Source of the DNA: a virus
IMG/VR virus record: IMGVR_UViG_3300031857_000291
Location: 1 to 50,656 of that record
Direction: 5' to 3' (one strand)
Length of the DNA stretch: 50,656 nucleotides
Under the pieces are notes generated by a model. The model searched no databases. It saw nothing but the letters and a program-made list of their open reading frames with translations, and was not told where the DNA came from. A program made the position numbers and the translations under genes. Positions 1 to 50,656 of the stretch are shown here, piece after piece; the first letter of the stretch is position 1, and every line of letters begins with the position of its first letter.

Positions 1-1238
1 GTGATGACCAGCTTGTCCAGCGACCCCGCAACGTCCATCGAGGTAAAGCCACCCGTGCCTACGCCCGTGTTGGCGCCGCCTGGGGGCACTTCGCTCATCT
101 GGTCGGCCACGAACGTGGTGCTGCCTGCCACGATGTTGGTCAGAGGTACCCGCAAGATACGGGTGAGCGTGAACAAGTACAGGCAGGCAACGCCAGAGCC
201 GGGGCCGTGCGCCAGTGTCGCCACGCGGCCATTGTTGGCCTGCGACAAGTTGCCAGTCACGACTTGGTTGCCGGTGACCACCATGTCGCTGCCGGTCAGC
301 GTGGCCGCTCCTGCCGTCAGCGTCAGCGGGGCGCGGATGTTGTAGCGGAACAGCTTAAGCGTAGTGGCCGCGCCGTCTGGCGCGTAGACGTACTGCTGGG
401 TCCAGGTATCGCGGTCGCCCAGCGCGCAGCCGCCGATGGTGGTGTTGGTAATGGTGGCCGCGTCCTTGAGCCAGTAGACCGCTTTGATCTTGTCCACCGT
501 GGTGGCTGCGGGGATTGTGGTGGCTGGGTTCTGGAAGTCCTCGTACCTCAAGCCCTTGGCGATGAACAGCCCGCCGTTGGTGGTGGTGACGTTCGTGTTC
601 GCGTGAACGATCATCAGATCCTGGATGACGTAGGGTGTACCGGTGCTGATGGTGCCCGCGCTGCTGCCAAGGGTCAGACCCGTTCCACTACCAATTGCGC
701 TGATGGGATACCAAGTCGTGATCTGCGTTGGGTCGGTGCTGCCGAAGCCGATACGCGAGCCCACACACTGCGTGGTGAAGTCCGTGCCGCTGCCAGTGAC
801 CGCCGTACCGCTGACGCCCACGGTGCCCGTGGTGTAGTTCTCCAGGATTACTCGCAGGCCGCGAGTGGTGACGTTGCCGGTCGTCGGGAACGTCAACGTG
901 ACGGCGCCGACCAGGGTGTAGGTGGTTGTCGAAGGCACCCACGTCCACAGTTGCACTCGGCGAGTGGCTGCGGCAGTCGCAAAGTCGCTACCGAAAACCC
1001 AGAAAAGATCGTCCGTGATTTTGATCGGGTGAACGAAGTTGGCCGGAATAGCCAGGGACGATTCGCCGAAGTTGGCGACGTTCAGAGGCGAAGGGCCGAT
1101 GAACTTGTCTGTGTCGCCCGCGCCCAGATTGAATTGGCCCGTGTGCTTGCCCCGGTTGATCTTGGTGGCGTCGTAGGCCGCGCCGATGGCCTGCTGAACC
1201 AAGGACCCGTTGAAGACTTGTTCGACTGCTGCTTTCAT
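1..1238 (-). CDS. Virion-type beta-rich protein, 3' end cut by the window edge
   Basis: The gene starts at ATG 1238 (ATGA overlap with the gene upstream) and runs open for 412 codons to the window edge. The sequence is rich in Thr, Gly and Val. A central stretch resembles the Ig-like modules of phage surface proteins (motifs GTVGVSGTAVTGSG, then WYPISAIG and YVIQDL). The position, three genes after the portal, says virion protein. The fold is not recognisably HK97-like, so I do not call it the major capsid protein. Reading past position 1 into 50656 keeps the frame open for 31 more codons to the TAA at 50560-50562, which would give a 444-residue protein. Function is unknown; expression as a structural protein is inferred from neighbours only. 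Confidence 0.75.
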   Translation of the reverse strand, partial: MKAAVEQVFNGSLVQQAIGAAYDATKINRGKHTGQFNLGAGDTDKFIGPSPLNVANFGESSLAIPANFVHPIKITDDLFWVFGSDFATAAATRRVQLWTWVPSTTTYTLVGAVTLTFPTTGNVTTRGLRVILENYTTGTVGVSGTAVTGSGTDFTTQCVGSRIGFGSTDPTQITTWYPISAIGSGTGLTLGSSAGTISTGTPYVIQDLMIVHANTNVTTTNGGLFIAKGLRYEDFQNPATTIPAATTVDKIKAVYWLKDAATITNTTIGGCALGDRDTWTQQYVYAPDGAATTLKLFRYNIRAPLTLTAGAATLTGSDMVVTGNQVVTGNLSQANNGRVATLAHGPGSGVACLYLFTLTRILRVPLTNIVAGSTTFVADQMSEVPPGGANTGVGTGGFTSMDVAGSLDKLVI

Positions 1239-1417
1239 TCGGAAACCTCATTCGGGTCTTGCCCGACTACCGTGGCCGCCAGGAACTGACAGGTGGGCCC
1301 GTTGGTGTCAACCTTGCGGCGGCACAACACCAAAGACAGCAGCTCGTAGTCCCCGGCCTGGACGACTTCGTAGTCCGGGGCGCCGACAACGGTCTGCCAC
1401 TGGGTGATAGCGAACAT
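1235..1417 (-). CDS. Small conserved-type virion-operon protein (60 aa)
   Basis: This 60-residue product begins MFAITQWQTVVG. An ATG 39 bases further upstream is possible, but it would overlap the preceding gene by 31 bases, so 1417 is preferred. Its TGA overlaps the ATG of the next gene (ATGA), a sign of translational coupling within the late operon. No motif is recognisable. It sits between a 132-residue virion-type protein and the large beta-rich protein, so a minor head or decoration role is possible but not shown. Confidence 0.6.
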   Translation of the reverse strand: MFAITQWQTVVGAPDYEVVQAGDYELLSLVLCRRKVDTNGPTCQFLAATVVGQDPNEVSE

Positions 1418-1425
1418 AGCGGCCC

Positions 1426-1824
1426 TTACAACGCAAAGATGCCGCTGGCATTCCAAGTGACCGTGATGTCACCGCCGTTGGGCGTAACCGGCAGGCCGGT
1501 AAAACCGGTGTCAAGGAACGCCACCAGGCGCGAGGTGCCTGCGGTGCCGGTGTCGATGTAGAGCACGATGGCCTCGGCACTGTTGCCCGTCACCGCCGTG
1601 TAGGTGACGTCTGCCGCGTCAAAGACACCGTCGGTGTACGTCTTGGTGCCCAGCGTCTGCGCCGTGCCCACCACGCCCGTGAGCGAGGTCAGGAACTCAT
1701 GCGCGGCGCTGTAGGTGTACGCGCCGGTGTCCACCAGCGCGGCCTTCACCGTGCCCGTCAGGCTGGAGTTGGCAGAGCTTTGCAGCACCGCCTCCTTGTA
1801 CTTCGGATAAATCGCGTTTGGCAT
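1426..1824 (-). CDS. Phage structural-region protein (132 aa)
   Basis: The 132-residue product opens with MPNAIYPKYKEAVLQ and has a beta-rich C-terminal half (SRLVAFLDTGFTGLPVTPNG). Proteins of this look recur beside portal and capsid genes of tailed phages as uncharacterised structural-region products. The ATG at 1824 lies 7 bases after the portal stop, so it is in the same transcript. It has no membrane segment or catalytic motif. Too small for a capsid subunit; a head decoration or connector role is a guess. Confidence 0.75.
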   Translation of the reverse strand: MPNAIYPKYKEAVLQSSANSSLTGTVKAALVDTGAYTYSAAHEFLTSLTGVVGTAQTLGTKTYTDGVFDAADVTYTAVTGNSAEAIVLYIDTGTAGTSRLVAFLDTGFTGLPVTPNGGDITVTWNASGIFAL

Positions 1825-1831
1825 CGGTCAG

Positions 1832-4207
1832 TTACTCCACTTCAATCCGGGCCACGCGGCCCTTCTCGCGCACGATGCGCTTGGGCCTGCTGATTGCAGC
1901 AATCGCCCGATCGGCATTCTCTCGCAACGTGCTGGAAACGTCCGCCATAGCAGCGCCCACGCCCTGCACCGCCTTGTTGATATCTGCAATCTTAGTTTCC
2001 ATCGTCTGCTCGACGCGGGTTACAGTTTGATCAATCTCGGACACCTTCTCGCGCAAGGTATCCACCACCTGCACTATTTCACCACTGGCCACCTTCGTGC
2101 TCTGGTTAGCGGCAAGCTCCTCCATCACGGCGGCGAGCTTGGCTTCCTGCTCTTCAAGCTGACGGCGCTTGATGGCGTTGTCAATTCTCATTGACTCTGC
2201 CTTAAGAGTGTCAAATTCGCTCATAGGCTTGGGCTGCGCAGCGGCAGGGCTGGCCGGGGCACCGCCCGCAGCAGGCGCTCCAGTGCCGTCCTTCTGCGGG
2301 CCCATGATTTGTGTGAAGTGCCTTGCCAACGCACGCTTGTTCTCGTTTTCTTCTTGAATCTGAGTGATGCGCTCTTTAGTCTGGTTAGTTTCCCGAGTCT
2401 TCTCAAGTGCCACCACCTGTGCAGACGTCTTCTCCTTGAGTTGCTGCTGCATCTGCTGTAGCTGAAGCATCGCTGCGCGGAGCTGCTGCTGTAGTTGTGC
2501 AACCTCAGGGTTATCCATGGTAAAGAACCTGCTGCCATCCTGGTAACCAAGATGACCAAAGATTTCTTTTCCAACCTCCACCATATTAACACCCGGCACA
2601 GGGTTGCGCAGCATGCCGGAGTACATATTCATCGCAGTGAGGAACTTTTGAAGCTTCTGCCCAGGGTCCGTAGCGCCCATCCCCACATTAACAGTGAGTG
2701 TTACTTCCTGGTTGAGTAGCTCATCAGTAACTTCGTCTACCCCAAAGCGCTGGAGCAGCTTGGCATTCTTAGCTGCAAGGCCAAGAATTACGCGGTCAGT
2801 CTCGTAGGCTTGCTCAAGCAAGATCAGTTGCCGCAGTGCGGGCTGGATGAACGTTTCAACGTATGTGCGGATAAGATACTCAACCAGAGTTCCATTGCTC
2901 TGGTTGAGCATGCTCATGTTGCGGGCGGGCGCGTTGGCTGCGCCCGCCATCATGATTGCTGCGGGGTTGAAATTACCCAGCAACTCGTCCATCGACATGT
3001 CGAGACCCTGTTGCTCCATGTAGGAACTCTGGGTAACGTCAGGCCAGGAAATTTCGCGTACGTCGTTGATGGGGTCGTTCATCATCACAACGCCACCGGG
3101 CACGTTGCGGACGAGGCCTGCTAGGTCAACTTCAACACCGCGCTTGGCAAACCACTTCTTATTCAGCGCGAACTTGACGTTGTCAATGCGCTGGTTCGCA
3201 ATCTCGTTAATCTCGTCCTCAAGTCCCCGGGCCAGCGTGGGCACACTGCTGGGCATGGGCTTGTGCGTCTCAAGAATGCAGGAGCCAATGACGTAGGGCC
3301 TACGGCCGTGAAACACCTCGTCCTTGAGTGGGACGGGGTCAGTCAACAGGCCGTACTCGCCCAGGGTGTAGAAGGTGTACTCCTCGCCATCCCTACGATG
3401 AATGTGCCGCTGCACCCAGGCAATTTCATAGTCCCCAAGGGCGCGAGTGTCGGCGCTCTGTGGGTCTTCCTTGTTGGCATTGCGGGCGATGCGCGTACTG
3501 TCAAAGTTACTGCTGGCCGTGGCAAGGCTGATAGGTAGCGTCTTCCACTCGCCGCTCTCCATCTTTGCCCGGATGTCCATGGCGTGCATGGGGATCAGGT
3601 GGATGAAGTAGGGGCTGGTGCCCACTACGTCTATCCAGCTAGCGGCGGGGTCAAACCTGACGTTTTCAATGGGGATGAGATCGATCTGCGGCTTGTCAAC
3701 GTTCTGTAGCTCGTCGTACAGCCAGTGTACGTGCCCGCACACCACTCCGGTAGTCTGTGCGTCTTGTATGCCGCCCATCACCACCTGGAACCAGGGGATG
3801 GTACGCGTCAGCCGGTACTGGACAAGCTGCTTCATCACCTCGGCGCTGGCTACCTGCGCCTTGTCCGACTGGTCGCCCGCGCCAATACTCACCACGTCCA
3901 CATTGCTGAAGAACGCGGCAGCAGCCGCAGCCTCGTTTTTCCGGATTACGGAGCGAATCTTGGGTCGGTACAGGCGGCTGCGCTTGTCGTACGCGGGGGC
4001 GTTGTACTTGCTGTCCGACGGGTGCATGTTGTTGAATGCACGGATGCTATCTTCCCACGCCTTGCGCCAGTTGCCGTCCACATAGCTGGTGCTGCTACGG
4101 AACGCGCTCCTCGCCCGGGACAACCACTCGTCAGATCCGGTATCTTCGTCCGGATTGCCGTTCTGCGCAGTGGGCGGAGTGTTGGTTCTGGCGATGTCGG
4201 AAATCAT
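1832..4207 (-). CDS. Portal protein (about 791 aa)
   Basis: This is the likely dodecameric portal through which DNA is packaged and ejected. The start is set at ATG 4207 because it overlaps the TGA of the upstream gene (ATGA) and has AGGACA before it; an in-frame start at 4246 would overlap more. Length of about 790 residues fits the larger podovirus portals. The N-terminal half contains KRSRLYRPKIRSVIRKNEAA and long helical segments. The last 230 residues are predicted coiled coil (Gln-rich LQQQLRAAMLQLQQMQQQLK, then repeated Glu/Lys heptads), as in the barrel of P22-type portals. It lies downstream of the terminase genes. Identity rests on size, position and overall character rather than one diagnostic motif. 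Confidence 0.75.
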   Translation of the reverse strand: MISDIARTNTPPTAQNGNPDEDTGSDEWLSRARSAFRSSTSYVDGNWRKAWEDSIRAFNNMHPSDSKYNAPAYDKRSRLYRPKIRSVIRKNEAAAAAAFFSNVDVVSIGAGDQSDKAQVASAEVMKQLVQYRLTRTIPWFQVVMGGIQDAQTTGVVCGHVHWLYDELQNVDKPQIDLIPIENVRFDPAASWIDVVGTSPYFIHLIPMHAMDIRAKMESGEWKTLPISLATASSNFDSTRIARNANKEDPQSADTRALGDYEIAWVQRHIHRRDGEEYTFYTLGEYGLLTDPVPLKDEVFHGRRPYVIGSCILETHKPMPSSVPTLARGLEDEINEIANQRIDNVKFALNKKWFAKRGVEVDLAGLVRNVPGGVVMMNDPINDVREISWPDVTQSSYMEQQGLDMSMDELLGNFNPAAIMMAGAANAPARNMSMLNQSNGTLVEYLIRTYVETFIQPALRQLILLEQAYETDRVILGLAAKNAKLLQRFGVDEVTDELLNQEVTLTVNVGMGATDPGQKLQKFLTAMNMYSGMLRNPVPGVNMVEVGKEIFGHLGYQDGSRFFTMDNPEVAQLQQQLRAAMLQLQQMQQQLKEKTSAQVVALEKTRETNQTKERITQIQEENENKRALARHFTQIMGPQKDGTGAPAAGGAPASPAAAQPKPMSEFDTLKAESMRIDNAIKRRQLEEQEAKLAAVMEELAANQSTKVASGEIVQVVDTLREKVSEIDQTVTRVEQTMETKIADINKAVQGVGAAMADVSSTLRENADRAIAAISRPKRIVREKGRVARIEVE

Positions 4208-4545
4208 GTAGACTTGTCCTGTAGCGTGAGCATCTCGCCATTCCACGCGCCACGGGGCACGCCGCAGCGCTCAAGCAGCTCGCCACCAGCGCGGACTACG
4301 TTACGCTCCAGCTCGCTAACCGTGGCGGCGCGGTGCGCGTCAACGGTAAAGCCGTAGCGCCCGTCGTCAATCGCCATGTTCTTCACCACCAGGGTGCGGC
4401 CCGGTGCCCAGCCCACCATCCACACATGCGCGGGGTAGTGGTTGCTGAGCACTTGCGCTGCCAGCTTGGCAATGAGCTCCATCTGGCTATTTTCGGCGTC
4501 TCCAGCGGTGGCTTCGACGGTGGCAATGTCAGCAGCAGAATTCAT
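4204..4545 (-). CDS. Unknown small phage protein (113 aa)
   Basis: A 113-residue acidic N-terminus/mixed C-terminus protein, start ATG 4545, ending in an ATGA overlap with the portal. I do not recognise a family. There is no Shine-Dalgarno sequence just before the ATG. Instead a TACACTA box lies 6 bases upstream, as also seen before the cupin gene at 42358. It sits between tailspike 1 (with a decayed gene fragment) and the portal, a spot where accessory genes appear to have been inserted. Confidence 0.7.
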   Translation of the reverse strand: MNSAADIATVEATAGDAENSQMELIAKLAAQVLSNHYPAHVWMVGWAPGRTLVVKNMAIDDGRYGFTVDAHRAATVSELERNVVRAGGELLERCGVPRGAWNGEMLTLQDKST

Positions 4546-4551
4546 GGAGCG

Positions 4552-4558
4552 TAGTGTA
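4552..4558 (-). promoter_or_regulatory. TACACTA box just upstream of the 113-aa gene
   Basis: On the minus strand TACACTA ends 6 bases before the ATG at 4545. The same heptamer with the same 6-base gap precedes the ATG at 42358, and it occurs upstream of 6701, 9119 and (further away) 13292. It resembles a -10 element; if so the transcript would be almost leaderless. No convincing -35 is present, so promoter function is unproven. Confidence 0.3.
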
Positions 4559-4579
4559 ACAGGGCCGGGGGCCTAGTGG

Positions 4580-4672
4580 CTAGTGCCGTGGCGCTACGCG
4601 CAGCGTGATGCCTACGTGCCCGAAGGTGCGGAGGAACCAGCGGATGATGTGGGGTGCTGGGCGGGGGGTCAT
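4580..4672 (-). pseudogene. Truncated duplicate of the HExxH mini-protein gene at 42728-42988
   Basis: Immediately after tailspike 1, a 30-codon frame begins MTPRPAPHIIRWFLRTFG. Its first 24 residues match the start of the 86-residue gene behind tailspike 2 at 21 of 24 positions, and the DNA is clearly similar over about 70 bases. After residue 24 the two diverge and this copy ends in RVAPRH and a stop, so it lacks the HExxH part. It is a decayed remnant that records duplication or recombination of a tailspike together with its downstream gene. Confidence 0.7.
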
Positions 4673-4674
4673 GG

Positions 4675-6495
4675 TCAGACGGCAATCGTGCCGAACGTCT
4701 TCCATGTGCCTGGCGTGCCGGCACTTGTACACACCCAGCCAATGTTTCCACCAGCAGATGGTTGCGAATGCCACACAATATCGCCCCGCTCCCATGTTCC
4801 GCTTGTAGGCACCGTGTAACTGGCGAATTGACGAGAATACAGATTGGAAGCGGCTGAACCCCTGTAATCGTAAAGGGTCATCTGCATTCCGGGCGCGTTC
4901 TGTCCACGCCCGTACAGAGGAGACAGCGCAGCCCCGGCGTCATTCTTCGCCCAGAAATAGGTCTGATTCGGATACGTCTCATTCTCCACAACAACGGCAT
5001 CCGTGTAGTCCACGACAAACTGCTGACCAGCAGTGGTCATATTGGTCGTGTACACGTTCCCAGAAACCACATTCAGTTTCCTGGCGCGCACAAGCTCACG
5101 GGTGGCGGCCCCGGTGGAATAGGCCGCACTCGGGCAATAAACCTGATTGCTGATAAATTCGCCGCCGCAATCCATCTGCAGCATGATGGCGCCGCCGTTG
5201 CTTACTGAGTTTTCGTTGACAAACGAACAGTCTCGGATGATGACCTGCTGGTCATAGATCGATCTGGAGGCGTCTTTGACCGCCAGCAATGATTGATTTT
5301 TTCCATACACAACGTGGTCTTTTATGCTCACTGTGCTCAACATATCTGAGTACAGAGGTGTGATGCGCGGGTTTGTTGCGGCGCCAGTCGTCAGTCGTGT
5401 CGTGCCGCCCGTAATCGAGCCATTCTTTACCGCAAAGATAATTTGATCAGAGCCAGAGGCAGACGCTCCAACCTCGAAGTATGGGTTTTCAAAAACGATG
5501 TCATCGACATTTCCCGTTGATGCGATGGACGGGTAAGTTGGCGACGCAAGATTGATACACGCAAAAATTGATCCCCCGTTGCCCGTAATGCGAGGATTGA
5601 CGAATTTAAGCTGCCGTACTACCACGCCAGTAGTTACGTTTGGCTCAATGTCCAAACCTGCGCCAGGAGCATAAGACCCGAACGATCCAGTGTTCCCCGT
5701 GTCACGAAAACGGCAGTTAATAAACGTGCCGTTGAACAGCCCGATGATGCTGCACCCTTGGCGACCGTTGTTATAAGAGTCGAGATTGATAACCGCAAAA
5801 TTGCGCGATTCCGTAGAAATTACTCCAGCCGTGAATTGATGGTCGATGTAAAGGCCATCGTTGGGGTGGTCGTGCAGTACCGGGTTGATTAGCGTCACAT
5901 TCTGACACCCAAAAAACTGCAGGCCATGCTCGCCCTGCTCGGTCCCCACCTTTGTGCCTGTGCTGACGTTGCCGTTTGTCTTGACGTTTTCCAGAAGCAC
6001 GTTCTTGCATCTGCGAAAAACAATGTTTGACGAAGTAAGCGATGCCGAATGAACAAAATCGGCCTTGAGACTGATTTCTGCGCCAGCATCAAAAACAAAC
6101 GTCAATCCGTCGCAGTCTGTAAATTCGATGTTGACCGTGTTCGGTGCGCCTGTCTGAGCTATGTAATAAGTGCCCTTCGGCCAAAGCACAAACCCGCCGC
6201 CTTGAGCGTTGACGTAGTTTTTCAAAGCGACAATCGCCGCCGTGTCGTCGGTCACCCCGTCGCCAACCGCCCCGAAGTCCTTCACGCTCACCGTCTCGCG
6301 CATCTTGGCCTGCGCCGTGCGCGTCTGCGCCCCTGTACCCGACTGGATAAACCCCACCCAGGCAGCGCCGTCACCATCGGCCAATAAGCTGGAGAGCGCG
6401 ACACGCTTGGTAGTGCTACCCTGCACCAGGGGCAGCAGTTCGGTGCCGTCGGGGGTCGTAGCGGCGGGGAGCTGGGAGATTTTGATGTTACTCAT
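4675..6495 (-). CDS. Tailspike 1, pectate-lyase fold (606 aa)
   Basis: Probable receptor-binding tailspike, possibly a polysaccharide depolymerase. Residues 1-60 are a short particle-binding or neck region. Next comes a segment shared with tailspike 2 (GFIQSGTGAQTRTAQAKMRE), then VKDFGAVGDGVTDDTAAI, the signature at the start of pectate-lyase-type right-handed beta-helices of phage spikes. Residues 120-520 are a long solenoid rich in Asn, Gly and Val. The C-terminus (WERGDIVWHSQPSAGG to GTIAV) is a small cap domain. Start ATG 6495 overlaps the preceding stop. It lies between terminase and portal, an unusual place for a spike, since the second spike sits with the neck genes. No catalytic residues can be assigned by eye. 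Confidence 0.85.
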   Translation of the reverse strand: MSNIKISQLPAATTPDGTELLPLVQGSTTKRVALSSLLADGDGAAWVGFIQSGTGAQTRTAQAKMRETVSVKDFGAVGDGVTDDTAAIVALKNYVNAQGGGFVLWPKGTYYIAQTGAPNTVNIEFTDCDGLTFVFDAGAEISLKADFVHSASLTSSNIVFRRCKNVLLENVKTNGNVSTGTKVGTEQGEHGLQFFGCQNVTLINPVLHDHPNDGLYIDHQFTAGVISTESRNFAVINLDSYNNGRQGCSIIGLFNGTFINCRFRDTGNTGSFGSYAPGAGLDIEPNVTTGVVVRQLKFVNPRITGNGGSIFACINLASPTYPSIASTGNVDDIVFENPYFEVGASASGSDQIIFAVKNGSITGGTTRLTTGAATNPRITPLYSDMLSTVSIKDHVVYGKNQSLLAVKDASRSIYDQQVIIRDCSFVNENSVSNGGAIMLQMDCGGEFISNQVYCPSAAYSTGAATRELVRARKLNVVSGNVYTTNMTTAGQQFVVDYTDAVVVENETYPNQTYFWAKNDAGAALSPLYGRGQNAPGMQMTLYDYRGSAASNLYSRQFASYTVPTSGTWERGDIVWHSQPSAGGNIGWVCTSAGTPGTWKTFGTIAV

Positions 6496-6701
6496 GGCGT
6501 GCCGAGGTTAGGGTTGTAGATGCCGGAGCGGGTACGGTCCGTGCTGTCAAACTGGCGGGAGTTGCCAAACTCGTACGCGCCGTGGTCAGGCGCACTAAAC
6601 TCGCTGCCCCAGGCACGCTCAACTAGCTGCTGCCAGTTGATTGTGCCCGTGGTTACGCGGCTAGTAATCTGGCGGGTGGTGGCGCTGGTGGGTGCGGGCA
6701 T
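6492..6701 (-). CDS. Small protein between terminase and tailspike 1 (69 aa)
   Basis: The 69-residue product (MPAPTSATTRQITSRVTTGT at the start) is coupled to tailspike 1 by an ATGA overlap. A GGAG ribosome site lies 6 bases before ATG 6701 and a TACACTA box at 6712-6718. No family recognised. The coupling to the spike suggests a function linked to it, for example assembly or attachment, but that is inference. Confidence 0.65.
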   Translation of the reverse strand: MPAPTSATTRQITSRVTTGTINWQQLVERAWGSEFSAPDHGAYEFGNSRQFDSTDRTRSGIYNPNLGTP

Positions 6702-6756
6702 ACGTGCTCCGTAGTGTAGTGGGCATGCAGGGGCGGGGGCAAGGGGGCAGTCTCAG

Positions 6757-8355
6757 CTAGGTGTACTCGGGCTCCAGGTAGCCCACTTCCCGCAACGTGG
6801 GGGCGTGGGGCTCCATGTCATAGATGCGTGAGAACGCATCTACCAAGTCTTTGTTCCCGCCGAAGGGGAAGAAGTGTACTTGCAACCGCAAATCTTTACT
6901 TAGGTCGTAGATTTGGTTGCTCTCGTCCTTGCGCTTGATTGGCCGCGCAATGCGGTGCGCGTAGCCGGTATTCTGCATCTTGCGCTGCGTGGCGGTCAGC
7001 TTGTCGTCCTCGGTGTCGTAGGGCAGGTAGATGCGGTGGCTGCGCAGGTCAGGCCCCAGGCGCTGCACGCGGTCAACCTTGCTGCCCTCGCTGTCTCGGG
7101 GCCACATAAGCTCCTCAATGGGGAAGTGCCCGCCCTCGTTGGGCTTCTGCATCTGCTCGGCAAAGTAGTCCAAGTCAGCCTGAGCGCCAAAGGCCTCGTA
7201 GCCCACCTTTACGTTCTGTACGCCGGGGGCACGCTTCCAGCGGTGGAACATTTGCGCGGTGCGGGTCCAGCGCTCGCGCAGGTCCATCTTGTGGTTAAAG
7301 CCATCTAGCAGATACTTGTTGAGCGCATAGTCAACGCCCACAACGGCAATGGCGGTCTTGGCTGAGCCCTTCTTCTTACTGCGGGCGGGGTCAACCATGA
7401 TGTAGACGTTAAGCACCTCGGGCCGTACTTCGTACGTGCGGAGGTCCTCCACGTTGAACATGCGCTGCTGGCCAGCCAGGGGGTTCTGCAGCATCTGGCA
7501 GGAGATGGTAGCCTCGCCCTGGTCCCGCACCTTCTTGTCCCAGGTTTCCTGCGTAAAGAGCACTGGCGTGCCGGTAATGGTGCCGTCAGCCGTGGCGGGG
7601 TGCAGCCGCACCACCACAGACTTACGCTTGATAATCTCCTCGTACGTGTCGGCGTACGAGTAGCGGGTGCCAATGTGCCACTTGCGCCCCCCGGCGGTGC
7701 CGAGGTTGTCGCTAAGTTCCCAAGCCTCGGTGGTCTTGGCAATCTGCTCCGGGGTGGACACTGACTCGCGAGTTACGACGTCATCATACACCATGAGCGC
7801 AAAGTGCTTTGACGTCGGCTGCCCGTCCACTAGGCCATGAGCCTCAATGGTGTTCTCCTTGGGGTTGCTGCTGCGGCAGACGGTGATGCCGTTGTCCAAA
7901 CTCCAGGACGGTGCCTCGCGTTCTGGATTCTGCCAAAAGATAGAGGGGAACTGCGCCCGCAGGTCCTCATTCTTCTCAAACTCTTTCTGTATCTGGCGCA
8001 GAAACGCCTTGGCGATTGGCTTTGTGTGGCTGAACAAACCGATGGTAATTTCGGGATCGTTAATTATCTCTTGGATAATGCCAGCAAAGGTGATAATCGT
8101 GCTCTTGTAGTGCTCCCGGGCCCAGAGGTCGAGGTAGCCGTCGCGGGCTGCCTCTACCTCCCGCGTGCGGGCGTACAGCCAGGGGTGTATAGCATCCGGC
8201 CGGTGCAGGGTTTTAACTAGGAGGTAGTACCTATCATTCTGCGAGAGCCAGGGCTTAATCTGGTCCGTGGGGAAGCTACCCTCCAGTATCTGCCAGAACT
8301 CTGAAATAGAGTGGAACGGCGCGGCCAGCAGCGCGGCTTTAATTTCCGGCGTCAT
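6757..8355 (-). CDS. terL: Terminase large subunit (532 aa)
   Basis: ATPase and nuclease motor for DNA packaging. The N-terminal ATPase domain shows a deviant Walker A (AREHYKST, residues 79-86) and a Walker B followed by acidic residues (FALMVYDD, residues 185-192). The C-terminal nuclease domain begins with YIMVDPARSKKKG (Asp322) and continues with the segment YALNKYLLDGFNHKM typical of RNase H-like terminase nucleases. Length of 532 residues is normal. It starts inside the end of the small-subunit gene (17-base overlap), so both are co-translated. The terminal 50 bases after its stop are non-coding. Confidence 0.9.
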   Translation of the reverse strand: MTPEIKAALLAAPFHSISEFWQILEGSFPTDQIKPWLSQNDRYYLLVKTLHRPDAIHPWLYARTREVEAARDGYLDLWAREHYKSTIITFAGIIQEIINDPEITIGLFSHTKPIAKAFLRQIQKEFEKNEDLRAQFPSIFWQNPEREAPSWSLDNGITVCRSSNPKENTIEAHGLVDGQPTSKHFALMVYDDVVTRESVSTPEQIAKTTEAWELSDNLGTAGGRKWHIGTRYSYADTYEEIIKRKSVVVRLHPATADGTITGTPVLFTQETWDKKVRDQGEATISCQMLQNPLAGQQRMFNVEDLRTYEVRPEVLNVYIMVDPARSKKKGSAKTAIAVVGVDYALNKYLLDGFNHKMDLRERWTRTAQMFHRWKRAPGVQNVKVGYEAFGAQADLDYFAEQMQKPNEGGHFPIEELMWPRDSEGSKVDRVQRLGPDLRSHRIYLPYDTEDDKLTATQRKMQNTGYAHRIARPIKRKDESNQIYDLSKDLRLQVHFFPFGGNKDLVDAFSRIYDMEPHAPTLREVGYLEPEYT

Positions 8356-8965
8356 TGCTCACCACCTCTACGCCACCCATCCGCTTGGCAAGCACGGCGG
8401 CGAACTTGCTCATCACAGCGTCCACCTGTCCCTGCTCAGTGGGGGTGGGGGGCGGCTTGTCAAGGTCTTCAAACACACCCTGAATTCCATACGCCTGCCG
8501 CTCGAGGAGCATCAGCGTCTTCATACTATCGGCCAAGCGGCCAAGCACGCGGCTCTTCGTGTCAAGTGTGGCCAGGGGGTCGTCGTCCTCGCTGGGGGTG
8601 ACGGTGACCAAGTCCCCAATCAGAGTTGAGCAAATGTCGCGTGCCTGCTTGATGTCCTTGCGGTGAGTGCTGAGCACGTTGGCCTGCATCTCGGCATTGA
8701 CGCGCTCAATAACCGCGAGCTTGCGCTCCTTCTCCTCGGCCATGCGCTCTCGGTTGGCGAGGATCATGTCCGCAGTCATCTTGGCAACGAGGTTGCCCTT
8801 GTTACGCGTCCAGCCCTTGTTACTCGCTTTGGAGATGAGCAGCGTGGGGGTGACGCCTATCTCTGTAGCTATGTCCACGGTGGGCTTGTCCGTAGTTTCG
8901 TACTGCACCTGCGCCCAGTCCCAGTCGTTGTGCCGGGCGGGGATAAATACTGCTTTACTTGCCAC
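8339..8965 (-). CDS. terS: Terminase small subunit, likely (208 aa)
   Basis: Probable DNA-recognition subunit of the packaging motor. The N-terminal third carries a helix-turn-helix-like stretch (KPTVDIATEIGVTPTLLISK), the middle is helical and charged (MAEEKERKLAVIERVNAEMQ), as expected for the oligomerisation core of small terminases. It directly precedes and overlaps the large subunit. The call rests on position, size and HTH-like character rather than a diagnostic motif. Start ATG 8965 overlaps the upstream 54-residue gene by 11 bases. Confidence 0.7.
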   Translation of the reverse strand: MASKAVFIPARHNDWDWAQVQYETTDKPTVDIATEIGVTPTLLISKASNKGWTRNKGNLVAKMTADMILANRERMAEEKERKLAVIERVNAEMQANVLSTHRKDIKQARDICSTLIGDLVTVTPSEDDDPLATLDTKSRVLGRLADSMKTLMLLERQAYGIQGVFEDLDKPPPTPTEQGQVDAVMSKFAAVLAKRMGGVEVVSNDAGN

Positions 8966-9119
8966 GCTTCTTAACTACTGAGTTAGCGCTGGCAATGGCG
9001 CGGCCTTCATTCTTCGTCTTCTTCAGCACCGAGTTTGCCACGGCGGACCACTGGCGCTTTTCTTTGCTGGTGTCTGCCTTTCTGGTGTACTTGGGGGCGT
9101 CGGCCATCGTGTAGGGCAT
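8955..9119 (-). CDS. Small basic protein at head of the late operon (54 aa)
   Basis: Translated from ATG 9119 with a clear GGAGG ribosome site 8 bases upstream. The product (MPYTMADAPKYTRKADTSK to SVVKKRGK) is lysine-rich and helical, including WSAVANSVLKKTKNEGRAIA, a type of tiny protein common near phage terminase genes. It overlaps the small terminase by 11 bases and is the first gene of the minus-strand packaging operon. Function unknown; nucleic-acid binding is plausible from charge. Confidence 0.65.
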   Translation of the reverse strand: MPYTMADAPKYTRKADTSKEKRQWSAVANSVLKKTKNEGRAIASANSVVKKRGK

Positions 9120-9149
9120 GGGGTAGTCCTCCAGCGGGGGTGGTGGGGC

Positions 9150-9180
9150 TAGTGTACCGCCTGCCCAGTGGCGGATGCAA
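9150..9180 (-). promoter_or_regulatory. Candidate promoter for the terminase/portal operon
   Basis: On the minus strand TTGCAT (9180-9175) and TACACT (9156-9151) are separated by 18 bases, 30 bases before the ATG at 9119 and its GGAGG site. The -10 matches 4 of 6 consensus bases, the -35 only 3. It contains the recurrent TACACTA heptamer. Confidence 0.35.
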
Positions 9181-9229
9181 ATAAAACATTCGATCGACTG
9201 CCGAGGCTGAATTCATACCCCCCATGTTC

Positions 9230-9396
9230 GATTCTCAGTGCCCTGCTCTTGATTCTCAGTACCACGTGCGTGGTGGTAATCTGCTTGGATACTCAGTAGC
9301 TGAGATTCTGAGAACCCCGGCACTTTGATACTCAGTAGCTGAGATTCTGAGAACCCCGGCACTTTGATACTCAGTAGCTGAGATTCTGAGAACCCC
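9230..9396. repeat. 39-bp tandem repeats with inverted CTCAG/CTGAG elements
   Basis: Three tandem copies with a 39-base period begin at 9288, 9327 and 9366 (third copy partial). Each contains CTCAGTAGCTGAG, a perfect palindrome, followed by ATTCTGAGAACC. Two single GATTCTCAGT elements lie just upstream at 9230 and 9251, the second touching a 14-base palindrome ACCACGTGCGTGGT (9261-9274). There are no spacers between copies, so this is not CRISPR. Regulatory protein binding or replication role is likely. Confidence 0.85.
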
Positions 9397-9554
9397 GCAC
9401 ACGGGGGTGGAGACAGACGCCGCCCTTTACCTCTGCCTATGTCAATTTTGGGTTCCGGGTTCCTGGCGCTCAGGTCTGGGGCCCCTGGAGGTTCTGGTCG
9501 CTCAGGTCTAGGGATCAGGTTAGTGGGCGCTTACTTCTATTCCGGCGCACGCAC

Positions 9555-9624
9555 TAGGGGTTTCTACCTAGGGGTTTACCCTTAGGGGTTTACCCTTAAG
9601 GGTTTCCACCTAGGGGTTTACCCT
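9555..9624. repeat. Five 14-bp tandem repeats of the TAGGGGTTTACCCT operator
   Basis: Copies start at 9555, 9569, 9583, 9597 and 9611; copies 2, 3 and 5 are identical (TAGGGGTTTACCCT), copies 1 and 4 differ at 2-4 bases. The reverse complement, AGGGTAAACCCCTA, is the single motif seen before plus-strand gene blocks at 13472, 17529 and, in variant form, 14506 and 28597. The rest of 9397-9554 shows nothing codable. Confidence 0.85.
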
Positions 9625-9659
9625 GGGTGTTCCGCCTAGCAATCCGCATGCCAGGGGCA

Positions 9660-9779
9660 TTAGGGTTTGTACCTAGCAAAAACTTTCGGCATGTAAGGTT
9701 CGTGTAAGCTTCGCCCGCATAATGAGTGGCATGCACTAAGTGATGGTGCATACCGTAAGGGGCCCGGTGCATGGCCCCT
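9660..9779 (+). promoter_or_regulatory. Promoter and structured leader of the 9799 gene
   Basis: An operator-like TAGGGTTTGTACCTAG (9661-9676) is followed by a -10-like CATAAT at 9718-9723. Two hairpins lie in the expected leader: TGCAC/GTGCA (9732-9750) and AGGGGCC/GGCCCCT (9758-9779). The layout matches the composite promoters at 13472, 14506 and 17529, though the operator to -10 spacing is longer here. Confidence 0.4.
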
Positions 9780-9798
9780 AGCGTAAAGGAAGCCTACC

Positions 9799-10206
9799 AT
9801 GGCACGCAAGCAAAAGACCCCGGCCCCCGTGGCCCCCGTAGTCGTTGAGGCCCCCGCAGTGGCCGAAGCCCCCGCAGTGGCCGAAGCCCCTGCCCCTGCC
9901 CCTGCCCCCGTAGTGGTGGCGGGTACCGAAGTGACCCTGACCAAGTCGCAGGTCGCGCTGACCACTGCTAAACACGGCGGACGCGTGATGCCCGGACAGG
10001 TGGGCAAGCACTATACGGTCGGTGGCAAACCTTACCGTGTCCGGACAGCTACGAATGCTGCGCAGTGGCAAGCCGTGCTGAGCGCCATCAGCAAGGGTGC
10101 CGGGAAGGCCACCGTAGATGGCATGGTGGCCGAGGGCTTCCCCCTTACCCTTGCAGCCCCCTTCGTCAGCTATGCGGTGAACCGAGGCTGGCTGGCTGAA
10201 GTGTAA
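9799..10206 (+). CDS. Ala/Pro-rich linker protein with C-terminal domain (135 aa)
   Basis: ATG 9799 follows AAAGGAAG. Residues 1-40 are a basic start (MARKQKTPAP) then a flexible Ala/Pro/Val linker with a repeated EAPAVA unit. Residues 45-135 form a compact domain ending FVSYAVNRGWLAEV, which looks like a winged-helix-type fold. A similar basic-plus-Ala/Pro design occurs in the C-terminal half of the 24248 protein. It has its own promoter-like leader and a strong terminator right after, so it is a single-gene unit in the middle of the control region. A DNA-binding regulator or histone-like role is plausible but inferred. Confidence 0.75.
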   Translation: MARKQKTPAPVAPVVVEAPAVAEAPAVAEAPAPAPAPVVVAGTEVTLTKSQVALTTAKHGGRVMPGQVGKHYTVGGKPYRVRTATNAAQWQAVLSAISKGAGKATVDGMVAEGFPLTLAAPFVSYAVNRGWLAEV

Positions 10207-10215
10207 GCCCCTACA

Positions 10216-10242
10216 AGCCCCCGGTAACCCCGGGGGCTTTTT
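10216..10242 (+). terminator. Rho-independent terminator after the 9799 gene
   Basis: Nine-base-pair perfect stem AGCCCCCGG/CCGGGGGCT with a five-base loop followed by TTTTT, nine bases after the stop codon. Confidence 0.85.
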
Positions 10243-10267
10243 GACTCCTTACCCTGAGGACCTGACC

Positions 10268-10351
10268 ATGACCGAGAACGAGAAGTGTATGCTCACCGCG
10301 CTGGGGGCCATTGTGGCACTTGCAGTGTTTTTCGCAGTGATGATGTACTGA
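10268..10351 (+). CDS. 27-residue single-pass membrane peptide
   Basis: ATG 10268 has GAGG about 9 bases upstream. The 27 codons encode a charged start (MTENEK) and a hydrophobic helix of about 18 residues (LGAIVALAVFFAVMMY at the end), that is, one transmembrane segment. It lies between two terminators, so it is transcribed only by read-through or from its own promoter. Small membrane peptides of this kind in phages can affect host membrane, superinfection or lysis; none of these is shown here. Confidence 0.5.
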   Translation: MTENEKCMLTALGAIVALAVFFAVMMY

Positions 10352-10365
10352 CCTGACGACCCCAC

Positions 10366-10390
10366 GGCCCCCTAGGGGCCTTTGTTTTTT
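10366..10390 (+). terminator. Terminator hairpin 1 after the membrane peptide
   Basis: GGCCCC/GGGGCC stem with a three-base CTA loop, followed by TTTGTTTTTT, 15 bases after the stop of the 27-residue peptide. Confidence 0.75.
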
Positions 10391-10391
10391 G

Positions 10392-10425
10392 GCCCCCTAG
10401 GGTAACCCCTAGGGGGCTTTGTTTT
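10392..10425 (+). terminator. Terminator hairpin 2, containing the operator core
   Basis: Stem GCCCCCTAGGG/CCCCTAGGGGGC with TAA loop, followed by TTTGTTTT. It directly follows the first terminator and its centre reads AGGGTAACCCCTA, close to the phage's operator motif. Confidence 0.75.
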
Positions 10426-10440
10426 GTGGGCACCTGACCC

Positions 10441-10515
10441 CTGCCCTGCCCTGCCCTGCCCTGCCCTGCCCTGCCCTGCCCTGCCCTGCCCTGCCCTGCC
10501 CTGCCCTGCCCTGCC
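10441..10515. repeat. CTGCC pentanucleotide microsatellite, 15 units
   Basis: Fifteen perfect uninterrupted copies of CTGCC. The period is not a multiple of three and no credible gene covers it, so it is non-coding. Copy number should vary by slippage. Confidence 0.95.
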
Positions 10516-10517
10516 CC

Positions 10518-10573
10518 CCGAGGACGCTGACCTGACGACCGACGACCGAGGACGCTGACCTGACGACCGACGA
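10518..10573. repeat. Two perfect 28-bp direct repeats
   Basis: Two identical 28-base copies (10518-10545 and 10546-10573) built from GAC/ACG-rich words (CTGACCTGACGACCGACGA), followed by a degraded third copy to about 10595. Directly follows the CTGCC array; non-coding. Confidence 0.9.
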
Positions 10574-10707
10574 CCGAGGAGGACGACCGACGACTTGACT
10601 GCGAGACCTGACGACCCGAGTCCAAGACTCTTAGACTTTTAGGCCTGCGTTCGAGGTCCATATACGCGTGCGCGGGCGTTTAAGACCTCAGCTCCAGGTG
10701 TTCAGCC

Positions 10708-10779
10708 GCTCGGTGGGGTGGGTCATTGTTTTGGAAACCAAGACCTCGGCGCTCGGTGGGAAGGTCATTGTTTTGGAAA
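10708..10779. repeat. Two direct repeats carrying GTCATTGTTTTGGAAA
   Basis: A 29-30-base element (GCTCGGTGGG then GGTCATTGTTTTGGAAA) occurs at 10708-10737 and 10751-10779, spaced 43 bases. It is AT-rich in a GC-rich background and non-coding. It could be a protein-binding iteron near the candidate origin. Confidence 0.8.
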
Positions 10780-10936
10780 TAAAGTGCCTAAAGCGGGGGT
10801 TTTCTGCCCAGTTTTTGTATACAAAGTCATTTAACACCGAAAACCTGAGCCGGTAACACGCGCACCACACCGGAGCACGCTCTAGATACCAACCTGTTGC
10901 GCTCAAGCAACACAACACCTATCCGTGGCGGGGGCA

Positions 10937-11158
10937 GGTAACAGTGGTATACGGTAACAGTGGGGGTGCCATAGCGCTTTATATGGGGGTGTATATGATA
11001 CAGACATTAAAAGAATACATTGCATGCCACACATAGACACAACCCGTCTAATTTACTGTTACCACTGTTACTGTGCCCAAAACCCCTTGCAAAACAAGCA
11101 CTTAGCAGGTAACATCACATTATTTAGTGATGTTACCACTGTTACTCGCGATGTTACC
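10937..11158. repeat. GGTAACAGTGG iterons and an 11-bp perfect inverted repeat (candidate origin)
   Basis: GGTAACAGTGG occurs at 10937-10947 and 10953-10963; the reverse-complement core CCACTGTTAC occurs at 11062-11071 and 11136-11145, with partial copies at 11053 and 11150. A perfect palindrome GGTAACATCAC/GTGATGTTACC (11108-11118, 11127-11137) with an 8-base AT loop lies among them. Between the two iteron groups, 10978-11035 is AT-rich. Iterons plus AT-rich DNA beside the primase-helicase gene suggest a replication origin or an operator for a regulator. The last copies overlap the 3' end of the primase-helicase gene. Confidence 0.7.
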
Positions 11159-13292
11159 ACCCCAACTTTTTGAGGTGCGCGTTCACAGCACCGCTATCCC
11201 ACTCCTTGTCCCTACCCTGTACGACCCAGAACCGCTCGGGCTGCCCCGTGCTGGGCCTCTTAATCAACTTGCCGCCGTGCGCCTGTTGGAACCCCCCATT
11301 CCGCAGCGCGTTTGACAAGCTCTTAACCTTGCCGGGTGAAAGTTCCGCCTCACTCTCTCCGTAGTAGAGCACGGCAAGTTCCTTAGCGGTCCACACCGCT
11401 TTGCTCTGCCCGGGCAGGGGCAGCACGGCTTCGGGGTCAGCGTAGAGGTCCGCCACCCAGGCCTCCATGGGGGACATGGTGGCGGACTTAACTTCTTCTT
11501 TCCATGACGTAGCGGGTGCCCACGCGGCGGGGTCAAACCAACTAATGTCCACCCCTAGCAGATAATTGTAGAGCGCGGAGGGTCCCCACCCATTCTCCGC
11601 CCACTTAACATACCTCTGCCAGTAGGCTTGGTCCCCCCGCCTGTCAACTCCCCCCACGCCCCAACGCACCACGCAAGCACGTCTATCGTCTTGGTCGAGC
11701 TTCACACAATCCCAGTAGTTGCTCGTAATGACAAGATTCACGTGGTTAGCTATCTCATACTCGGGCTGACCCTTGCGGTTAACCTTCAGCATTTCCTGAG
11801 TGACGAGAGCCTTGACCCGTTGGCTCACCATGTCCTCCTCCCCACGGGCGCGTACCAACTCATCCGCGTGTACAAACTGCCGCTGCGCATAGTAGCTGGT
11901 GAACGTACTTTTAAGCGCATCCGTATCAACGATTACGGCATTCCCACCGTAGATGGCATGTAGCGGTTTGAAAAACAGATTTTTCCCCGTGCCGCTGGGG
12001 CCAAACATCAACACATAGCTGTTCAACTTCTTGCCAGGGTTCTGTAGTGGATAAGCGCACCACGCCACTATCCACTGCCGTAGCTCATCGTTGTCCACGT
12101 TATTGGCCAACAGCTCCAGCCAGGGGTCAACGTCCCCTGGCTCGGGGTCTAGGCCCATGCCGCGCCACAGGTTCAAGTTAGGTAGCCCGCCACGGTCACC
12201 CATGATTAACCTGCCCTTACCCGGGCTGTACTCAAGGCTTTGGGCCTCTACACGATCAACACTGCTCAGCCATACGCGGGGCACATTCACCTGCCGCGTG
12301 CGCTCGCCGTCCTCAACCTCCACGGTAAAGTGCGCGTAGTTCACATCAGTAAACACGGCGCGGGTCATCAGGTCGCCGGTGGCTTGGTCGGCAATACGGC
12401 CCAGCTCTCGCACCACGCACACCTCGCTACTGAGCTGTAGCATCATCTGGTGGTACTCGCTAATGTCAACGGGTGTTCCTTCACCCTGTAGAAACTCCAG
12501 CGCCTGCGCGTCCCCCACCCGGGCGCGGTAGTCGTCAAAGCCTTGGTCCTCACCACCCTCCGCTTTCGGCACCCGTAGGGCCACAGCTTGACGCCCGGTA
12601 ATCTCCATCAGCTTGGTGGCAAGCGCATTCTCAGCCGCTTGCACCTGCCAGTTATCCCACGCGTTGCTGTCGAACACGATTACGGGCTGGAGCTGTAGTG
12701 CCTTCCACGGCAGGTCCTTCAACTCCTCCACCAGGGCGATGTTATGCTTGCGGCTGCTCCAGCCCCACACGCCATTCAACCCCACGCTGGGTACGCCGAG
12801 CACCGCGCCGTTGATTGCTTTGATGCACGACTCGTGAATGTACACCCTATCCCCACTGGCGAGCTTCCGCCAGTCGTACACTGGGGGCAGATAGGCGTGG
12901 GGGCTTTCGTTAGGTGGGCAAAACATCTTGCCCGGAGTGCGTGCCTTGCTGGCGTCCACCACGTCAGCAAAGCTGGTGACCACCCGCAGCTCCACCTTGT
13001 CCATCAGCGGCACAAGGCGTGCGCTCCACCACTCAATAACCTGGTCCTTGTCCCCCAGCTTAAAGTGTGGGAAGACCACTGCCGCCCGGTTATCCGCCGC
13101 GTTGACCTGCGTGCTGCGCCGCGCAGCGGCAATCAGCTCAACGGCTTGCATCACGTGCAGGCCGCACTGGTCGGCAACCGCCCTGCTCACCCCACGCTGG
13201 GCTAAGTAGTCCCACACACGGCCGATGCCGGGGAACTGCTTCTCCTCCCTGTGGTTCTTAAACGACAGGCTTATCTCATTGAACGTTAACAC
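11154..13292 (-). CDS. Primase-helicase (712 aa)
   Basis: Replicative primase/helicase. The N-terminal ~280 residues look like the Toprim-type primase domain of plasmid and phage proteins (DUF3854-like; QPVIVFDSNAWDN and DQGFDDYRAR are metal-site-like segments). The C-terminal half is a superfamily-3/DUF5906-type helicase: Walker A MFGPSGTGKNLFF near residue 428, Walker B QFVHADEL, and a sensor strand VNLVITSNYWD. Start is GTG 13292 with AAGGGGA upstream. It is alone on the minus strand, opposite to the polymerase cluster, and lies beside the iteron region. Family names are from memory; the SF3-like ATPase call is firm, the primase half less so. Confidence 0.8.
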   Translation of the reverse strand: MLTFNEISLSFKNHREEKQFPGIGRVWDYLAQRGVSRAVADQCGLHVMQAVELIAAARRSTQVNAADNRAAVVFPHFKLGDKDQVIEWWSARLVPLMDKVELRVVTSFADVVDASKARTPGKMFCPPNESPHAYLPPVYDWRKLASGDRVYIHESCIKAINGAVLGVPSVGLNGVWGWSSRKHNIALVEELKDLPWKALQLQPVIVFDSNAWDNWQVQAAENALATKLMEITGRQAVALRVPKAEGGEDQGFDDYRARVGDAQALEFLQGEGTPVDISEYHQMMLQLSSEVCVVRELGRIADQATGDLMTRAVFTDVNYAHFTVEVEDGERTRQVNVPRVWLSSVDRVEAQSLEYSPGKGRLIMGDRGGLPNLNLWRGMGLDPEPGDVDPWLELLANNVDNDELRQWIVAWCAYPLQNPGKKLNSYVLMFGPSGTGKNLFFKPLHAIYGGNAVIVDTDALKSTFTSYYAQRQFVHADELVRARGEEDMVSQRVKALVTQEMLKVNRKGQPEYEIANHVNLVITSNYWDCVKLDQDDRRACVVRWGVGGVDRRGDQAYWQRYVKWAENGWGPSALYNYLLGVDISWFDPAAWAPATSWKEEVKSATMSPMEAWVADLYADPEAVLPLPGQSKAVWTAKELAVLYYGESEAELSPGKVKSLSNALRNGGFQQAHGGKLIKRPSTGQPERFWVVQGRDKEWDSGAVNAHLKKLGW

Positions 13293-13326
13293 AGTCTACA
13301 ATCCCCTTGCGTGCGGGCCTGCGCAC

Positions 13327-13440
13327 GCTATAATGGGGGCGCTCCAGCCAGAGCACGCTCCCCGTACTAGTCCCATCTCCGGTGAAGCCGGAGGTCTGAA
13401 AGGCCCAGTCCCCTCACCCCGGGGACTGGGCCTTTGCTTT
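13327..13440 (+). ncRNA. Candidate small RNA: TATAAT promoter to strong terminator
   Basis: A perfect TATAAT lies at 13327-13332 (weak -35). About 100 bases downstream is a very strong terminator: a 12-bp perfect stem GGCCCAGTCCCC/GGGGACTGGGCC (13402-13432) and TTTGCTTT. Between them is another hairpin CTCCGG/CCGGAG (13375-13391) and no open frame. This would give a transcript of about 13339-13440. Alternatively it is an attenuated leader of the early operon. Confidence 0.4.
13402..13440 (+). terminator. Strong 12-bp stem terminator upstream of the early operon
   Basis: Perfect 12-bp stem with a 7-base loop followed by TTTGCTTT. It separates the TATAAT promoter from the early genes and lies in the divergent gap between the primase-helicase and gene 13569. 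Confidence 0.85.
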
Positions 13441-13471
13441 AGTGTACCCCCACCCCCATTAAGAAGATAGC

Positions 13472-13548
13472 TTAGGGTAAACCCCAGTACTTCCAAACAG
13501 TCGCTGCGCCACAATACCCTTACTGGCAAAGCCGCCAGGGTTCTAGTT
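13472..13548 (+). promoter_or_regulatory. Composite promoter 1: operator, -10, 5' hairpin, CTAGTT
   Basis: Operator TTAGGGTAAACCCC (13472-13485); -10-like CACAAT (13510-13515), 24 bases after the operator; hairpin CTGGC/GCCAG (13523-13538) exactly where transcription should begin; then TTCTAGTT (13541-13548) and an AAGGAG ribosome site before ATG 13569. The same order and spacing recur at 14506 and 17529. Confidence 0.55.
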
Positions 13549-13568
13549 GACAGTAAGGAGTGTGTAGA

Positions 13569-13817
13569 ATGCTAAAAGACTCTTGGATAGTCGAGGTGAC
13601 TGACACCTTTGGCGGCGCGGCTAACTACGCCTGGGTGCGGCGGGCATTCCTCGCCACGCCGCCCGCCCTCACCCGCCGGAGCCTTGTGCGCCGCGCCAAG
13701 GCGCTGATGTGTTGGAGCGGCCGCCCCTGCGCCGTGTACGACCATGGCGACCAACTCGAGCTCCGCCCGCGCTGCTCCAGCGTTGTCATGTTCATCACCT
13801 ACGCGGGGCAGGCATGA
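13569..13817 (+). CDS. First early-operon protein, unknown (82 aa)
   Basis: Start ATG 13569 is chosen over GTG 13560 because AAGGAG (13555-13560) then has the right spacing. The 82-residue basic product (MLKDSWIVEVTDTFGGAANY) resembles small uncharacterised early phage proteins; residues WVRRAFLATPPALTRRSLVRRA are strongly basic. First gene after composite promoter 1 and coupled to the next gene by ATGA. Host-takeover function is possible by position only. Confidence 0.65.
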   Translation: MLKDSWIVEVTDTFGGAANYAWVRRAFLATPPALTRRSLVRRAKALMCWSGRPCAVYDHGDQLELRPRCSSVVMFITYAGQA

Positions 13818-13990
13818 TAGTGACGCGCTGCATTGCTCCACCCGTGCCCACGCGGCAATGGGACTGGGTGGCGTTCGTCCAGGGCGACGAGGAAGCCAAC
13901 GGCCCCACCGGGCGTGGCCCCACCGAGGCCGAAGCCCTGCTCGACTTGTGCGAGCAGCTAGCCCAGCGAGTTGCTGAGGGTAGAGAATGA
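13814..13990 (+). CDS. Small early protein (58 aa)
   Basis: ATG 13814 overlaps the stop of the previous gene. The 58-residue product (MIVTRCIAPPVPTRQWDWVA) ends in an acidic helix (EAEALLDLCEQLAQRVAEG). The pattern of a short beta part then TEAEALxDL helix is common in small phage proteins of unknown role. Coupled to the next gene by ATGA. Confidence 0.6.
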   Translation: MIVTRCIAPPVPTRQWDWVAFVQGDEEANGPTGRGPTEAEALLDLCEQLAQRVAEGRE

Positions 13991-14250
13991 CCTACGCTGG
14001 CAAGTACCGCAGCGCGGGGTTCCGCCCCCGGGACGTACCCGCCACCGCAGTGGTGACTAAGCCGTTGCTCCGGGTAACTGAGCGCCCCGCGAGCCTCCAG
14101 GCGGCTGACACTACCTACGCTCCACGCCCCACGCCGGACAGGTACACGGGCACAGAGTGCATCGGCATCGCGGCCATGCACAAGTCCAACCTAGTGCCAG
14201 TGTTCACCCCCGCGCAGGCGGTTGACGCTGCCTCCATGCGGAGAGGGTGA
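13987..14250 (+). CDS. Unknown early protein (87 aa)
   Basis: ATGA-coupled to the previous gene. The 87 residues start MTYAGKYRSAGFRPRD; Pro/Ala/Thr-rich with little predicted structure and no recognised motif. Coupling and codon use like the neighbours argue that it is translated. Confidence 0.55.
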   Translation: MTYAGKYRSAGFRPRDVPATAVVTKPLLRVTERPASLQAADTTYAPRPTPDRYTGTECIGIAAMHKSNLVPVFTPAQAVDAASMRRG

Positions 14251-14257
14251 CACCACC

Positions 14258-14506
14258 ATGTTGCTTGAAACACGCATTTGCGGCATCCCCTGCCGTGTGG
14301 ACGCCACCGTGCTTGTAGTGCCCGGGCGCATGAGCTGGAACGCCCCTAGTGACCTTGACTACTGGGGCTACACCGAGATTGACTTTACGGTGCTTGACCG
14401 GCGCGGCCGCCCCGCCCCCTGGCTGGAGCGGAAGATGACGGACTATGACCGTGAGCGGCTGGAGGAGGAGCTGCTCAACGCCCACACCAACTACGACCCG
14501 TACTAG
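14258..14506 (+). CDS. Unknown early protein (82 aa)
   Basis: Start ATG 14258 has GAGAGGGTGA upstream at good spacing; an in-frame upstream ATG at 14222 would overlap the previous gene. The product (MLLETRICGIPCRVDATVLV) has a beta-rich first half and a helical acidic end (YDRERLEEELLNAH). It resembles small phage proteins of unknown function. The stop is followed at once by composite promoter 2. Confidence 0.65.
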   Translation: MLLETRICGIPCRVDATVLVVPGRMSWNAPSDLDYWGYTEIDFTVLDRRGRPAPWLERKMTDYDRERLEEELLNAHTNYDPY

Positions 14507-14579
14507 GTGTTTACCCCTATTGTGCAGACTAATCAACACTGCACAATGGCTTTGCCTGCAAGGTGCAGGCGTTCTAGTT
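14506..14579 (+). promoter_or_regulatory. Composite promoter 2: operator, -10, 5' hairpin, CTAGTT
   Basis: Variant operator GGTGTTTACCCCTAT (14506-14520); -10-like CACAAT (14542-14547), 23 bases after the operator; hairpin GCCTGC/GCAGGC (14554-14570) at the predicted start; GTTCTAGTT (14571-14579); then a TGAGGAG ribosome site before ATG 14602. Confidence 0.55.
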
Positions 14580-14601
14580 TCAACCTGAGGAGTTTGCTGA
14601 T

Positions 14602-14841
14602 ATGCGAGTTTACCTTGACCTGGGCTACGACTGCCGCGCTGCCGTGGACCTTACCCCCGCTGAGCTTGACACCCTTACCAAGGTGCTGGACCGTGCCCGC
14701 CCCGTGAGCGGCTGGTGGCACGGAGATGCCGAGCTCAAGCTGGCCGAGAAGCGCAGCGTAGAGTACAACGTCCGCGTGGTGCCTGCCAGCGTCAAACTGG
14801 TGGAGTACGTGGCTGAGCAACCCACCACCACGGAGGCTTGA
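14602..14841 (+). CDS. Unknown early protein (79 aa)
   Basis: First gene after composite promoter 2, with TGAGGAG upstream of ATG 14602. The 79-residue product (MRVYLDLGYDCRAAVDLTPA) has a short beta strand, a helix ELDTLTKVLDRARPV and a second beta half (YNVRVVPASVKLVEYV), a compact alpha/beta shape often seen in phage regulators or inhibitors of host enzymes. No family assigned. Confidence 0.65.
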   Translation: MRVYLDLGYDCRAAVDLTPAELDTLTKVLDRARPVSGWWHGDAELKLAEKRSVEYNVRVVPASVKLVEYVAEQPTTTEA

Positions 14842-14842
14842 G

Positions 14843-15262
14843 ATGGGCGACCGTGTACTGATGCAGTGCCACTCAGCCAAGAGTGGCAGATTCGGCCCCG
14901 TGGTGTATTGCCACTGGCTGGGGGACAAAGCACCGCAGATTGTCAACCAGCTGATTAACCGCATGCGTGGCCGCAGCGGAGACGTTGACTGCACCAGCGC
15001 TCGGCTGGTGCAGGAATGTACGCTAGCGCAAGCTGACCCTGCCACCTGCATGGGCATTGGCGTGTGGAACAGTGACCACCTGCTCACCGCCAAGGACAGC
15101 CACGGGGACGCTGGCTGCGTCCTGATTGACGTGGACAACTGGGCTATCACCTACGTGGGAGGATACCTGGAGCATGACGGCTTGTTGAAGTCCACAGAGC
15201 AGCAAGCACAGGACGCTTTGTATGCCCACATGGCTACTACCCCCTTAGTGGGGGCAAATTAA
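14843..15262 (+). CDS. Conserved-type phage protein (139 aa)
   Basis: ATG 14843 begins one base after the previous stop. The product contains SGRFGPVVYCHWLGDKAP, INRMRGRSGDVDCTSARLVQ and, later, GVWNSDHLL and GDAGCVLIDVDNW. This set of segments resembles an uncharacterised family common in phage early regions. Four or more Cys/His residues could bind metal, but no classical finger is present. Function unknown. Confidence 0.65.
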   Translation: MGDRVLMQCHSAKSGRFGPVVYCHWLGDKAPQIVNQLINRMRGRSGDVDCTSARLVQECTLAQADPATCMGIGVWNSDHLLTAKDSHGDAGCVLIDVDNWAITYVGGYLEHDGLLKSTEQQAQDALYAHMATTPLVGAN

Positions 15263-15283
15263 CGCCACCACGGGGCACCTGAC

Positions 15284-15646
15284 GTGTCTGCTGGGCAACC
15301 CGTAACCCCCGCGCCCCGTGCGCTGGCTCTGGTTGCCCAGCTACGGTGGATTTACAGCACGTCCACCGCAGTGCACGCCCCTCTAGTGCTAGAGGCCCTT
15401 ACCATACTAGAGCAAGCAGTGAAAGACGAGACAACAACCTACCTCTTCGACGACGGCACAGAGCCTACCGTCCGTCGCCTACCCAAGGGCTGTGACCAGC
15501 AGGGCCGCTTTCCCGAGGCAGCGGAAGCTGCAACAGAAGTGGGCGCTGATGATGCCCCCGTGGGTATTGGTTCCATCGTCCTGAGGAGCGTGAAGGCCAT
15601 CATCATTGTCGGCGTGATTGCTTTTCTTGTGGGGGTGTTGGCATGA
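15284..15646 (+). CDS. Protein with C-terminal membrane anchor (120 aa)
   Basis: Predicted start GTG 15284. Residues 1-95 are soluble (a helical part ALVAQLRWIYSTSTAVHAPL, then an acidic linker). The last 20 residues, AIIIVGVIAFLVGVLA, form one transmembrane helix, so it is probably tail-anchored in the inner membrane. Its TGA overlaps the ATG of the next gene. Role unknown; membrane-located early phage proteins often act in superinfection exclusion or host takeover. Confidence 0.6.
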   Translation: MSAGQPVTPAPRALALVAQLRWIYSTSTAVHAPLVLEALTILEQAVKDETTTYLFDDGTEPTVRRLPKGCDQQGRFPEAAEAATEVGADDAPVGIGSIVLRSVKAIIIVGVIAFLVGVLA

Positions 15647-15987
15647 CTGAGAAGAGTGAAGCCCTGCGGCTGGCTGATGCGTTAGAAGTGTCGATTAGTG
15701 ATGCATGGCACAAAGAAGCCGCCACCGAACTGCGCCGCCTTCATGCGGAGAACGAGAAATTCCGCAAGCACATTGAGGGCCAGAACACTGAGCTGGACAA
15801 ACTGATTCCTATGGCTGAAAGGCTTGAGGCCCAGCGCGATGCGATGCTGGAGGCGTTGAAAAGCACAGGCCTGTTTCTGCACCACTGCTGGTGCGATGTG
15901 CAGATGAACGACTACTCGTTCGAGAAGCTGAATCAGCAAATGCAGATCGTTGACGCTGCCATTAAGTCGGTGGAGGAGGGGAAATGA
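15643..15987 (+). CDS. Coiled-coil accessory protein (114 aa)
   Basis: Begins MTEKSEALRLADALEV, a start very common in small phage and prophage proteins of beta- and gammaproteobacteria. Residues 25-70 (ELRRLHAENEKFRKHIEGQN) are a coiled coil, followed by a Cys/His pair (LHHCWCDVQM). ATGA-coupled on both sides. First of a run of seven coupled accessory genes ending at 17532. Function unknown. Confidence 0.7.
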   Translation: MTEKSEALRLADALEVSISDAWHKEAATELRRLHAENEKFRKHIEGQNTELDKLIPMAERLEAQRDAMLEALKSTGLFLHHCWCDVQMNDYSFEKLNQQMQIVDAAIKSVEEGK

Positions 15988-16205
15988 GCGACTACGGGGA
16001 TTTGTGCCGCGATCTACGCAGCTCCAAGCGTGAACACCGCCTCAAGCATGGAGTGCTCTGCCCCGAGTGCAAACGCGTTCGACCCAAAGCGCACCCCACG
16101 ATCTTGCTGCCGCAGCAGCGGTGCAAGGTGGACGGCTACCGCGATCCCCGCCCGCGTGGCGAGACTTACTTTGACGCCATCAAGGCGGTGGAGGAAAACA
16201 CATGA
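15984..16205 (+). CDS. Small CxxC protein (73 aa)
   Basis: MSDYGDLCRDLRSSKREHRL, then HGVLCPECKRV and further on QQRCKVDGY. One CxxC plus a nearby Cys and several His could form a zinc ribbon-like site. Basic and probably nucleic-acid related, but no family is recognised. ATGA-coupled to both neighbours. Confidence 0.65.
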   Translation: MSDYGDLCRDLRSSKREHRLKHGVLCPECKRVRPKAHPTILLPQQRCKVDGYRDPRPRGETYFDAIKAVEENT

Positions 16206-16363
16206 CCCCGACAAACAAGCTGCGCTTTGTGGAGCGCGAAGTGCCTTGCGGAGACGGCTATTCCAAGACCATCCGCGTTCTTCAGCAGTGGTGGGAGCCG
16301 CCTTATCCTGGCCCTGCTATTCCGGGCGAATGGCGGGACGTACCGCTGGAGGAAGAAGTATGA
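16202..16363 (+). CDS. Small accessory protein (53 aa)
   Basis: A 53-residue product (MTPTNKLRFVEREVPCGDGY) containing the segment IRVLQQWWEPPYPG, which is typical of tiny uncharacterised phage proteins. It overlaps both neighbours by ATGA, and this frame fills the gap exactly, which supports translation. Function unknown. Confidence 0.6.
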   Translation: MTPTNKLRFVEREVPCGDGYSKTIRVLQQWWEPPYPGPAIPGEWRDVPLEEEV

Positions 16364-16683
16364 ACGAGACAGACCGTGAACTGCTTGAGGCCGCTGCGAA
16401 GGCGGCTGGGATTTACTACTGGATTGACGCCGACGCTGTTGTTACGCACAGCGACACGCCCGGTTCAACGCGGGAATGGAACCCACTCACCGACGACGGC
16501 GATGCGCTGCGGCTGGCGGTGAAGTTGCGGCTTATGCCGGTCATTGAGGAATGGTCTGACGGGCTGCGGGTATTCGTGCCATCGCATCTTGATGGCGTCG
16601 AGCGTTTGTCCGGCGACCCCCTCGCCGCCACCCGCCGCGCCATCGTCAGGGCTGCGGCTGAGATTGGAAGGAGCATGAAATGA
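16360..16683 (+). CDS. Small accessory protein (107 aa)
   Basis: Starts MNETDRELLEAAAKAAGIYY at ATG 16360 (ATGA overlap). The central part contains WNPLTDDGDALRLAVKLRL and the end TRRAIVRAAAEIGRSM. This 'xWNPLxDDGDALRLA' protein type is widespread in phages and prophages of proteobacteria with no known function. Coupled to the next gene. Confidence 0.75.
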   Translation: MNETDRELLEAAAKAAGIYYWIDADAVVTHSDTPGSTREWNPLTDDGDALRLAVKLRLMPVIEEWSDGLRVFVPSHLDGVERLSGDPLAATRRAIVRAAAEIGRSMK

Positions 16684-16853
16684 TCACCCTACAGGAAGCC
16701 CTCCACGTTGTCCCGCTCAACGACCTGCGTGAACACGTTGCCAGCAAGAACTGCTGGTGCAAGCCGACCGAAGACGATCAAGTCGATGACGTTTGGATTC
16801 ATCACTCGATGGATCAACGAGAGCAATACGAAGAAGGAAGGAACATGACATGA
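16680..16853 (+). CDS. Small accessory protein (57 aa)
   Basis: ATG 16680 overlaps the previous stop. 57 residues (MITLQEALHVVPLNDLREHV), containing a CWC motif and an acidic stretch. The overlap with both neighbours supports a real gene; function unknown. Confidence 0.55.
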   Translation: MITLQEALHVVPLNDLREHVASKNCWCKPTEDDQVDDVWIHHSMDQREQYEEGRNMT

Positions 16854-17284
16854 CCAAGATCACAATTGACCGCGCCGTGGTGGAGCAGGCGCTGGAGGCG
16901 TTGGAGCTACTGCAAAACGCCATCTACAACATTGGGGGTGAACACGTCACCGGATGGGGCTATGCGAACGATGCTGCTGATTCAGCCGAGAAGCCAATCA
17001 CCACCCTCAAGGCCGCGCTGGTAGAGCCGCAGGAGCCGGGGTTTTGGGGGCGTGTTGCGGCACGACAGGCCAGCAGGATCAAGCAACTTGAAACCACCGG
17101 CCAGCAGACGCTGGAGGCGTTGGAGAATTTTGGAATGAAGCACTACGAGAACACTGGCGAAGTGCTGCACAGAGACGTTTACGAAGCCCTCAAGGCCGCG
17201 CTGGCAGAGCCACAGAATCCTTGCAACCCTTCGTGCGCTCCGGGCTACTGCTACTGTGAGCCGGTGCATGGGGTCAAAGAGTGA
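16850..17284 (+). CDS. Internally duplicated accessory protein (144 aa)
   Basis: Starts MTKITIDRAVVEQALEALEL. Two related halves are visible: residues 10-60 (QALEALELLQ to ITTLKAALVEPQEP) and residues 80-125 (QTLEALENFG to YEALKAALAEPQNP). The end is Cys-rich (CNPSCAPGYCYCEP), possibly metal-binding. Proteins with this duplicated LEALE/LKAALxEPQ design are frequent small accessory products in phages of Burkholderiales-like hosts. Function unknown. ATGA and GTGA overlaps place it in the coupled gene run. Confidence 0.75.
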   Translation: MTKITIDRAVVEQALEALELLQNAIYNIGGEHVTGWGYANDAADSAEKPITTLKAALVEPQEPGFWGRVAARQASRIKQLETTGQQTLEALENFGMKHYENTGEVLHRDVYEALKAALAEPQNPCNPSCAPGYCYCEPVHGVKE

Positions 17285-17532
17285 GCATCGTCACCCACGT
17301 CGCCGTCTTCTTCGCCCGCAACCCTGACGAAGAATTGACTGCTCACGACATCGGCATCAAATGGGGCATGAAACCCAACAACATCGGCCACTCGCTGAAG
17401 TACGCCGAGCAATCAGGCTGGGTCAAGCGCACCAAGCGCACCGACCCCGGCGCGCGATACAAGTACCACTGGGTCTACACCGCTGGCCCGCTGTTACTCA
17501 AGCAAGTTGAAAAGTCCCGCAGCGCACCCTAG
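17281..17532 (+). CDS. Winged-helix DNA-binding protein (83 aa)
   Basis: Start GTG 17281 (GTGA overlap). Residues 5-60 form a plausible winged helix: a helix (VTHVAVFFARNPDEELT), a recognition region (AHDIGIKWGMKPNNIGHSLK) and a wing (GWVKRTKRTDPGARYKY). Likely a small transcription regulator. It is the last gene before composite promoter 3, so it is a candidate for the protein that binds the GGGTAAACCCC operator, though that is inference. Confidence 0.65.
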   Translation: MSIVTHVAVFFARNPDEELTAHDIGIKWGMKPNNIGHSLKYAEQSGWVKRTKRTDPGARYKYHWVYTAGPLLLKQVEKSRSAP

Positions 17533-17605
17533 GGTAAACCCCTATGGCACGGGTAAGTCAAAAGCGCAAAATAGCTATGCTGCCGCAGTGGCAGTAGTCC
17601 TAGTT
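17529..17605 (+). promoter_or_regulatory. Composite promoter 3: operator, -10, 5' hairpin, CTAGTT
   Basis: Operator CTAGGGTAAACCCCTAT (17529-17545), overlapping the stop of the winged-helix gene; -10-like CAAAAT (17567-17572), 24 bases after the CCCC; hairpin CTGCC/GGCAG (17580-17594); CTAGTT (17600-17605); then AAGAAGGA before ATG 17628. Confidence 0.55.
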
Positions 17606-17627
17606 AACCAAGAAGGAAAGTTACATC

Positions 17628-18467
17628 ATGCGTCCCATTCTCACCTCTCCGCGCGTGCTGCGCACCGGCCAGCCGCTGACGTTGGCAGGCATCCAGCAAG
17701 TGTGCCCTGCGGTGTTTGCCCCTCAAGCGCACGCAAGCCGGGGGCCTAAGTACCTGTACGTGCCCACAATCGAGCCCCTCAACGCCCTGTTGGACAGTGG
17801 CTGGGGCGTGTACGAGGCCAGCCAACAACGCGCCCGCGCCGCCGACCGTGACCCCTACACCAAGCACATGCTCCGCCTGCGGAAGCTCGAGCACTTTGAC
17901 AGTACGCAGGTGCTGCGGGACGGAGTGCCGGAGGTAATCCTCATCAACGCACACGACGGCACCGCCGCCTATCACTTGCGGGCAGGATTCTTCCGCTTTG
18001 TGTGCAGCAACGGGTTGATTGTTGGCAACCAGATTGCCGGGTTTAAGATCCGCCACACGGTAACCAGCCAAACCACCAGCGAGGTTATTGACGGCTGCAC
18101 CCGCGTAGTGACGGAGAGCTTCCCCGTAATGCTCGACAACATGGACCGCTTTAAGAGCATCCACCTATTGCCCGAGCAGCAGTACCGGCTGGCTAATGTG
18201 GGCATCAAGCTGCGGTATGGCACCACGCTACCGAAGTTTACCGTGCAGGACGTACTTACCTGCCGCCGCCCCGAAGACGAGGAGCCTACCCTGTGGAACA
18301 TCTACAACCGCGTGCAGGAGAACGTGGTGTACGGCGGCTGGGAACAGCGCAGCCGTGGATACAACCGACGCACCACCGTGCGTGGCGTTGAGCGTGTAAG
18401 CGCCGTAGCTGGCATCAACGCTGGGTTGTGGGACGCCGCTACCACCCTGGCTGACGAGCTTGCTTGA
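17628..18467 (+). CDS. DUF932-family protein (279 aa)
   Basis: The central segment VILINAHDGTAAYHLRAGFF followed by RFVCSNGLIVGN is the hallmark of the DUF932 family, found in plasmids, phages and genomic islands. Length of 279 residues is normal for phage members. Biochemical role is unknown; the location directly before replication genes and behind its own promoter suggests a part in DNA replication or protection. ATG 17628 follows AAGAAGGAAAG. The TGA overlaps the ATG of the next gene. Confidence 0.85.
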   Translation: MRPILTSPRVLRTGQPLTLAGIQQVCPAVFAPQAHASRGPKYLYVPTIEPLNALLDSGWGVYEASQQRARAADRDPYTKHMLRLRKLEHFDSTQVLRDGVPEVILINAHDGTAAYHLRAGFFRFVCSNGLIVGNQIAGFKIRHTVTSQTTSEVIDGCTRVVTESFPVMLDNMDRFKSIHLLPEQQYRLANVGIKLRYGTTLPKFTVQDVLTCRRPEDEEPTLWNIYNRVQENVVYGGWEQRSRGYNRRTTVRGVERVSAVAGINAGLWDAATTLADELA

Positions 18468-18706
18468 TGCCCACCCACCTGTACGAGTACGCTGGCGTTA
18501 CCCTGAGTGTTGAGTATACGGTGGATGCAGCGGATAGCATCCCCACACTCAGCGCCGCCCGGGTGTTAGATGCCAGCTACCAGCCCTGCGGGCCAGACTT
18601 AATAGACTGGTTGCAGCGCCTTGTATTCATGCACACGCCAACCGATGGAGAGAGTGTGCTCTCTATCATAGCCGGAGAAATACACAGTGTCCTTAACTGC
18701 CACTGA
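18467..18706 (+). CDS. Unknown small protein (79 aa)
   Basis: Start ATG 18467 sits in a TGATG overlap with the DUF932 gene. The 79-residue product (MPTHLYEYAGVTLSVEYTVD) is acidic and beta-rich at the start, with a helix near the end. No family recognised. It overlaps the next gene by 20 bases. Confidence 0.6.
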   Translation: MPTHLYEYAGVTLSVEYTVDAADSIPTLSAARVLDASYQPCGPDLIDWLQRLVFMHTPTDGESVLSIIAGEIHSVLNCH

Positions 18707-19073
18707 ACTTGCCCAACTGGCCGACCACTACTGGACCACGCGGGCCAAGCGCCTTGATGCCGACAAGGTAGCCAAGGATTTGAAAGATGAAGAGTCTCGC
18801 GCCGAGGCTACTTTGATAAAGGAGATGCGTGAGCAGCAACTCACAGCCATTGGAGGCAAGCTGGTGCGTCTTGCTATCCCCACCGTGCCAGAGTACGTGC
18901 CCGCCGTAAAGGACTGGGACGTGCTTTACAAGCACATTCTGGAGTCGGGTGACTTTAGCCTGCTCCACAAGCGGGTGGGTAACACCGCCTGCAAAGAACG
19001 CTGGGACGCCGGCGTAGACGTACCGGGGGTTGAGAAGTTCCCGGTGTACAAGTTGTCAAAATCAGGAGTTTGA
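18687..19073 (+). CDS. Conserved-type phage protein near polymerase (128 aa)
   Basis: GTG start at 18687. The N-terminal half is a charged helical hairpin (LADKVAKDLKDEES-like segment), then IGGKLVRLAIPTVPEYVPAV and KDWDVLYKHILESGDFSLLH, ending in a conserved-looking NTACKERWDAGVDVPGV. This architecture is a recurrent uncharacterised phage protein near recombination or polymerase genes. It may act with the downstream 259-residue protein, from which it is separated by three bases. Confidence 0.7.
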   Translation: MSLTATELAQLADHYWTTRAKRLDADKVAKDLKDEESRAEATLIKEMREQQLTAIGGKLVRLAIPTVPEYVPAVKDWDVLYKHILESGDFSLLHKRVGNTACKERWDAGVDVPGVEKFPVYKLSKSGV

Positions 19074-19076
19074 ACC

Positions 19077-19856
19077 ATGAGCGAGATTGTCACTACCCAA
19101 GCCTCTGCGCTTGCCCTGCCCAACGACGTGCTTGCCGCCCTGGCGGCTGAGGCCAAAGCCGCCGCCGCTAAGGAGCGCCCCGCCCTGGGCCGCATTGGCC
19201 TTAAGAGCGGCGTTATGACCTACGCGGGCCAACCCGTAGCCGGTAACAAGATGGAAGCCATTGTGCTCTGCGCCAGCTTCCGTAACGTGTGGTACGCCGG
19301 ACGGTACGACCCTAACAACATCGTCAATCCGAACTGCTTTGCCCTCAGCATGGATGACGAGGGCATGGTGCCGCACAGCAACGTCAGCAAACCGGCCAAC
19401 TCCACCTGTGCCGGATGCCCCCACGACGAGTGGGGCAGCGACCCCAACGGCGGCCGAGGCAAGGCCTGCAAGCAGACCCGCCGCCTTGTGCTGCTGCCAG
19501 GGCACGCCATGGAACAGGGGCCAGACGCACTCCGCGCCGCAGAGATGGCTGTGCTGGACTTGCCCGTCACCAGTGTGAAGAACTACAGCAGCTACGTGAA
19601 TACGCTGACCGCCAGCACGCAGATGCCCACGTATGCCGCCGTGTGCGAAATTAGCGTGGTGCCCGATGCCAAAACGCAATTCAAGGTCAACTTCCGGGCT
19701 ATGCGTGTGGTGCCTAGCATGGAGCACTTGCAGGCCATCAAGTCCCGTATGGATGGAGCGCAGCTTGTGGCGCTGGAGCCCTACGCCGAGACTGCTGACG
19801 AGGACGACGCACCGCCTGCCAAGGTGGCCGCGCCCGCCAAGGGCAAGAAGTTCTAA
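19077..19856 (+). CDS. Zinc-site phage protein next to polymerase, ssDNA-binding candidate (259 aa)
   Basis: Residues 100-135 contain a four-cysteine-type site (STCAGCPHDEWGS then GRGKACKQTRRLVLL), and the C-terminus is an acidic stretch followed by a Lys/Ala-rich tail. This family occurs right before PolA-type polymerases in many phages. I infer a replication accessory or single-stranded-DNA-binding role from location and basic/acidic tail; there is no direct motif proof. Ends upstream of a structured leader and terminator that precede the polymerase. Confidence 0.65.
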   Translation: MSEIVTTQASALALPNDVLAALAAEAKAAAAKERPALGRIGLKSGVMTYAGQPVAGNKMEAIVLCASFRNVWYAGRYDPNNIVNPNCFALSMDDEGMVPHSNVSKPANSTCAGCPHDEWGSDPNGGRGKACKQTRRLVLLPGHAMEQGPDALRAAEMAVLDLPVTSVKNYSSYVNTLTASTQMPTYAAVCEISVVPDAKTQFKVNFRAMRVVPSMEHLQAIKSRMDGAQLVALEPYAETADEDDAPPAKVAAPAKGKKF

Positions 19857-19874
19857 GGTTTTGGGGATGGTCTA

Positions 19875-19999
19875 GCGTGGCGGGGTTGTCTCCTCCCTGG
19901 CCCACAATCCGCTCAGTGCGGACGCCACGCAGCACATAGACATGCCCCTGCCCCCACTCACCATCTCGATAAGCAGTTGCCGGTGAGTGGGGGCTTTTT
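19875..19999 (+). promoter_or_regulatory. Structured leader with terminator before DNA polymerase
   Basis: An outer stem GCGTGGCG/CGCCACGC (19875-19882, 19923-19930) encloses a hairpin TCCGC/GCGGA (19908-19922). It is followed by a terminator, GCCCCCACTCACC-like stem pairing with GGTGAGTGGGGGC (19950-19962, 19982-19994) and TTTTT, ending 13 bases before the polymerase start. Polymerase expression must depend on read-through or on opening of this stem. Confidence 0.6.
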
Positions 20000-20012
20000 A
20001 CAAGGAACTCGA

Positions 20013-21824
20013 GTGCTTACCATTGACTTTGAAACTGAAGGGATAGTGGGTAACCCCATCTATGCACCGCCGCGCCCGGTGGGCGTATCAATTAAACGGG
20101 AAGGAGAAGAGTCCACCTACCACGCGTGGGGGCATCCTACGGAGAATAACTGCTCGTTTGAGCAGGCCAAGGCCACGCTGCTCACCGCCCTGCACGAGGA
20201 CAAAGAGGGCTACCTCGCCCACAACGCGCCATTTGAAGCCGCCATTTTGCGCGAGTACTTCGGCTATACGCAGAAAGACCCTCTCAAGGTACACGACACG
20301 CAGTACCTACTATTCCTTGCTGATCCGTACGCCTTAACATTCAGCCTCAAGCCGAGTGCTGAGCGCATACTGGGCCTGCCCCCCGACGAGCGGGATGACG
20401 TTATGGCTTGGGTGCTGGCTAACGTGCCCGGAGCCAAGAAGTCTGACTGGGGGGCCTACATCTGCAAAGCGCCGGGTGGACTGGTTGGCAAGTACGCTGT
20501 AGGAGACACTGACCGTACCCGCGCCCTGTTTGACGCGCTGTACCCCCGCATTCTGCAGGCCGGTATGCTGGAGCCCTACCGCCGCGAGCAGCACTTGGCC
20601 CCCGTGCTAAGCGCCAGTAGTGAGCGTGGCGTGCGCCTTGACATGGAGCGGCTAGAGGCAGACATCAAGGTGTACACCGCCGCCAAGCTCAAAGCCGAGC
20701 ATTATGTATACAAAACGCTGGGCGACTTTAATATCGACTCTGACGCTGAGCTTGCCGCCGCGTTGGACCGTGCGGGCCAAGTTACCCAGTGGGTGCTAAC
20801 CCCCACGGGCAAGCGCTCCACAAGCCGTAAGAACCTTGTTGGACGCGTTAAAGACCCCGCGCTGCTGGCCTACCTTGCCTACAGGGGCGTGCTGCAAACG
20901 TGTCTTGGCACGTTTGCCGAACCCTGGCTGTACCAAGCCAGCCGGGAGGGCGGACGCCTACACCCACAGTGGAATCAGGTACGGGGTGACAAAGGCACGG
21001 ACGGAGACATGTCCGGCACCCGCACGGGGCGGATGAGTTGCCGCAACCCCAACCTGCAGAACCCACCGAATGAATTTGAAGGTTTGGTGATACCTGAGGG
21101 CCTACCCCCACCCATGATTATGCGGAGGTACCTGCTACCCGAGGAGGGGCATGTGTGGCTCAAGCGAGACTTTAGTGCGCAGGAGATGCGTATTATGGCC
21201 CACTTTGCCGAGGGGCGGCTCTACGATGCCTTCCGTCTTGACCCCACCACAGACCCTCACGTCGCTGTGCAGAGGATGATTAAGGAGCTCCTTAACATTG
21301 ACATGCCCCGCAAGTACGTCAAGATTACTGGCTTTGGAATCATGTATGGACGCGGAGTGCCAAACCTTAGTGCTGCCCTGGGAGTTGATCAAGAAGAAGG
21401 CAAGCGCGTGCGAGACGCTTACTATGCAGCTCTGCCGGAAGTCCAACAACTCAGTTACGATACTCGCAACCGAGGGAAGCGAGGCCAGTTTATTCGAACT
21501 TGGGGTGGGCGAGTGTATTACCGTGAGCCTGACCCGGCACGGGATCTCAGTTACAAGTTGCTCAACTACCTTATCCAAGGCAGTGCGGCGGACCAGACTA
21601 AGCAAGCGATGATAGACTGGGACCGTACCCGCGCCCCAGGTGACGTGCTGCTAGCCGCCGTGCATGATGAAATAAACATATCCGCCCCAATGGATGATGC
21701 TGCCGGGGCTATGCGCCGCCTGCGGCTCGCCATGAATGCGGATAGGTTTGACGTTCCCTTCATGTCTGAAGGGTATACCGGCCCCAACTGGGGCGAAATT
21801 GTGGGGTACAAAGATAATGACTGA
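20013..21824 (+). CDS. polA: Family A DNA polymerase (603 aa)
   Basis: Phage replicative polymerase with proofreading. Residues 5-10 DFETEG are exonuclease motif I, AHNAPFEAAIL is motif II and KYAVGDTDRTR holds motif III. Polymerase motifs are A, DFSAQEMRIMAHF (about residue 385); B, RKYVKITGFGIMYGRG (about 432), with Phe at the E. coli Phe762 position; and C, VHDEINIS (about 549). No 5' nuclease domain. Start is GTG 20013 with AAGGAA upstream rather than the in-frame ATG at 19977, which lies inside the terminator stem. It overlaps the next gene by 8 bases, making a replication/nuclease cluster. Confidence 0.95.
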   Translation: MLTIDFETEGIVGNPIYAPPRPVGVSIKREGEESTYHAWGHPTENNCSFEQAKATLLTALHEDKEGYLAHNAPFEAAILREYFGYTQKDPLKVHDTQYLLFLADPYALTFSLKPSAERILGLPPDERDDVMAWVLANVPGAKKSDWGAYICKAPGGLVGKYAVGDTDRTRALFDALYPRILQAGMLEPYRREQHLAPVLSASSERGVRLDMERLEADIKVYTAAKLKAEHYVYKTLGDFNIDSDAELAAALDRAGQVTQWVLTPTGKRSTSRKNLVGRVKDPALLAYLAYRGVLQTCLGTFAEPWLYQASREGGRLHPQWNQVRGDKGTDGDMSGTRTGRMSCRNPNLQNPPNEFEGLVIPEGLPPPMIMRRYLLPEEGHVWLKRDFSAQEMRIMAHFAEGRLYDAFRLDPTTDPHVAVQRMIKELLNIDMPRKYVKITGFGIMYGRGVPNLSAALGVDQEEGKRVRDAYYAALPEVQQLSYDTRNRGKRGQFIRTWGGRVYYREPDPARDLSYKLLNYLIQGSAADQTKQAMIDWDRTRAPGDVLLAAVHDEINISAPMDDAAGAMRRLRLAMNADRFDVPFMSEGYTGPNWGEIVGYKDND

Positions 21825-22536
21825 CACCGTAGAGCTTAACGTAAAGCCGCCTTTCCGCTGGAGCTTCAGCCAGTGGGAATCGTACAACCAGTGCCCCGCA
21901 AAGTGGAACTTCCAGAGCCGCATGAAGTTGCCGCGCCGCCCGCCCGGGCCTGCCGCCGCCCGTGGGTTGCAGATGCACGACACGGTAGAGCAATACATCA
22001 AAGGTGGGGAGCCCAGCGTACTGCACCCCGACATTGATAAGAAGTACATCCCCATACTGGACGCATACCGCAACCACCCCAACGGAGACCGACACACCGA
22101 AAAGAAGCTGGCCTTTGACGCTGAGTGGTACCTGTGTGCTCCACAGAGCAAGTACGCTGCCTGTGTGGCCGTGCTGGACGCCGTGCGCTACACCAAGCCC
22201 CATGCCACTGATACCGGAGTGCTGGAGGTAGGTGAGTGGAAAAGCGGCAAGCCCAAGGACACCCACGGAGACCAGCGCAAGCTCTATGCAATGTTCGGTA
22301 TGCGGGCGTGGCTAGCAGATGAGGTGCGCGTCACCACCTACTACCTGGAGGACACTGCACCCCCGCAGCGGCTGGTGGTGAGTAGCCAGAGCGGCTTTGA
22401 AAAGCTCAAGGCCCTGTGGATTGACCGCATCAGTACCATGCAGCGTGACCAAATCTGCGCCCCGCGCCCTGGCTTCTACTGCCGGTTTTGTGACTACGCC
22501 AAGGCCCAAGGCGGACCTTGTCAATTCGGTGCTTGA
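21817..22536 (+). CDS. PD-(D/E)XK exonuclease, Cas4/AddB-like with Cys cluster (239 aa)
   Basis: Nuclease domain core GVLEVGEWKSGKPK matches the D..ExK signature of RecB/Cas4-type nucleases. One Cys near the start (YNQCPAKW) and three near the end (FYCRFCDYAKAQGGPC) are the pattern of the four-Cys iron-sulphur site of Cas4 and AddB nucleases. Start ATG 21817 overlaps the polymerase stop. Probably a replication/recombination exonuclease. Downstream VRR-NUC and SNF2-type genes overlap it in turn. Confidence 0.85.
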   Translation: MTDTVELNVKPPFRWSFSQWESYNQCPAKWNFQSRMKLPRRPPGPAAARGLQMHDTVEQYIKGGEPSVLHPDIDKKYIPILDAYRNHPNGDRHTEKKLAFDAEWYLCAPQSKYAACVAVLDAVRYTKPHATDTGVLEVGEWKSGKPKDTHGDQRKLYAMFGMRAWLADEVRVTTYYLEDTAPPQRLVVSSQSGFEKLKALWIDRISTMQRDQICAPRPGFYCRFCDYAKAQGGPCQFGA

Positions 22537-22819
22537 AAGTTACATAGAAAGGAAGGTAAGGTCTTGGGCACGCTCTAAGGGCGTGCTCTGCCTAAAGCTG
22601 ACCCCGCAGGGTACTGCGGGCTATCCAGACGACCTATTTTTGTTTCGCGGCCGCACAGCCTTGATAGAATTTAAGCGCCCCGGTGGCAAGCCTAGACCCC
22701 TACAACTGGTACGGATTGCGGAACTTGAGCAACAGGGCTTCCCTGTAGGAGTGATTGACAATGTCGACGACGGAATTGCGTTCCTGGCAACCGCGCTCAT
22801 ATCAGCAACAGGCGGTTAA
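22529..22819 (+). CDS. VRR-NUC domain endonuclease (96 aa)
   Basis: Compact nuclease: KLTPQGTAGYPDDLFLF is the G.PD motif and ALIEFKRPGGKPRPLQ is the E.K motif of VRR-NUC enzymes, which act on branched DNA such as Holliday junctions. GTG 22529 overlaps the stop of the previous gene. About 96 residues is the usual length of phage stand-alone VRR-NUC proteins, so the upstream extension is not used. The helicase gene begins inside it, a common VRR-NUC/SNF2 phage pairing. Confidence 0.9.
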   Translation: MLESYIERKVRSWARSKGVLCLKLTPQGTAGYPDDLFLFRGRTALIEFKRPGGKPRPLQLVRIAELEQQGFPVGVIDNVDDGIAFLATALISATGG

Positions 22820-24152
22820 ACTTGGAATAGCTCAGGCGTGCGCGGGCTTTCTGCTGCGTCCTGGCATGGGCAAGACCACTATCAGTTACGCGATAGTAAA
22901 GATACTGCGCGACAAACGATTGATTAAACGCACGCTGGTGATTGCTCCCCTGCGTGTGATCTACAACGTGTGGCCTAAGCAGAAAAATGACTGGGCCGAG
23001 TTTGCTGACCTACGCGTGCAGATACTGCATGGCAAGGATCGCGTAAAGAACTTCCACAACATAGACGCAGACATCTACTGCATTAACCCAGAGGGTTTGG
23101 AGTGGCTTGACACGCCCGAGCATCTTGCTTGGCTGCGGCAGCACTTCGACGTACTGATTGTCGACGAGTCCACCAAGTTTAAGAACACTGGCACTCAGCG
23201 GTTTAAGAGAGTGCGCAAGTTCATTCAACACTTTAAGCGCCGATACATTCTTACAGGAAGCTTCACCCCCAACGGGCTGTTAGACCTATTTGGACAAATT
23301 TACGTGTTAGATGAGGGCGCTGCACTGGGTAGGTTCATAACGCACTACAAGACCAAATACTTCTACCCCACTGACCGCATGGGCTACACCCTGGCCCCGC
23401 ACGCCTGGGCTGCGGATGAAATTGCGGGCAAGATTGCTCCCCTCACCCTAGTATTGGACCGTGAGGGCAATCTTGATATGCCTGAGCTAATATTTAATGA
23501 CATCTTAATTGACCTACCTGAAAACGCACGCAAGCAATACGCGCAGATGGAGGAGCACATGCTCGCCACGCTAGATAAAGAACTGGTGGTGGCCGCTAAC
23601 GCTGCGGTGGCGACCAGCAAATGCCGCCAGATTGCTAATGGATGCCTATTCACTAACGCGGGCGACGGCACGTGGACTGACATACACGACGCCAAGATTG
23701 ACGCTCTAAAAGACCTTGTTGAGGAGCTGAGTGGGGAGAGCTTGCTGGTGGTGTACGAGTTTAAGCCAGACTTAGAAAAGCTGCGCAAAGCATTCCCCAA
23801 TGCGGTGCTGCTCACTGGCGGTAGCGCCACCCAGGACGCCACCAACATCAGCCTATTCGCGGGCGGCTTTGTGCAGATGGGGCTGGGGCAATTCACCAGC
23901 ATCAGCCTTGGCATTGACGGATTGCAAAACAAGTGCCGCAACGTGGTGATGTTTGGCCTGACGTGGAACTTACAAGACTATAGCCAAACCATTGACCGCA
24001 TCTGGAGGCAGGGACAGAGGGCCGACACAGTAATCGTACACCGCATAATTGCCAAGGACACGGTTGACCAACGCGTGCTGCGCGTGCTCAACGCCAAGGA
24101 CTCCACGCAGAGTAGCTTCCTAACTCTGCTCAAGGGCATGCAGCGCCCATAG
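22761..24152 (+). CDS. SNF2-like superfamily 2 helicase/ATPase (463 aa)
   Basis: DNA translocase. Motifs seen: Walker A RPGMGKTTISYA (about residues 34-45), Walker B VLIVDESTKFKN (about 131), TGSFTPNGLLDLFGQ (motif III) and QTIDRIWRQGQRADTV (motif VI, about 412). Length is normal for phage SNF2 proteins. Start ATG 22761 overlaps the VRR-NUC gene by 59 bases, so the two are linked, as in many phages where the pair works on replication intermediates. Ends before a short hairpin-rich gap. Confidence 0.92.
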   Translation: MSTTELRSWQPRSYQQQAVKLGIAQACAGFLLRPGMGKTTISYAIVKILRDKRLIKRTLVIAPLRVIYNVWPKQKNDWAEFADLRVQILHGKDRVKNFHNIDADIYCINPEGLEWLDTPEHLAWLRQHFDVLIVDESTKFKNTGTQRFKRVRKFIQHFKRRYILTGSFTPNGLLDLFGQIYVLDEGAALGRFITHYKTKYFYPTDRMGYTLAPHAWAADEIAGKIAPLTLVLDREGNLDMPELIFNDILIDLPENARKQYAQMEEHMLATLDKELVVAANAAVATSKCRQIANGCLFTNAGDGTWTDIHDAKIDALKDLVEELSGESLLVVYEFKPDLEKLRKAFPNAVLLTGGSATQDATNISLFAGGFVQMGLGQFTSISLGIDGLQNKCRNVVMFGLTWNLQDYSQTIDRIWRQGQRADTVIVHRIIAKDTVDQRVLRVLNAKDSTQSSFLTLLKGMQRP

Positions 24153-24247
24153 CCCCGCGCTATGGGGACGTGAGTCCCATTGCAAAAAACAATTTGCTTT
24201 GGAAACTCAAATGGGCATAATTACCTCTCAGCAGCACTAGTTACACC
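24153..24247 (+). promoter_or_regulatory. Hairpin-rich gap with CTAGTT before the 24248 gene
   Basis: Contains the stem GGGGAC/GTCCC (24165-24179), a second stem CCCATT/AATGGG enclosing GCAAA/TTTGC, and CTAGTT at 24237-24242 just before the GTG. The CTAGTT leader word is shared with composite promoters 1-3, but the GGGTAAACCCC operator is absent. Confidence 0.3.
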
Positions 24248-25195
24248 GTGAATATCTTTTACCTTGACAAAAATCCGCGCCGTGCCGCAGAAATGATGCA
24301 CGACAAGCATGTGGTGAAGATGGTGCTGGAGACTGCTCAGATTTTGAGCACTGTGTGTCATCGCCACGGCTGCTGGGTACCGGAGATGTATCGGCCTACA
24401 CACGCCAATCATCCAAGTGTGTTGTGGGCTGGTGAGAGCGTAGAGAGCTTCCAGTGGCTGTACGCGCATGGACTGTGGCTGGGCAAGGAGTTTGAGTACC
24501 GCTACGGACACGCTCACAAAAGCAGTGGAGTAATCGACATAGTACCCTACTTCACTCCACAGGAGTTTCCGCAAGCGCACTGGACCGAGCCTCCGCAGGC
24601 TATGCCAGACGAATTTAAGATTGCCGGGGACAGCGTAGCTGCCTACCGAGCATACTACCTGGGGCGAAAGGTAGAGCAAAGTGGCTGGACACGTCGCCCC
24701 GTGCCAGCGTTTGTGTTAGAAGGAAAACCTGAAATCATGGCTAAGAAGCAAGTGAAGACCGCGCCGACGGCTTCTACCCCCGCAGCGGCAGACGCACCGG
24801 CTGCATCCTCCAAGCGTGGAGCGCCCATTGGTGCCCGTGGGCCCAAGGGCGTGGCGCTAGACGCGCTGATTACCCTCAAGTGCGAGGGCAACCCCAAGCG
24901 TCCGGGCAGCAAGGCGCACGCAGTATTCGCACAGTACGCGGATGGGATGACAGTGCAAGCCTTCCTCGACGCGGTGGGCGACGCCGCCACCCCCAACTTG
25001 GTGTACGACGCTGCGCACGGCTTTATCTCCATCGAGGGGTACGACCCCAAACTGGTGGTGAAGAAGGAGCGTGCCCCCAAGGAGCCCAAGGCTCCTAAGG
25101 CCCCGCGTGCCAAGAAGGCCGCTGCCACCGCCGCAGCTCCCACCGCCGCTGAGGTAGAGGTGGACGCCCTGGCCGTGGAAGAAGTGATCGACTGA
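24248..25195 (+). CDS. In-frame fusion: phage N-domain plus basic Ala/Pro-rich domain (315 aa)
   Basis: Residues 1-163 (MNIFYLDKNPRRAAEMMHDK, then DKHVVKMVLETAQILSTV and THANHPSVLW) are a known-looking phage family of about 160-190 residues of unknown function. Residues 164-315 look like a second, separate protein: MAKKQVKTAPTAS at 24737, a compact domain (AVFAQYADGMTVQAFLDAVG), and a Lys/Ala/Pro tail. AGAAGGAAA stands 12 bases before that internal ATG. So two genes appear joined by loss of a stop, and a 152-residue short product is likely made as well. GTG 24248 is the start. Confidence 0.7.
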   Translation: MNIFYLDKNPRRAAEMMHDKHVVKMVLETAQILSTVCHRHGCWVPEMYRPTHANHPSVLWAGESVESFQWLYAHGLWLGKEFEYRYGHAHKSSGVIDIVPYFTPQEFPQAHWTEPPQAMPDEFKIAGDSVAAYRAYYLGRKVEQSGWTRRPVPAFVLEGKPEIMAKKQVKTAPTASTPAAADAPAASSKRGAPIGARGPKGVALDALITLKCEGNPKRPGSKAHAVFAQYADGMTVQAFLDAVGDAATPNLVYDAAHGFISIEGYDPKLVVKKERAPKEPKAPKAPRAKKAAATAAAPTAAEVEVDALAVEEVID

Positions 25196-25205
25196 CGGCA
25201 AGTAA

Positions 25206-25982
25206 ATGGACATCGTAATTCCAACCTACGGTCGTCCACAGCAGAGCAGGCAGCATACCCTGAACGCCCTGGTGGCGGACGGGTTGCTGCCTGTACTGAT
25301 TGTGCAGCACCGCGAACATCAGCTCTACAACTGGTATCATGGCCCGGTGCATGTACTACCGCCAGAGATACAGACCGTAGCCCCCACGCGGGACTACCTC
25401 ATTCATAACGAGGTGTGGAAGAGTCGCTTTGTCTGCATGCTGGATGATGACCTACACTTCTTTGCCCGTCGTAATGATGACCCCACCAAGTTCCGTCCTC
25501 TGGTGCCGTTTGAGCTCGGCCGCATGCTGGCGCAGCTTGAGGGTATGCTGGACCGTTTTCCGCACGTGGGCATTGCCCCCAGAGAGGGTGGTAACCGCAA
25601 CACGGAGCCATTCATGCTCAACACACGCATCATGCGCGTGCTGGGGTATGACCGTGAGTTTTTGCGCACCCACAAGGTGACGTTTGCCCCCATGCCGGTG
25701 ATGGAGGACTTCCACGTTAGCCTGCAACTACTCAAGCTGGGGCGGGACACCCTGGTGCTGAACAATTGGTGCAACAACCAAGCCGAGGGGAGTGACGCTG
25801 CCGGGGGCTGCTCAACGTACCGTACCCCCACTTTACAGACTGACGCTGCCCGCCTGCTAGCCGCGCTGCACACCCCCTACGTCAAGGTTGTGGAGAAAGA
25901 AACCAAGACTGCGTGGGGCGGCGGCACTCGTACTGACGTGACCATCCAATGGAAAAAGGCCCGCAACCATGCTACAGACTGA
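25206..25982 (+). CDS. GT-A type glycosyltransferase-like protein (258 aa)
   Basis: Begins with MDIVIPTYGRPQQSRQ, the nucleotide-binding start of GT-A enzymes, and has a DDD metal site (FVCMLDDDLHFF, residues 80-82) and a later acidic pair (MPVMEDFHVSLQLL). It resembles glycosyltransferases that decorate hydroxymethylated bases in phage DNA. It overlaps the gene at 25969 by 14 bases, so the two are one unit. With the TS-like and HMUDK-helical genes downstream, I infer that its acceptor is a modified base and its donor may be ADP-heptose. A protein or LPS acceptor cannot be excluded. Confidence 0.7.
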   Translation: MDIVIPTYGRPQQSRQHTLNALVADGLLPVLIVQHREHQLYNWYHGPVHVLPPEIQTVAPTRDYLIHNEVWKSRFVCMLDDDLHFFARRNDDPTKFRPLVPFELGRMLAQLEGMLDRFPHVGIAPREGGNRNTEPFMLNTRIMRVLGYDREFLRTHKVTFAPMPVMEDFHVSLQLLKLGRDTLVLNNWCNNQAEGSDAAGGCSTYRTPTLQTDAARLLAALHTPYVKVVEKETKTAWGGGTRTDVTIQWKKARNHATD

Positions 25983-26796
25983 GCTTGCCTACTGGATAAA
26001 CGAGCGCTGGCGCATCCGCCAGCAGCGGGAGCAGGGCGTGCCCCCACCCTGGAGTGAGGACAAGGTGTTCCGCACCGTGCGCTTCTGCAACGTGCATAGG
26101 GAGGACGACAAGGTAACCCGCTGGGTGCGCAGGTACTGGAACCGTGGCACCGATCCCGCGTGGCGCTTTGTGGTGGCGCGGCTCATCAACTGGCCTGATA
26201 GCTTGGAGGACATTCTCAACTGCGAGACCCCAGCGCGGATGCGAGACCGGCTTAAGGACCGCCGCTACACCCACGCCAAGGTGTTTACCAGCGCCTACAC
26301 GGTCAGCACGTGTGGACGCAAAATGGACAAGTTGGACTACGTATTTGACCACGTAGCCGCCCGCGTTGCGCAGGCACAGTGGGCAGGCACCCACTCCACA
26401 CTGGAGGATGCGTACACATGGCTCTCTAACATTGATGGGCTAGGTAGCTTCCTCTCTGCGCAGGTAGTTGCGGACATGAAAAACACGCACGGCCACCCCC
26501 TGCACGACGCAGCGGACTGGTGGACATGGTCAGCCCCCGGACCGGGGAGCCTGCGGGGGCTGAGCTGGTTTTTCCACCACAACCACCTGAATACAAGCGC
26601 CAGCCGCTACCACACAGACCTTGCTACGTGCCGCGAGGCAACTGACCCACTCATCAACCCGGAGGTGCCCCGCATCAGCAACCAGGACTTTCAAAACTGC
26701 TTGTGTGAATTCAGCAAGTGGTGCAACGTCACATATCTCAACGGACACGTTAGGAACAAGTATGTCCCAGTTCTTCCAAAGAGTGCAAGAGTTTAA
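25969..26796 (+). CDS. HMUDK-helical / glutamyl-putrescinyl-thymine pyrophosphorylase family protein (275 aa)
   Basis: This family (a helix-hairpin-helix, DNA-glycosylase-like fold predicted by comparative genomics to act on pyrophosphorylated hydroxymethyl-thymine in phage DNA) is recognised from RFCNVHREDDKVTRW (residues 38-52), an HhH-like LSNIDGLGSFLSAQVVADMK (152-171), DWWTWSAPGPGSLRGL (183-198) and DFQNCLCEFSKW near the end. It has no P-loop kinase domain, so it is the stand-alone type. In thymidine-hypermodifying phages such proteins replace a pyrophosphate on 5-hmdU with another group. It lies between a glycosyltransferase and a MazG-like gene. Substrate is inferred. Confidence 0.8.
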   Translation: MLQTELAYWINERWRIRQQREQGVPPPWSEDKVFRTVRFCNVHREDDKVTRWVRRYWNRGTDPAWRFVVARLINWPDSLEDILNCETPARMRDRLKDRRYTHAKVFTSAYTVSTCGRKMDKLDYVFDHVAARVAQAQWAGTHSTLEDAYTWLSNIDGLGSFLSAQVVADMKNTHGHPLHDAADWWTWSAPGPGSLRGLSWFFHHNHLNTSASRYHTDLATCREATDPLINPEVPRISNQDFQNCLCEFSKWCNVTYLNGHVRNKYVPVLPKSARV

Positions 26797-27154
26797 CCGC
26801 GTGTTCGGTATGCCGGAGCCTGCGGTGCCGGTAATGCCCAACAGTCTACGCCTACGCCAGTTTAGAGACATGCTGCTGGCCGAGGTTAATGAGTACGACA
26901 CCGTACGAGAGCTTGAAGACTTTGCTGACTGGGTGGGGGACATCATCGTCTACTGCGCCAGTGAGGCTATACGCCACGGCATCCCAATCGAGAAGGTGCT
27001 CAACATTATCATGGCCAGCAATATGTCCAAGCTGGGGGAGGACGGCAAGCCTATCATCAACAACGCCACCGGCAAGGTGGAAAAGGGACCTAACTACTGG
27101 CGTCCCGAGAGCATGATTCAACAACTGCTTGCCATGGAAGGCGCAGAGAGATGA
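26762..27154 (+). CDS. MazG/PRA-PH-like nucleotide pyrophosphohydrolase (130 aa)
   Basis: All-alpha NTP pyrophosphohydrolase. The ExxE...ExxD metal pattern is visible in LLAEVNEYDTVRELEDFADW followed by VGDIIVYCASEA. Start ATG 26762 has AGGA at good spacing and overlaps the previous gene by 35 bases. In phages with modified thymidine, such enzymes may remove canonical dTTP or dUTP; here it precedes the TS-like gene with an ATGA overlap. Precise substrate cannot be told from sequence. Confidence 0.75.
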   Translation: MSQFFQRVQEFNRVFGMPEPAVPVMPNSLRLRQFRDMLLAEVNEYDTVRELEDFADWVGDIIVYCASEAIRHGIPIEKVLNIIMASNMSKLGEDGKPIINNATGKVEKGPNYWRPESMIQQLLAMEGAER

Positions 27155-28122
27155 TTCACACCATAACTGCCAGAAACGTGAACACCGCGTTTGCTGACGC
27201 TTGGCACTACCTGCGGGTGTCCGGCGTAAAGGAGAACAGCCGTAACGGCCCCGTGCTGGTGGCTCCCGGTCCGGTAGTGACTACCTATCTGCACCCCCAG
27301 CAGCGGGTATTGTTCAACCCCCAGCGGGATGCCAACGCCGTATTCCATTTGATGGAGGCCCTGTGGATGCTCGCTGGTGAGAGCGACGTACAGTGGCTCA
27401 AGCAGTTCAGCAGCAACATCGCCACCTATGCGGAGCCTGACGGACACATTCACGGCGCGTACGGGGCCCGCTGGCGTAACTGGTTTGTTGACGGCGAGTA
27501 CGACCAGCTACACGTGATTATTGAAATGCTGCGACGCGACCCCACCACCCGGCAAGCCGTACTCCAAATGTGGGATCCCGGCAGTGACCTCGAGGGCGAC
27601 TGGCGGGACCGCCCCTGCAACACCGCCGTGTACTTTGATGGACGCGGGGGCCGCTTGAACATGACGGTTACCTGCCGTAGCAATGACATTCTCTGGGGCT
27701 GCTACGGAGCCAACGCCGTACACTTCAGCGTGTTGCAGGAGGTGGTGGCACATGGCGCGGATCTGCCGCTGGGGGTGTACAGGCAGTTCAGCAACAACTG
27801 GCACGCCTACACGGGTAATCCGATGGTGCAGCAGTTTCTAGACATGCCCCCGTTTGAGGAGCATGACTATTACCGTGAAAGTACCGTAGCTCTGCCCCTG
27901 CTGCAACCCGGCGAGCGTTACCAAGACTTCTTGCTCGACTGCGAGAATTTGGTGAGTAGCTACAGCACAATGAAAACTGAGTTTATGCAGCGGGTTGCCC
28001 TACCCCTGCGTGACGCTTACCTCGCCCGCAGGGAGGGGGAAGCAATCAACTGGCGTGAGTTGCCTGAGTGTGACTGGACGCTGGCATTTTGTGACTGGTG
28101 CAATAGAAGAGGAACCAAATGA
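27151..28122 (+). CDS. Thymidylate synthase / dUMP hydroxymethylase family (323 aa)
   Basis: TS-fold enzyme on deoxyuridylate. The catalytic Cys156 sits in DRPCNTAVYF; RSNDILWGCYGANAVHFS includes the pyrimidine-recognising Asn188 (Asn favours dUMP over dCMP), and SNNWHAYTGN follows. In a hypermodification context a homolog of this kind makes 5-hydroxymethyl-dUMP; whether this one transfers methyl or hydroxymethyl cannot be decided by eye. ATGA overlaps on both sides fix it in the same unit as the MazG-like and DUF3310 genes. Confidence 0.85.
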   Translation: MIHTITARNVNTAFADAWHYLRVSGVKENSRNGPVLVAPGPVVTTYLHPQQRVLFNPQRDANAVFHLMEALWMLAGESDVQWLKQFSSNIATYAEPDGHIHGAYGARWRNWFVDGEYDQLHVIIEMLRRDPTTRQAVLQMWDPGSDLEGDWRDRPCNTAVYFDGRGGRLNMTVTCRSNDILWGCYGANAVHFSVLQEVVAHGADLPLGVYRQFSNNWHAYTGNPMVQQFLDMPPFEEHDYYRESTVALPLLQPGERYQDFLLDCENLVSSYSTMKTEFMQRVALPLRDAYLARREGEAINWRELPECDWTLAFCDWCNRRGTK

Positions 28123-28592
28123 GCAACGCTAATGAAGTGCAGGTAGGTGGCGACCATTACCGCCAAACAGGCGCAGCACTCCAGCACTGGGACTTGGCTG
28201 TCCACTTTAAGTGGGACCCATTCCAGTACCAAATCACCAAGTACGTGATGCGCTGGAAGTACAAGCACAGCACCCCTGCCGAGCGGTTGAAGGACTTGCA
28301 GAAAGCCGCGCACTTTCTGCAAAAGTACATTGAGGTCGTGGCAGAGTACGACCCCTCCGCCGCAGCGCCCGCAGCGCCGCCCGTGCCGCAGCCCGCCGTT
28401 ACCCCAAGGGCTGATGCTGCGCTTGCCCAGCTACTTAGCAATGCTGACTGGCAGGTGGAGGGCTACTTTGGTGACCTCACCCAGCACTACCGCTGCCGCC
28501 ATTGTGGGGAAATGGTACGCGCCCCAGACGCAGATGCTGCTACGCAGATGCACGGTAGCTGCGCCACTCCCCGCTACGTTGGGCAGGACTAA
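28119..28592 (+). CDS. DUF3310 protein fused to a C-terminal zinc-finger-like part (157 aa)
   Basis: Residues 8-75 (VGGDHYRQ, then HWDLAVHFKWDPFQYQITKY and DLQKAAHFLQKYIE) are a DUF3310 domain. T7 gp1.7, which contains this domain, is a nucleotide kinase for dTMP/dGMP. After an Ala/Pro linker, residues 115-150 include a possible zinc site (YRCRHCGEM and HGSCA). A nucleotide kinase here would fit the supply of modified thymidine triphosphates, but the kinase residues cannot be verified by eye. ATG 28119 overlaps the TS stop. Confidence 0.75.
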   Translation: MSNANEVQVGGDHYRQTGAALQHWDLAVHFKWDPFQYQITKYVMRWKYKHSTPAERLKDLQKAAHFLQKYIEVVAEYDPSAAAPAAPPVPQPAVTPRADAALAQLLSNADWQVEGYFGDLTQHYRCRHCGEMVRAPDADAATQMHGSCATPRYVGQD

Positions 28593-28596
28593 CCAC

Positions 28597-28616
28597 TTAG
28601 GGTAACCCCCTATTGG
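28597..28616 (+). promoter_or_regulatory. Operator-like TTAGGGTAACCCCCTATTGG
   Basis: Single copy of the phage's GGGTAAACCCC-type motif, five bases after the DUF3310 stop and at the head of the 250-base gap that precedes the heptose genes. No matching -10 and hairpin are obvious after it. It may be the fourth regulatory site on the plus strand. Confidence 0.4.
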
Positions 28617-28676
28617 TTAGACTAGTCTGCCTGCCATACTGCCACCACAACGCAACCCCGCCACCCTCCCTAAGCA

Positions 28677-28960
28677 TGAAAACCTACATCGTCTACCACA
28701 TGCGCAGACACATTCCCCCCGTGGGGAGTATCCACATTGCGGCTGACCGAATCGGCCATGTGCCTGGGCACTCCAGGCGGGGTGCGTTGCTCGTCGCCAA
28801 GCTGACATTCCCGTTACTTGGAAACAACCTTGCCGTAGGAGAAGATGAAAGTGATGACAAGTCTGATGGACGTGATACGCAAGCCTACGCCTTTGCGCAT
28901 CGCAACAGCGGCGCTAGAACAAGCCGAGAGGGACAGGCTAACCGCCGTCGAACAACGTGA
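28677..28960 (+). CDS. Possible small protein (94 aa), weak
   Basis: The ATG at 28677 (MKTYIVYHMRRHIPPVGSIH) has a plausible start, and the region otherwise has no gene for about 250 bases. But the end overlaps the more convincing coiled-coil gene (28845-29075) by 116 bases and its last third is Arg/Ser-rich without structure. It may be real only in its first half, or may be chance. Confidence 0.3.
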
Positions 28961-29075
28961 GTACTACGCAGCTATGGAGGAGATGCTGATTCGTCGCATC
29001 TCCCGCCTGCGCCGCGAAGTTGTGCAACTGACTCAGGAGGCTGAGAATGAGAAAAAAGATTCTAGTGGTGGGTGA
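28845..29075 (+). CDS. Small coiled-coil protein before the heptose genes (76 aa)
   Basis: ATG 28845 has GGAGAAG upstream. The 76-residue product is a single long helix with heptads (IATAALEQAERDRLTAVEQR and MEEMLIRRISRLRREVVQL). This kind of 'AERxLLxA...RIxRLR' protein is a frequent small phage product of unknown role. It overlaps the HldA-like gene by 29 bases, so the heptose operon may begin here. Confidence 0.65.
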   Translation: MKVMTSLMDVIRKPTPLRIATAALEQAERDRLTAVEQREYYAAMEEMLIRRISRLRREVVQLTQEAENEKKDSSGG

Positions 29076-29943
29076 CTCCATGGAGGACGTGAGGCTGGAC
29101 TGCGAAGTGTCCCGCCTCTGCCCCGAGGCTCCGCTGCCCATCTACGACATTGACCAGCGCATCCACTACGCTGGGGGCGCTGCCAACGTGGCGTTGAACA
29201 TTGCCGCTATGGGCGGTGAGGTTACGCTGCTCACCGCAAAGGCAGAGCGCACCGAGCTTGACACGCTATACGCCAGTGGAATTGGCAGTGTGGTGACCAA
29301 AGTCACCACGGCCAACACGGTAAAGACCCGCGTGTTCACTGCTGGAGTGATGCGTGCCCGCATGGACGATGACTATATCCTCGATGAAGATGAGAGTGAG
29401 GATATGCTAGCCCTGTTTATTGATCAGATCAAGCACGCTGATGTTGTAGTGTTTAGCGACTACGGCAAGGGCGCTCTGCGTCACGTAGCCAATATGCTAG
29501 ACTACTGCACCGGCAAGCTGACGCTGGTGGACCCCAAGGGGGATAACTGGGCTAGGTATGAGAACGCCACGTACATCAAGGCCAACGCGGCCGAGTGTGC
29601 TGCGCTACAGCAATCTCCAGCAGAGCTTGCCAAGTGGCTGAACAACCGAGCCATTGTCCGCACTGCGGGGGCCGCCGGGTATGAAATCAACTACGTGGGC
29701 GATGAGTTCGGCAAGCTCTACCCTGCGCACAAGGTGGCTGCTGTGGACCCCACCGGGGCGGGGGACAGTTACCTCGCCGCTATGACGGTGGGCCTTGCCG
29801 CCGGACGCACCCTACAAGCCGCGTGCAGATTGGGCAGCATTGCCGGAGCCCTGGCAACCACCCACGTGGGGACAGCAGTAATCACTTCAACGGAGATTAA
29901 CGAGTGCTTGAAAGAACACTATCCGAGCATAGCGCCGCTGTAG
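29047..29943 (+). CDS. hldA: HldA-like heptose-7-phosphate kinase (298 aa)
   Basis: PfkB/ribokinase-family kinase for D-glycero-D-manno-heptose 7-phosphate, equivalent to the N-terminal half of HldE. Visible: SRLCPEAPLPIYDID (residues 22-36, matches the RISPEAPVPV segment of HldE), HYAGGAANVALN (40-51), SDYGKGAL (137-143), VDPKGDNW (161-168) and the catalytic DPTGAGDSY (Asp240). It lacks the C-terminal nucleotidyltransferase, which is supplied separately by gene 30454. It overlaps the GmhA-like gene by 40 bases. Reaction: heptose-7-P to heptose-1,7-bisphosphate with ATP. Confidence 0.88.
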   Translation: MRKKILVVGDSMEDVRLDCEVSRLCPEAPLPIYDIDQRIHYAGGAANVALNIAAMGGEVTLLTAKAERTELDTLYASGIGSVVTKVTTANTVKTRVFTAGVMRARMDDDYILDEDESEDMLALFIDQIKHADVVVFSDYGKGALRHVANMLDYCTGKLTLVDPKGDNWARYENATYIKANAAECAALQQSPAELAKWLNNRAIVRTAGAAGYEINYVGDEFGKLYPAHKVAAVDPTGAGDSYLAAMTVGLAAGRTLQAACRLGSIAGALATTHVGTAVITSTEINECLKEHYPSIAPL

Positions 29944-30473
29944 AAAGCCTGCGGGCGCAGTGGACGCTGCTTAAGAGCATGGCGCACATGCTTGCTGGCT
30001 GCATCAACCGTGGGGGCACCATCTACCTCTGCGGTAATGGGGGCAGCGCGGCGGACTGTCAGCACCTAGCGGCTGAGCTGGTGGGGCGCTTCCAGCGGCC
30101 ACGGCTGGGGTTCCGCGCCGTAGCGCTGACAACTGACACCTCAATACTCACTGCCGTGGGCAACGACTATGGTTTTGAGCATGTGTTTAGCCGTCAGGTA
30201 CGGGCGCTGGCTCGGCCGGGGGACGTGCTTATGTGTATCAGCACCAGTGGCAACAGCGCCAACGTGGTGGAAGCAGCCCGCGCCGCCACCGAGCTCGGCG
30301 TGCCCACACTGGCGATGACTGGTAGAAACAAGAGCATGCTCAGCCGCGTAGCCGCCGCCACCCTGCACATTGACAGCGAGGTTACCGCCCGCGTGCAGGA
30401 AGCGCACATTGTTGCTGCGCACATTCTATGCGAGTTGATTGATGGGGGACTTGATGAAGAGAGTTTGGACTAA
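29904..30473 (+). CDS. gmhA: GmhA-like sedoheptulose-7-phosphate isomerase (189 aa)
   Basis: SIS-domain isomerase that makes D-glycero-D-manno-heptose 7-phosphate from sedoheptulose-7-P. CGNGGSAADCQHLAAELVGR gives His54 and Glu58 (E. coli His61 and the catalytic Glu65), STSGNSANV is the phosphate loop, and TARVQEAHIVAAHIL gives Gln165 and His173 (E. coli Gln172 and catalytic His180). All key residues are intact. Length is normal. Start is GTG 29904, inside the end of the kinase gene. First committed step of the pathway, so the phage controls entry to ADP-heptose. Confidence 0.9.
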   Translation: MLERTLSEHSAAVESLRAQWTLLKSMAHMLAGCINRGGTIYLCGNGGSAADCQHLAAELVGRFQRPRLGFRAVALTTDTSILTAVGNDYGFEHVFSRQVRALARPGDVLMCISTSGNSANVVEAARAATELGVPTLAMTGRNKSMLSRVAAATLHIDSEVTARVQEAHIVAAHILCELIDGGLDEESLD

Positions 30474-30882
30474 CGGCTGCTTTGACCTGCTGCACGCGGG
30501 GCACGTTACCTTCTTGCAGCACGCGGCCTCCTTGGGAACGCTGACAGTGTTTCTCAACAGTGATGCAAGCATCTCAGCATTGAAGGGGGTGCATCGCCCC
30601 ATCACTCCCCTGGTGTACCGCCGCAAGATGCTAGAGGCACTCCGCTGCGTCACTCACGTGCATGTGTTTGATGGCCCCACCCCCGTTGAACTTTGGGCTA
30701 CACTAGGCACCGTGCCCGACATGTACGTCAAGGACAGCGAATGCGACATCGTACACTCAGCGGAAGGTCAGTGGATGCTGGAGCGGGGGGTGGCAATCAC
30801 CGCGCTGCCACGTCTACCCGGCATTAGCACCACACTAATCGAGCAGCGTATCCGTGCCGGAGTACCGAGCAGCGTTTCTTGA
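30454..30882 (+). CDS. hldC: HldC-like ADP-heptose nucleotidyltransferase (142 aa)
   Basis: Cytidylyltransferase-fold enzyme joining heptose-1-P and ATP to ADP-heptose. RVWTNGCFDLLHAGHVTFL shows the HxGH site (HAGH, residues 14-17); VYRRKMLEAL and PDMYVKDSECD follow. It corresponds to the C-terminal half of HldE, as a separate gene. Start ATG 30454 has GGGGGA upstream; an in-frame ATG at 30442 is possible. It overlaps gmhA by 20 bases and gmhB by 29. ISTTLIEQRI near the end matches the STTxIIxKI end of the HldE transferase. Confidence 0.85.
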   Translation: MKRVWTNGCFDLLHAGHVTFLQHAASLGTLTVFLNSDASISALKGVHRPITPLVYRRKMLEALRCVTHVHVFDGPTPVELWATLGTVPDMYVKDSECDIVHSAEGQWMLERGVAITALPRLPGISTTLIEQRIRAGVPSSVS

Positions 30883-31369
30883 CAGGGACGGAACCCTGAT
30901 AAAGGACGTCCCCTACATCAACGACCCCACGCAAGTCGAGCTACTGCCTGGGGTCGTTAGAGCTTTGCGTAACTTGATTGAGTGCGGCTACCTGTTGATT
31001 GTGGTTACCAACCAGAGTGGGATAGGACGCTGGCGCATCACTAAGCCGCAGTACGTGGCCGTTCAGCGGCGGATGCTAGACTTACTGGCGCAGCATGGGG
31101 TGTACATCACCGCTACGTACTACTGCCCCCACACGCCGGACGCTGGCTGCGCCTGCCGCAAACCCGGCACTGAGCTATTTGAGCGTGCCGCCCGAGACTT
31201 TGACATTGACTTGTCCCAAAGCCTAATGTTTGGAGACAAGGAGAGCGATATGGTGCCCTGTGTGGGCACTTGCATCCGGGTGCCAAAGGACGCGTCCTGG
31301 GCTGCGTGGTACCGCCCCCGCTACCCTAGCCCCACCCCACCTGTAAAAACGCAGCCCGGGGGCGTCTGA
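30854..31369 (+). CDS. gmhB: GmhB-like heptose-1,7-bisphosphate 7-phosphatase (171 aa)
   Basis: HAD phosphatase. Catalytic LDRDGTL (Asp10, Asp12), VTNQSGIGRW (HAD motif II region), the zinc-binding CPH...CAC set (Cys91, His93, Cys99, Cys101), RKPGTELFE and FGDKESDM (motif IV). Converts heptose-1,7-bisphosphate to heptose-1-phosphate. Start is GTG 30854, within the preceding gene. Last plus-strand gene; it ends 31 bases before the convergent endolysin. No gene for the HldD epimerase is found after it. Confidence 0.88.
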   Translation: MPEYRAAFLDRDGTLIKDVPYINDPTQVELLPGVVRALRNLIECGYLLIVVTNQSGIGRWRITKPQYVAVQRRMLDLLAQHGVYITATYYCPHTPDAGCACRKPGTELFERAARDFDIDLSQSLMFGDKESDMVPCVGTCIRVPKDASWAAWYRPRYPSPTPPVKTQPGGV

Positions 31370-31400
31370 TAGCTCTGGCGGGGCACTACCTGCCGCGTGG

Positions 31401-31763
31401 CTAGTAGCTCCACACTGTGGGGGCGCTGCGCAGGTCCAGATGTACGAAGCGTCCGGAGCCCTTTTGCTGCACCCCGATACCCGTAAAGCCCAGGTGCATC
31501 GCCAGGCGAAGCAGCTCGTGGGCATCGGCGCCCTGCACGCCGACATCGCAGGCCAAGCCGGTAGAGTGCATCCCCGGCTCGGCCTTGGCCTTCTCCACCG
31601 GGTGATCCGGACAACGATAGCCCGAGGTAATCGTCATCGGCTTGCGGTAGACATCCCGCAGCGCCTGCAATCGACCCATAAACTCGGGCCGCATTTCCTG
31701 CTTGCCGCAGTGCCGGCAGCGGAACTCAGCTTCCGTGAAGTTGGGGTAGTCGGACCAGTTCAC
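31401..31763 (-). CDS. Endolysin, M15-type peptidase (120 aa)
   Basis: Zinc D-Ala-D-Ala-type carboxypeptidase/endopeptidase that cuts peptidoglycan cross-links. Motifs: HSTGLACDV (His and Asp ligands) and RFVHLDLR (His ligand), with TITSGYRCPDHP ahead. GTG 31763 overlaps the holin TGA (GTGA), a better start than an ATG further upstream, which would overlap the holin by about 75 bases. About 120 residues is typical for phage M15 endolysins. A CRHCG pair near the start may bind zinc as well. Ends the lysis cassette. Confidence 0.85.
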   Translation of the reverse strand: MNWSDYPNFTEAEFRCRHCGKQEMRPEFMGRLQALRDVYRKPMTITSGYRCPDHPVEKAKAEPGMHSTGLACDVGVQGADAHELLRLAMHLGFTGIGVQQKGSGRFVHLDLRSAPTVWSY

Positions 31764-32161
31764 TTGGTCACCCCCTTGAACTTCTCCATCGTCCTGTACC
31801 CTCCGATGCCAAGCAGGCCGGTGACTACAACCCATAAAAGGTCGATGTTCACGTCCGGGGGTTCCGGCCAGCCTTTAATCCTAGCCACCCACGTCAGCAC
31901 CGGCTGAACAATCGTGGCATAAGCAAAGCCTAAGCCGCCAGTCCACATAAACAGCGGTCGCCCCCCAGCCACAAACAGGCTTGGGTGTTGAGCCTCGCGG
32001 GCGTTGATCTCAAGCTGCGCGATGGTCTGCTTCAGCTCGCCTTCGGCGGCCATGCGGACCAATTCCATCTCCGCTTCGCGTTTCTTCTCCGGATCAGGGA
32101 TGAAACGGTCCAGCAGCGTTTTTCCGACCTCAAGGATCGGCCCGAGGATGAGTGGGTTCAT
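31760..32161 (-). CDS. Holin, GTA_holin_3TM family (133 aa)
   Basis: Forms pores that start lysis. The amphipathic start (ILGPILEVGKTLLDRFIPDP), the charged middle (EAEMELVRMAAEGELKQTIA), PSLFVAGGRPLFMWTGGLGF and LLWVVVTGLLGIGGYRTMEK are characteristic of the three-TM holin family first described with gene-transfer agents. Two strong hydrophobic segments are seen plus a weaker one. ATG 32161 overlaps the previous stop; endolysin overlaps its own stop. Confidence 0.85.
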   Translation of the reverse strand: MNPLILGPILEVGKTLLDRFIPDPEKKREAEMELVRMAAEGELKQTIAQLEINAREAQHPSLFVAGGRPLFMWTGGLGFAYATIVQPVLTWVARIKGWPEPPDVNIDLLWVVVTGLLGIGGYRTMEKFKGVTK

Positions 32162-32523
32162 TTACGCGCCTCTGACTTGATGTGCTCCCACGCGGCCACG
32201 CACAGAAACACCACGATGGCCCATAGGCCAGCCGCCGTGACTTTCGAAAACGCATCGCTCTTGGCCTTGTCCCACCACGATGCGTTGGCAATGGCCTTCT
32301 CGTGGGCTAGACGGTGCCCGTGCGGATCGCCCCCGGGGAATGCCTCCGAGAACGTGTGCTTGAGCATGGCAAACTGCTTGTCCATGTGCGCAGTCAAATG
32401 CTGTTCGTGAGACTTGAGGGCCGCGCTGACGGTCTTCTCAATCATCAGTGCCACCTTGTCCTCGGTCAGGGCCGACTGGCGCCGTTCTGTGCCGCTGTAG
32501 TCCGTCATCGGGGAGAGCTCCAT
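32158..32523 (-). CDS. Single-pass membrane protein of the lysis cassette (121 aa)
   Basis: N-terminal soluble region with a long helix (DKVALMIEKTVSAALKSHEQ) and His-rich part (GHRLAHEKA), then one C-terminal membrane helix (GLWAIVVFLCVAAWEHIKS). Start ATG 32523 lies in a TGATG overlap with the 1205-residue gene; GTG at 32526 is an alternative. Next to the holin and endolysin, it may be a second holin or a lysis regulator/spanin-like part, but no family is recognised. Confidence 0.65.
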   Translation of the reverse strand: MELSPMTDYSGTERRQSALTEDKVALMIEKTVSAALKSHEQHLTAHMDKQFAMLKHTFSEAFPGGDPHGHRLAHEKAIANASWWDKAKSDAFSKVTAAGLWAIVVFLCVAAWEHIKSEARK

Positions 32524-35500
32524 CACTGTTCTTCGTCCGAATTGTACGTGGCAGCGCCGCCCGCCGCAACCGCCCCACCCATACTGAATAGTTGAGTGCG
32601 TTTGGACTTTTTGGGGTCAACGGGTACTTCCCACCAACTATGGCCCTTGTCGTCCTTAACCTGCCTGCCTCCGAGCGACTTGAGGTAGTTAGTAACCTCT
32701 TTCTTGTACCGATCGTAGATACCTTGGTGCTCGGGGTACTCGAACTTGTCGCTTGGCTTAACAAAGCGGCTGATCACACCCTCGCTAATGTTGGAAGTAC
32801 CCGAGTGACTCCAGATGGGGGGACCAATTTGTCTACCATTGACATCAATGGGCAGGCGTTCGGCTTCCCACATGCCGGTGTCGTCTACACGGACGTTGCC
32901 GGTATACTTCCAGTCGTTGGCGGTGCCTGCTCTGTTACCTGGAAGACGCGTACCGGCAAGAGCGGGATCCATGGCTTGGCCAGGGGTAATGTCTAGCTTA
33001 CGCTCCCACCCCTCTACGGCGGCAACGGTGTCAGCGTCTGCAAAACGGACCACGGGTGGTATAGGCTTGTACTGCTCAACCTCAAGAGCCCGCCGTGCAA
33101 ATTCCTCAGCGTCCTTCCTATGTGGGGCGGTAACGGCAGCTATCATTCTATCGGTGCGGTTGAACCCTTGCTCGACGTAGGAGTCCTCTACCTGCTTTAC
33201 GTACTTGAGCGCAGACTTTGCTCGGTTGCGCAGACTTTCGTACTCAGGGTTAAGCTGCGGCGTGGCGGCACGGCTCAGCTCCTCGCGGATCAAGCGGCGC
33301 TCCCAATTCTTGAACATGGGGCGCTGCGCGGTGGCTGCGCCACCTTCCGCCAACTTAGCGCTGTGCTCGCTGCCTAAAAGACTTAGTCGGTTGCTGATAT
33401 CCTTTAGCGACTCCTCCAGCGCCAAACGCAATCTGCCGAGATGGATATTCAGTAGTCCAGCCCCAGGTCTAGTCTGTGTCGTTGCAATGTACCGAAGCAA
33501 GTCGCCTTCATTGTCAAGAATAGCGCGAGAGCCAACTTCGTTCAACGCCTCCGGTGTTAGTTTGCTGGCAATGTCGTCCTCCAGCAGCATTAAGAAATCT
33601 GGATTGGCTTGTAGCAACTTGTCTTGATTTTGCAAAATGTCATTTGCCGCAGAGCTCGCCCATTCGATACTATTGCCTCCGCCACTTTTCGAAAGTATCG
33701 GATTTATTACAACTTCCTGCGCCACTACACTGTCGAAGGCGCTCTCCAACCGTGCGCGTTCCTCAGGCGCTAGCTCCTTGCCAGCTTTCTGCACGAGGTC
33801 AGACTGTAGCTCCACCACATGGGGGATGCCTGTTTCATCCTCAAACGCCCTGGTGTGGCCGAAGTAGTTGGGGTCACCGAAGTGATTGTTCGTTGCTGTA
33901 GGTGTGGGGCTGCGGTGAATAGTGGTACGTACGTTCTGTGCGTTGGGCTGACTCATGCCCCCAGTCCAGTCCGCTGGCGTAGCATCTCTACCAATGCTTT
34001 GCAGTCCGTAATCGGCAAAACTGTCAGTATCCTTGGGCGTAAGGCGGAAATCTTTGGTTTCCAGCCCCACCTCGCGCACGAGATTCTCAGCGGAGATGCT
34101 GTCGCCCTCAGTACGGGCAAGCACGCGCTCGAACACGTCACGCTCGGCTTTTGTAACCTCGGGGCGGCGGAGCTGGTCGCGTATCTCCTGCATGGGGATC
34201 ATCGCCCACTTACCGGGCAAGTTCTCCAGCGTGCGCAGGGTGGTGGGTTGGTCGGCTAGGGCCTCACGCAACGTCATCTGCGCAGGGGGCTCCATGCTGG
34301 CGCTGATGGCTGGGGTAGCAGACCTGCCGTACCGCCCGCCCGTCAACTCCTCAACGGTCTTAAGCGACTCAGGGGGCCTGTCCAACCCCATGAACTGCTC
34401 CCGCATGGGGAACATCTGCAACCGCTCCTCCGGGGTGAGGTCCAAACGCGTTTGCGTAAGGCGGGCACGGGTCTCGCCCACGTTGCTGAGGTACTGCTCG
34501 TAACGGCCAGTTTCGGTGGGTTCGGCGATTCTAGACTTTTGGTACGACTCCCTAATACGAGCCTGTGATGCGTCTACACGTTGCTTAAGAGAGTCTAGCG
34601 GCACATTCCTAACTATCCTAAGCGTAACGTCCCGCAGTATTCCGTCTTCCGCAAATGTGCTTTCATTTTCGGGGTTGTACCTCCCAGCAGCTCCAAAGTT
34701 TTCAGCTGTTCCGTAATAATTAGCCCTATCAACCACCTCATCAAGAGCCTGCTCGGGCGTCATGCCTGGACTATTGTCCATCAACTTACGGGCTTGGAGT
34801 GCTGTGGCATCAGCATCAAAGTTTACCTTATCTCCCTCAAGCCGGGTTTTCCAATACTCGCCCGCGTCCTTTATTGTATCGGTAGAAATGCCATAGTCCC
34901 TATCGGCACGGTAGTCTATACTGTGCTGGAGCTCATGAGCCATGATGCTGCGCCCGTAATCCTCGCCCGGGCGCATGTATTGCGTCTGTAGGCGGATAGC
35001 ATTCGCAGGGGCGTCCATGTGGCCGCCAGCGCCGCCGAGCTCAGACTTAGTGAGAAAATCCACCTGCATCTCAGCCAGTTCGGGGATGCGGTCAAACAGC
35101 TCGGGGTGCTCGACAACATCCTTCATCTTCAGCCCACGGATGGGGGCCATCAAGCTATTGTTGGCATTCTCCAGCGCGGCGTCAAGTTGCTCGACAGTCT
35201 TTTTCTGCGCAAGGTCCAGCGCCTTGGGGGATGGGTCCTGTCCCGTCTGCACGCGGATGGTACGTGCCGCATTGCCCATGCTGCCGCCACGCTCCAATAT
35301 CTCACGCACTTGTAGCGCAGACTCAATGTCTGAGATGCGCTGCACCACGGGCGCTCGCGCAGCCTGCACAGCTTGCAGGGCCTTGAACTTCATCTTGTCA
35401 TCGCTAAGTTCTACAGCCCAGCTACCATCAAGGTCTCTGAGCAAGCCAGTCTGCACCAGCACCTCATCGGGTGAGGCGCCCTTGGCTTCAAGCTCTTGTG

Positions 35501-36140
35501 CTGCGGAAACCTTGGCCTTCTCCTGCGGAGTGAAGAATGTCTCAGGCAGAAACACTCCGCGCTGGCTCCTAGCCATCGGGCTAGTTACGGCGTTAGCGCC
35601 CAGAGAGTCGAGCATGGAAACGCCAGCGCTCTTCAACACCTTGGATACGCCAGGGGCTACCTCACGGGCGGCAAAGCCCCCAGGCAACATCTGCCCCACG
35701 GCACCCAGGTACTCCAGCGCCGCAGTACCGTACTGCCCCCGCTCAAGCGCTCCGGCAGCACGCTCAGTGCTGCGGTAACCCTCTTCCATAAAGTAAGGTA
35801 GTGCGGGCAGTAGGGGAATATCTGCCAAGCCAATGCCGAGTGGCAGGTTGCTCTGTGGTCCACCCAGCACAGTCTGCGCGGTGCGGCGTGCCCCTGCACG
35901 CTCCATGCCCAACCCCTCTAGTGCGGACTGCGCCTTGGCAACGTCCCTCTCCCGAGTGGTGGGGCGGTACTCACGCATTTCAGCCGGACGGGGCTGCTGC
36001 GTAGGTTGCGCACGGACCACGGGCTGCGGCACTGGAGCCGCTGGCTGCATGTAACTTGGACGCCACGGGGCGTCCAACGGAGAGTCTGGACGACGGGGTA
36101 CTTCACCAGTTTCGTAGCCCGGGTCTAGTTGTTGGTCCAT
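32523..36140 (-). CDS. Giant polyvalent-type virion protein with HExxH motif (1205 aa)
   Basis: Residues 1-80 are a Pro-rich linker. Around residue 130 come helical, membrane-friendly stretches (PLGIGLADIPLLPALPYFME). Residues 401-405 are HELQH in SIMAHELQHSIDYRADRDYG, a zinc-metalloprotease signature. Near 770, HVVELQSDLVQKAGKEL resembles the EIQSDxxQ motif common in large polyvalent phage proteins, followed by a motif like PFKKTWxELxxKR (MFKNWERRLIREE). The end (RYKKEVTNYLKSLGG to SWWEVPV) is also typical of that class. Such proteins are often packed in the head and injected. It follows the ejection genes, which supports delivery into the host. A TPPRPxxx ADP-ribosyl activity cannot be claimed. 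Confidence 0.7.
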   Translation of the reverse strand: MDQQLDPGYETGEVPRRPDSPLDAPWRPSYMQPAAPVPQPVVRAQPTQQPRPAEMREYRPTTRERDVAKAQSALEGLGMERAGARRTAQTVLGGPQSNLPLGIGLADIPLLPALPYFMEEGYRSTERAAGALERGQYGTAALEYLGAVGQMLPGGFAAREVAPGVSKVLKSAGVSMLDSLGANAVTSPMARSQRGVFLPETFFTPQEKAKVSAAQELEAKGASPDEVLVQTGLLRDLDGSWAVELSDDKMKFKALQAVQAARAPVVQRISDIESALQVREILERGGSMGNAARTIRVQTGQDPSPKALDLAQKKTVEQLDAALENANNSLMAPIRGLKMKDVVEHPELFDRIPELAEMQVDFLTKSELGGAGGHMDAPANAIRLQTQYMRPGEDYGRSIMAHELQHSIDYRADRDYGISTDTIKDAGEYWKTRLEGDKVNFDADATALQARKLMDNSPGMTPEQALDEVVDRANYYGTAENFGAAGRYNPENESTFAEDGILRDVTLRIVRNVPLDSLKQRVDASQARIRESYQKSRIAEPTETGRYEQYLSNVGETRARLTQTRLDLTPEERLQMFPMREQFMGLDRPPESLKTVEELTGGRYGRSATPAISASMEPPAQMTLREALADQPTTLRTLENLPGKWAMIPMQEIRDQLRRPEVTKAERDVFERVLARTEGDSISAENLVREVGLETKDFRLTPKDTDSFADYGLQSIGRDATPADWTGGMSQPNAQNVRTTIHRSPTPTATNNHFGDPNYFGHTRAFEDETGIPHVVELQSDLVQKAGKELAPEERARLESAFDSVVAQEVVINPILSKSGGGNSIEWASSAANDILQNQDKLLQANPDFLMLLEDDIASKLTPEALNEVGSRAILDNEGDLLRYIATTQTRPGAGLLNIHLGRLRLALEESLKDISNRLSLLGSEHSAKLAEGGAATAQRPMFKNWERRLIREELSRAATPQLNPEYESLRNRAKSALKYVKQVEDSYVEQGFNRTDRMIAAVTAPHRKDAEEFARRALEVEQYKPIPPVVRFADADTVAAVEGWERKLDITPGQAMDPALAGTRLPGNRAGTANDWKYTGNVRVDDTGMWEAERLPIDVNGRQIGPPIWSHSGTSNISEGVISRFVKPSDKFEYPEHQGIYDRYKKEVTNYLKSLGGRQVKDDKGHSWWEVPVDPKKSKRTQLFSMGGAVAAGGAATYNSDEEQ

Positions 36141-36148
36141 GGCAGCGG

Positions 36149-37318
36149 TTACTCGTACTTGAGTGCAGTCAGGTACCCGGCTGACTGTGCAGCGCTCAGC
36201 TTGCTGCTCAGCCCAGCAAAGTACTCATCTTCAATGTCAGGCTCAGTCTCTGCAACATGCACCTTGTCAACTGTGGACATGGCGCGGCGCATGGCCTGCT
36301 TGGCGGACATGCCGTAGCCGCTCACAGCAAAAGGGTACTCCCCAGCGGTAACCCACAAATCACGCTCAACAATGGCGGTGCCATCCGCGTTCATGTCTGG
36401 CATACGCCGTAACTGGACCATTATTGGCTGCGCATGCACGGCCACGCCCCGCGTTATGCCGTAAACAGGCGCTCCAGGCTCCTCGCTCTCTAGCTTGAGG
36501 TAGAAAGCCATGTCCTCAGTGCGGTAGGTGGCGGTATCTTTGGAGGAGAGTGCGTCCAGCGCCCACTGCACGGGGTCGCTGGTGGGTTGTGCGGTACTCT
36601 CCATCGCCCAGCGGCACTTGGCTTTGAACACTACTGCGTCCCCCTGCGGGGTGATGCAGCACTTGACCGTAGCCGTGCCACGCAGTCCACGCTGGAGCAG
36701 TAGGTCAGTCATCGTACCGAGAGTGTCATCAAATAGAGTGGATGCCTCCACCCAGCGGCTGATGCCCGTGTGAGTCAACCCCTCCAGCACGGGGCCAACC
36801 CAGCCGTCGCGGCCCATGTGGCGGGTCACCGTGGCTTGCAAGCCCTCCACGTAATCTTGCAGCAGCAAGTCTCCCTCTGGAGTGGGCAGGCTGCGCACAT
36901 GGGCCAGCATGTCAGCGGCAGAGTAGGACTCAAACGTGTCAACGTCCTCGCCCTTCAACACGTAGCGGGCAGGCTTGGAGTACAGGTGCTTGACGAGCGC
37001 ATCAACGCTGGAAAACTGCTCAGTGGCCGGGGCCAGCGCGGCGTAGTCCTCAAACTTGAGCGTGCAGGGCGTATTCCAGATGGGGAAGCTGCGCTGCATC
37101 AACTGCCGCAGCTTGGCCTCAAACTTCTCGCATCCGCAGTTGAAAATTAGGTCAGCCCAGGCGGCGTGGGCCACCCAGTTATCCACGCGCTCAAAACCAC
37201 GGAAGCCGTTGCCCACCTCGGTGTCCGGCACGTACCACTTGATCGTGTGCCCTGCTTGACTGGCCCGTAGCGCAAGGCTCAGGGCTTTGCCCTTATCGTC
37301 CAGCAGTAGCAGGTTCAT
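36149..37318 (-). CDS. PurD-like ATP-grasp protein (389 aa)
   Basis: The start MNLLLLDDKGKALSLALR resembles the N-terminal domain of phosphoribosylamine-glycine ligase (PurD). The middle carries ATP-grasp-like segments (ARYVLKGEDVDTFESY and LLLQDYVEGLQATVTRH), and the end matches the PurD C-lobe (EYPFAVSGYGMSAKQAMRRA then VDKVHVAE). Length of 389 is slightly shorter than bacterial PurD (about 430). It is ATGA-coupled to an ejection protein and followed by the polyvalent protein, so it is a late gene, unexpected for purine synthesis. Substrate is unknown; the key metal and amine-binding residues were not confirmed. Confidence 0.55.
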   Translation of the reverse strand: MNLLLLDDKGKALSLALRASQAGHTIKWYVPDTEVGNGFRGFERVDNWVAHAAWADLIFNCGCEKFEAKLRQLMQRSFPIWNTPCTLKFEDYAALAPATEQFSSVDALVKHLYSKPARYVLKGEDVDTFESYSAADMLAHVRSLPTPEGDLLLQDYVEGLQATVTRHMGRDGWVGPVLEGLTHTGISRWVEASTLFDDTLGTMTDLLLQRGLRGTATVKCCITPQGDAVVFKAKCRWAMESTAQPTSDPVQWALDALSSKDTATYRTEDMAFYLKLESEEPGAPVYGITRGVAVHAQPIMVQLRRMPDMNADGTAIVERDLWVTAGEYPFAVSGYGMSAKQAMRRAMSTVDKVHVAETEPDIEDEYFAGLSSKLSAAQSAGYLTALKYE

Positions 37319-39069
37319 TCCGTCTCCTCACTCATCAAAAACGGGGCACGCTCCCTGCTGGGTTGCGCGGCCACGCCCATGCTCACCATGCCCGGTACAG
37401 CGGCCCCGGCAGGGGCGCGGGGTACTACCCCCCTAGGCTGCGCCATTAGGCGCTGGTAGCGCTCACCAGCGGCCATGCTGCGTACTGCTGGGCGGGCGGC
37501 AGCACCGGCAGCAAGCCCCACAGCAATACCGGGCTGACCACTGAATATTGCCGCTGGAATACCTGCGCCCATTGCCCAGTCGCTGAGCACCATGCCCTCC
37601 GGGGTAGTGAGCCCCTCACTGCGGCGGACTACGCTGGGCATAGCAGCAGCGGCCTCGGCCACCCGGCGCATGTTACCAGTCAGCGGCTCACCCCGCTCCA
37701 ACGCACGCCGCAGAGCTTGCGGGTCAACCTTGCCGGTGGTGAGGTTGGTAGCGTCCTCAACGGCGTAGGTCTTGGCGTAGAGCTGGCGTGCGTTGCGGAA
37801 CCGCTCCAGCGCCCCCTGCCGGTTGGTCTGCGCAAGGTGGGACTCCAACAAGTCCTCAAGCATGCTGGCAGCTTCCTTAAAGGCGTAGGCCGCGTCAATA
37901 CTCTCGCTGGGAGCGTCGCTGCGCTTGAGGGTGCGCGTAGCGGTGTCCCGCAAGTTCTTGGTAATGTCAACAATCTGCTCAGGGGTGAGTGTATTAACCT
38001 TCCCCATGGAGCCACGCAGGCGCTCAAGACCACCGTCCTTGTACAGGGCGGGCATCGCTTGCTTGATACTACGGAACCGAGAGTCCAAGTCCTGCACCTT
38101 GGTGAGCCATGCGGGGTCAGTTGCCCGGACGTTGATAACGTCTGGCAGGGCTCGTAGTTGATCGTACACCGCACCGGCTTGATTGCGGATGTTACTGAGC
38201 GCTCCCTCATCCAGTCTGCCGGTGGGGGACAAGCCAAGGTCCTGCCGTACGAGCTGGCTGGCACGCTCCTCATTGTACTGGACCAACCGCTTGACTAGCG
38301 GAGCTTGCTTGGCCACTGACTCAACTGCGATGTTGGTGGCCCCACCGCGTGCCTCGCTGGGCAGGGCGCGGAAGCCCGCTTGCTGCGCAGCCTTAATGGC
38401 GTCTTGCTCCTGCGTGAACTGCATGGGCCCCGTGGGGCGTCCGGGACGAGCGCGGAGCGCCTGCGCACCACCGGCCAGCGCCAACCCAGCCTCGGGCACG
38501 GTGCCACCGATAGCTTCACCCGCAATGCGACCCTGCTCACCCCCTACAGCCTGCCCCACTGCACCACCCACGGCCTCCGCCCCCTTGGAAGCAGCCACAA
38601 AAGGAGCTGACGCCATAGCGGTGAATGCTTGCCCCGCCTGCGTGCGGGGCTGGTAGGTCATCGCACCCTGTACGCTCTCAACAGCCGCAGCGCCGCGCTC
38701 CAGGGCTTGTTCCAGCGGCTTGCCGGTGGCAATGTCGTACCCCGTGCGGGCAAGGCCAGCAATTCCAGCAACGGGGGTGGCTACAGCACCAGTGACCATA
38801 GTGGCCGGAGTTTCCAGCAATGCGCCTGCCAGCATCTGCGCTACGCCCTTGGTCACCTCCATAGTGCTTGGTAGAGGTGCCACTTGCGGACGGAGCTGCC
38901 CCGTGGGCGCTGGCGCAGCCGCGCCCGCCTGCTGAGCAGCGCGGTACTTGGCCCACTCCTCACGCGGAGCGTAGATGCTGGGTTGACGCATAGCGGGGCG
39001 TACGGTCTCCCAGCCGTCAACCTTTGCGCCCTCAACATTCTCCCAGCCAGCTTCGGTATCCGTAGCCAT
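37315..39069 (-). CDS. Ejection-type internal virion protein (584 aa)
   Basis: Ala/Gly-rich with long hydrophobic helical stretches (QMLAGALLETPATMVTGAVA and AGIPAAIFSGQPGIAVGLAA), a profile of P22 gp16/gp20-like proteins that leave the head with the DNA. An N-terminal repeat-like start (ENVEGAKVDGWETVRPA) and Arg-rich stretches are present. It is one of three consecutive proteins of this kind and is coupled to its neighbours (TAATG and ATGA overlaps). Function by analogy. Confidence 0.65.
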   Translation of the reverse strand: MATDTEAGWENVEGAKVDGWETVRPAMRQPSIYAPREEWAKYRAAQQAGAAAPAPTGQLRPQVAPLPSTMEVTKGVAQMLAGALLETPATMVTGAVATPVAGIAGLARTGYDIATGKPLEQALERGAAAVESVQGAMTYQPRTQAGQAFTAMASAPFVAASKGAEAVGGAVGQAVGGEQGRIAGEAIGGTVPEAGLALAGGAQALRARPGRPTGPMQFTQEQDAIKAAQQAGFRALPSEARGGATNIAVESVAKQAPLVKRLVQYNEERASQLVRQDLGLSPTGRLDEGALSNIRNQAGAVYDQLRALPDVINVRATDPAWLTKVQDLDSRFRSIKQAMPALYKDGGLERLRGSMGKVNTLTPEQIVDITKNLRDTATRTLKRSDAPSESIDAAYAFKEAASMLEDLLESHLAQTNRQGALERFRNARQLYAKTYAVEDATNLTTGKVDPQALRRALERGEPLTGNMRRVAEAAAAMPSVVRRSEGLTTPEGMVLSDWAMGAGIPAAIFSGQPGIAVGLAAGAAARPAVRSMAAGERYQRLMAQPRGVVPRAPAGAAVPGMVSMGVAAQPSRERAPFLMSEETE

Positions 39070-41072
39070 TACTGTGCCTTTCTGCGCTGCTGCACACTGC
39101 CGTCAGGGCCTATGCGGTACTCAAAGGTGTTGGGGTCATACGTGCGCCCAGCTTTGCGCAGCGCGGCTTGAATTGCGTCTGTGTTTGCTGCGGGCGCAGC
39201 CTGAGCAGGCGCAGGCGCTGCGGTGGGTTCTCCGGGCAGGGGCACCGTAACGCCCAGGCGGCGGAGCTCCTCCCGCGTGGAGCGTACATCCTCCATCGCA
39301 CGGCGGCGGGCTTCAGGGTCTGTAGACGCGCCCATGCGCTGCACGGCTGCGTCATACTCACGGCGCAGAATGGTGGTACGCTCTTGGTCCCTGCCAGCCT
39401 GCGTGCCAGGGGACACCGTGGCACCATCTCCCCGCTTAGGGGGCGGGGAGATGCTCGTAATAAGCTGGTTCTTAGCCCCCTCCACGCCGCGCTGTCGGGC
39501 CTCGATCATATCCTTGAACGGCTGCTTAAACGCGAGCAACTGGCTCAGGTTGACGTTGGGGTCCAGCATCCGCTCAGCAAGCTGCTTGTAAGCCACGGGG
39601 GTTCCGCCCGCGCCCGTGGCACCGCTGGTGACGCGTGCCGCCTCGTCGATAAAGGCGGTGTACAGCGCATTCATGCCAGCGAAGGTGGGTTCCCCCGCAA
39701 TCTCAGTAGCGGCGCGGTTCCAGTAACGGCGGACAATGGGGGAGTCAGGTCCACCAATCTTCTTAAGCTCGGCCTCCATCTTGTCCAGAATGCCGATAAG
39801 CTCACGCTCACCAGCAGACAAGATGACGTCCTGCGTGGTGATGCGCTTGAGCGCCTCCTGCCCCGCCCGGGCCATGGACGCCTGCACCCCGGCTGACGTG
39901 GGCGTCTCCCCACGGCTTGCCATGTCCGCAATGAAATTACGGAGGAACAGCACACGGTCCTGCCGAGCGGCTGCGCCAGTGCCAAAGCTAGGCACGGGAA
40001 TCTGCCGCCCGTATACGCGGGAAAACTCAGCCAGCTTGGCGTTCTCGTCAGGTGTGAGGTCCGGCACATCACCCGGCTTAACCAGAGCGCGGGCAGCGGC
40101 CACGCTCCCAACACGGAAGGCATCCGCTGGCAGGGAAGGCACCTCGGTGCGCGTGCCGTCCTTGTTGACCTGCACGGTCTGCCGCAGGGAGCGGCTACTT
40201 TCGTAGATGTTGCCAGCCGGGTCAGTATACTGTTCCCAATCTCGGCCCGTGGTGGGGGCAGCACCACGGCCCGTGGCAAGCGGCTTCAACTCTGCGGGGT
40301 TGCCCGTGTAGGCGTTGCCAGTGGCAGTGTCAACCAACCCCACGCCGGGGACGTTGGCTACCACCTTGCCGTCCGGGGCAACAAGGTTCTCAGTCTTCCC
40401 AGTAGCGGCGGCGCGGGCGCGGGCAGCGTCCATCGCATTCTTAATCTGTGTAGTCTGGTACTTGCTGGCGCTAATCATGCCAGGGAGTACGTCCGGTGTA
40501 ACGGTCTGCAAGCCCTGCAACACCTCCGCGTTGAACATGGGGGTATTAGGCCCTGCCATGCGCCCCTGCATGCGCGTGAGCAACTGCGCTCGGTTGTCGT
40601 TAAACTTAGCCAGTGCGCTCTCCGGGCCACCGGCCTGCAAGTCAGCCTCGTACTGCTTCTGCAACGCATCGAGGAATGGCATTGCGCTCTCAACGCCTGC
40701 GCCGTAAGCGGCCAGCTCATCTTCTTTGAGCCCAGAAATTTTCTTCTGAAGATCGATGTCCGCAGTCTTCAGTCTCTGCGCCTGCTCCCCAAGGCGGGTA
40801 AAGTACTCAGGGCTTACGCGACCACGGAGCTCAGACAGGGCACGCTCAATGCCAGGAGGGGTGAACAGGTCTCCGCCAGACTTGAGGTAGGACTGCACGG
40901 CCTCACGGTCCGCCTGTGCAGAGCGTGCGCTGCGCATTTTCTCTTGCGTGTCGACCAGCGTACCAGCTAGGGAGTATGCGCCCTCCAGCTTGCTTGTAGC
41001 GTCTACAGGTGTGAACTGTGCCCGCATGGGCACAGCAGCACCGCTCTGTAAGAGTGAAAAGTCCACCGCCAT
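39069..41072 (-). CDS. Ejection-type internal virion protein (667 aa)
   Basis: Long helical protein without a recognised enzyme motif: charged helices (TQEKMRSARSAQADREAVQS), a beta-like middle (NLVAPDGKVVANVPGVGLVD) and a Pro/Ala linker near the C-terminus (GEPTAAPAPAQAAPAANT). Size, helix content and place between the two other ejection-type genes fit an internal head protein delivered with the DNA. ATG 41072 lies 4 bases after the stop of the previous gene. Confidence 0.65.
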   Translation of the reverse strand: MAVDFSLLQSGAAVPMRAQFTPVDATSKLEGAYSLAGTLVDTQEKMRSARSAQADREAVQSYLKSGGDLFTPPGIERALSELRGRVSPEYFTRLGEQAQRLKTADIDLQKKISGLKEDELAAYGAGVESAMPFLDALQKQYEADLQAGGPESALAKFNDNRAQLLTRMQGRMAGPNTPMFNAEVLQGLQTVTPDVLPGMISASKYQTTQIKNAMDAARARAAATGKTENLVAPDGKVVANVPGVGLVDTATGNAYTGNPAELKPLATGRGAAPTTGRDWEQYTDPAGNIYESSRSLRQTVQVNKDGTRTEVPSLPADAFRVGSVAAARALVKPGDVPDLTPDENAKLAEFSRVYGRQIPVPSFGTGAAARQDRVLFLRNFIADMASRGETPTSAGVQASMARAGQEALKRITTQDVILSAGERELIGILDKMEAELKKIGGPDSPIVRRYWNRAATEIAGEPTFAGMNALYTAFIDEAARVTSGATGAGGTPVAYKQLAERMLDPNVNLSQLLAFKQPFKDMIEARQRGVEGAKNQLITSISPPPKRGDGATVSPGTQAGRDQERTTILRREYDAAVQRMGASTDPEARRRAMEDVRSTREELRRLGVTVPLPGEPTAAPAPAQAAPAANTDAIQAALRKAGRTYDPNTFEYRIGPDGSVQQRRKAQ

Positions 41073-41076
41073 ACGG

Positions 41077-42027
41077 TCACCCCACCATGTCGTAATCGAC
41101 CATCAAGTACCCGGCAGGTCCGCGCCGCACGGCTTGGGGCTTGCTGCTGGCAAGGTCTTGAGCCATGACGCCCATGCGTGGCTCGTCGTCGTCCATCATG
41201 CGGTAGGCGTAGATAGTCTCACCATCAAAAGTTTTGCCAACGGGGCGGGCGTCCCGCTTGGCACGCATGTCAGACGTACCCCAGCCCAGCGTAGGCACGC
41301 CACCAGAGAGCAAATCAGTGCTGCTGCCCGTGATTGAATACGCAGGATTGGATAATCCAGGTGCCGAAAGGCCACTGCCTCCAGTGGGAACGTTGGGAGT
41401 CGTTGGGTTAAACAAGTTGTTCAACACATTCATCTGCCCCAGTGTGCTGCCGAGGCCCTGGATAGCGCTGCCATAGATATTGCCCTGAGCCACCTGAGCC
41501 CCAGCCAGCGCCCCACCGCCAGCCAGCACTGCGTTGGACGCAGTGTCCGCCACGCGACCCACCTCGGTCTGCCCAACCTGTGCGAGAGACTGGATGGGCT
41601 TAAGGTTAGCCTCAAGCTGCGCGAGGTACTGATTGAACGCCTGATTCTGGTACTGGGCACCAACCTTCTGCCCATAGTCAGTAAGGCCCGCCAGGGTGTT
41701 AGAAGTCAATAGCCCACCCCGGCTGGCAGCGGACTGCTCAATAGCCTCTCGGCCAGTGGCAAGAGCGGTCTGCATGGCGGGGGCGTTCATGGCATCGGCC
41801 ATGCTGAACTTAGCTTGAAATTCACCACCCGGAGCCAGCCCCCTCTCCAACCGTCCCAGTGCCACCTTACCTGCGTCAACCCACGGCTTGCGCTGCTCGG
41901 CTTGAATTTCAGCAGCCCGGGTGGAGGCATCGGCTTGCGTCTGCGCGGCGCTCTCAGCCCCGCTAGAGGCCATGTCCGCAGCAATTAGGCTACCACCCAC
42001 CGTGAGTAAAGCACCGATGAAAGGCAT
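41077..42027 (-). CDS. Ejection/DNA-transfer protein with chaperone-like C-terminus (316 aa)
   Basis: N-terminus MPFIGALLTVGGSLIAADMA is a hydrophobic helix; residues 30-200 are Ala/Gln-rich helices typical of P22-type DNA-transfer proteins. The last 60 residues (DMRAKRDARPVGKTFDG, then YAYRMMDDDEPRMGVMAQDL) match the S74-type intramolecular chaperone tail found on phage tail and internal proteins. Start ATG 42027 follows the cupin stop by one base; an ATG at 42078 would overlap the cupin. Confidence 0.75.
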   Translation of the reverse strand: MPFIGALLTVGGSLIAADMASSGAESAAQTQADASTRAAEIQAEQRKPWVDAGKVALGRLERGLAPGGEFQAKFSMADAMNAPAMQTALATGREAIEQSAASRGGLLTSNTLAGLTDYGQKVGAQYQNQAFNQYLAQLEANLKPIQSLAQVGQTEVGRVADTASNAVLAGGGALAGAQVAQGNIYGSAIQGLGSTLGQMNVLNNLFNPTTPNVPTGGSGLSAPGLSNPAYSITGSSTDLLSGGVPTLGWGTSDMRAKRDARPVGKTFDGETIYAYRMMDDDEPRMGVMAQDLASSKPQAVRRGPAGYLMVDYDMVG

Positions 42028-42028
42028 T

Positions 42029-42358
42029 TCAGTTCTCCACGATGAGTTGTGCGTCCACCTTGTCTGGGTCTGTTTCACCCGTGTGATGAATGCAGTACCA
42101 CAGACTATCTTTAATTGACGCGATGGAGTGGCTCAGCCCCGCAGGAATGTTGATTACTGCGGGGGCGTGATATTCGCGCTTGCGGTCACCAAGCTGGACC
42201 ACTACATGCCCACTCGCGAGAATGGACATGTGGTCGTGCGTGTGGCGATGCTGTACCAGCGTGCGTCCAGCGGGGATTGATATTTCCTTGGCGTATACGC
42301 CACTGGAAAAGTGGTGCGTAACTTCGCAGCCAGCTTGCTCTAGGGTAACAAGTTCCAT
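42029..42358 (-). CDS. Cupin-domain protein (109 aa)
   Basis: Single cupin: RTLVQHRHTHDHMSILASGH supplies the metal-binding His cluster and APAVINIPAGLSHSI the second motif. The WYCIHHTGETDPDKVDAQLI end is typical of a small cupin family seen in phage late regions. Start ATG 42358 is preferred; an upstream ATG (42469) would overlap the previous gene by 74 bases. A TACACTA box lies 6 bases upstream and there is no ribosome site, so this may be a separately expressed moron. Ligand unknown; sugar or small-molecule binding is possible. Confidence 0.75.
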   Translation of the reverse strand: MELVTLEQAGCEVTHHFSSGVYAKEISIPAGRTLVQHRHTHDHMSILASGHVVVQLGDRKREYHAPAVINIPAGLSHSIASIKDSLWYCIHHTGETDPDKVDAQLIVEN

Positions 42359-42364
42359 AGCGGG

Positions 42365-42371
42365 TAGTGTA
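42365..42371 (-). promoter_or_regulatory. TACACTA box upstream of the cupin
   Basis: Minus-strand TACACTA six bases before ATG 42358, the same distance as at 4552/4545. Candidate -10-like element for a nearly leaderless transcript; no clear -35. Confidence 0.3.
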
Positions 42372-42395
42372 CCGCGTGGGGGGCCATTGCCGCAA

Positions 42396-42731
42396 CTAGG
42401 ACACCTCTCTCCCGCTACAGCGGAAGTTGATGGCGCTTGCGGTGCCGGCGAGGGTGGAAATAAATCCATTAGGAGCGAGTACGTGCCCCACCAGCTCGGG
42501 GAAGGTGTAGGTTTCGCTAGGTTGCAGCGTCTTCGCTTTGGTAATCAAATTCTGATTGCCCGCAGTGTCTGACGGCGTAACCAAGTTGACGCTGATGGTT
42601 GACGCCGTTGCGCTGTAGTTGGTGGCCGTCACCTTGTCAATAATCGCAGTCACGCCCGTGGCGGTGTACTGCGTGGTCTGCATAGCCTCAGCAATTTTTG
42701 CTGGGACCAGAACCTTTACGATTACTGTCAT
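42396..42731 (-). CDS. Small beta-rich virion-region protein (111 aa)
   Basis: MTVIVKVLVPAKIAEAMQTT, then Thr/Ser-rich beta strands (ATNYSATASTISVNLVTPSD) and an end of NFRCSGREVS. Resembles small structural-region proteins of many phages, possibly a fibre-associated or decoration protein. ATG 42731 overlaps the stop of the metallopeptidase-like gene. Function unknown. Confidence 0.7.
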   Translation of the reverse strand: MTVIVKVLVPAKIAEAMQTTQYTATGVTAIIDKVTATNYSATASTISVNLVTPSDTAGNQNLITKAKTLQPSETYTFPELVGHVLAPNGFISTLAGTASAINFRCSGREVS

Positions 42732-42988
42732 TCTGCTCTCCTAGCTTCGATTTCGAGCGGGTTGTTCCGGTAGCCGTGCCGCAGCAGGCCCCACAGGTAT
42801 GTCACATACCACCGCACCACCCCCATCCGCTGGGCCTGCTGCCAGTGGCACTGCTCATGCCTGATGAGCGGCGCTTCGTTGATGCGCTCGGCCAGGATGA
42901 AGATGCCCAGCGGCGGCAGCGTGATGCCTCCGTACCCGAAGGTGCGGAGAAACCACCTAACGATGTGTGGCGCTGGGCGGGGGGTCAT
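42728..42988 (-). CDS. HExxH mini-protein, metallopeptidase-like (86 aa)
   Basis: RHEQCHWQQ is an HExxH zinc motif (APLIRHEQCHWQQ, residues 40-52) and RNNPLEIEARRAE at the end supplies a possible third ligand, as in minimal metallopeptidases. A hydrophobic helix (RWYVTYLWGLLRHGY) lies between. ATGA overlap couples it to tailspike 2. A truncated copy of its first 24 codons follows tailspike 1. May process the spike or virion, or be an inactive relic; not tested by sequence alone. Confidence 0.65.
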   Translation of the reverse strand: MTPRPAPHIVRWFLRTFGYGGITLPPLGIFILAERINEAPLIRHEQCHWQQAQRMGVVRWYVTYLWGLLRHGYRNNPLEIEARRAE

Positions 42989-45099
42989 AGTGAACCAAAG
43001 GCAGACAATATCCAGCTAGAACCGTTGTACTCAACATCGCACCATTGACCTGCTGCAAGCGCCTTCAACGGGCCGGTCCCGACGTTCAAATTAAACGCGC
43101 CAGTCGCAGCGGCGGTGCGAACGATGCGAAATTTTGCACCGTTGTACGCACCAGTTGTGTCTAGTCCAGCAGATCGATTTCCAGTCAATGCAGTGTTCCA
43201 GATGGAGGTTATGGGATCGCCAACATAAAGTATGGCGTCGGCGTTTCCATAATCCGCAGAAACACGCTCGGTCCTTGAAACAGTTGGGCCAGAAAACGGA
43301 GTTTCAGCTCGCATCTGGCGGTTATTTTCCCAATAGACAGTGTTTGCGGTAGGCGAACCGTCCTGCAAGTACGAGACAGATCCCGCAACACCGTTTCCAA
43401 CAAAAGACACATAGTTGTTCGCCAAAGACACATATGTGCCGCCTGTATTTCGGATACCGACTTTCGCTTCAACGGTCACATCATCAACGTGTACCCAGTT
43501 GTCAGACACGTTGAGCCCATAACAGGTGGTAGTCCAGATGCACGCGCCAGATGTGTTGGGGTCATCCGTGAAGGTCAATGTGTTACCAGTCACGCGAGAC
43601 TGCGGAACATCTACGCCACCAAAGCGGTCAACGTAGATTGAGCCATCGACCAAACGATTCCCGGTAATGACAATGCCGCCTCGTGTCAGCGCCGTGTCCT
43701 GCGCGCAGTAGATGCCATCGCCCACCGTGCGACTGGTTCCATTCAACAGCGCAATGATGTCGTTGTCGGCAATCAGGCCGTTCCTGGAGTTTGACGCTGG
43801 CGCAGAAGGGTGGTTTGAACAGCGAATCACATGCTGCGCGTAGCCCTTGCAGTGGTTGCCGATGATGCTGAAGCCGTCAACGCCTTGCATGAAAATGCAG
43901 GCGTAAGGGTCAGTGCCAGCGCCAGTATTCTCAAACCGGTTATTGGAAACGCTAAGGCGAGCGCCATGACTACCTTTAAGCGCCAAGCCGCCATCAATGG
44001 CGTATCCGATATTCCCATTTATGATGCCGTTTTCGCAAAACGAGAAGTAAAATGGAAGGTTGCTTTGCGGAGCTAGTGAATTTGTCGTATACCCGTAATT
44101 CCCTTCGACAACAAAATTTCCGACATACAACCCGTAGATTGCGCCACCATAATCAGAAAACTCGACAGAATTACCCAACCACTTGGCATCCGTTCCGTAT
44201 TTGAAAGCAACTTCCGAGTGATGCGATGTTGCGTCACCTGATCCTTTGTTTTTTACGCGCACATTGGAAATCGTTGCGCCTTTGAAAAATCGAATCTGGA
44301 CACTGTTGCCGTCCCAGTTGTCGAACAAGCAGCCATTGACGAAATGGTCTTTTGTGTAGCCCGCTCCTGTGTAGGTGTCTCCACCAGCAAAGACACCAGT
44401 AATACGGATGCCCTCACTCAAGCCATTGAGAAAATATCCTCCGCTGACCCGTACCCGATTGCCGGTGAAGTTGAAGATTGCGTTTGAGTCTTCGCCGTAT
44501 ATCACAACAATAGGCAGCGCGACCGTGTTCAGAATTCTGGATGTTCCAAAATCAATTTCAATGTCACTGGACGCAGTAGTGACGGCAGCGTTCACGAGGT
44601 AAGACCCCGTTGGGAAAACCACTCTTTTGCCGCTTGATGCCGCAAACGCCGCCTGAATCGCCGCCGTGTCATCGGCCACCCCATCGCCCACCGCGCCAAA
44701 ATCTAGCACGCTCACCACCTCTCGCATTTTGCTCTGCGCCGTGCGTGTGACTGCGCCGGTGCCAGCCTGAATGAAGCCTACGAGCGAAGATCCCCCTGGC
44801 TGAGAAAGTGCTGAGGACACAGCCGCTTCGTCGGTCACCACGTTGTCTACGGTCCAAATCTCAGAGTCGTTAGAGTCCGTAAGCCTGAACTTGTAGCTCG
44901 CAGCAGGGAGCCACACGTTGGCTTCCCCACGGCTGTCAAGAATTACGGGGTTGGTGTTGGCAGCGGTCTGTGCCTGATCAACATACGTGGTCTGGGGGGT
45001 GAGCGCACCTGCTGAGTACGTGTACAGCTTGCCGCCGACCAGGGGGTTGCCGTTAGCGTCAAAAAACTGGATTTTGGGGGTGGGAGTCAAGCTGGCCAT
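42985..45099 (-). CDS. Tailspike 2, pectate-lyase fold (704 aa)
   Basis: Second receptor-binding spike. Residues 1-90 form the particle-binding domain (IQFFDANGNPLVGGKLYTYS, then DSRGEANVWLPAASYKFRL), common to many podovirus spikes. Residues ~100-140 (VGFIQAGTGAVTRTAQSKMR, then LDFGAVGDGVADDTAAI) are shared with tailspike 1. A long beta-helix follows, with Asn/Gly-rich turns, and the C-terminal domain ends VEYNGSSWILSAFGSL. Its first domain attaches it to the neck/tail proteins encoded just upstream. ATG 45099. Depolymerase activity is plausible but catalytic residues are not assigned. Confidence 0.87.
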   Translation of the reverse strand: MASLTPTPKIQFFDANGNPLVGGKLYTYSAGALTPQTTYVDQAQTAANTNPVILDSRGEANVWLPAASYKFRLTDSNDSEIWTVDNVVTDEAAVSSALSQPGGSSLVGFIQAGTGAVTRTAQSKMREVVSVLDFGAVGDGVADDTAAIQAAFAASSGKRVVFPTGSYLVNAAVTTASSDIEIDFGTSRILNTVALPIVVIYGEDSNAIFNFTGNRVRVSGGYFLNGLSEGIRITGVFAGGDTYTGAGYTKDHFVNGCLFDNWDGNSVQIRFFKGATISNVRVKNKGSGDATSHHSEVAFKYGTDAKWLGNSVEFSDYGGAIYGLYVGNFVVEGNYGYTTNSLAPQSNLPFYFSFCENGIINGNIGYAIDGGLALKGSHGARLSVSNNRFENTGAGTDPYACIFMQGVDGFSIIGNHCKGYAQHVIRCSNHPSAPASNSRNGLIADNDIIALLNGTSRTVGDGIYCAQDTALTRGGIVITGNRLVDGSIYVDRFGGVDVPQSRVTGNTLTFTDDPNTSGACIWTTTCYGLNVSDNWVHVDDVTVEAKVGIRNTGGTYVSLANNYVSFVGNGVAGSVSYLQDGSPTANTVYWENNRQMRAETPFSGPTVSRTERVSADYGNADAILYVGDPITSIWNTALTGNRSAGLDTTGAYNGAKFRIVRTAAATGAFNLNVGTGPLKALAAGQWCDVEYNGSSWILSAFGSL

Positions 45100-45116
45100 G
45101 GCGGGGTTCCCCAGTC

Positions 45117-45878
45117 TTAGTGAGAGTTGATGTTGTTGGACACGGTGACGATGATGGACGGAATGCCCGGATGCGGAGCGGCGGCGGGCACGGCCAGCAG
45201 TTCCACTGACAAATCACTTACAGAAAACATGATCTCGACGTAGTCGCCGGCTTTGAGGCTGAAAAAGTAGTTCAGGGCCGAAAAAATCTCGGCGTTGTTG
45301 CCCTGGATTCTGATTTGACTGGCAGAGTCAGTGACGTCCACACCATTCTTGCGAAACCAGATGTAAAGCTCTGCGGTGCCGCCACTCGTCTTGTCGAATT
45401 GAACGGACAGTTGCAGGTTGTAAATTCCGTCCGTGTCCACGTTGATGCGCGACTGCGGGGAACCGCTCAGGAACACGCCGGATGACAGGTCCGTGGTGTT
45501 CAGCGTTACCTCGGTGGCCGTGTTGATGGTCGTCGCGGTTTGCGTGGCGGTGCTGTAAAAAGACCCGTAGCGCGACCGCTTGAACTCACGTTGCGGAGTG
45601 TACGCGGGTGCCAGCGCCAGTGCCTGTACTTCGGCTTCTAGCTGTGCGATTTGGTCAACCGTGGCAACGGTAGGCAGTGTCTGGCTCTCCTGAGCCGCAG
45701 TAGCCAGCGCCATAGTGAGTGCAGCCAGCGCAGCCCCTATGTCGGGTGCCTTGGCGTAGTCAGTATCTTCAACACCCGCGCTAGACGTAGCAAGCTGACT
45801 AAACCACGCCAACCAAGCCGACGTCAACGCGCCTGAGGAGTTAGCTATGGGAATTTGTAATGGTGGGGGGCTAGTCAT
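45117..45878 (-). CDS. Neck/tail-tip protein with jelly-roll-like C-terminus (253 aa)
   Basis: Residues 1-90 are helical (GAALAALTMALATAAQESQT), then AQLEAEVQALALAPAYTPQR, and the last ~130 residues form a beta sandwich (VFLSGSPQSRINVDTDGIYN, then GTAELYIWFRKNG and SLKAGDYVEIMFSVSD) like the C1q/TNF-type knobs at the tip of tail needles and fibres. Positioned between gp10-like and tailspike genes, where P22 places gp26, so a tail-needle role is possible. Start ATG 45878 overlaps the previous gene by 8 bases. Confidence 0.6.
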   Translation of the reverse strand: MTSPPPLQIPIANSSGALTSAWLAWFSQLATSSAGVEDTDYAKAPDIGAALAALTMALATAAQESQTLPTVATVDQIAQLEAEVQALALAPAYTPQREFKRSRYGSFYSTATQTATTINTATEVTLNTTDLSSGVFLSGSPQSRINVDTDGIYNLQLSVQFDKTSGGTAELYIWFRKNGVDVTDSASQIRIQGNNAEIFSALNYFFSLKAGDYVEIMFSVSDLSVELLAVPAAAPHPGIPSIIVTVSNNINSH

Positions 45879-47397
45879 CTCCACCCTCAATGTCAACACT
45901 GCCAGAGGCGAGTACAAATTTCACAGGGTCCACTACGGTAATCTGCACAACAAGGTCCCGTGCGGAGCCAAGGCGGCGCAACATCACCCGCGTGGTGTAG
46001 GCTCCCAGCTTGCCAAGGGGCACCAAACGCTCGTTGCCAAATGTGCGCCCACCGTCTCTGGAGATGCGCAGCATCACGCGTGGATCCAATCCCGCAATGG
46101 TGGCCTGCTCAACCTCAATGTAGGAGCCTGCCTCTGTTACTAGGAAGTCACCCACCTCAGTTAGCAGGAGACCGTAGAAACCAAGCGGGTCCAGTCCACT
46201 AAGGCCAATACCGGTCTCAAAGTCAAGGAACAGCTCGGAGATTCCAAACTCGTTGCCCTGGTTCCGCACATGGCGGGTGACAACCTGCCGCTTGATTGGG
46301 GTGTCTGTGTCGGTGTATGTATTGATGTCTAGTAGATACAGGGCTCCGCTAGTGGTGTCGCTAACGTAGTTTCTACCATTGAAGGTAATGCCGTACTGTG
46401 CAAAGTGCCGCGCCTGCTCGGCTACGCCTGTCTGCGCCTCGTGCCATATGGCGGTCTTAGTATCGTAGGCGAATGACCTATTTTCTGTGGGGAAGGTTAT
46501 TTGCCAGATGGGGTGTCCGTACACCGTGTAGGTGAACGCGACTGCATCGTCCACCCGCGAGAACGAGGAAAACAGAGTGTTGAGGTCTGAGTCGCTAATT
46601 TCCTCAGGTGCGTAGCCGTTGAGCCGGATAGCGGAAATGCCACCGTCGGGCGCGTAGCCCAGAAAAATGTAGGTGTTGCCCACCTCTACAGAAGAGAGAT
46701 CAGCGGCTAGGCCCCAGCTCTGAGTGGCTCCGGTAATGCGCTGGTACGGTAGGGGGACAGAGCCAACGTCCTGCCAAAACTCAGTAGACTGCTGGCCCCA
46801 GAGCACCAGGGTGCCGTTCAAGTTGCCGACGCGCAGTAGCAGGTCACTATTGTTTTCCTTGGTGCCGAAGATTGGCAAGGACCCCAGATACGTCCACACA
46901 AGTCCGTCAAGTAAAGCACTGACGTAAAACTCACGCGTCCCGGGCTTGTTGACTATGAATCTTCCGTTGAGAAAGATTACAGACGTCGCACCCGTGGGGA
47001 AGAATGTAGTAGTAATGCTGGTGAGCGCACCACTGCTCACCGTGTAGACGTAGCCGGGACCACCTGTTACGAGGATGAGCTGTAGGCTATTGTCCGCAAA
47101 CTCGACGCGCCCACTGCCGGAGATGCCGGTCGCAAGCTGCGTGTACGCCCCAGCGGTGTCCACACTATACAGCACGCTCCCGGCCACCACGTACAGCGTG
47201 GTACCAATGACGTGCCACCCCCGCACGGGGGTGGTGGGTAGTGTGGTCCATAGCACGCTGCCGGGGGTGCCCAGCAGCACCACGGCGGAGCGGTCTTGGT
47301 CTTTGCGGATGTCGTACAGGCAGTTGAGTCTGCGCTGCCGAGTGACGATGTCCGATATGGCGCGGATGCCCGTACCAAAGAGCGGAATCGTACGCAT
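45871..47397 (-). CDS. P22 gp10-like head-completion/DNA-stabilisation protein (508 aa)
   Basis: Start MRTIPLFGTGIRAISDIVTR, then repeated beta-propeller-like blades (GTPGSVLWTTLPTTPVRGWH, LYVVAGSVLYSVD, FADNSLQLILVTGG, YAPDGGISAIRLNGY). P22 gp10-like proteins plug the portal after packaging and have this blade-type look and length (about 470-510). It follows the gp4-like gene with an overlap, as in P22. Strong combination of length, order and repeats, no single motif. Confidence 0.75.
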   Translation of the reverse strand: MRTIPLFGTGIRAISDIVTRQRRLNCLYDIRKDQDRSAVVLLGTPGSVLWTTLPTTPVRGWHVIGTTLYVVAGSVLYSVDTAGAYTQLATGISGSGRVEFADNSLQLILVTGGPGYVYTVSSGALTSITTTFFPTGATSVIFLNGRFIVNKPGTREFYVSALLDGLVWTYLGSLPIFGTKENNSDLLLRVGNLNGTLVLWGQQSTEFWQDVGSVPLPYQRITGATQSWGLAADLSSVEVGNTYIFLGYAPDGGISAIRLNGYAPEEISDSDLNTLFSSFSRVDDAVAFTYTVYGHPIWQITFPTENRSFAYDTKTAIWHEAQTGVAEQARHFAQYGITFNGRNYVSDTTSGALYLLDINTYTDTDTPIKRQVVTRHVRNQGNEFGISELFLDFETGIGLSGLDPLGFYGLLLTEVGDFLVTEAGSYIEVEQATIAGLDPRVMLRISRDGGRTFGNERLVPLGKLGAYTTRVMLRRLGSARDLVVQITVVDPVKFVLASGSVDIEGGDD

Positions 47398-48350
47398 TAC
47401 TCTTCCCCAGGCTGGAAGTACAGCGTGCTCTGCTCTGCGTCACCTTGCCGAGCAATAGTCAGTGCAGTGTTCTTAAGCGACTCCATCTTTGGGGTCCAGT
47501 TAGCCTTGAACATGGGGGCAATCTGCTCCGTAAGCCCCCAGCACAGCGCCAGATACCACTCCTGCGGGTAGTACGGGGCGTCGGCGTTCACTGTCATGTC
47601 CTGGATGGGCTCCTGGTACGTGATGACGATATGGCTGCGCGTGTCGATGGCACTGCCAACGTCTGTATAGACGCGGCTCGTGCCTAGACCACGCTCAAAG
47701 TAGATGCCGCTTGGGTCGCCAGCGTACAGTGGGTCCGCCTTGTTGGGCAGATAGTCGTAATCCTGCACGGTCATAATGCCCAGGGGACTGTCCGTGTTAT
47801 TGACGTCCCGCAGCACGGCAGTCTCAATATCCTTGGGGTTCTGAGCAGCTACAGAGTAGGCAAACACCGTGTTCCCACTCGCTGCGCTGCTGGGCAACGC
47901 AGCCGTCAGGTTAACCGTGCTGCCCACCACACTGCTAACGCCAGAGTAATGCAGGGCTCCACTGTCCAAGTACACGGCAACCGTGTTCGCCGTAGTGATC
48001 CCCACCACACTGTCCACCACAACTGCCGTAGCAGCAGCTAGGGCAGCAGCAGTCGTGGCAGTAGTGGTTAGGTCATTAGTCCAGCCCTGCGCGGTGGGGC
48101 CAATGATGTAGACGCCCGTGGTGTTGCTGAGTAGCAGGTGCCCGCGCTTGCGCGTCCATACCTTGAGGCCGGGGGCGAAGTCAGTTTTCCCCATCCACTG
48201 CTTGCACATCATGTTCAGCATGAATGTGCAGTCCTGCATCTCATTGGCTGTGGGCTGCTCGGCAGGGTCCAGCTTGCCGATATTCAGCATGGCTTGACGT
48301 ACGATGTCGTACTTCGTAACCCCGAATGAATACGTGCCGCTGGTTGCCAT
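47397..48350 (-). CDS. P22 gp4-like tail accessory/head completion protein (317 aa)
   Basis: The N-terminal region (FGVTKYDIVRQAMLNIGKLD, then NEMQDCTFMLNMMCKQWM) and WTRKRGHLLLS resemble gp4-type adaptor proteins that join portal and tail. An Ala/Thr-rich Ig-like insert occupies residues 90-190. The C-terminal half (HIVITYQEPIQDM, YYPQEWYLALCWGLTEQIAP) matches the same family. Encoded just before the gp10-like gene. The insert is larger than in P22 gp4 (166 residues), so assignment is by order and domain ends. Confidence 0.65.
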   Translation of the reverse strand: MATSGTYSFGVTKYDIVRQAMLNIGKLDPAEQPTANEMQDCTFMLNMMCKQWMGKTDFAPGLKVWTRKRGHLLLSNTTGVYIIGPTAQGWTNDLTTTATTAAALAAATAVVVDSVVGITTANTVAVYLDSGALHYSGVSSVVGSTVNLTAALPSSAASGNTVFAYSVAAQNPKDIETAVLRDVNNTDSPLGIMTVQDYDYLPNKADPLYAGDPSGIYFERGLGTSRVYTDVGSAIDTRSHIVITYQEPIQDMTVNADAPYYPQEWYLALCWGLTEQIAPMFKANWTPKMESLKNTALTIARQGDAEQSTLYFQPGEE

Positions 48351-48355
48351 AGGTG

Positions 48356-49420
48356 TTACGCCACTTTCTGCCGTGCGGACTCACAGTCGCGCAGTGCATT
48401 GTACACCGCCGCCCAGGCTTGACCAATAGTGATGTCTTTCTGGCACTGCGCTGTGCCACTCTCAGGGTCACGGGTGCAGGCGGTCCAGTTGTAGTGCAGC
48501 AGATGGCACGCTGGGGCCGCGTTGTTGCCACGTCCCGCGCACTTGGTGTTTTCACTCCACAGGGGGATAGTGTTGACCCAGTCCCGAGTCAGGTTCTCGT
48601 GCGTGCTGTGTGACAGGAACACCACCTTAGCCATCGGCTCGCAGGCCATCGCATTCATTACCCCGGTCTCAGGACCAATGATTACGTCTGCCTCAAGGCA
48701 GAAGCTGAGCGTCTCACGGATAGACCACACGCCAGACTTACGCACAATGCGGGGTTCGTTCTCCCAGCCAGCCTCCAGCAGCACACAGTCCGGCCCCCCA
48801 GTGAGGACCACCCGCGCAGTGGGAAACTCAACAAGTATGCTTGCCAGCACGTTGTCTAGGCCAGCCCAGGTCTTATGCACGCTGCTCCCAGCCAAGGACC
48901 ACACCACCACCGGCCCTTCGCCCATCTTGGCACGCTCACGCTTGGCCCACTTCACCTCCTCGGCAGTGCGGTAGAAATGAGAATTCAGCACATAGGGTAC
49001 CTCAGCAATGGCGTGCTGAAACTCAACGTAGTTACGGTTCATCAAGCTGTGGCGCACCTGTGGGGGGTATAGCGCCACCGCCCGCCCCTGCATGCCCAGC
49101 AGCGTACCCTCAACCGACTCGCTTAGATTGACCCACTTGTCAAACTTCTTCTTTTGCCACGACCAAAAGTCCATCAAGTTACCGTTAGGTACCTGATCCT
49201 TGTCAAACAGCACTAGGTTGTCGATGTTGGGGTCGTGCAGTACAACATCGGCTCCAGGCAGACTGGAGAATAGCGTAACGTGGTAGCCCTGCTGCTTTAG
49301 CCCCGCCCACACGCTGCTGGCCTGCATTAGGTCACCAAACGCGCCGTAGCGCACCACACAAGCCGTCTTGGTGGGCTTGTCGTTCTTGTAGCTGAATCTG
49401 TGCGTGTATTTGCTGCTCAC
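48356..49420 (-). CDS. GT9-family (ADP-heptose) heptosyltransferase-like protein (354 aa)
   Basis: N-domain VVRYGAFGDLMQASSVWAGL matches the start of family GT9 heptosyltransferases; the C-terminal nucleotide-sugar site is ADVIIGPETGVMNAMACEPM with KVVFLSHSTHENL. Two-domain GT-B length of about 350. Start is GTG 49420 (GTGA overlap, AAGGTGA upstream), not the in-frame TTG at 49441. It lies in the late operon near a methyltransferase, yet the phage's ADP-heptose supply genes are at 29047-31369. Acceptor may be LPS, virion protein or DNA; unknown. Confidence 0.75.
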   Translation of the reverse strand: MSSKYTHRFSYKNDKPTKTACVVRYGAFGDLMQASSVWAGLKQQGYHVTLFSSLPGADVVLHDPNIDNLVLFDKDQVPNGNLMDFWSWQKKKFDKWVNLSESVEGTLLGMQGRAVALYPPQVRHSLMNRNYVEFQHAIAEVPYVLNSHFYRTAEEVKWAKRERAKMGEGPVVVWSLAGSSVHKTWAGLDNVLASILVEFPTARVVLTGGPDCVLLEAGWENEPRIVRKSGVWSIRETLSFCLEADVIIGPETGVMNAMACEPMAKVVFLSHSTHENLTRDWVNTIPLWSENTKCAGRGNNAAPACHLLHYNWTACTRDPESGTAQCQKDITIGQAWAAVYNALRDCESARQKVA

Positions 49421-49683
49421 CACTTCACCTTGTTCGCCCAAAATGCTGGAGATTCTTTGCCCTTGGCGATGTTCTTGGCATGGCGTGCCTTGAAAGACTC
49501 ACGGCGTTTGCGCTCAGCGTCGGACTCGCCCTCTTTCTTCGGAGACCCGCTAACGCCCTGCTGGCCGAAGCGGATCACCTTCTCCTTACCATCCCAGCAC
49601 GCCTTTACGACGTGACTTTTGGTGGGGTGCCCCGGCGTGCGCTTGGGGGTGTTGCACGCCATCTCGGCTTTCTTAAGCGCCAC
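49417..49683 (-). CDS. Small basic conserved-type phage protein (88 aa)
   Basis: Sequence KVIRFGQQGVSGSPK, then ERKRRESFKARHAKNIAKGK and FWANKVKW at the end. This RFG-QQGV...ARHAKNI...WANKVKW design recurs in phage structural regions with unknown function. GTG 49683 (GAGG upstream) is taken; ATG 49662 is an alternative. Very basic, so it may bind DNA. Its stop overlaps the GT9 start. Confidence 0.75.
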   Translation of the reverse strand: MALKKAEMACNTPKRTPGHPTKSHVVKACWDGKEKVIRFGQQGVSGSPKKEGESDAERKRRESFKARHAKNIAKGKESPAFWANKVKW

Positions 49684-49870
49684 GCTTCTGCCTCATCGTC
49701 TCGAGGGTTTGGGCAAGACGGGCACGCTGGCCCAGTTTTCCAGGTTTCTTGGCTGCGGCGGCAAGTTCCTCCTCTGGAATCTTGTCTCCGCGCTTAATGC
49801 CAAGCGATTTACGCAAGGCACCCGGGCGCTCAATGGCCTCGCCAATCCAGTATTGCTGCTGCTTAGGCAC
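49673..49870 (-). CDS. Small phage protein (65 aa)
   Basis: MPKQQQYWIGEAIERPGALR, then IKRGDKIPEEELAAAAKKPG and LGQRARLAQTL. The WIxxAIxxPGALRxxLG and KLGQRARLAxTL blocks are typical of a tiny phage protein that often accompanies capsid-region genes. GTG 49870 overlaps the previous stop by 8 bases. Function unknown. Confidence 0.75.
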   Translation of the reverse strand: MPKQQQYWIGEAIERPGALRKSLGIKRGDKIPEEELAAAAKKPGKLGQRARLAQTLETMRQKRGA

Positions 49871-50039
49871 GTCGCTTCTCCTTTGCTGCGTTCATGTTGT
49901 CAACTAGATTGGGGTATGGCCTGCCCGCTGCCTTGGCCGCGCTCTTGGCCTTGGCCTTCTGCGCGGGGGTGAGCGACTTGGTTGGCCCTAGGTCTTTGCG
50001 ACGGGGCACCTCCCACACGGGCTTGTCAGACCCTTTCAT
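49863..50039 (-). CDS. Small lysine/alanine-rich protein (58 aa)
   Basis: ATG 50039 overlaps the methyltransferase stop. The 58-residue product (MKGSDKPVWEVPRRKDLGPT, then LTPAQKAKAKSAAKAAGRPY) is Lys/Ala-rich and helical, similar in style to the two small genes behind it. Together these three form a coupled block of basic small proteins. Function unknown. Confidence 0.65.
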   Translation of the reverse strand: MKGSDKPVWEVPRRKDLGPTKSLTPAQKAKAKSAAKAAGRPYPNLVDNMNAAKEKRRA

Positions 50040-50557
50040 AGCTTCTTGAACACGAAAAGTAGACTGTACTCATCGTCTTCGTTACGCTTTTGAAAATCAA
50101 TGAGGTCCCAAGACCCGGCAAGTCTCATGGCGTCAACTACGCGGTCGTAATTGACGTTCCACTTATGGTCTGGGTTTGCCCCTGGCTCGCCGACCCTGGG
50201 GTACTCATCCTCGTCAGGAAGGTACAGAATCAAGTACCCACCCTGTTTTACGATACGGAACCAGTCCTTGAGCGCGGCGGCGTAGTCCTCAATGTGCTCG
50301 AGCGTGTGGCTACTATATACGAAGTCCATGCTCTGGCTGGCAAAGACGTCGAGCTTGGTGGCATCCTCACACATGATGTCCGGCCGCACGCTAAAGCCGA
50401 ACTGCGCGTGGTGCATGTTATCGACGCTGATGGCGTGGGGCAACACCTTAAAGTCGCCAGCACCCACGTCAAGGCCACGGCCCCGCAAGTAGGGGGCCAC
50501 TTCCCACACAACCTTTTTAGATTCCGCCTTGTACGGCGCGTTAGCTGACCAGACCAC
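50036..50557 (-). CDS. Class I SAM-dependent methyltransferase (173 aa)
   Basis: SAM motif I is LDVGAGDFKVLP, motif II/III is DATKLDVF, and DFVYSSHTLEHIEDY with GGYLILYLPDED are typical of Methyltransf_11-type enzymes. No target-recognition domain or DPPY/PC motif is visible, so it is not a standard DNA methyltransferase; sugar, lipid or protein targets are likelier. GTG 50557 begins two bases after the upstream stop. It sits near the GT9 gene, so glycan decoration is a reasonable guess. Confidence 0.8.
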   Translation of the reverse strand: MVWSANAPYKAESKKVVWEVAPYLRGRGLDVGAGDFKVLPHAISVDNMHHAQFGFSVRPDIMCEDATKLDVFASQSMDFVYSSHTLEHIEDYAAALKDWFRIVKQGGYLILYLPDEDEYPRVGEPGANPDHKWNVNYDRVVDAMRLAGSWDLIDFQKRNEDDEYSLLFVFKKL

Positions 50558-50559
50558 TG

Positions 50560-50656
50560 TTAGAGTACTCCTACGTCCTCAGGCAATTTCCACATGGTGG
50601 CCTTATTGTACGTGAACTTTGTAATCTTTAACAGGTCCGCTGCTTTGGAAACATTG
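50560..50656 (-). CDS. C-terminal end of a gene entering from the window edge
   Basis: Open frame of 31 codons (NVSKAADLLKITKFTYNKAT near its start, ending EDVGVL and TAA). It has no start inside the window. Its frame fits the truncated gene at 1-1238 if the contig is circular: the two spare bases AC at positions 2-1 plus C at 50656 make a Thr codon. Otherwise it is the end of a different gene. Confidence 0.7.
   Translation of the reverse strand, partial: NVSKAADLLKITKFTYNKATMWKLPEDVGVL

Follow-up and report, generated by a model that had tools for sequence, protein, structure and literature searches.

Tailspike cassettes at two sites of a phage genome have conserved flanks and unrelated bodies and are probably exchanged between phages

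In this study we find that the two tailspike genes of a 50,656-base viral record (59% GC; the whole stretch analysed, hereafter the window) probably belong to receptor-binding cassettes that are swapped, between conserved flanking sequences, at two sites of the genome, and that spike 1 came to its site by such an exchange and not by copying within the genome. A cassette of this kind would consist of a spike with a conserved neck before its body and, behind the spike, a small gene, p86, present whole or only by its first part.

Results

Spike 1 (4675-6495, minus strand; 606 aa) is built of an anchor (residues 1-46), a neck (about residues 47-112) and a beta-helix body with the C-terminus, while spike 2 (42985-45099, minus strand; 704 aa) has an anchor of a different family, the shared neck and an unrelated body. 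Both contain the Pect-lyase_RHGA_epim domain (PF12708) above the cut-off (4.6e-9 in spike 1 and 1.8e-10 in spike 2), and both match PHROG tail spike families, those of spike 1 being tail spike and tail fiber families. On these matches the two proteins are pectate-lyase-like beta-helix tailspikes, with this domain behind an N-terminal anchor and with predicted roles in binding and depolymerization. Comparison of the two loci by BLASTN returns a neck block of 102 nt at 81% (E 6e-23; 6232-6331 against 44656-44757, both on the minus strand), which forms the front flank of the cassette, and a block of 76 nt at 87% (E 8e-22; 4600-4675 against 42916-42991), which covers the final bases of the spike and the beginning of the gene behind it, p86. 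Beyond these two blocks BLASTN gives no convincing alignment of the loci, anchors and bodies being unrelated, and at the protein level the spikes have a single match of 48% over 124 aa. The alignment of the loci thus confirms what a first-pass annotation had described, namely two spikes with different bodies and a shared neck, each followed by the same gene, which is intact after spike 2 and decayed after spike 1. The intact p86 (42728-42988, minus strand) encodes 86 aa with an HExxH motif, and its start overlaps the spike-2 stop. The truncated p86 (4580-4672, minus strand) is a 30-codon frame in which codons 1-24 are homologous to the intact copy (4601-4672) and are followed by six junction codons and a stop, so that it represents a remnant of the rear flank. 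The GC content is 0.51-0.52 in the spike bodies and 0.60-0.68 in their flanks, as expected of exchanged modules.

The p86 protein is a small HExxH protein and a predicted metallopeptidase. H44, E45, H48, E79 and E81 are invariant in 16 sequences, and E79/E81 may act as the distal acidic ligand. PHROG searches match p86 to phrog_37302 (7e-16) and, weakly, to phrog_15610 'protease' (0.007), and its structure model (pLDDT 93.8) matches a viral protein named DUF4157. Searches of PDB by fold and by sequence give no significant match to p86, the VIA rows at Z 2-3 being too weak to use, and no Pfam family is found for it. There are two distant matches in cultured phages, and bacterial genomes hold only distant relatives, which give no clue to the host; the only papers found on DUF4157 near phage tails deal with contractile injection systems. 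Synonymous conservation was also considered as a mark of a DNA signal in the start of p86, and this candidate was rejected, as the minimum of synonymous variation in the family lies at codons 26-40.

We propose that receptor-binding cassettes occupy two slots of the genome, site 1 from the terminase and 69-aa genes to the 113-aa gene, and site 2 from the 266-aa gene to the 111-aa gene. At site 1, the large terminase subunit (6757-8355, minus strand; phrog_38, 2.1e-42) and the 69-aa gene (6492-6701, minus strand) stand on the left, and the left junction is probably at the 3' end of the 69-aa gene, because this gene is shorter than its counterparts in the related contigs L006 and L020 (96-115 aa). 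On the right stands the 113-aa gene (4204-4545, minus strand), which is conserved in relatives at 37-97% and finds no match in Pfam and PHROG searches; its leader (4546-4579, minus strand) is the resident side of the right junction. A TACACTACG motif, resembling a promoter -10 element, precedes both the 69-aa and the 113-aa genes (within 6702-6756 and 4546-4579), occurs also before the 69-aa gene of L020 and is slightly altered before both genes in L006.

The content of both slots varies among relatives. Site 1 is empty in two contigs whose terminase is 63% identical (L022/L023), holds a spike with a spike-2-type anchor and an intact p86 in L020, and shows the same order in L005, where the contig end cuts p86 at codon 60. 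Other spikes or fibres occupy it in four further contigs (L009, L010, L012, L013), a 313-aa short fibre in L017/L025, and five kilobases of other genes, partly fibre-like, in L006/L018/L024. The gap between the terminase and the 113-aa gene is therefore an ordinary receptor-binding slot and not a new insertion point, and the earlier proposal that spike 1 had been inserted there at a new place is not supported, as L020 and L005 already have a spike with p86 at this position. In L017 (56-2743) the terminase relative is interrupted in frame, between 'WAREHYK' and 'STIITFAG', by about 320 aa that look like an intein; the insert starts with ALAIDTPVPT and ends with GVTTHN, and its initial alanine would be compatible with an intein of class 3.

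At site 2, the right neighbour is the conserved 111-aa gene (42396-42731, minus strand; 78-86% in L114/L116). The site holds a spike without p86 in L114/L118/L124 and no spike in L116 and L119. A spike of this type at site 2 is found in none of the five contigs that reach both sites (G004, G006-G009, of which G009 ends soon after), and G007 has a fibre-like protein there. The contigs L034 and L052 present the same region with and without the spike, and the right border of the difference lies within the first codons of p86. The window also encodes a Cupin-domain protein of 146 aa (42029-42469), whose PHROG matches bear the names short tail fiber protein and tail fiber adhesin and which is kept at the same place in L114, L116 and L118. 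The counterpart of the window's 508-aa gene (45871-47397) in L119 (6998-9280) is interrupted near residue 426 by a glycine-rich insert of 252 aa that keeps the reading frame.

Spike 1, the 24-codon p86 fragment and the 113-aa gene are unchanged in contigs from two other metagenomes (L001, L002), so the spike-1 junction is no assembly artefact. A search of viral contigs for a donor of the spike-1 body gives only the same phage, and the corresponding search for the spike-2 body adds to the same phage only three viral contigs (L128-L130), in which the match is confined to the last ~97 aa of spike 2. In a search for near DNA relatives in a phage collection, the first 25 kb of the window find only matches of about 50 nt and no cultured near relative.

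The neck, with the consensus VGFIQ.GTGA.TRTAQ.KMRE.VSV.DFGAVGDGV.DDTAAI, is a common lead-in to pectate-lyase-like beta-helices, and a search with the first 114 aa of spike 1 gives 132 matching records of cultured phages. At the protein level the neck of spike 1 is 67% identical to that of a cyanophage spike over 64 aa, compared with 65% over 66 aa to that of spike 2 in its own genome, and by BLASTN it is 88% identical to the group of L034 and 81% to spike 2. The spike of the L034 group has the anchor type and the neck of spike 1 and an intact p86 directly behind it; this spike (L034, 563-2275) also carries a Peptidase_S74 (endosialidase chaperone) domain, which is absent from both spikes of the window.

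Cassettes of spike and p86 were gathered from other phages through p86 and the terminase. Thirteen cassettes in which the neck is clear, two of them from the window and 11 from other contigs, were compared in 78 pairs; these pairs are not independent, since p86 itself served to find the cassettes and some of the cassettes are mutually related. In all 78 pairs the necks are alike and the p86 starts are alike, and the bodies have no DNA similarity; across phages, then, the body changes completely while both flanks stay alike, which is what exchange of cassettes predicts. Over the 78 pairs the neck block of 102 nt has a median identity of 76% (range 62-88), against 76% in the window's own pair, and the first 72 nt of p86 have a median of 90% (range 71-99), against 88% in the window's own pair. 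The two cassettes are an average pair, and their likeness, though much greater than expected by chance, is ordinary between spike cassettes of different phages; in neither flank do the window's two copies stand nearer to one another than to those of other phages. These sequence comparisons do not support duplication within the genome, because the necks and the p86 starts are no more alike than those between different phages. Of the earlier idea that a spike and its downstream gene had been copied as a unit within the genome and inserted, the unit itself stands, as it recurs across phages, while the copying and insertion are not supported. A more elaborate history, in which the spike-2 locus was duplicated together with p86 and the anchor and body of the site-1 copy were later replaced and its p86 cut, would explain why both flanks are common to the two loci in the same order and why the two p86 starts have five minority bases in common (rank 2 of 231 pairs). 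However, three other phages are equally close to the p86 fragment overall (63 of 72), the flanks are as alike as those of different phages, the L034 group offers a closer match to the neck of spike 1 than spike 2 does, the different anchors would require replacement on both sides of a 100-nt neck, and relatives already use site 1 as a slot for spikes. We consider this history improbable and favour exchange over copying, because all 78 pairs are alike in their flanks only and the window's own pair is average among them. Against exchange stands that the search of viral contigs gave no donor of either body.

HNH endonuclease genes have entered p86 at two positions in other phages, each leaving a complete but recoded p86. 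In L007, codons 1-25 of p86 are followed by a 171-aa HNH endonuclease gene (HNH_3, 7.3e-18; phrog_99, 1.5e-61) and then by a complete p86, in which codons 1-30 are heavily recoded and the remainder is normal. In L044/L047, a different HNH gene (phrog_374, 6.7e-57) lies near the 3' end: p86 is normal to about codon 67 and is followed by a recoded 3' end, the HNH gene and the native last codons. The arrangement of these genes resembles that of mobile endonuclease genes which supply a replacement end to the gene that they invade. Among the nearest relatives of the L007 HNH gene, only L007 itself comes from the list of p86 contigs.

The p86 fragment of the window ends at ...GGCATCACGCTGC, at most 1 nt from the HNH insertion point of L007 at ...GGCATCACGCTGCC, a coincidence of about 1% were breaks spread evenly along the 258 nt of p86, although the comparison concerns two cases and was made in hindsight. 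Past the break comes the leader of the 113-aa gene, which resembles that of L006, and for this reason the right end of the cassette, broken at p86 codon 24/25, would appear to have been joined to the resident flank. Since the break sits where L007 carries its HNH gene, the fragment may be the scar of that joining with HNH cutting as a plausible cause, a reading that we hold tentatively and at somewhat less than an even chance. About evenly balanced, in our judgement, is the possibility that the truncation has nothing to do with endonucleases and is a plain illegitimate recombination or deletion whose end fell by chance at codon 24. Phages commonly undergo such deletions, no HNH gene is seen beside spike 1 in the window, and L007 is the only other truncation at that point; nevertheless, an unrelated deletion would have to account for a break within 1 nt of the L007 insertion, at the odds given above, and in a gene that is the target of two different HNH genes. 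We consider it very improbable that the truncated p86 still functions, as a short gene or as a regulatory element, and is no remnant. Its ATG and 24 conserved codons are kept, unchanged in the contigs from other metagenomes, but these contigs are the same phage and hence give no sign of selection, the fragment has neither the HExxH helix nor anything after it, and the codons with the lowest synonymous variation lie outside it.

Discussion

The most likely course of events that we can propose is that phages swap spike bodies by homologous recombination, which takes place in the neck and in p86, and that spike 1 would have arrived in its slot by such an exchange and not via copying of spike 2. 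Conserved motifs that flank exchanged receptor-binding domains have been published for lytic coliphages (PMC10408124). The rear motif of the coliphages is 20 nt of non-coding DNA, whereas the rear flank of the cassettes described here is coding, consisting of the start or the whole of p86 (75-258 nt, with a median of 90% in the first 72 nt). The two-spike state in itself is ordinary. Kutterviruses are an example of phages with two or more spikes, and like the window they have more than one spike with different bodies, the sequence shared between their spike genes being thought to aid recombination (PMC10408124); in the window, unlike in Kutterviruses, the two spikes lie at genome sites far apart and have different anchors.

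The HNH genes within p86 also have counterparts in known systems. The fungal mitochondrial genes atp6, atp9, cox2 and nad3 are described as hosts of mobile endonuclease ORFs that bring with them a replacement for one end of the gene (PMC3630166). The order in L044/L047, with a recoded 3' end of p86, the HNH gene and a native 3' remnant, is like that of the fungal ORFs, and L007 is its mirror image at the 5' end; the fungal enzymes, however, are of the LAGLIDADG or GIY-YIG families, while those in L007 and L044/L047 are predicted from sequence to be of the HNH family and sit in a phage gene. Free-standing homing endonucleases and intronless homing are known in phages, such as T4 SegF and MobE and the HNH enzyme of Skunavirus, and such enzymes move neighbouring markers (PMC2988022, PMC12724721). 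The genes in L007 and L044/L047 are similar to these, as they are intronless HNH genes in or beside a phage gene. The window differs in that no such gene adjoins spike 1 and only its break point matches the L007 insertion. We speculate that a cut in p86 could be repaired from a co-infecting phage, with the neighbouring spike body carried along. That HNH homing endonucleases targeting p86 promote the movement of spike cassettes between phages, with the fragment of the window as the scar of one round, is a conjecture that we regard as rather unlikely.

As far as our searches show, a protein-coding rear flank that is invaded by endonucleases is a new combination. Which bacteria a phage can infect depends on the exchange of receptor-binding domains, and conserved flanks have been proposed as the points of exchange. 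In the cassettes described here an identifiable gene, p86, forms the rear exchange point; it is common to many uncultivated phages and has been invaded by HNH genes at two positions, and the invaded p86 may therefore provide a concrete and testable link between selfish endonucleases and the evolution of host range.
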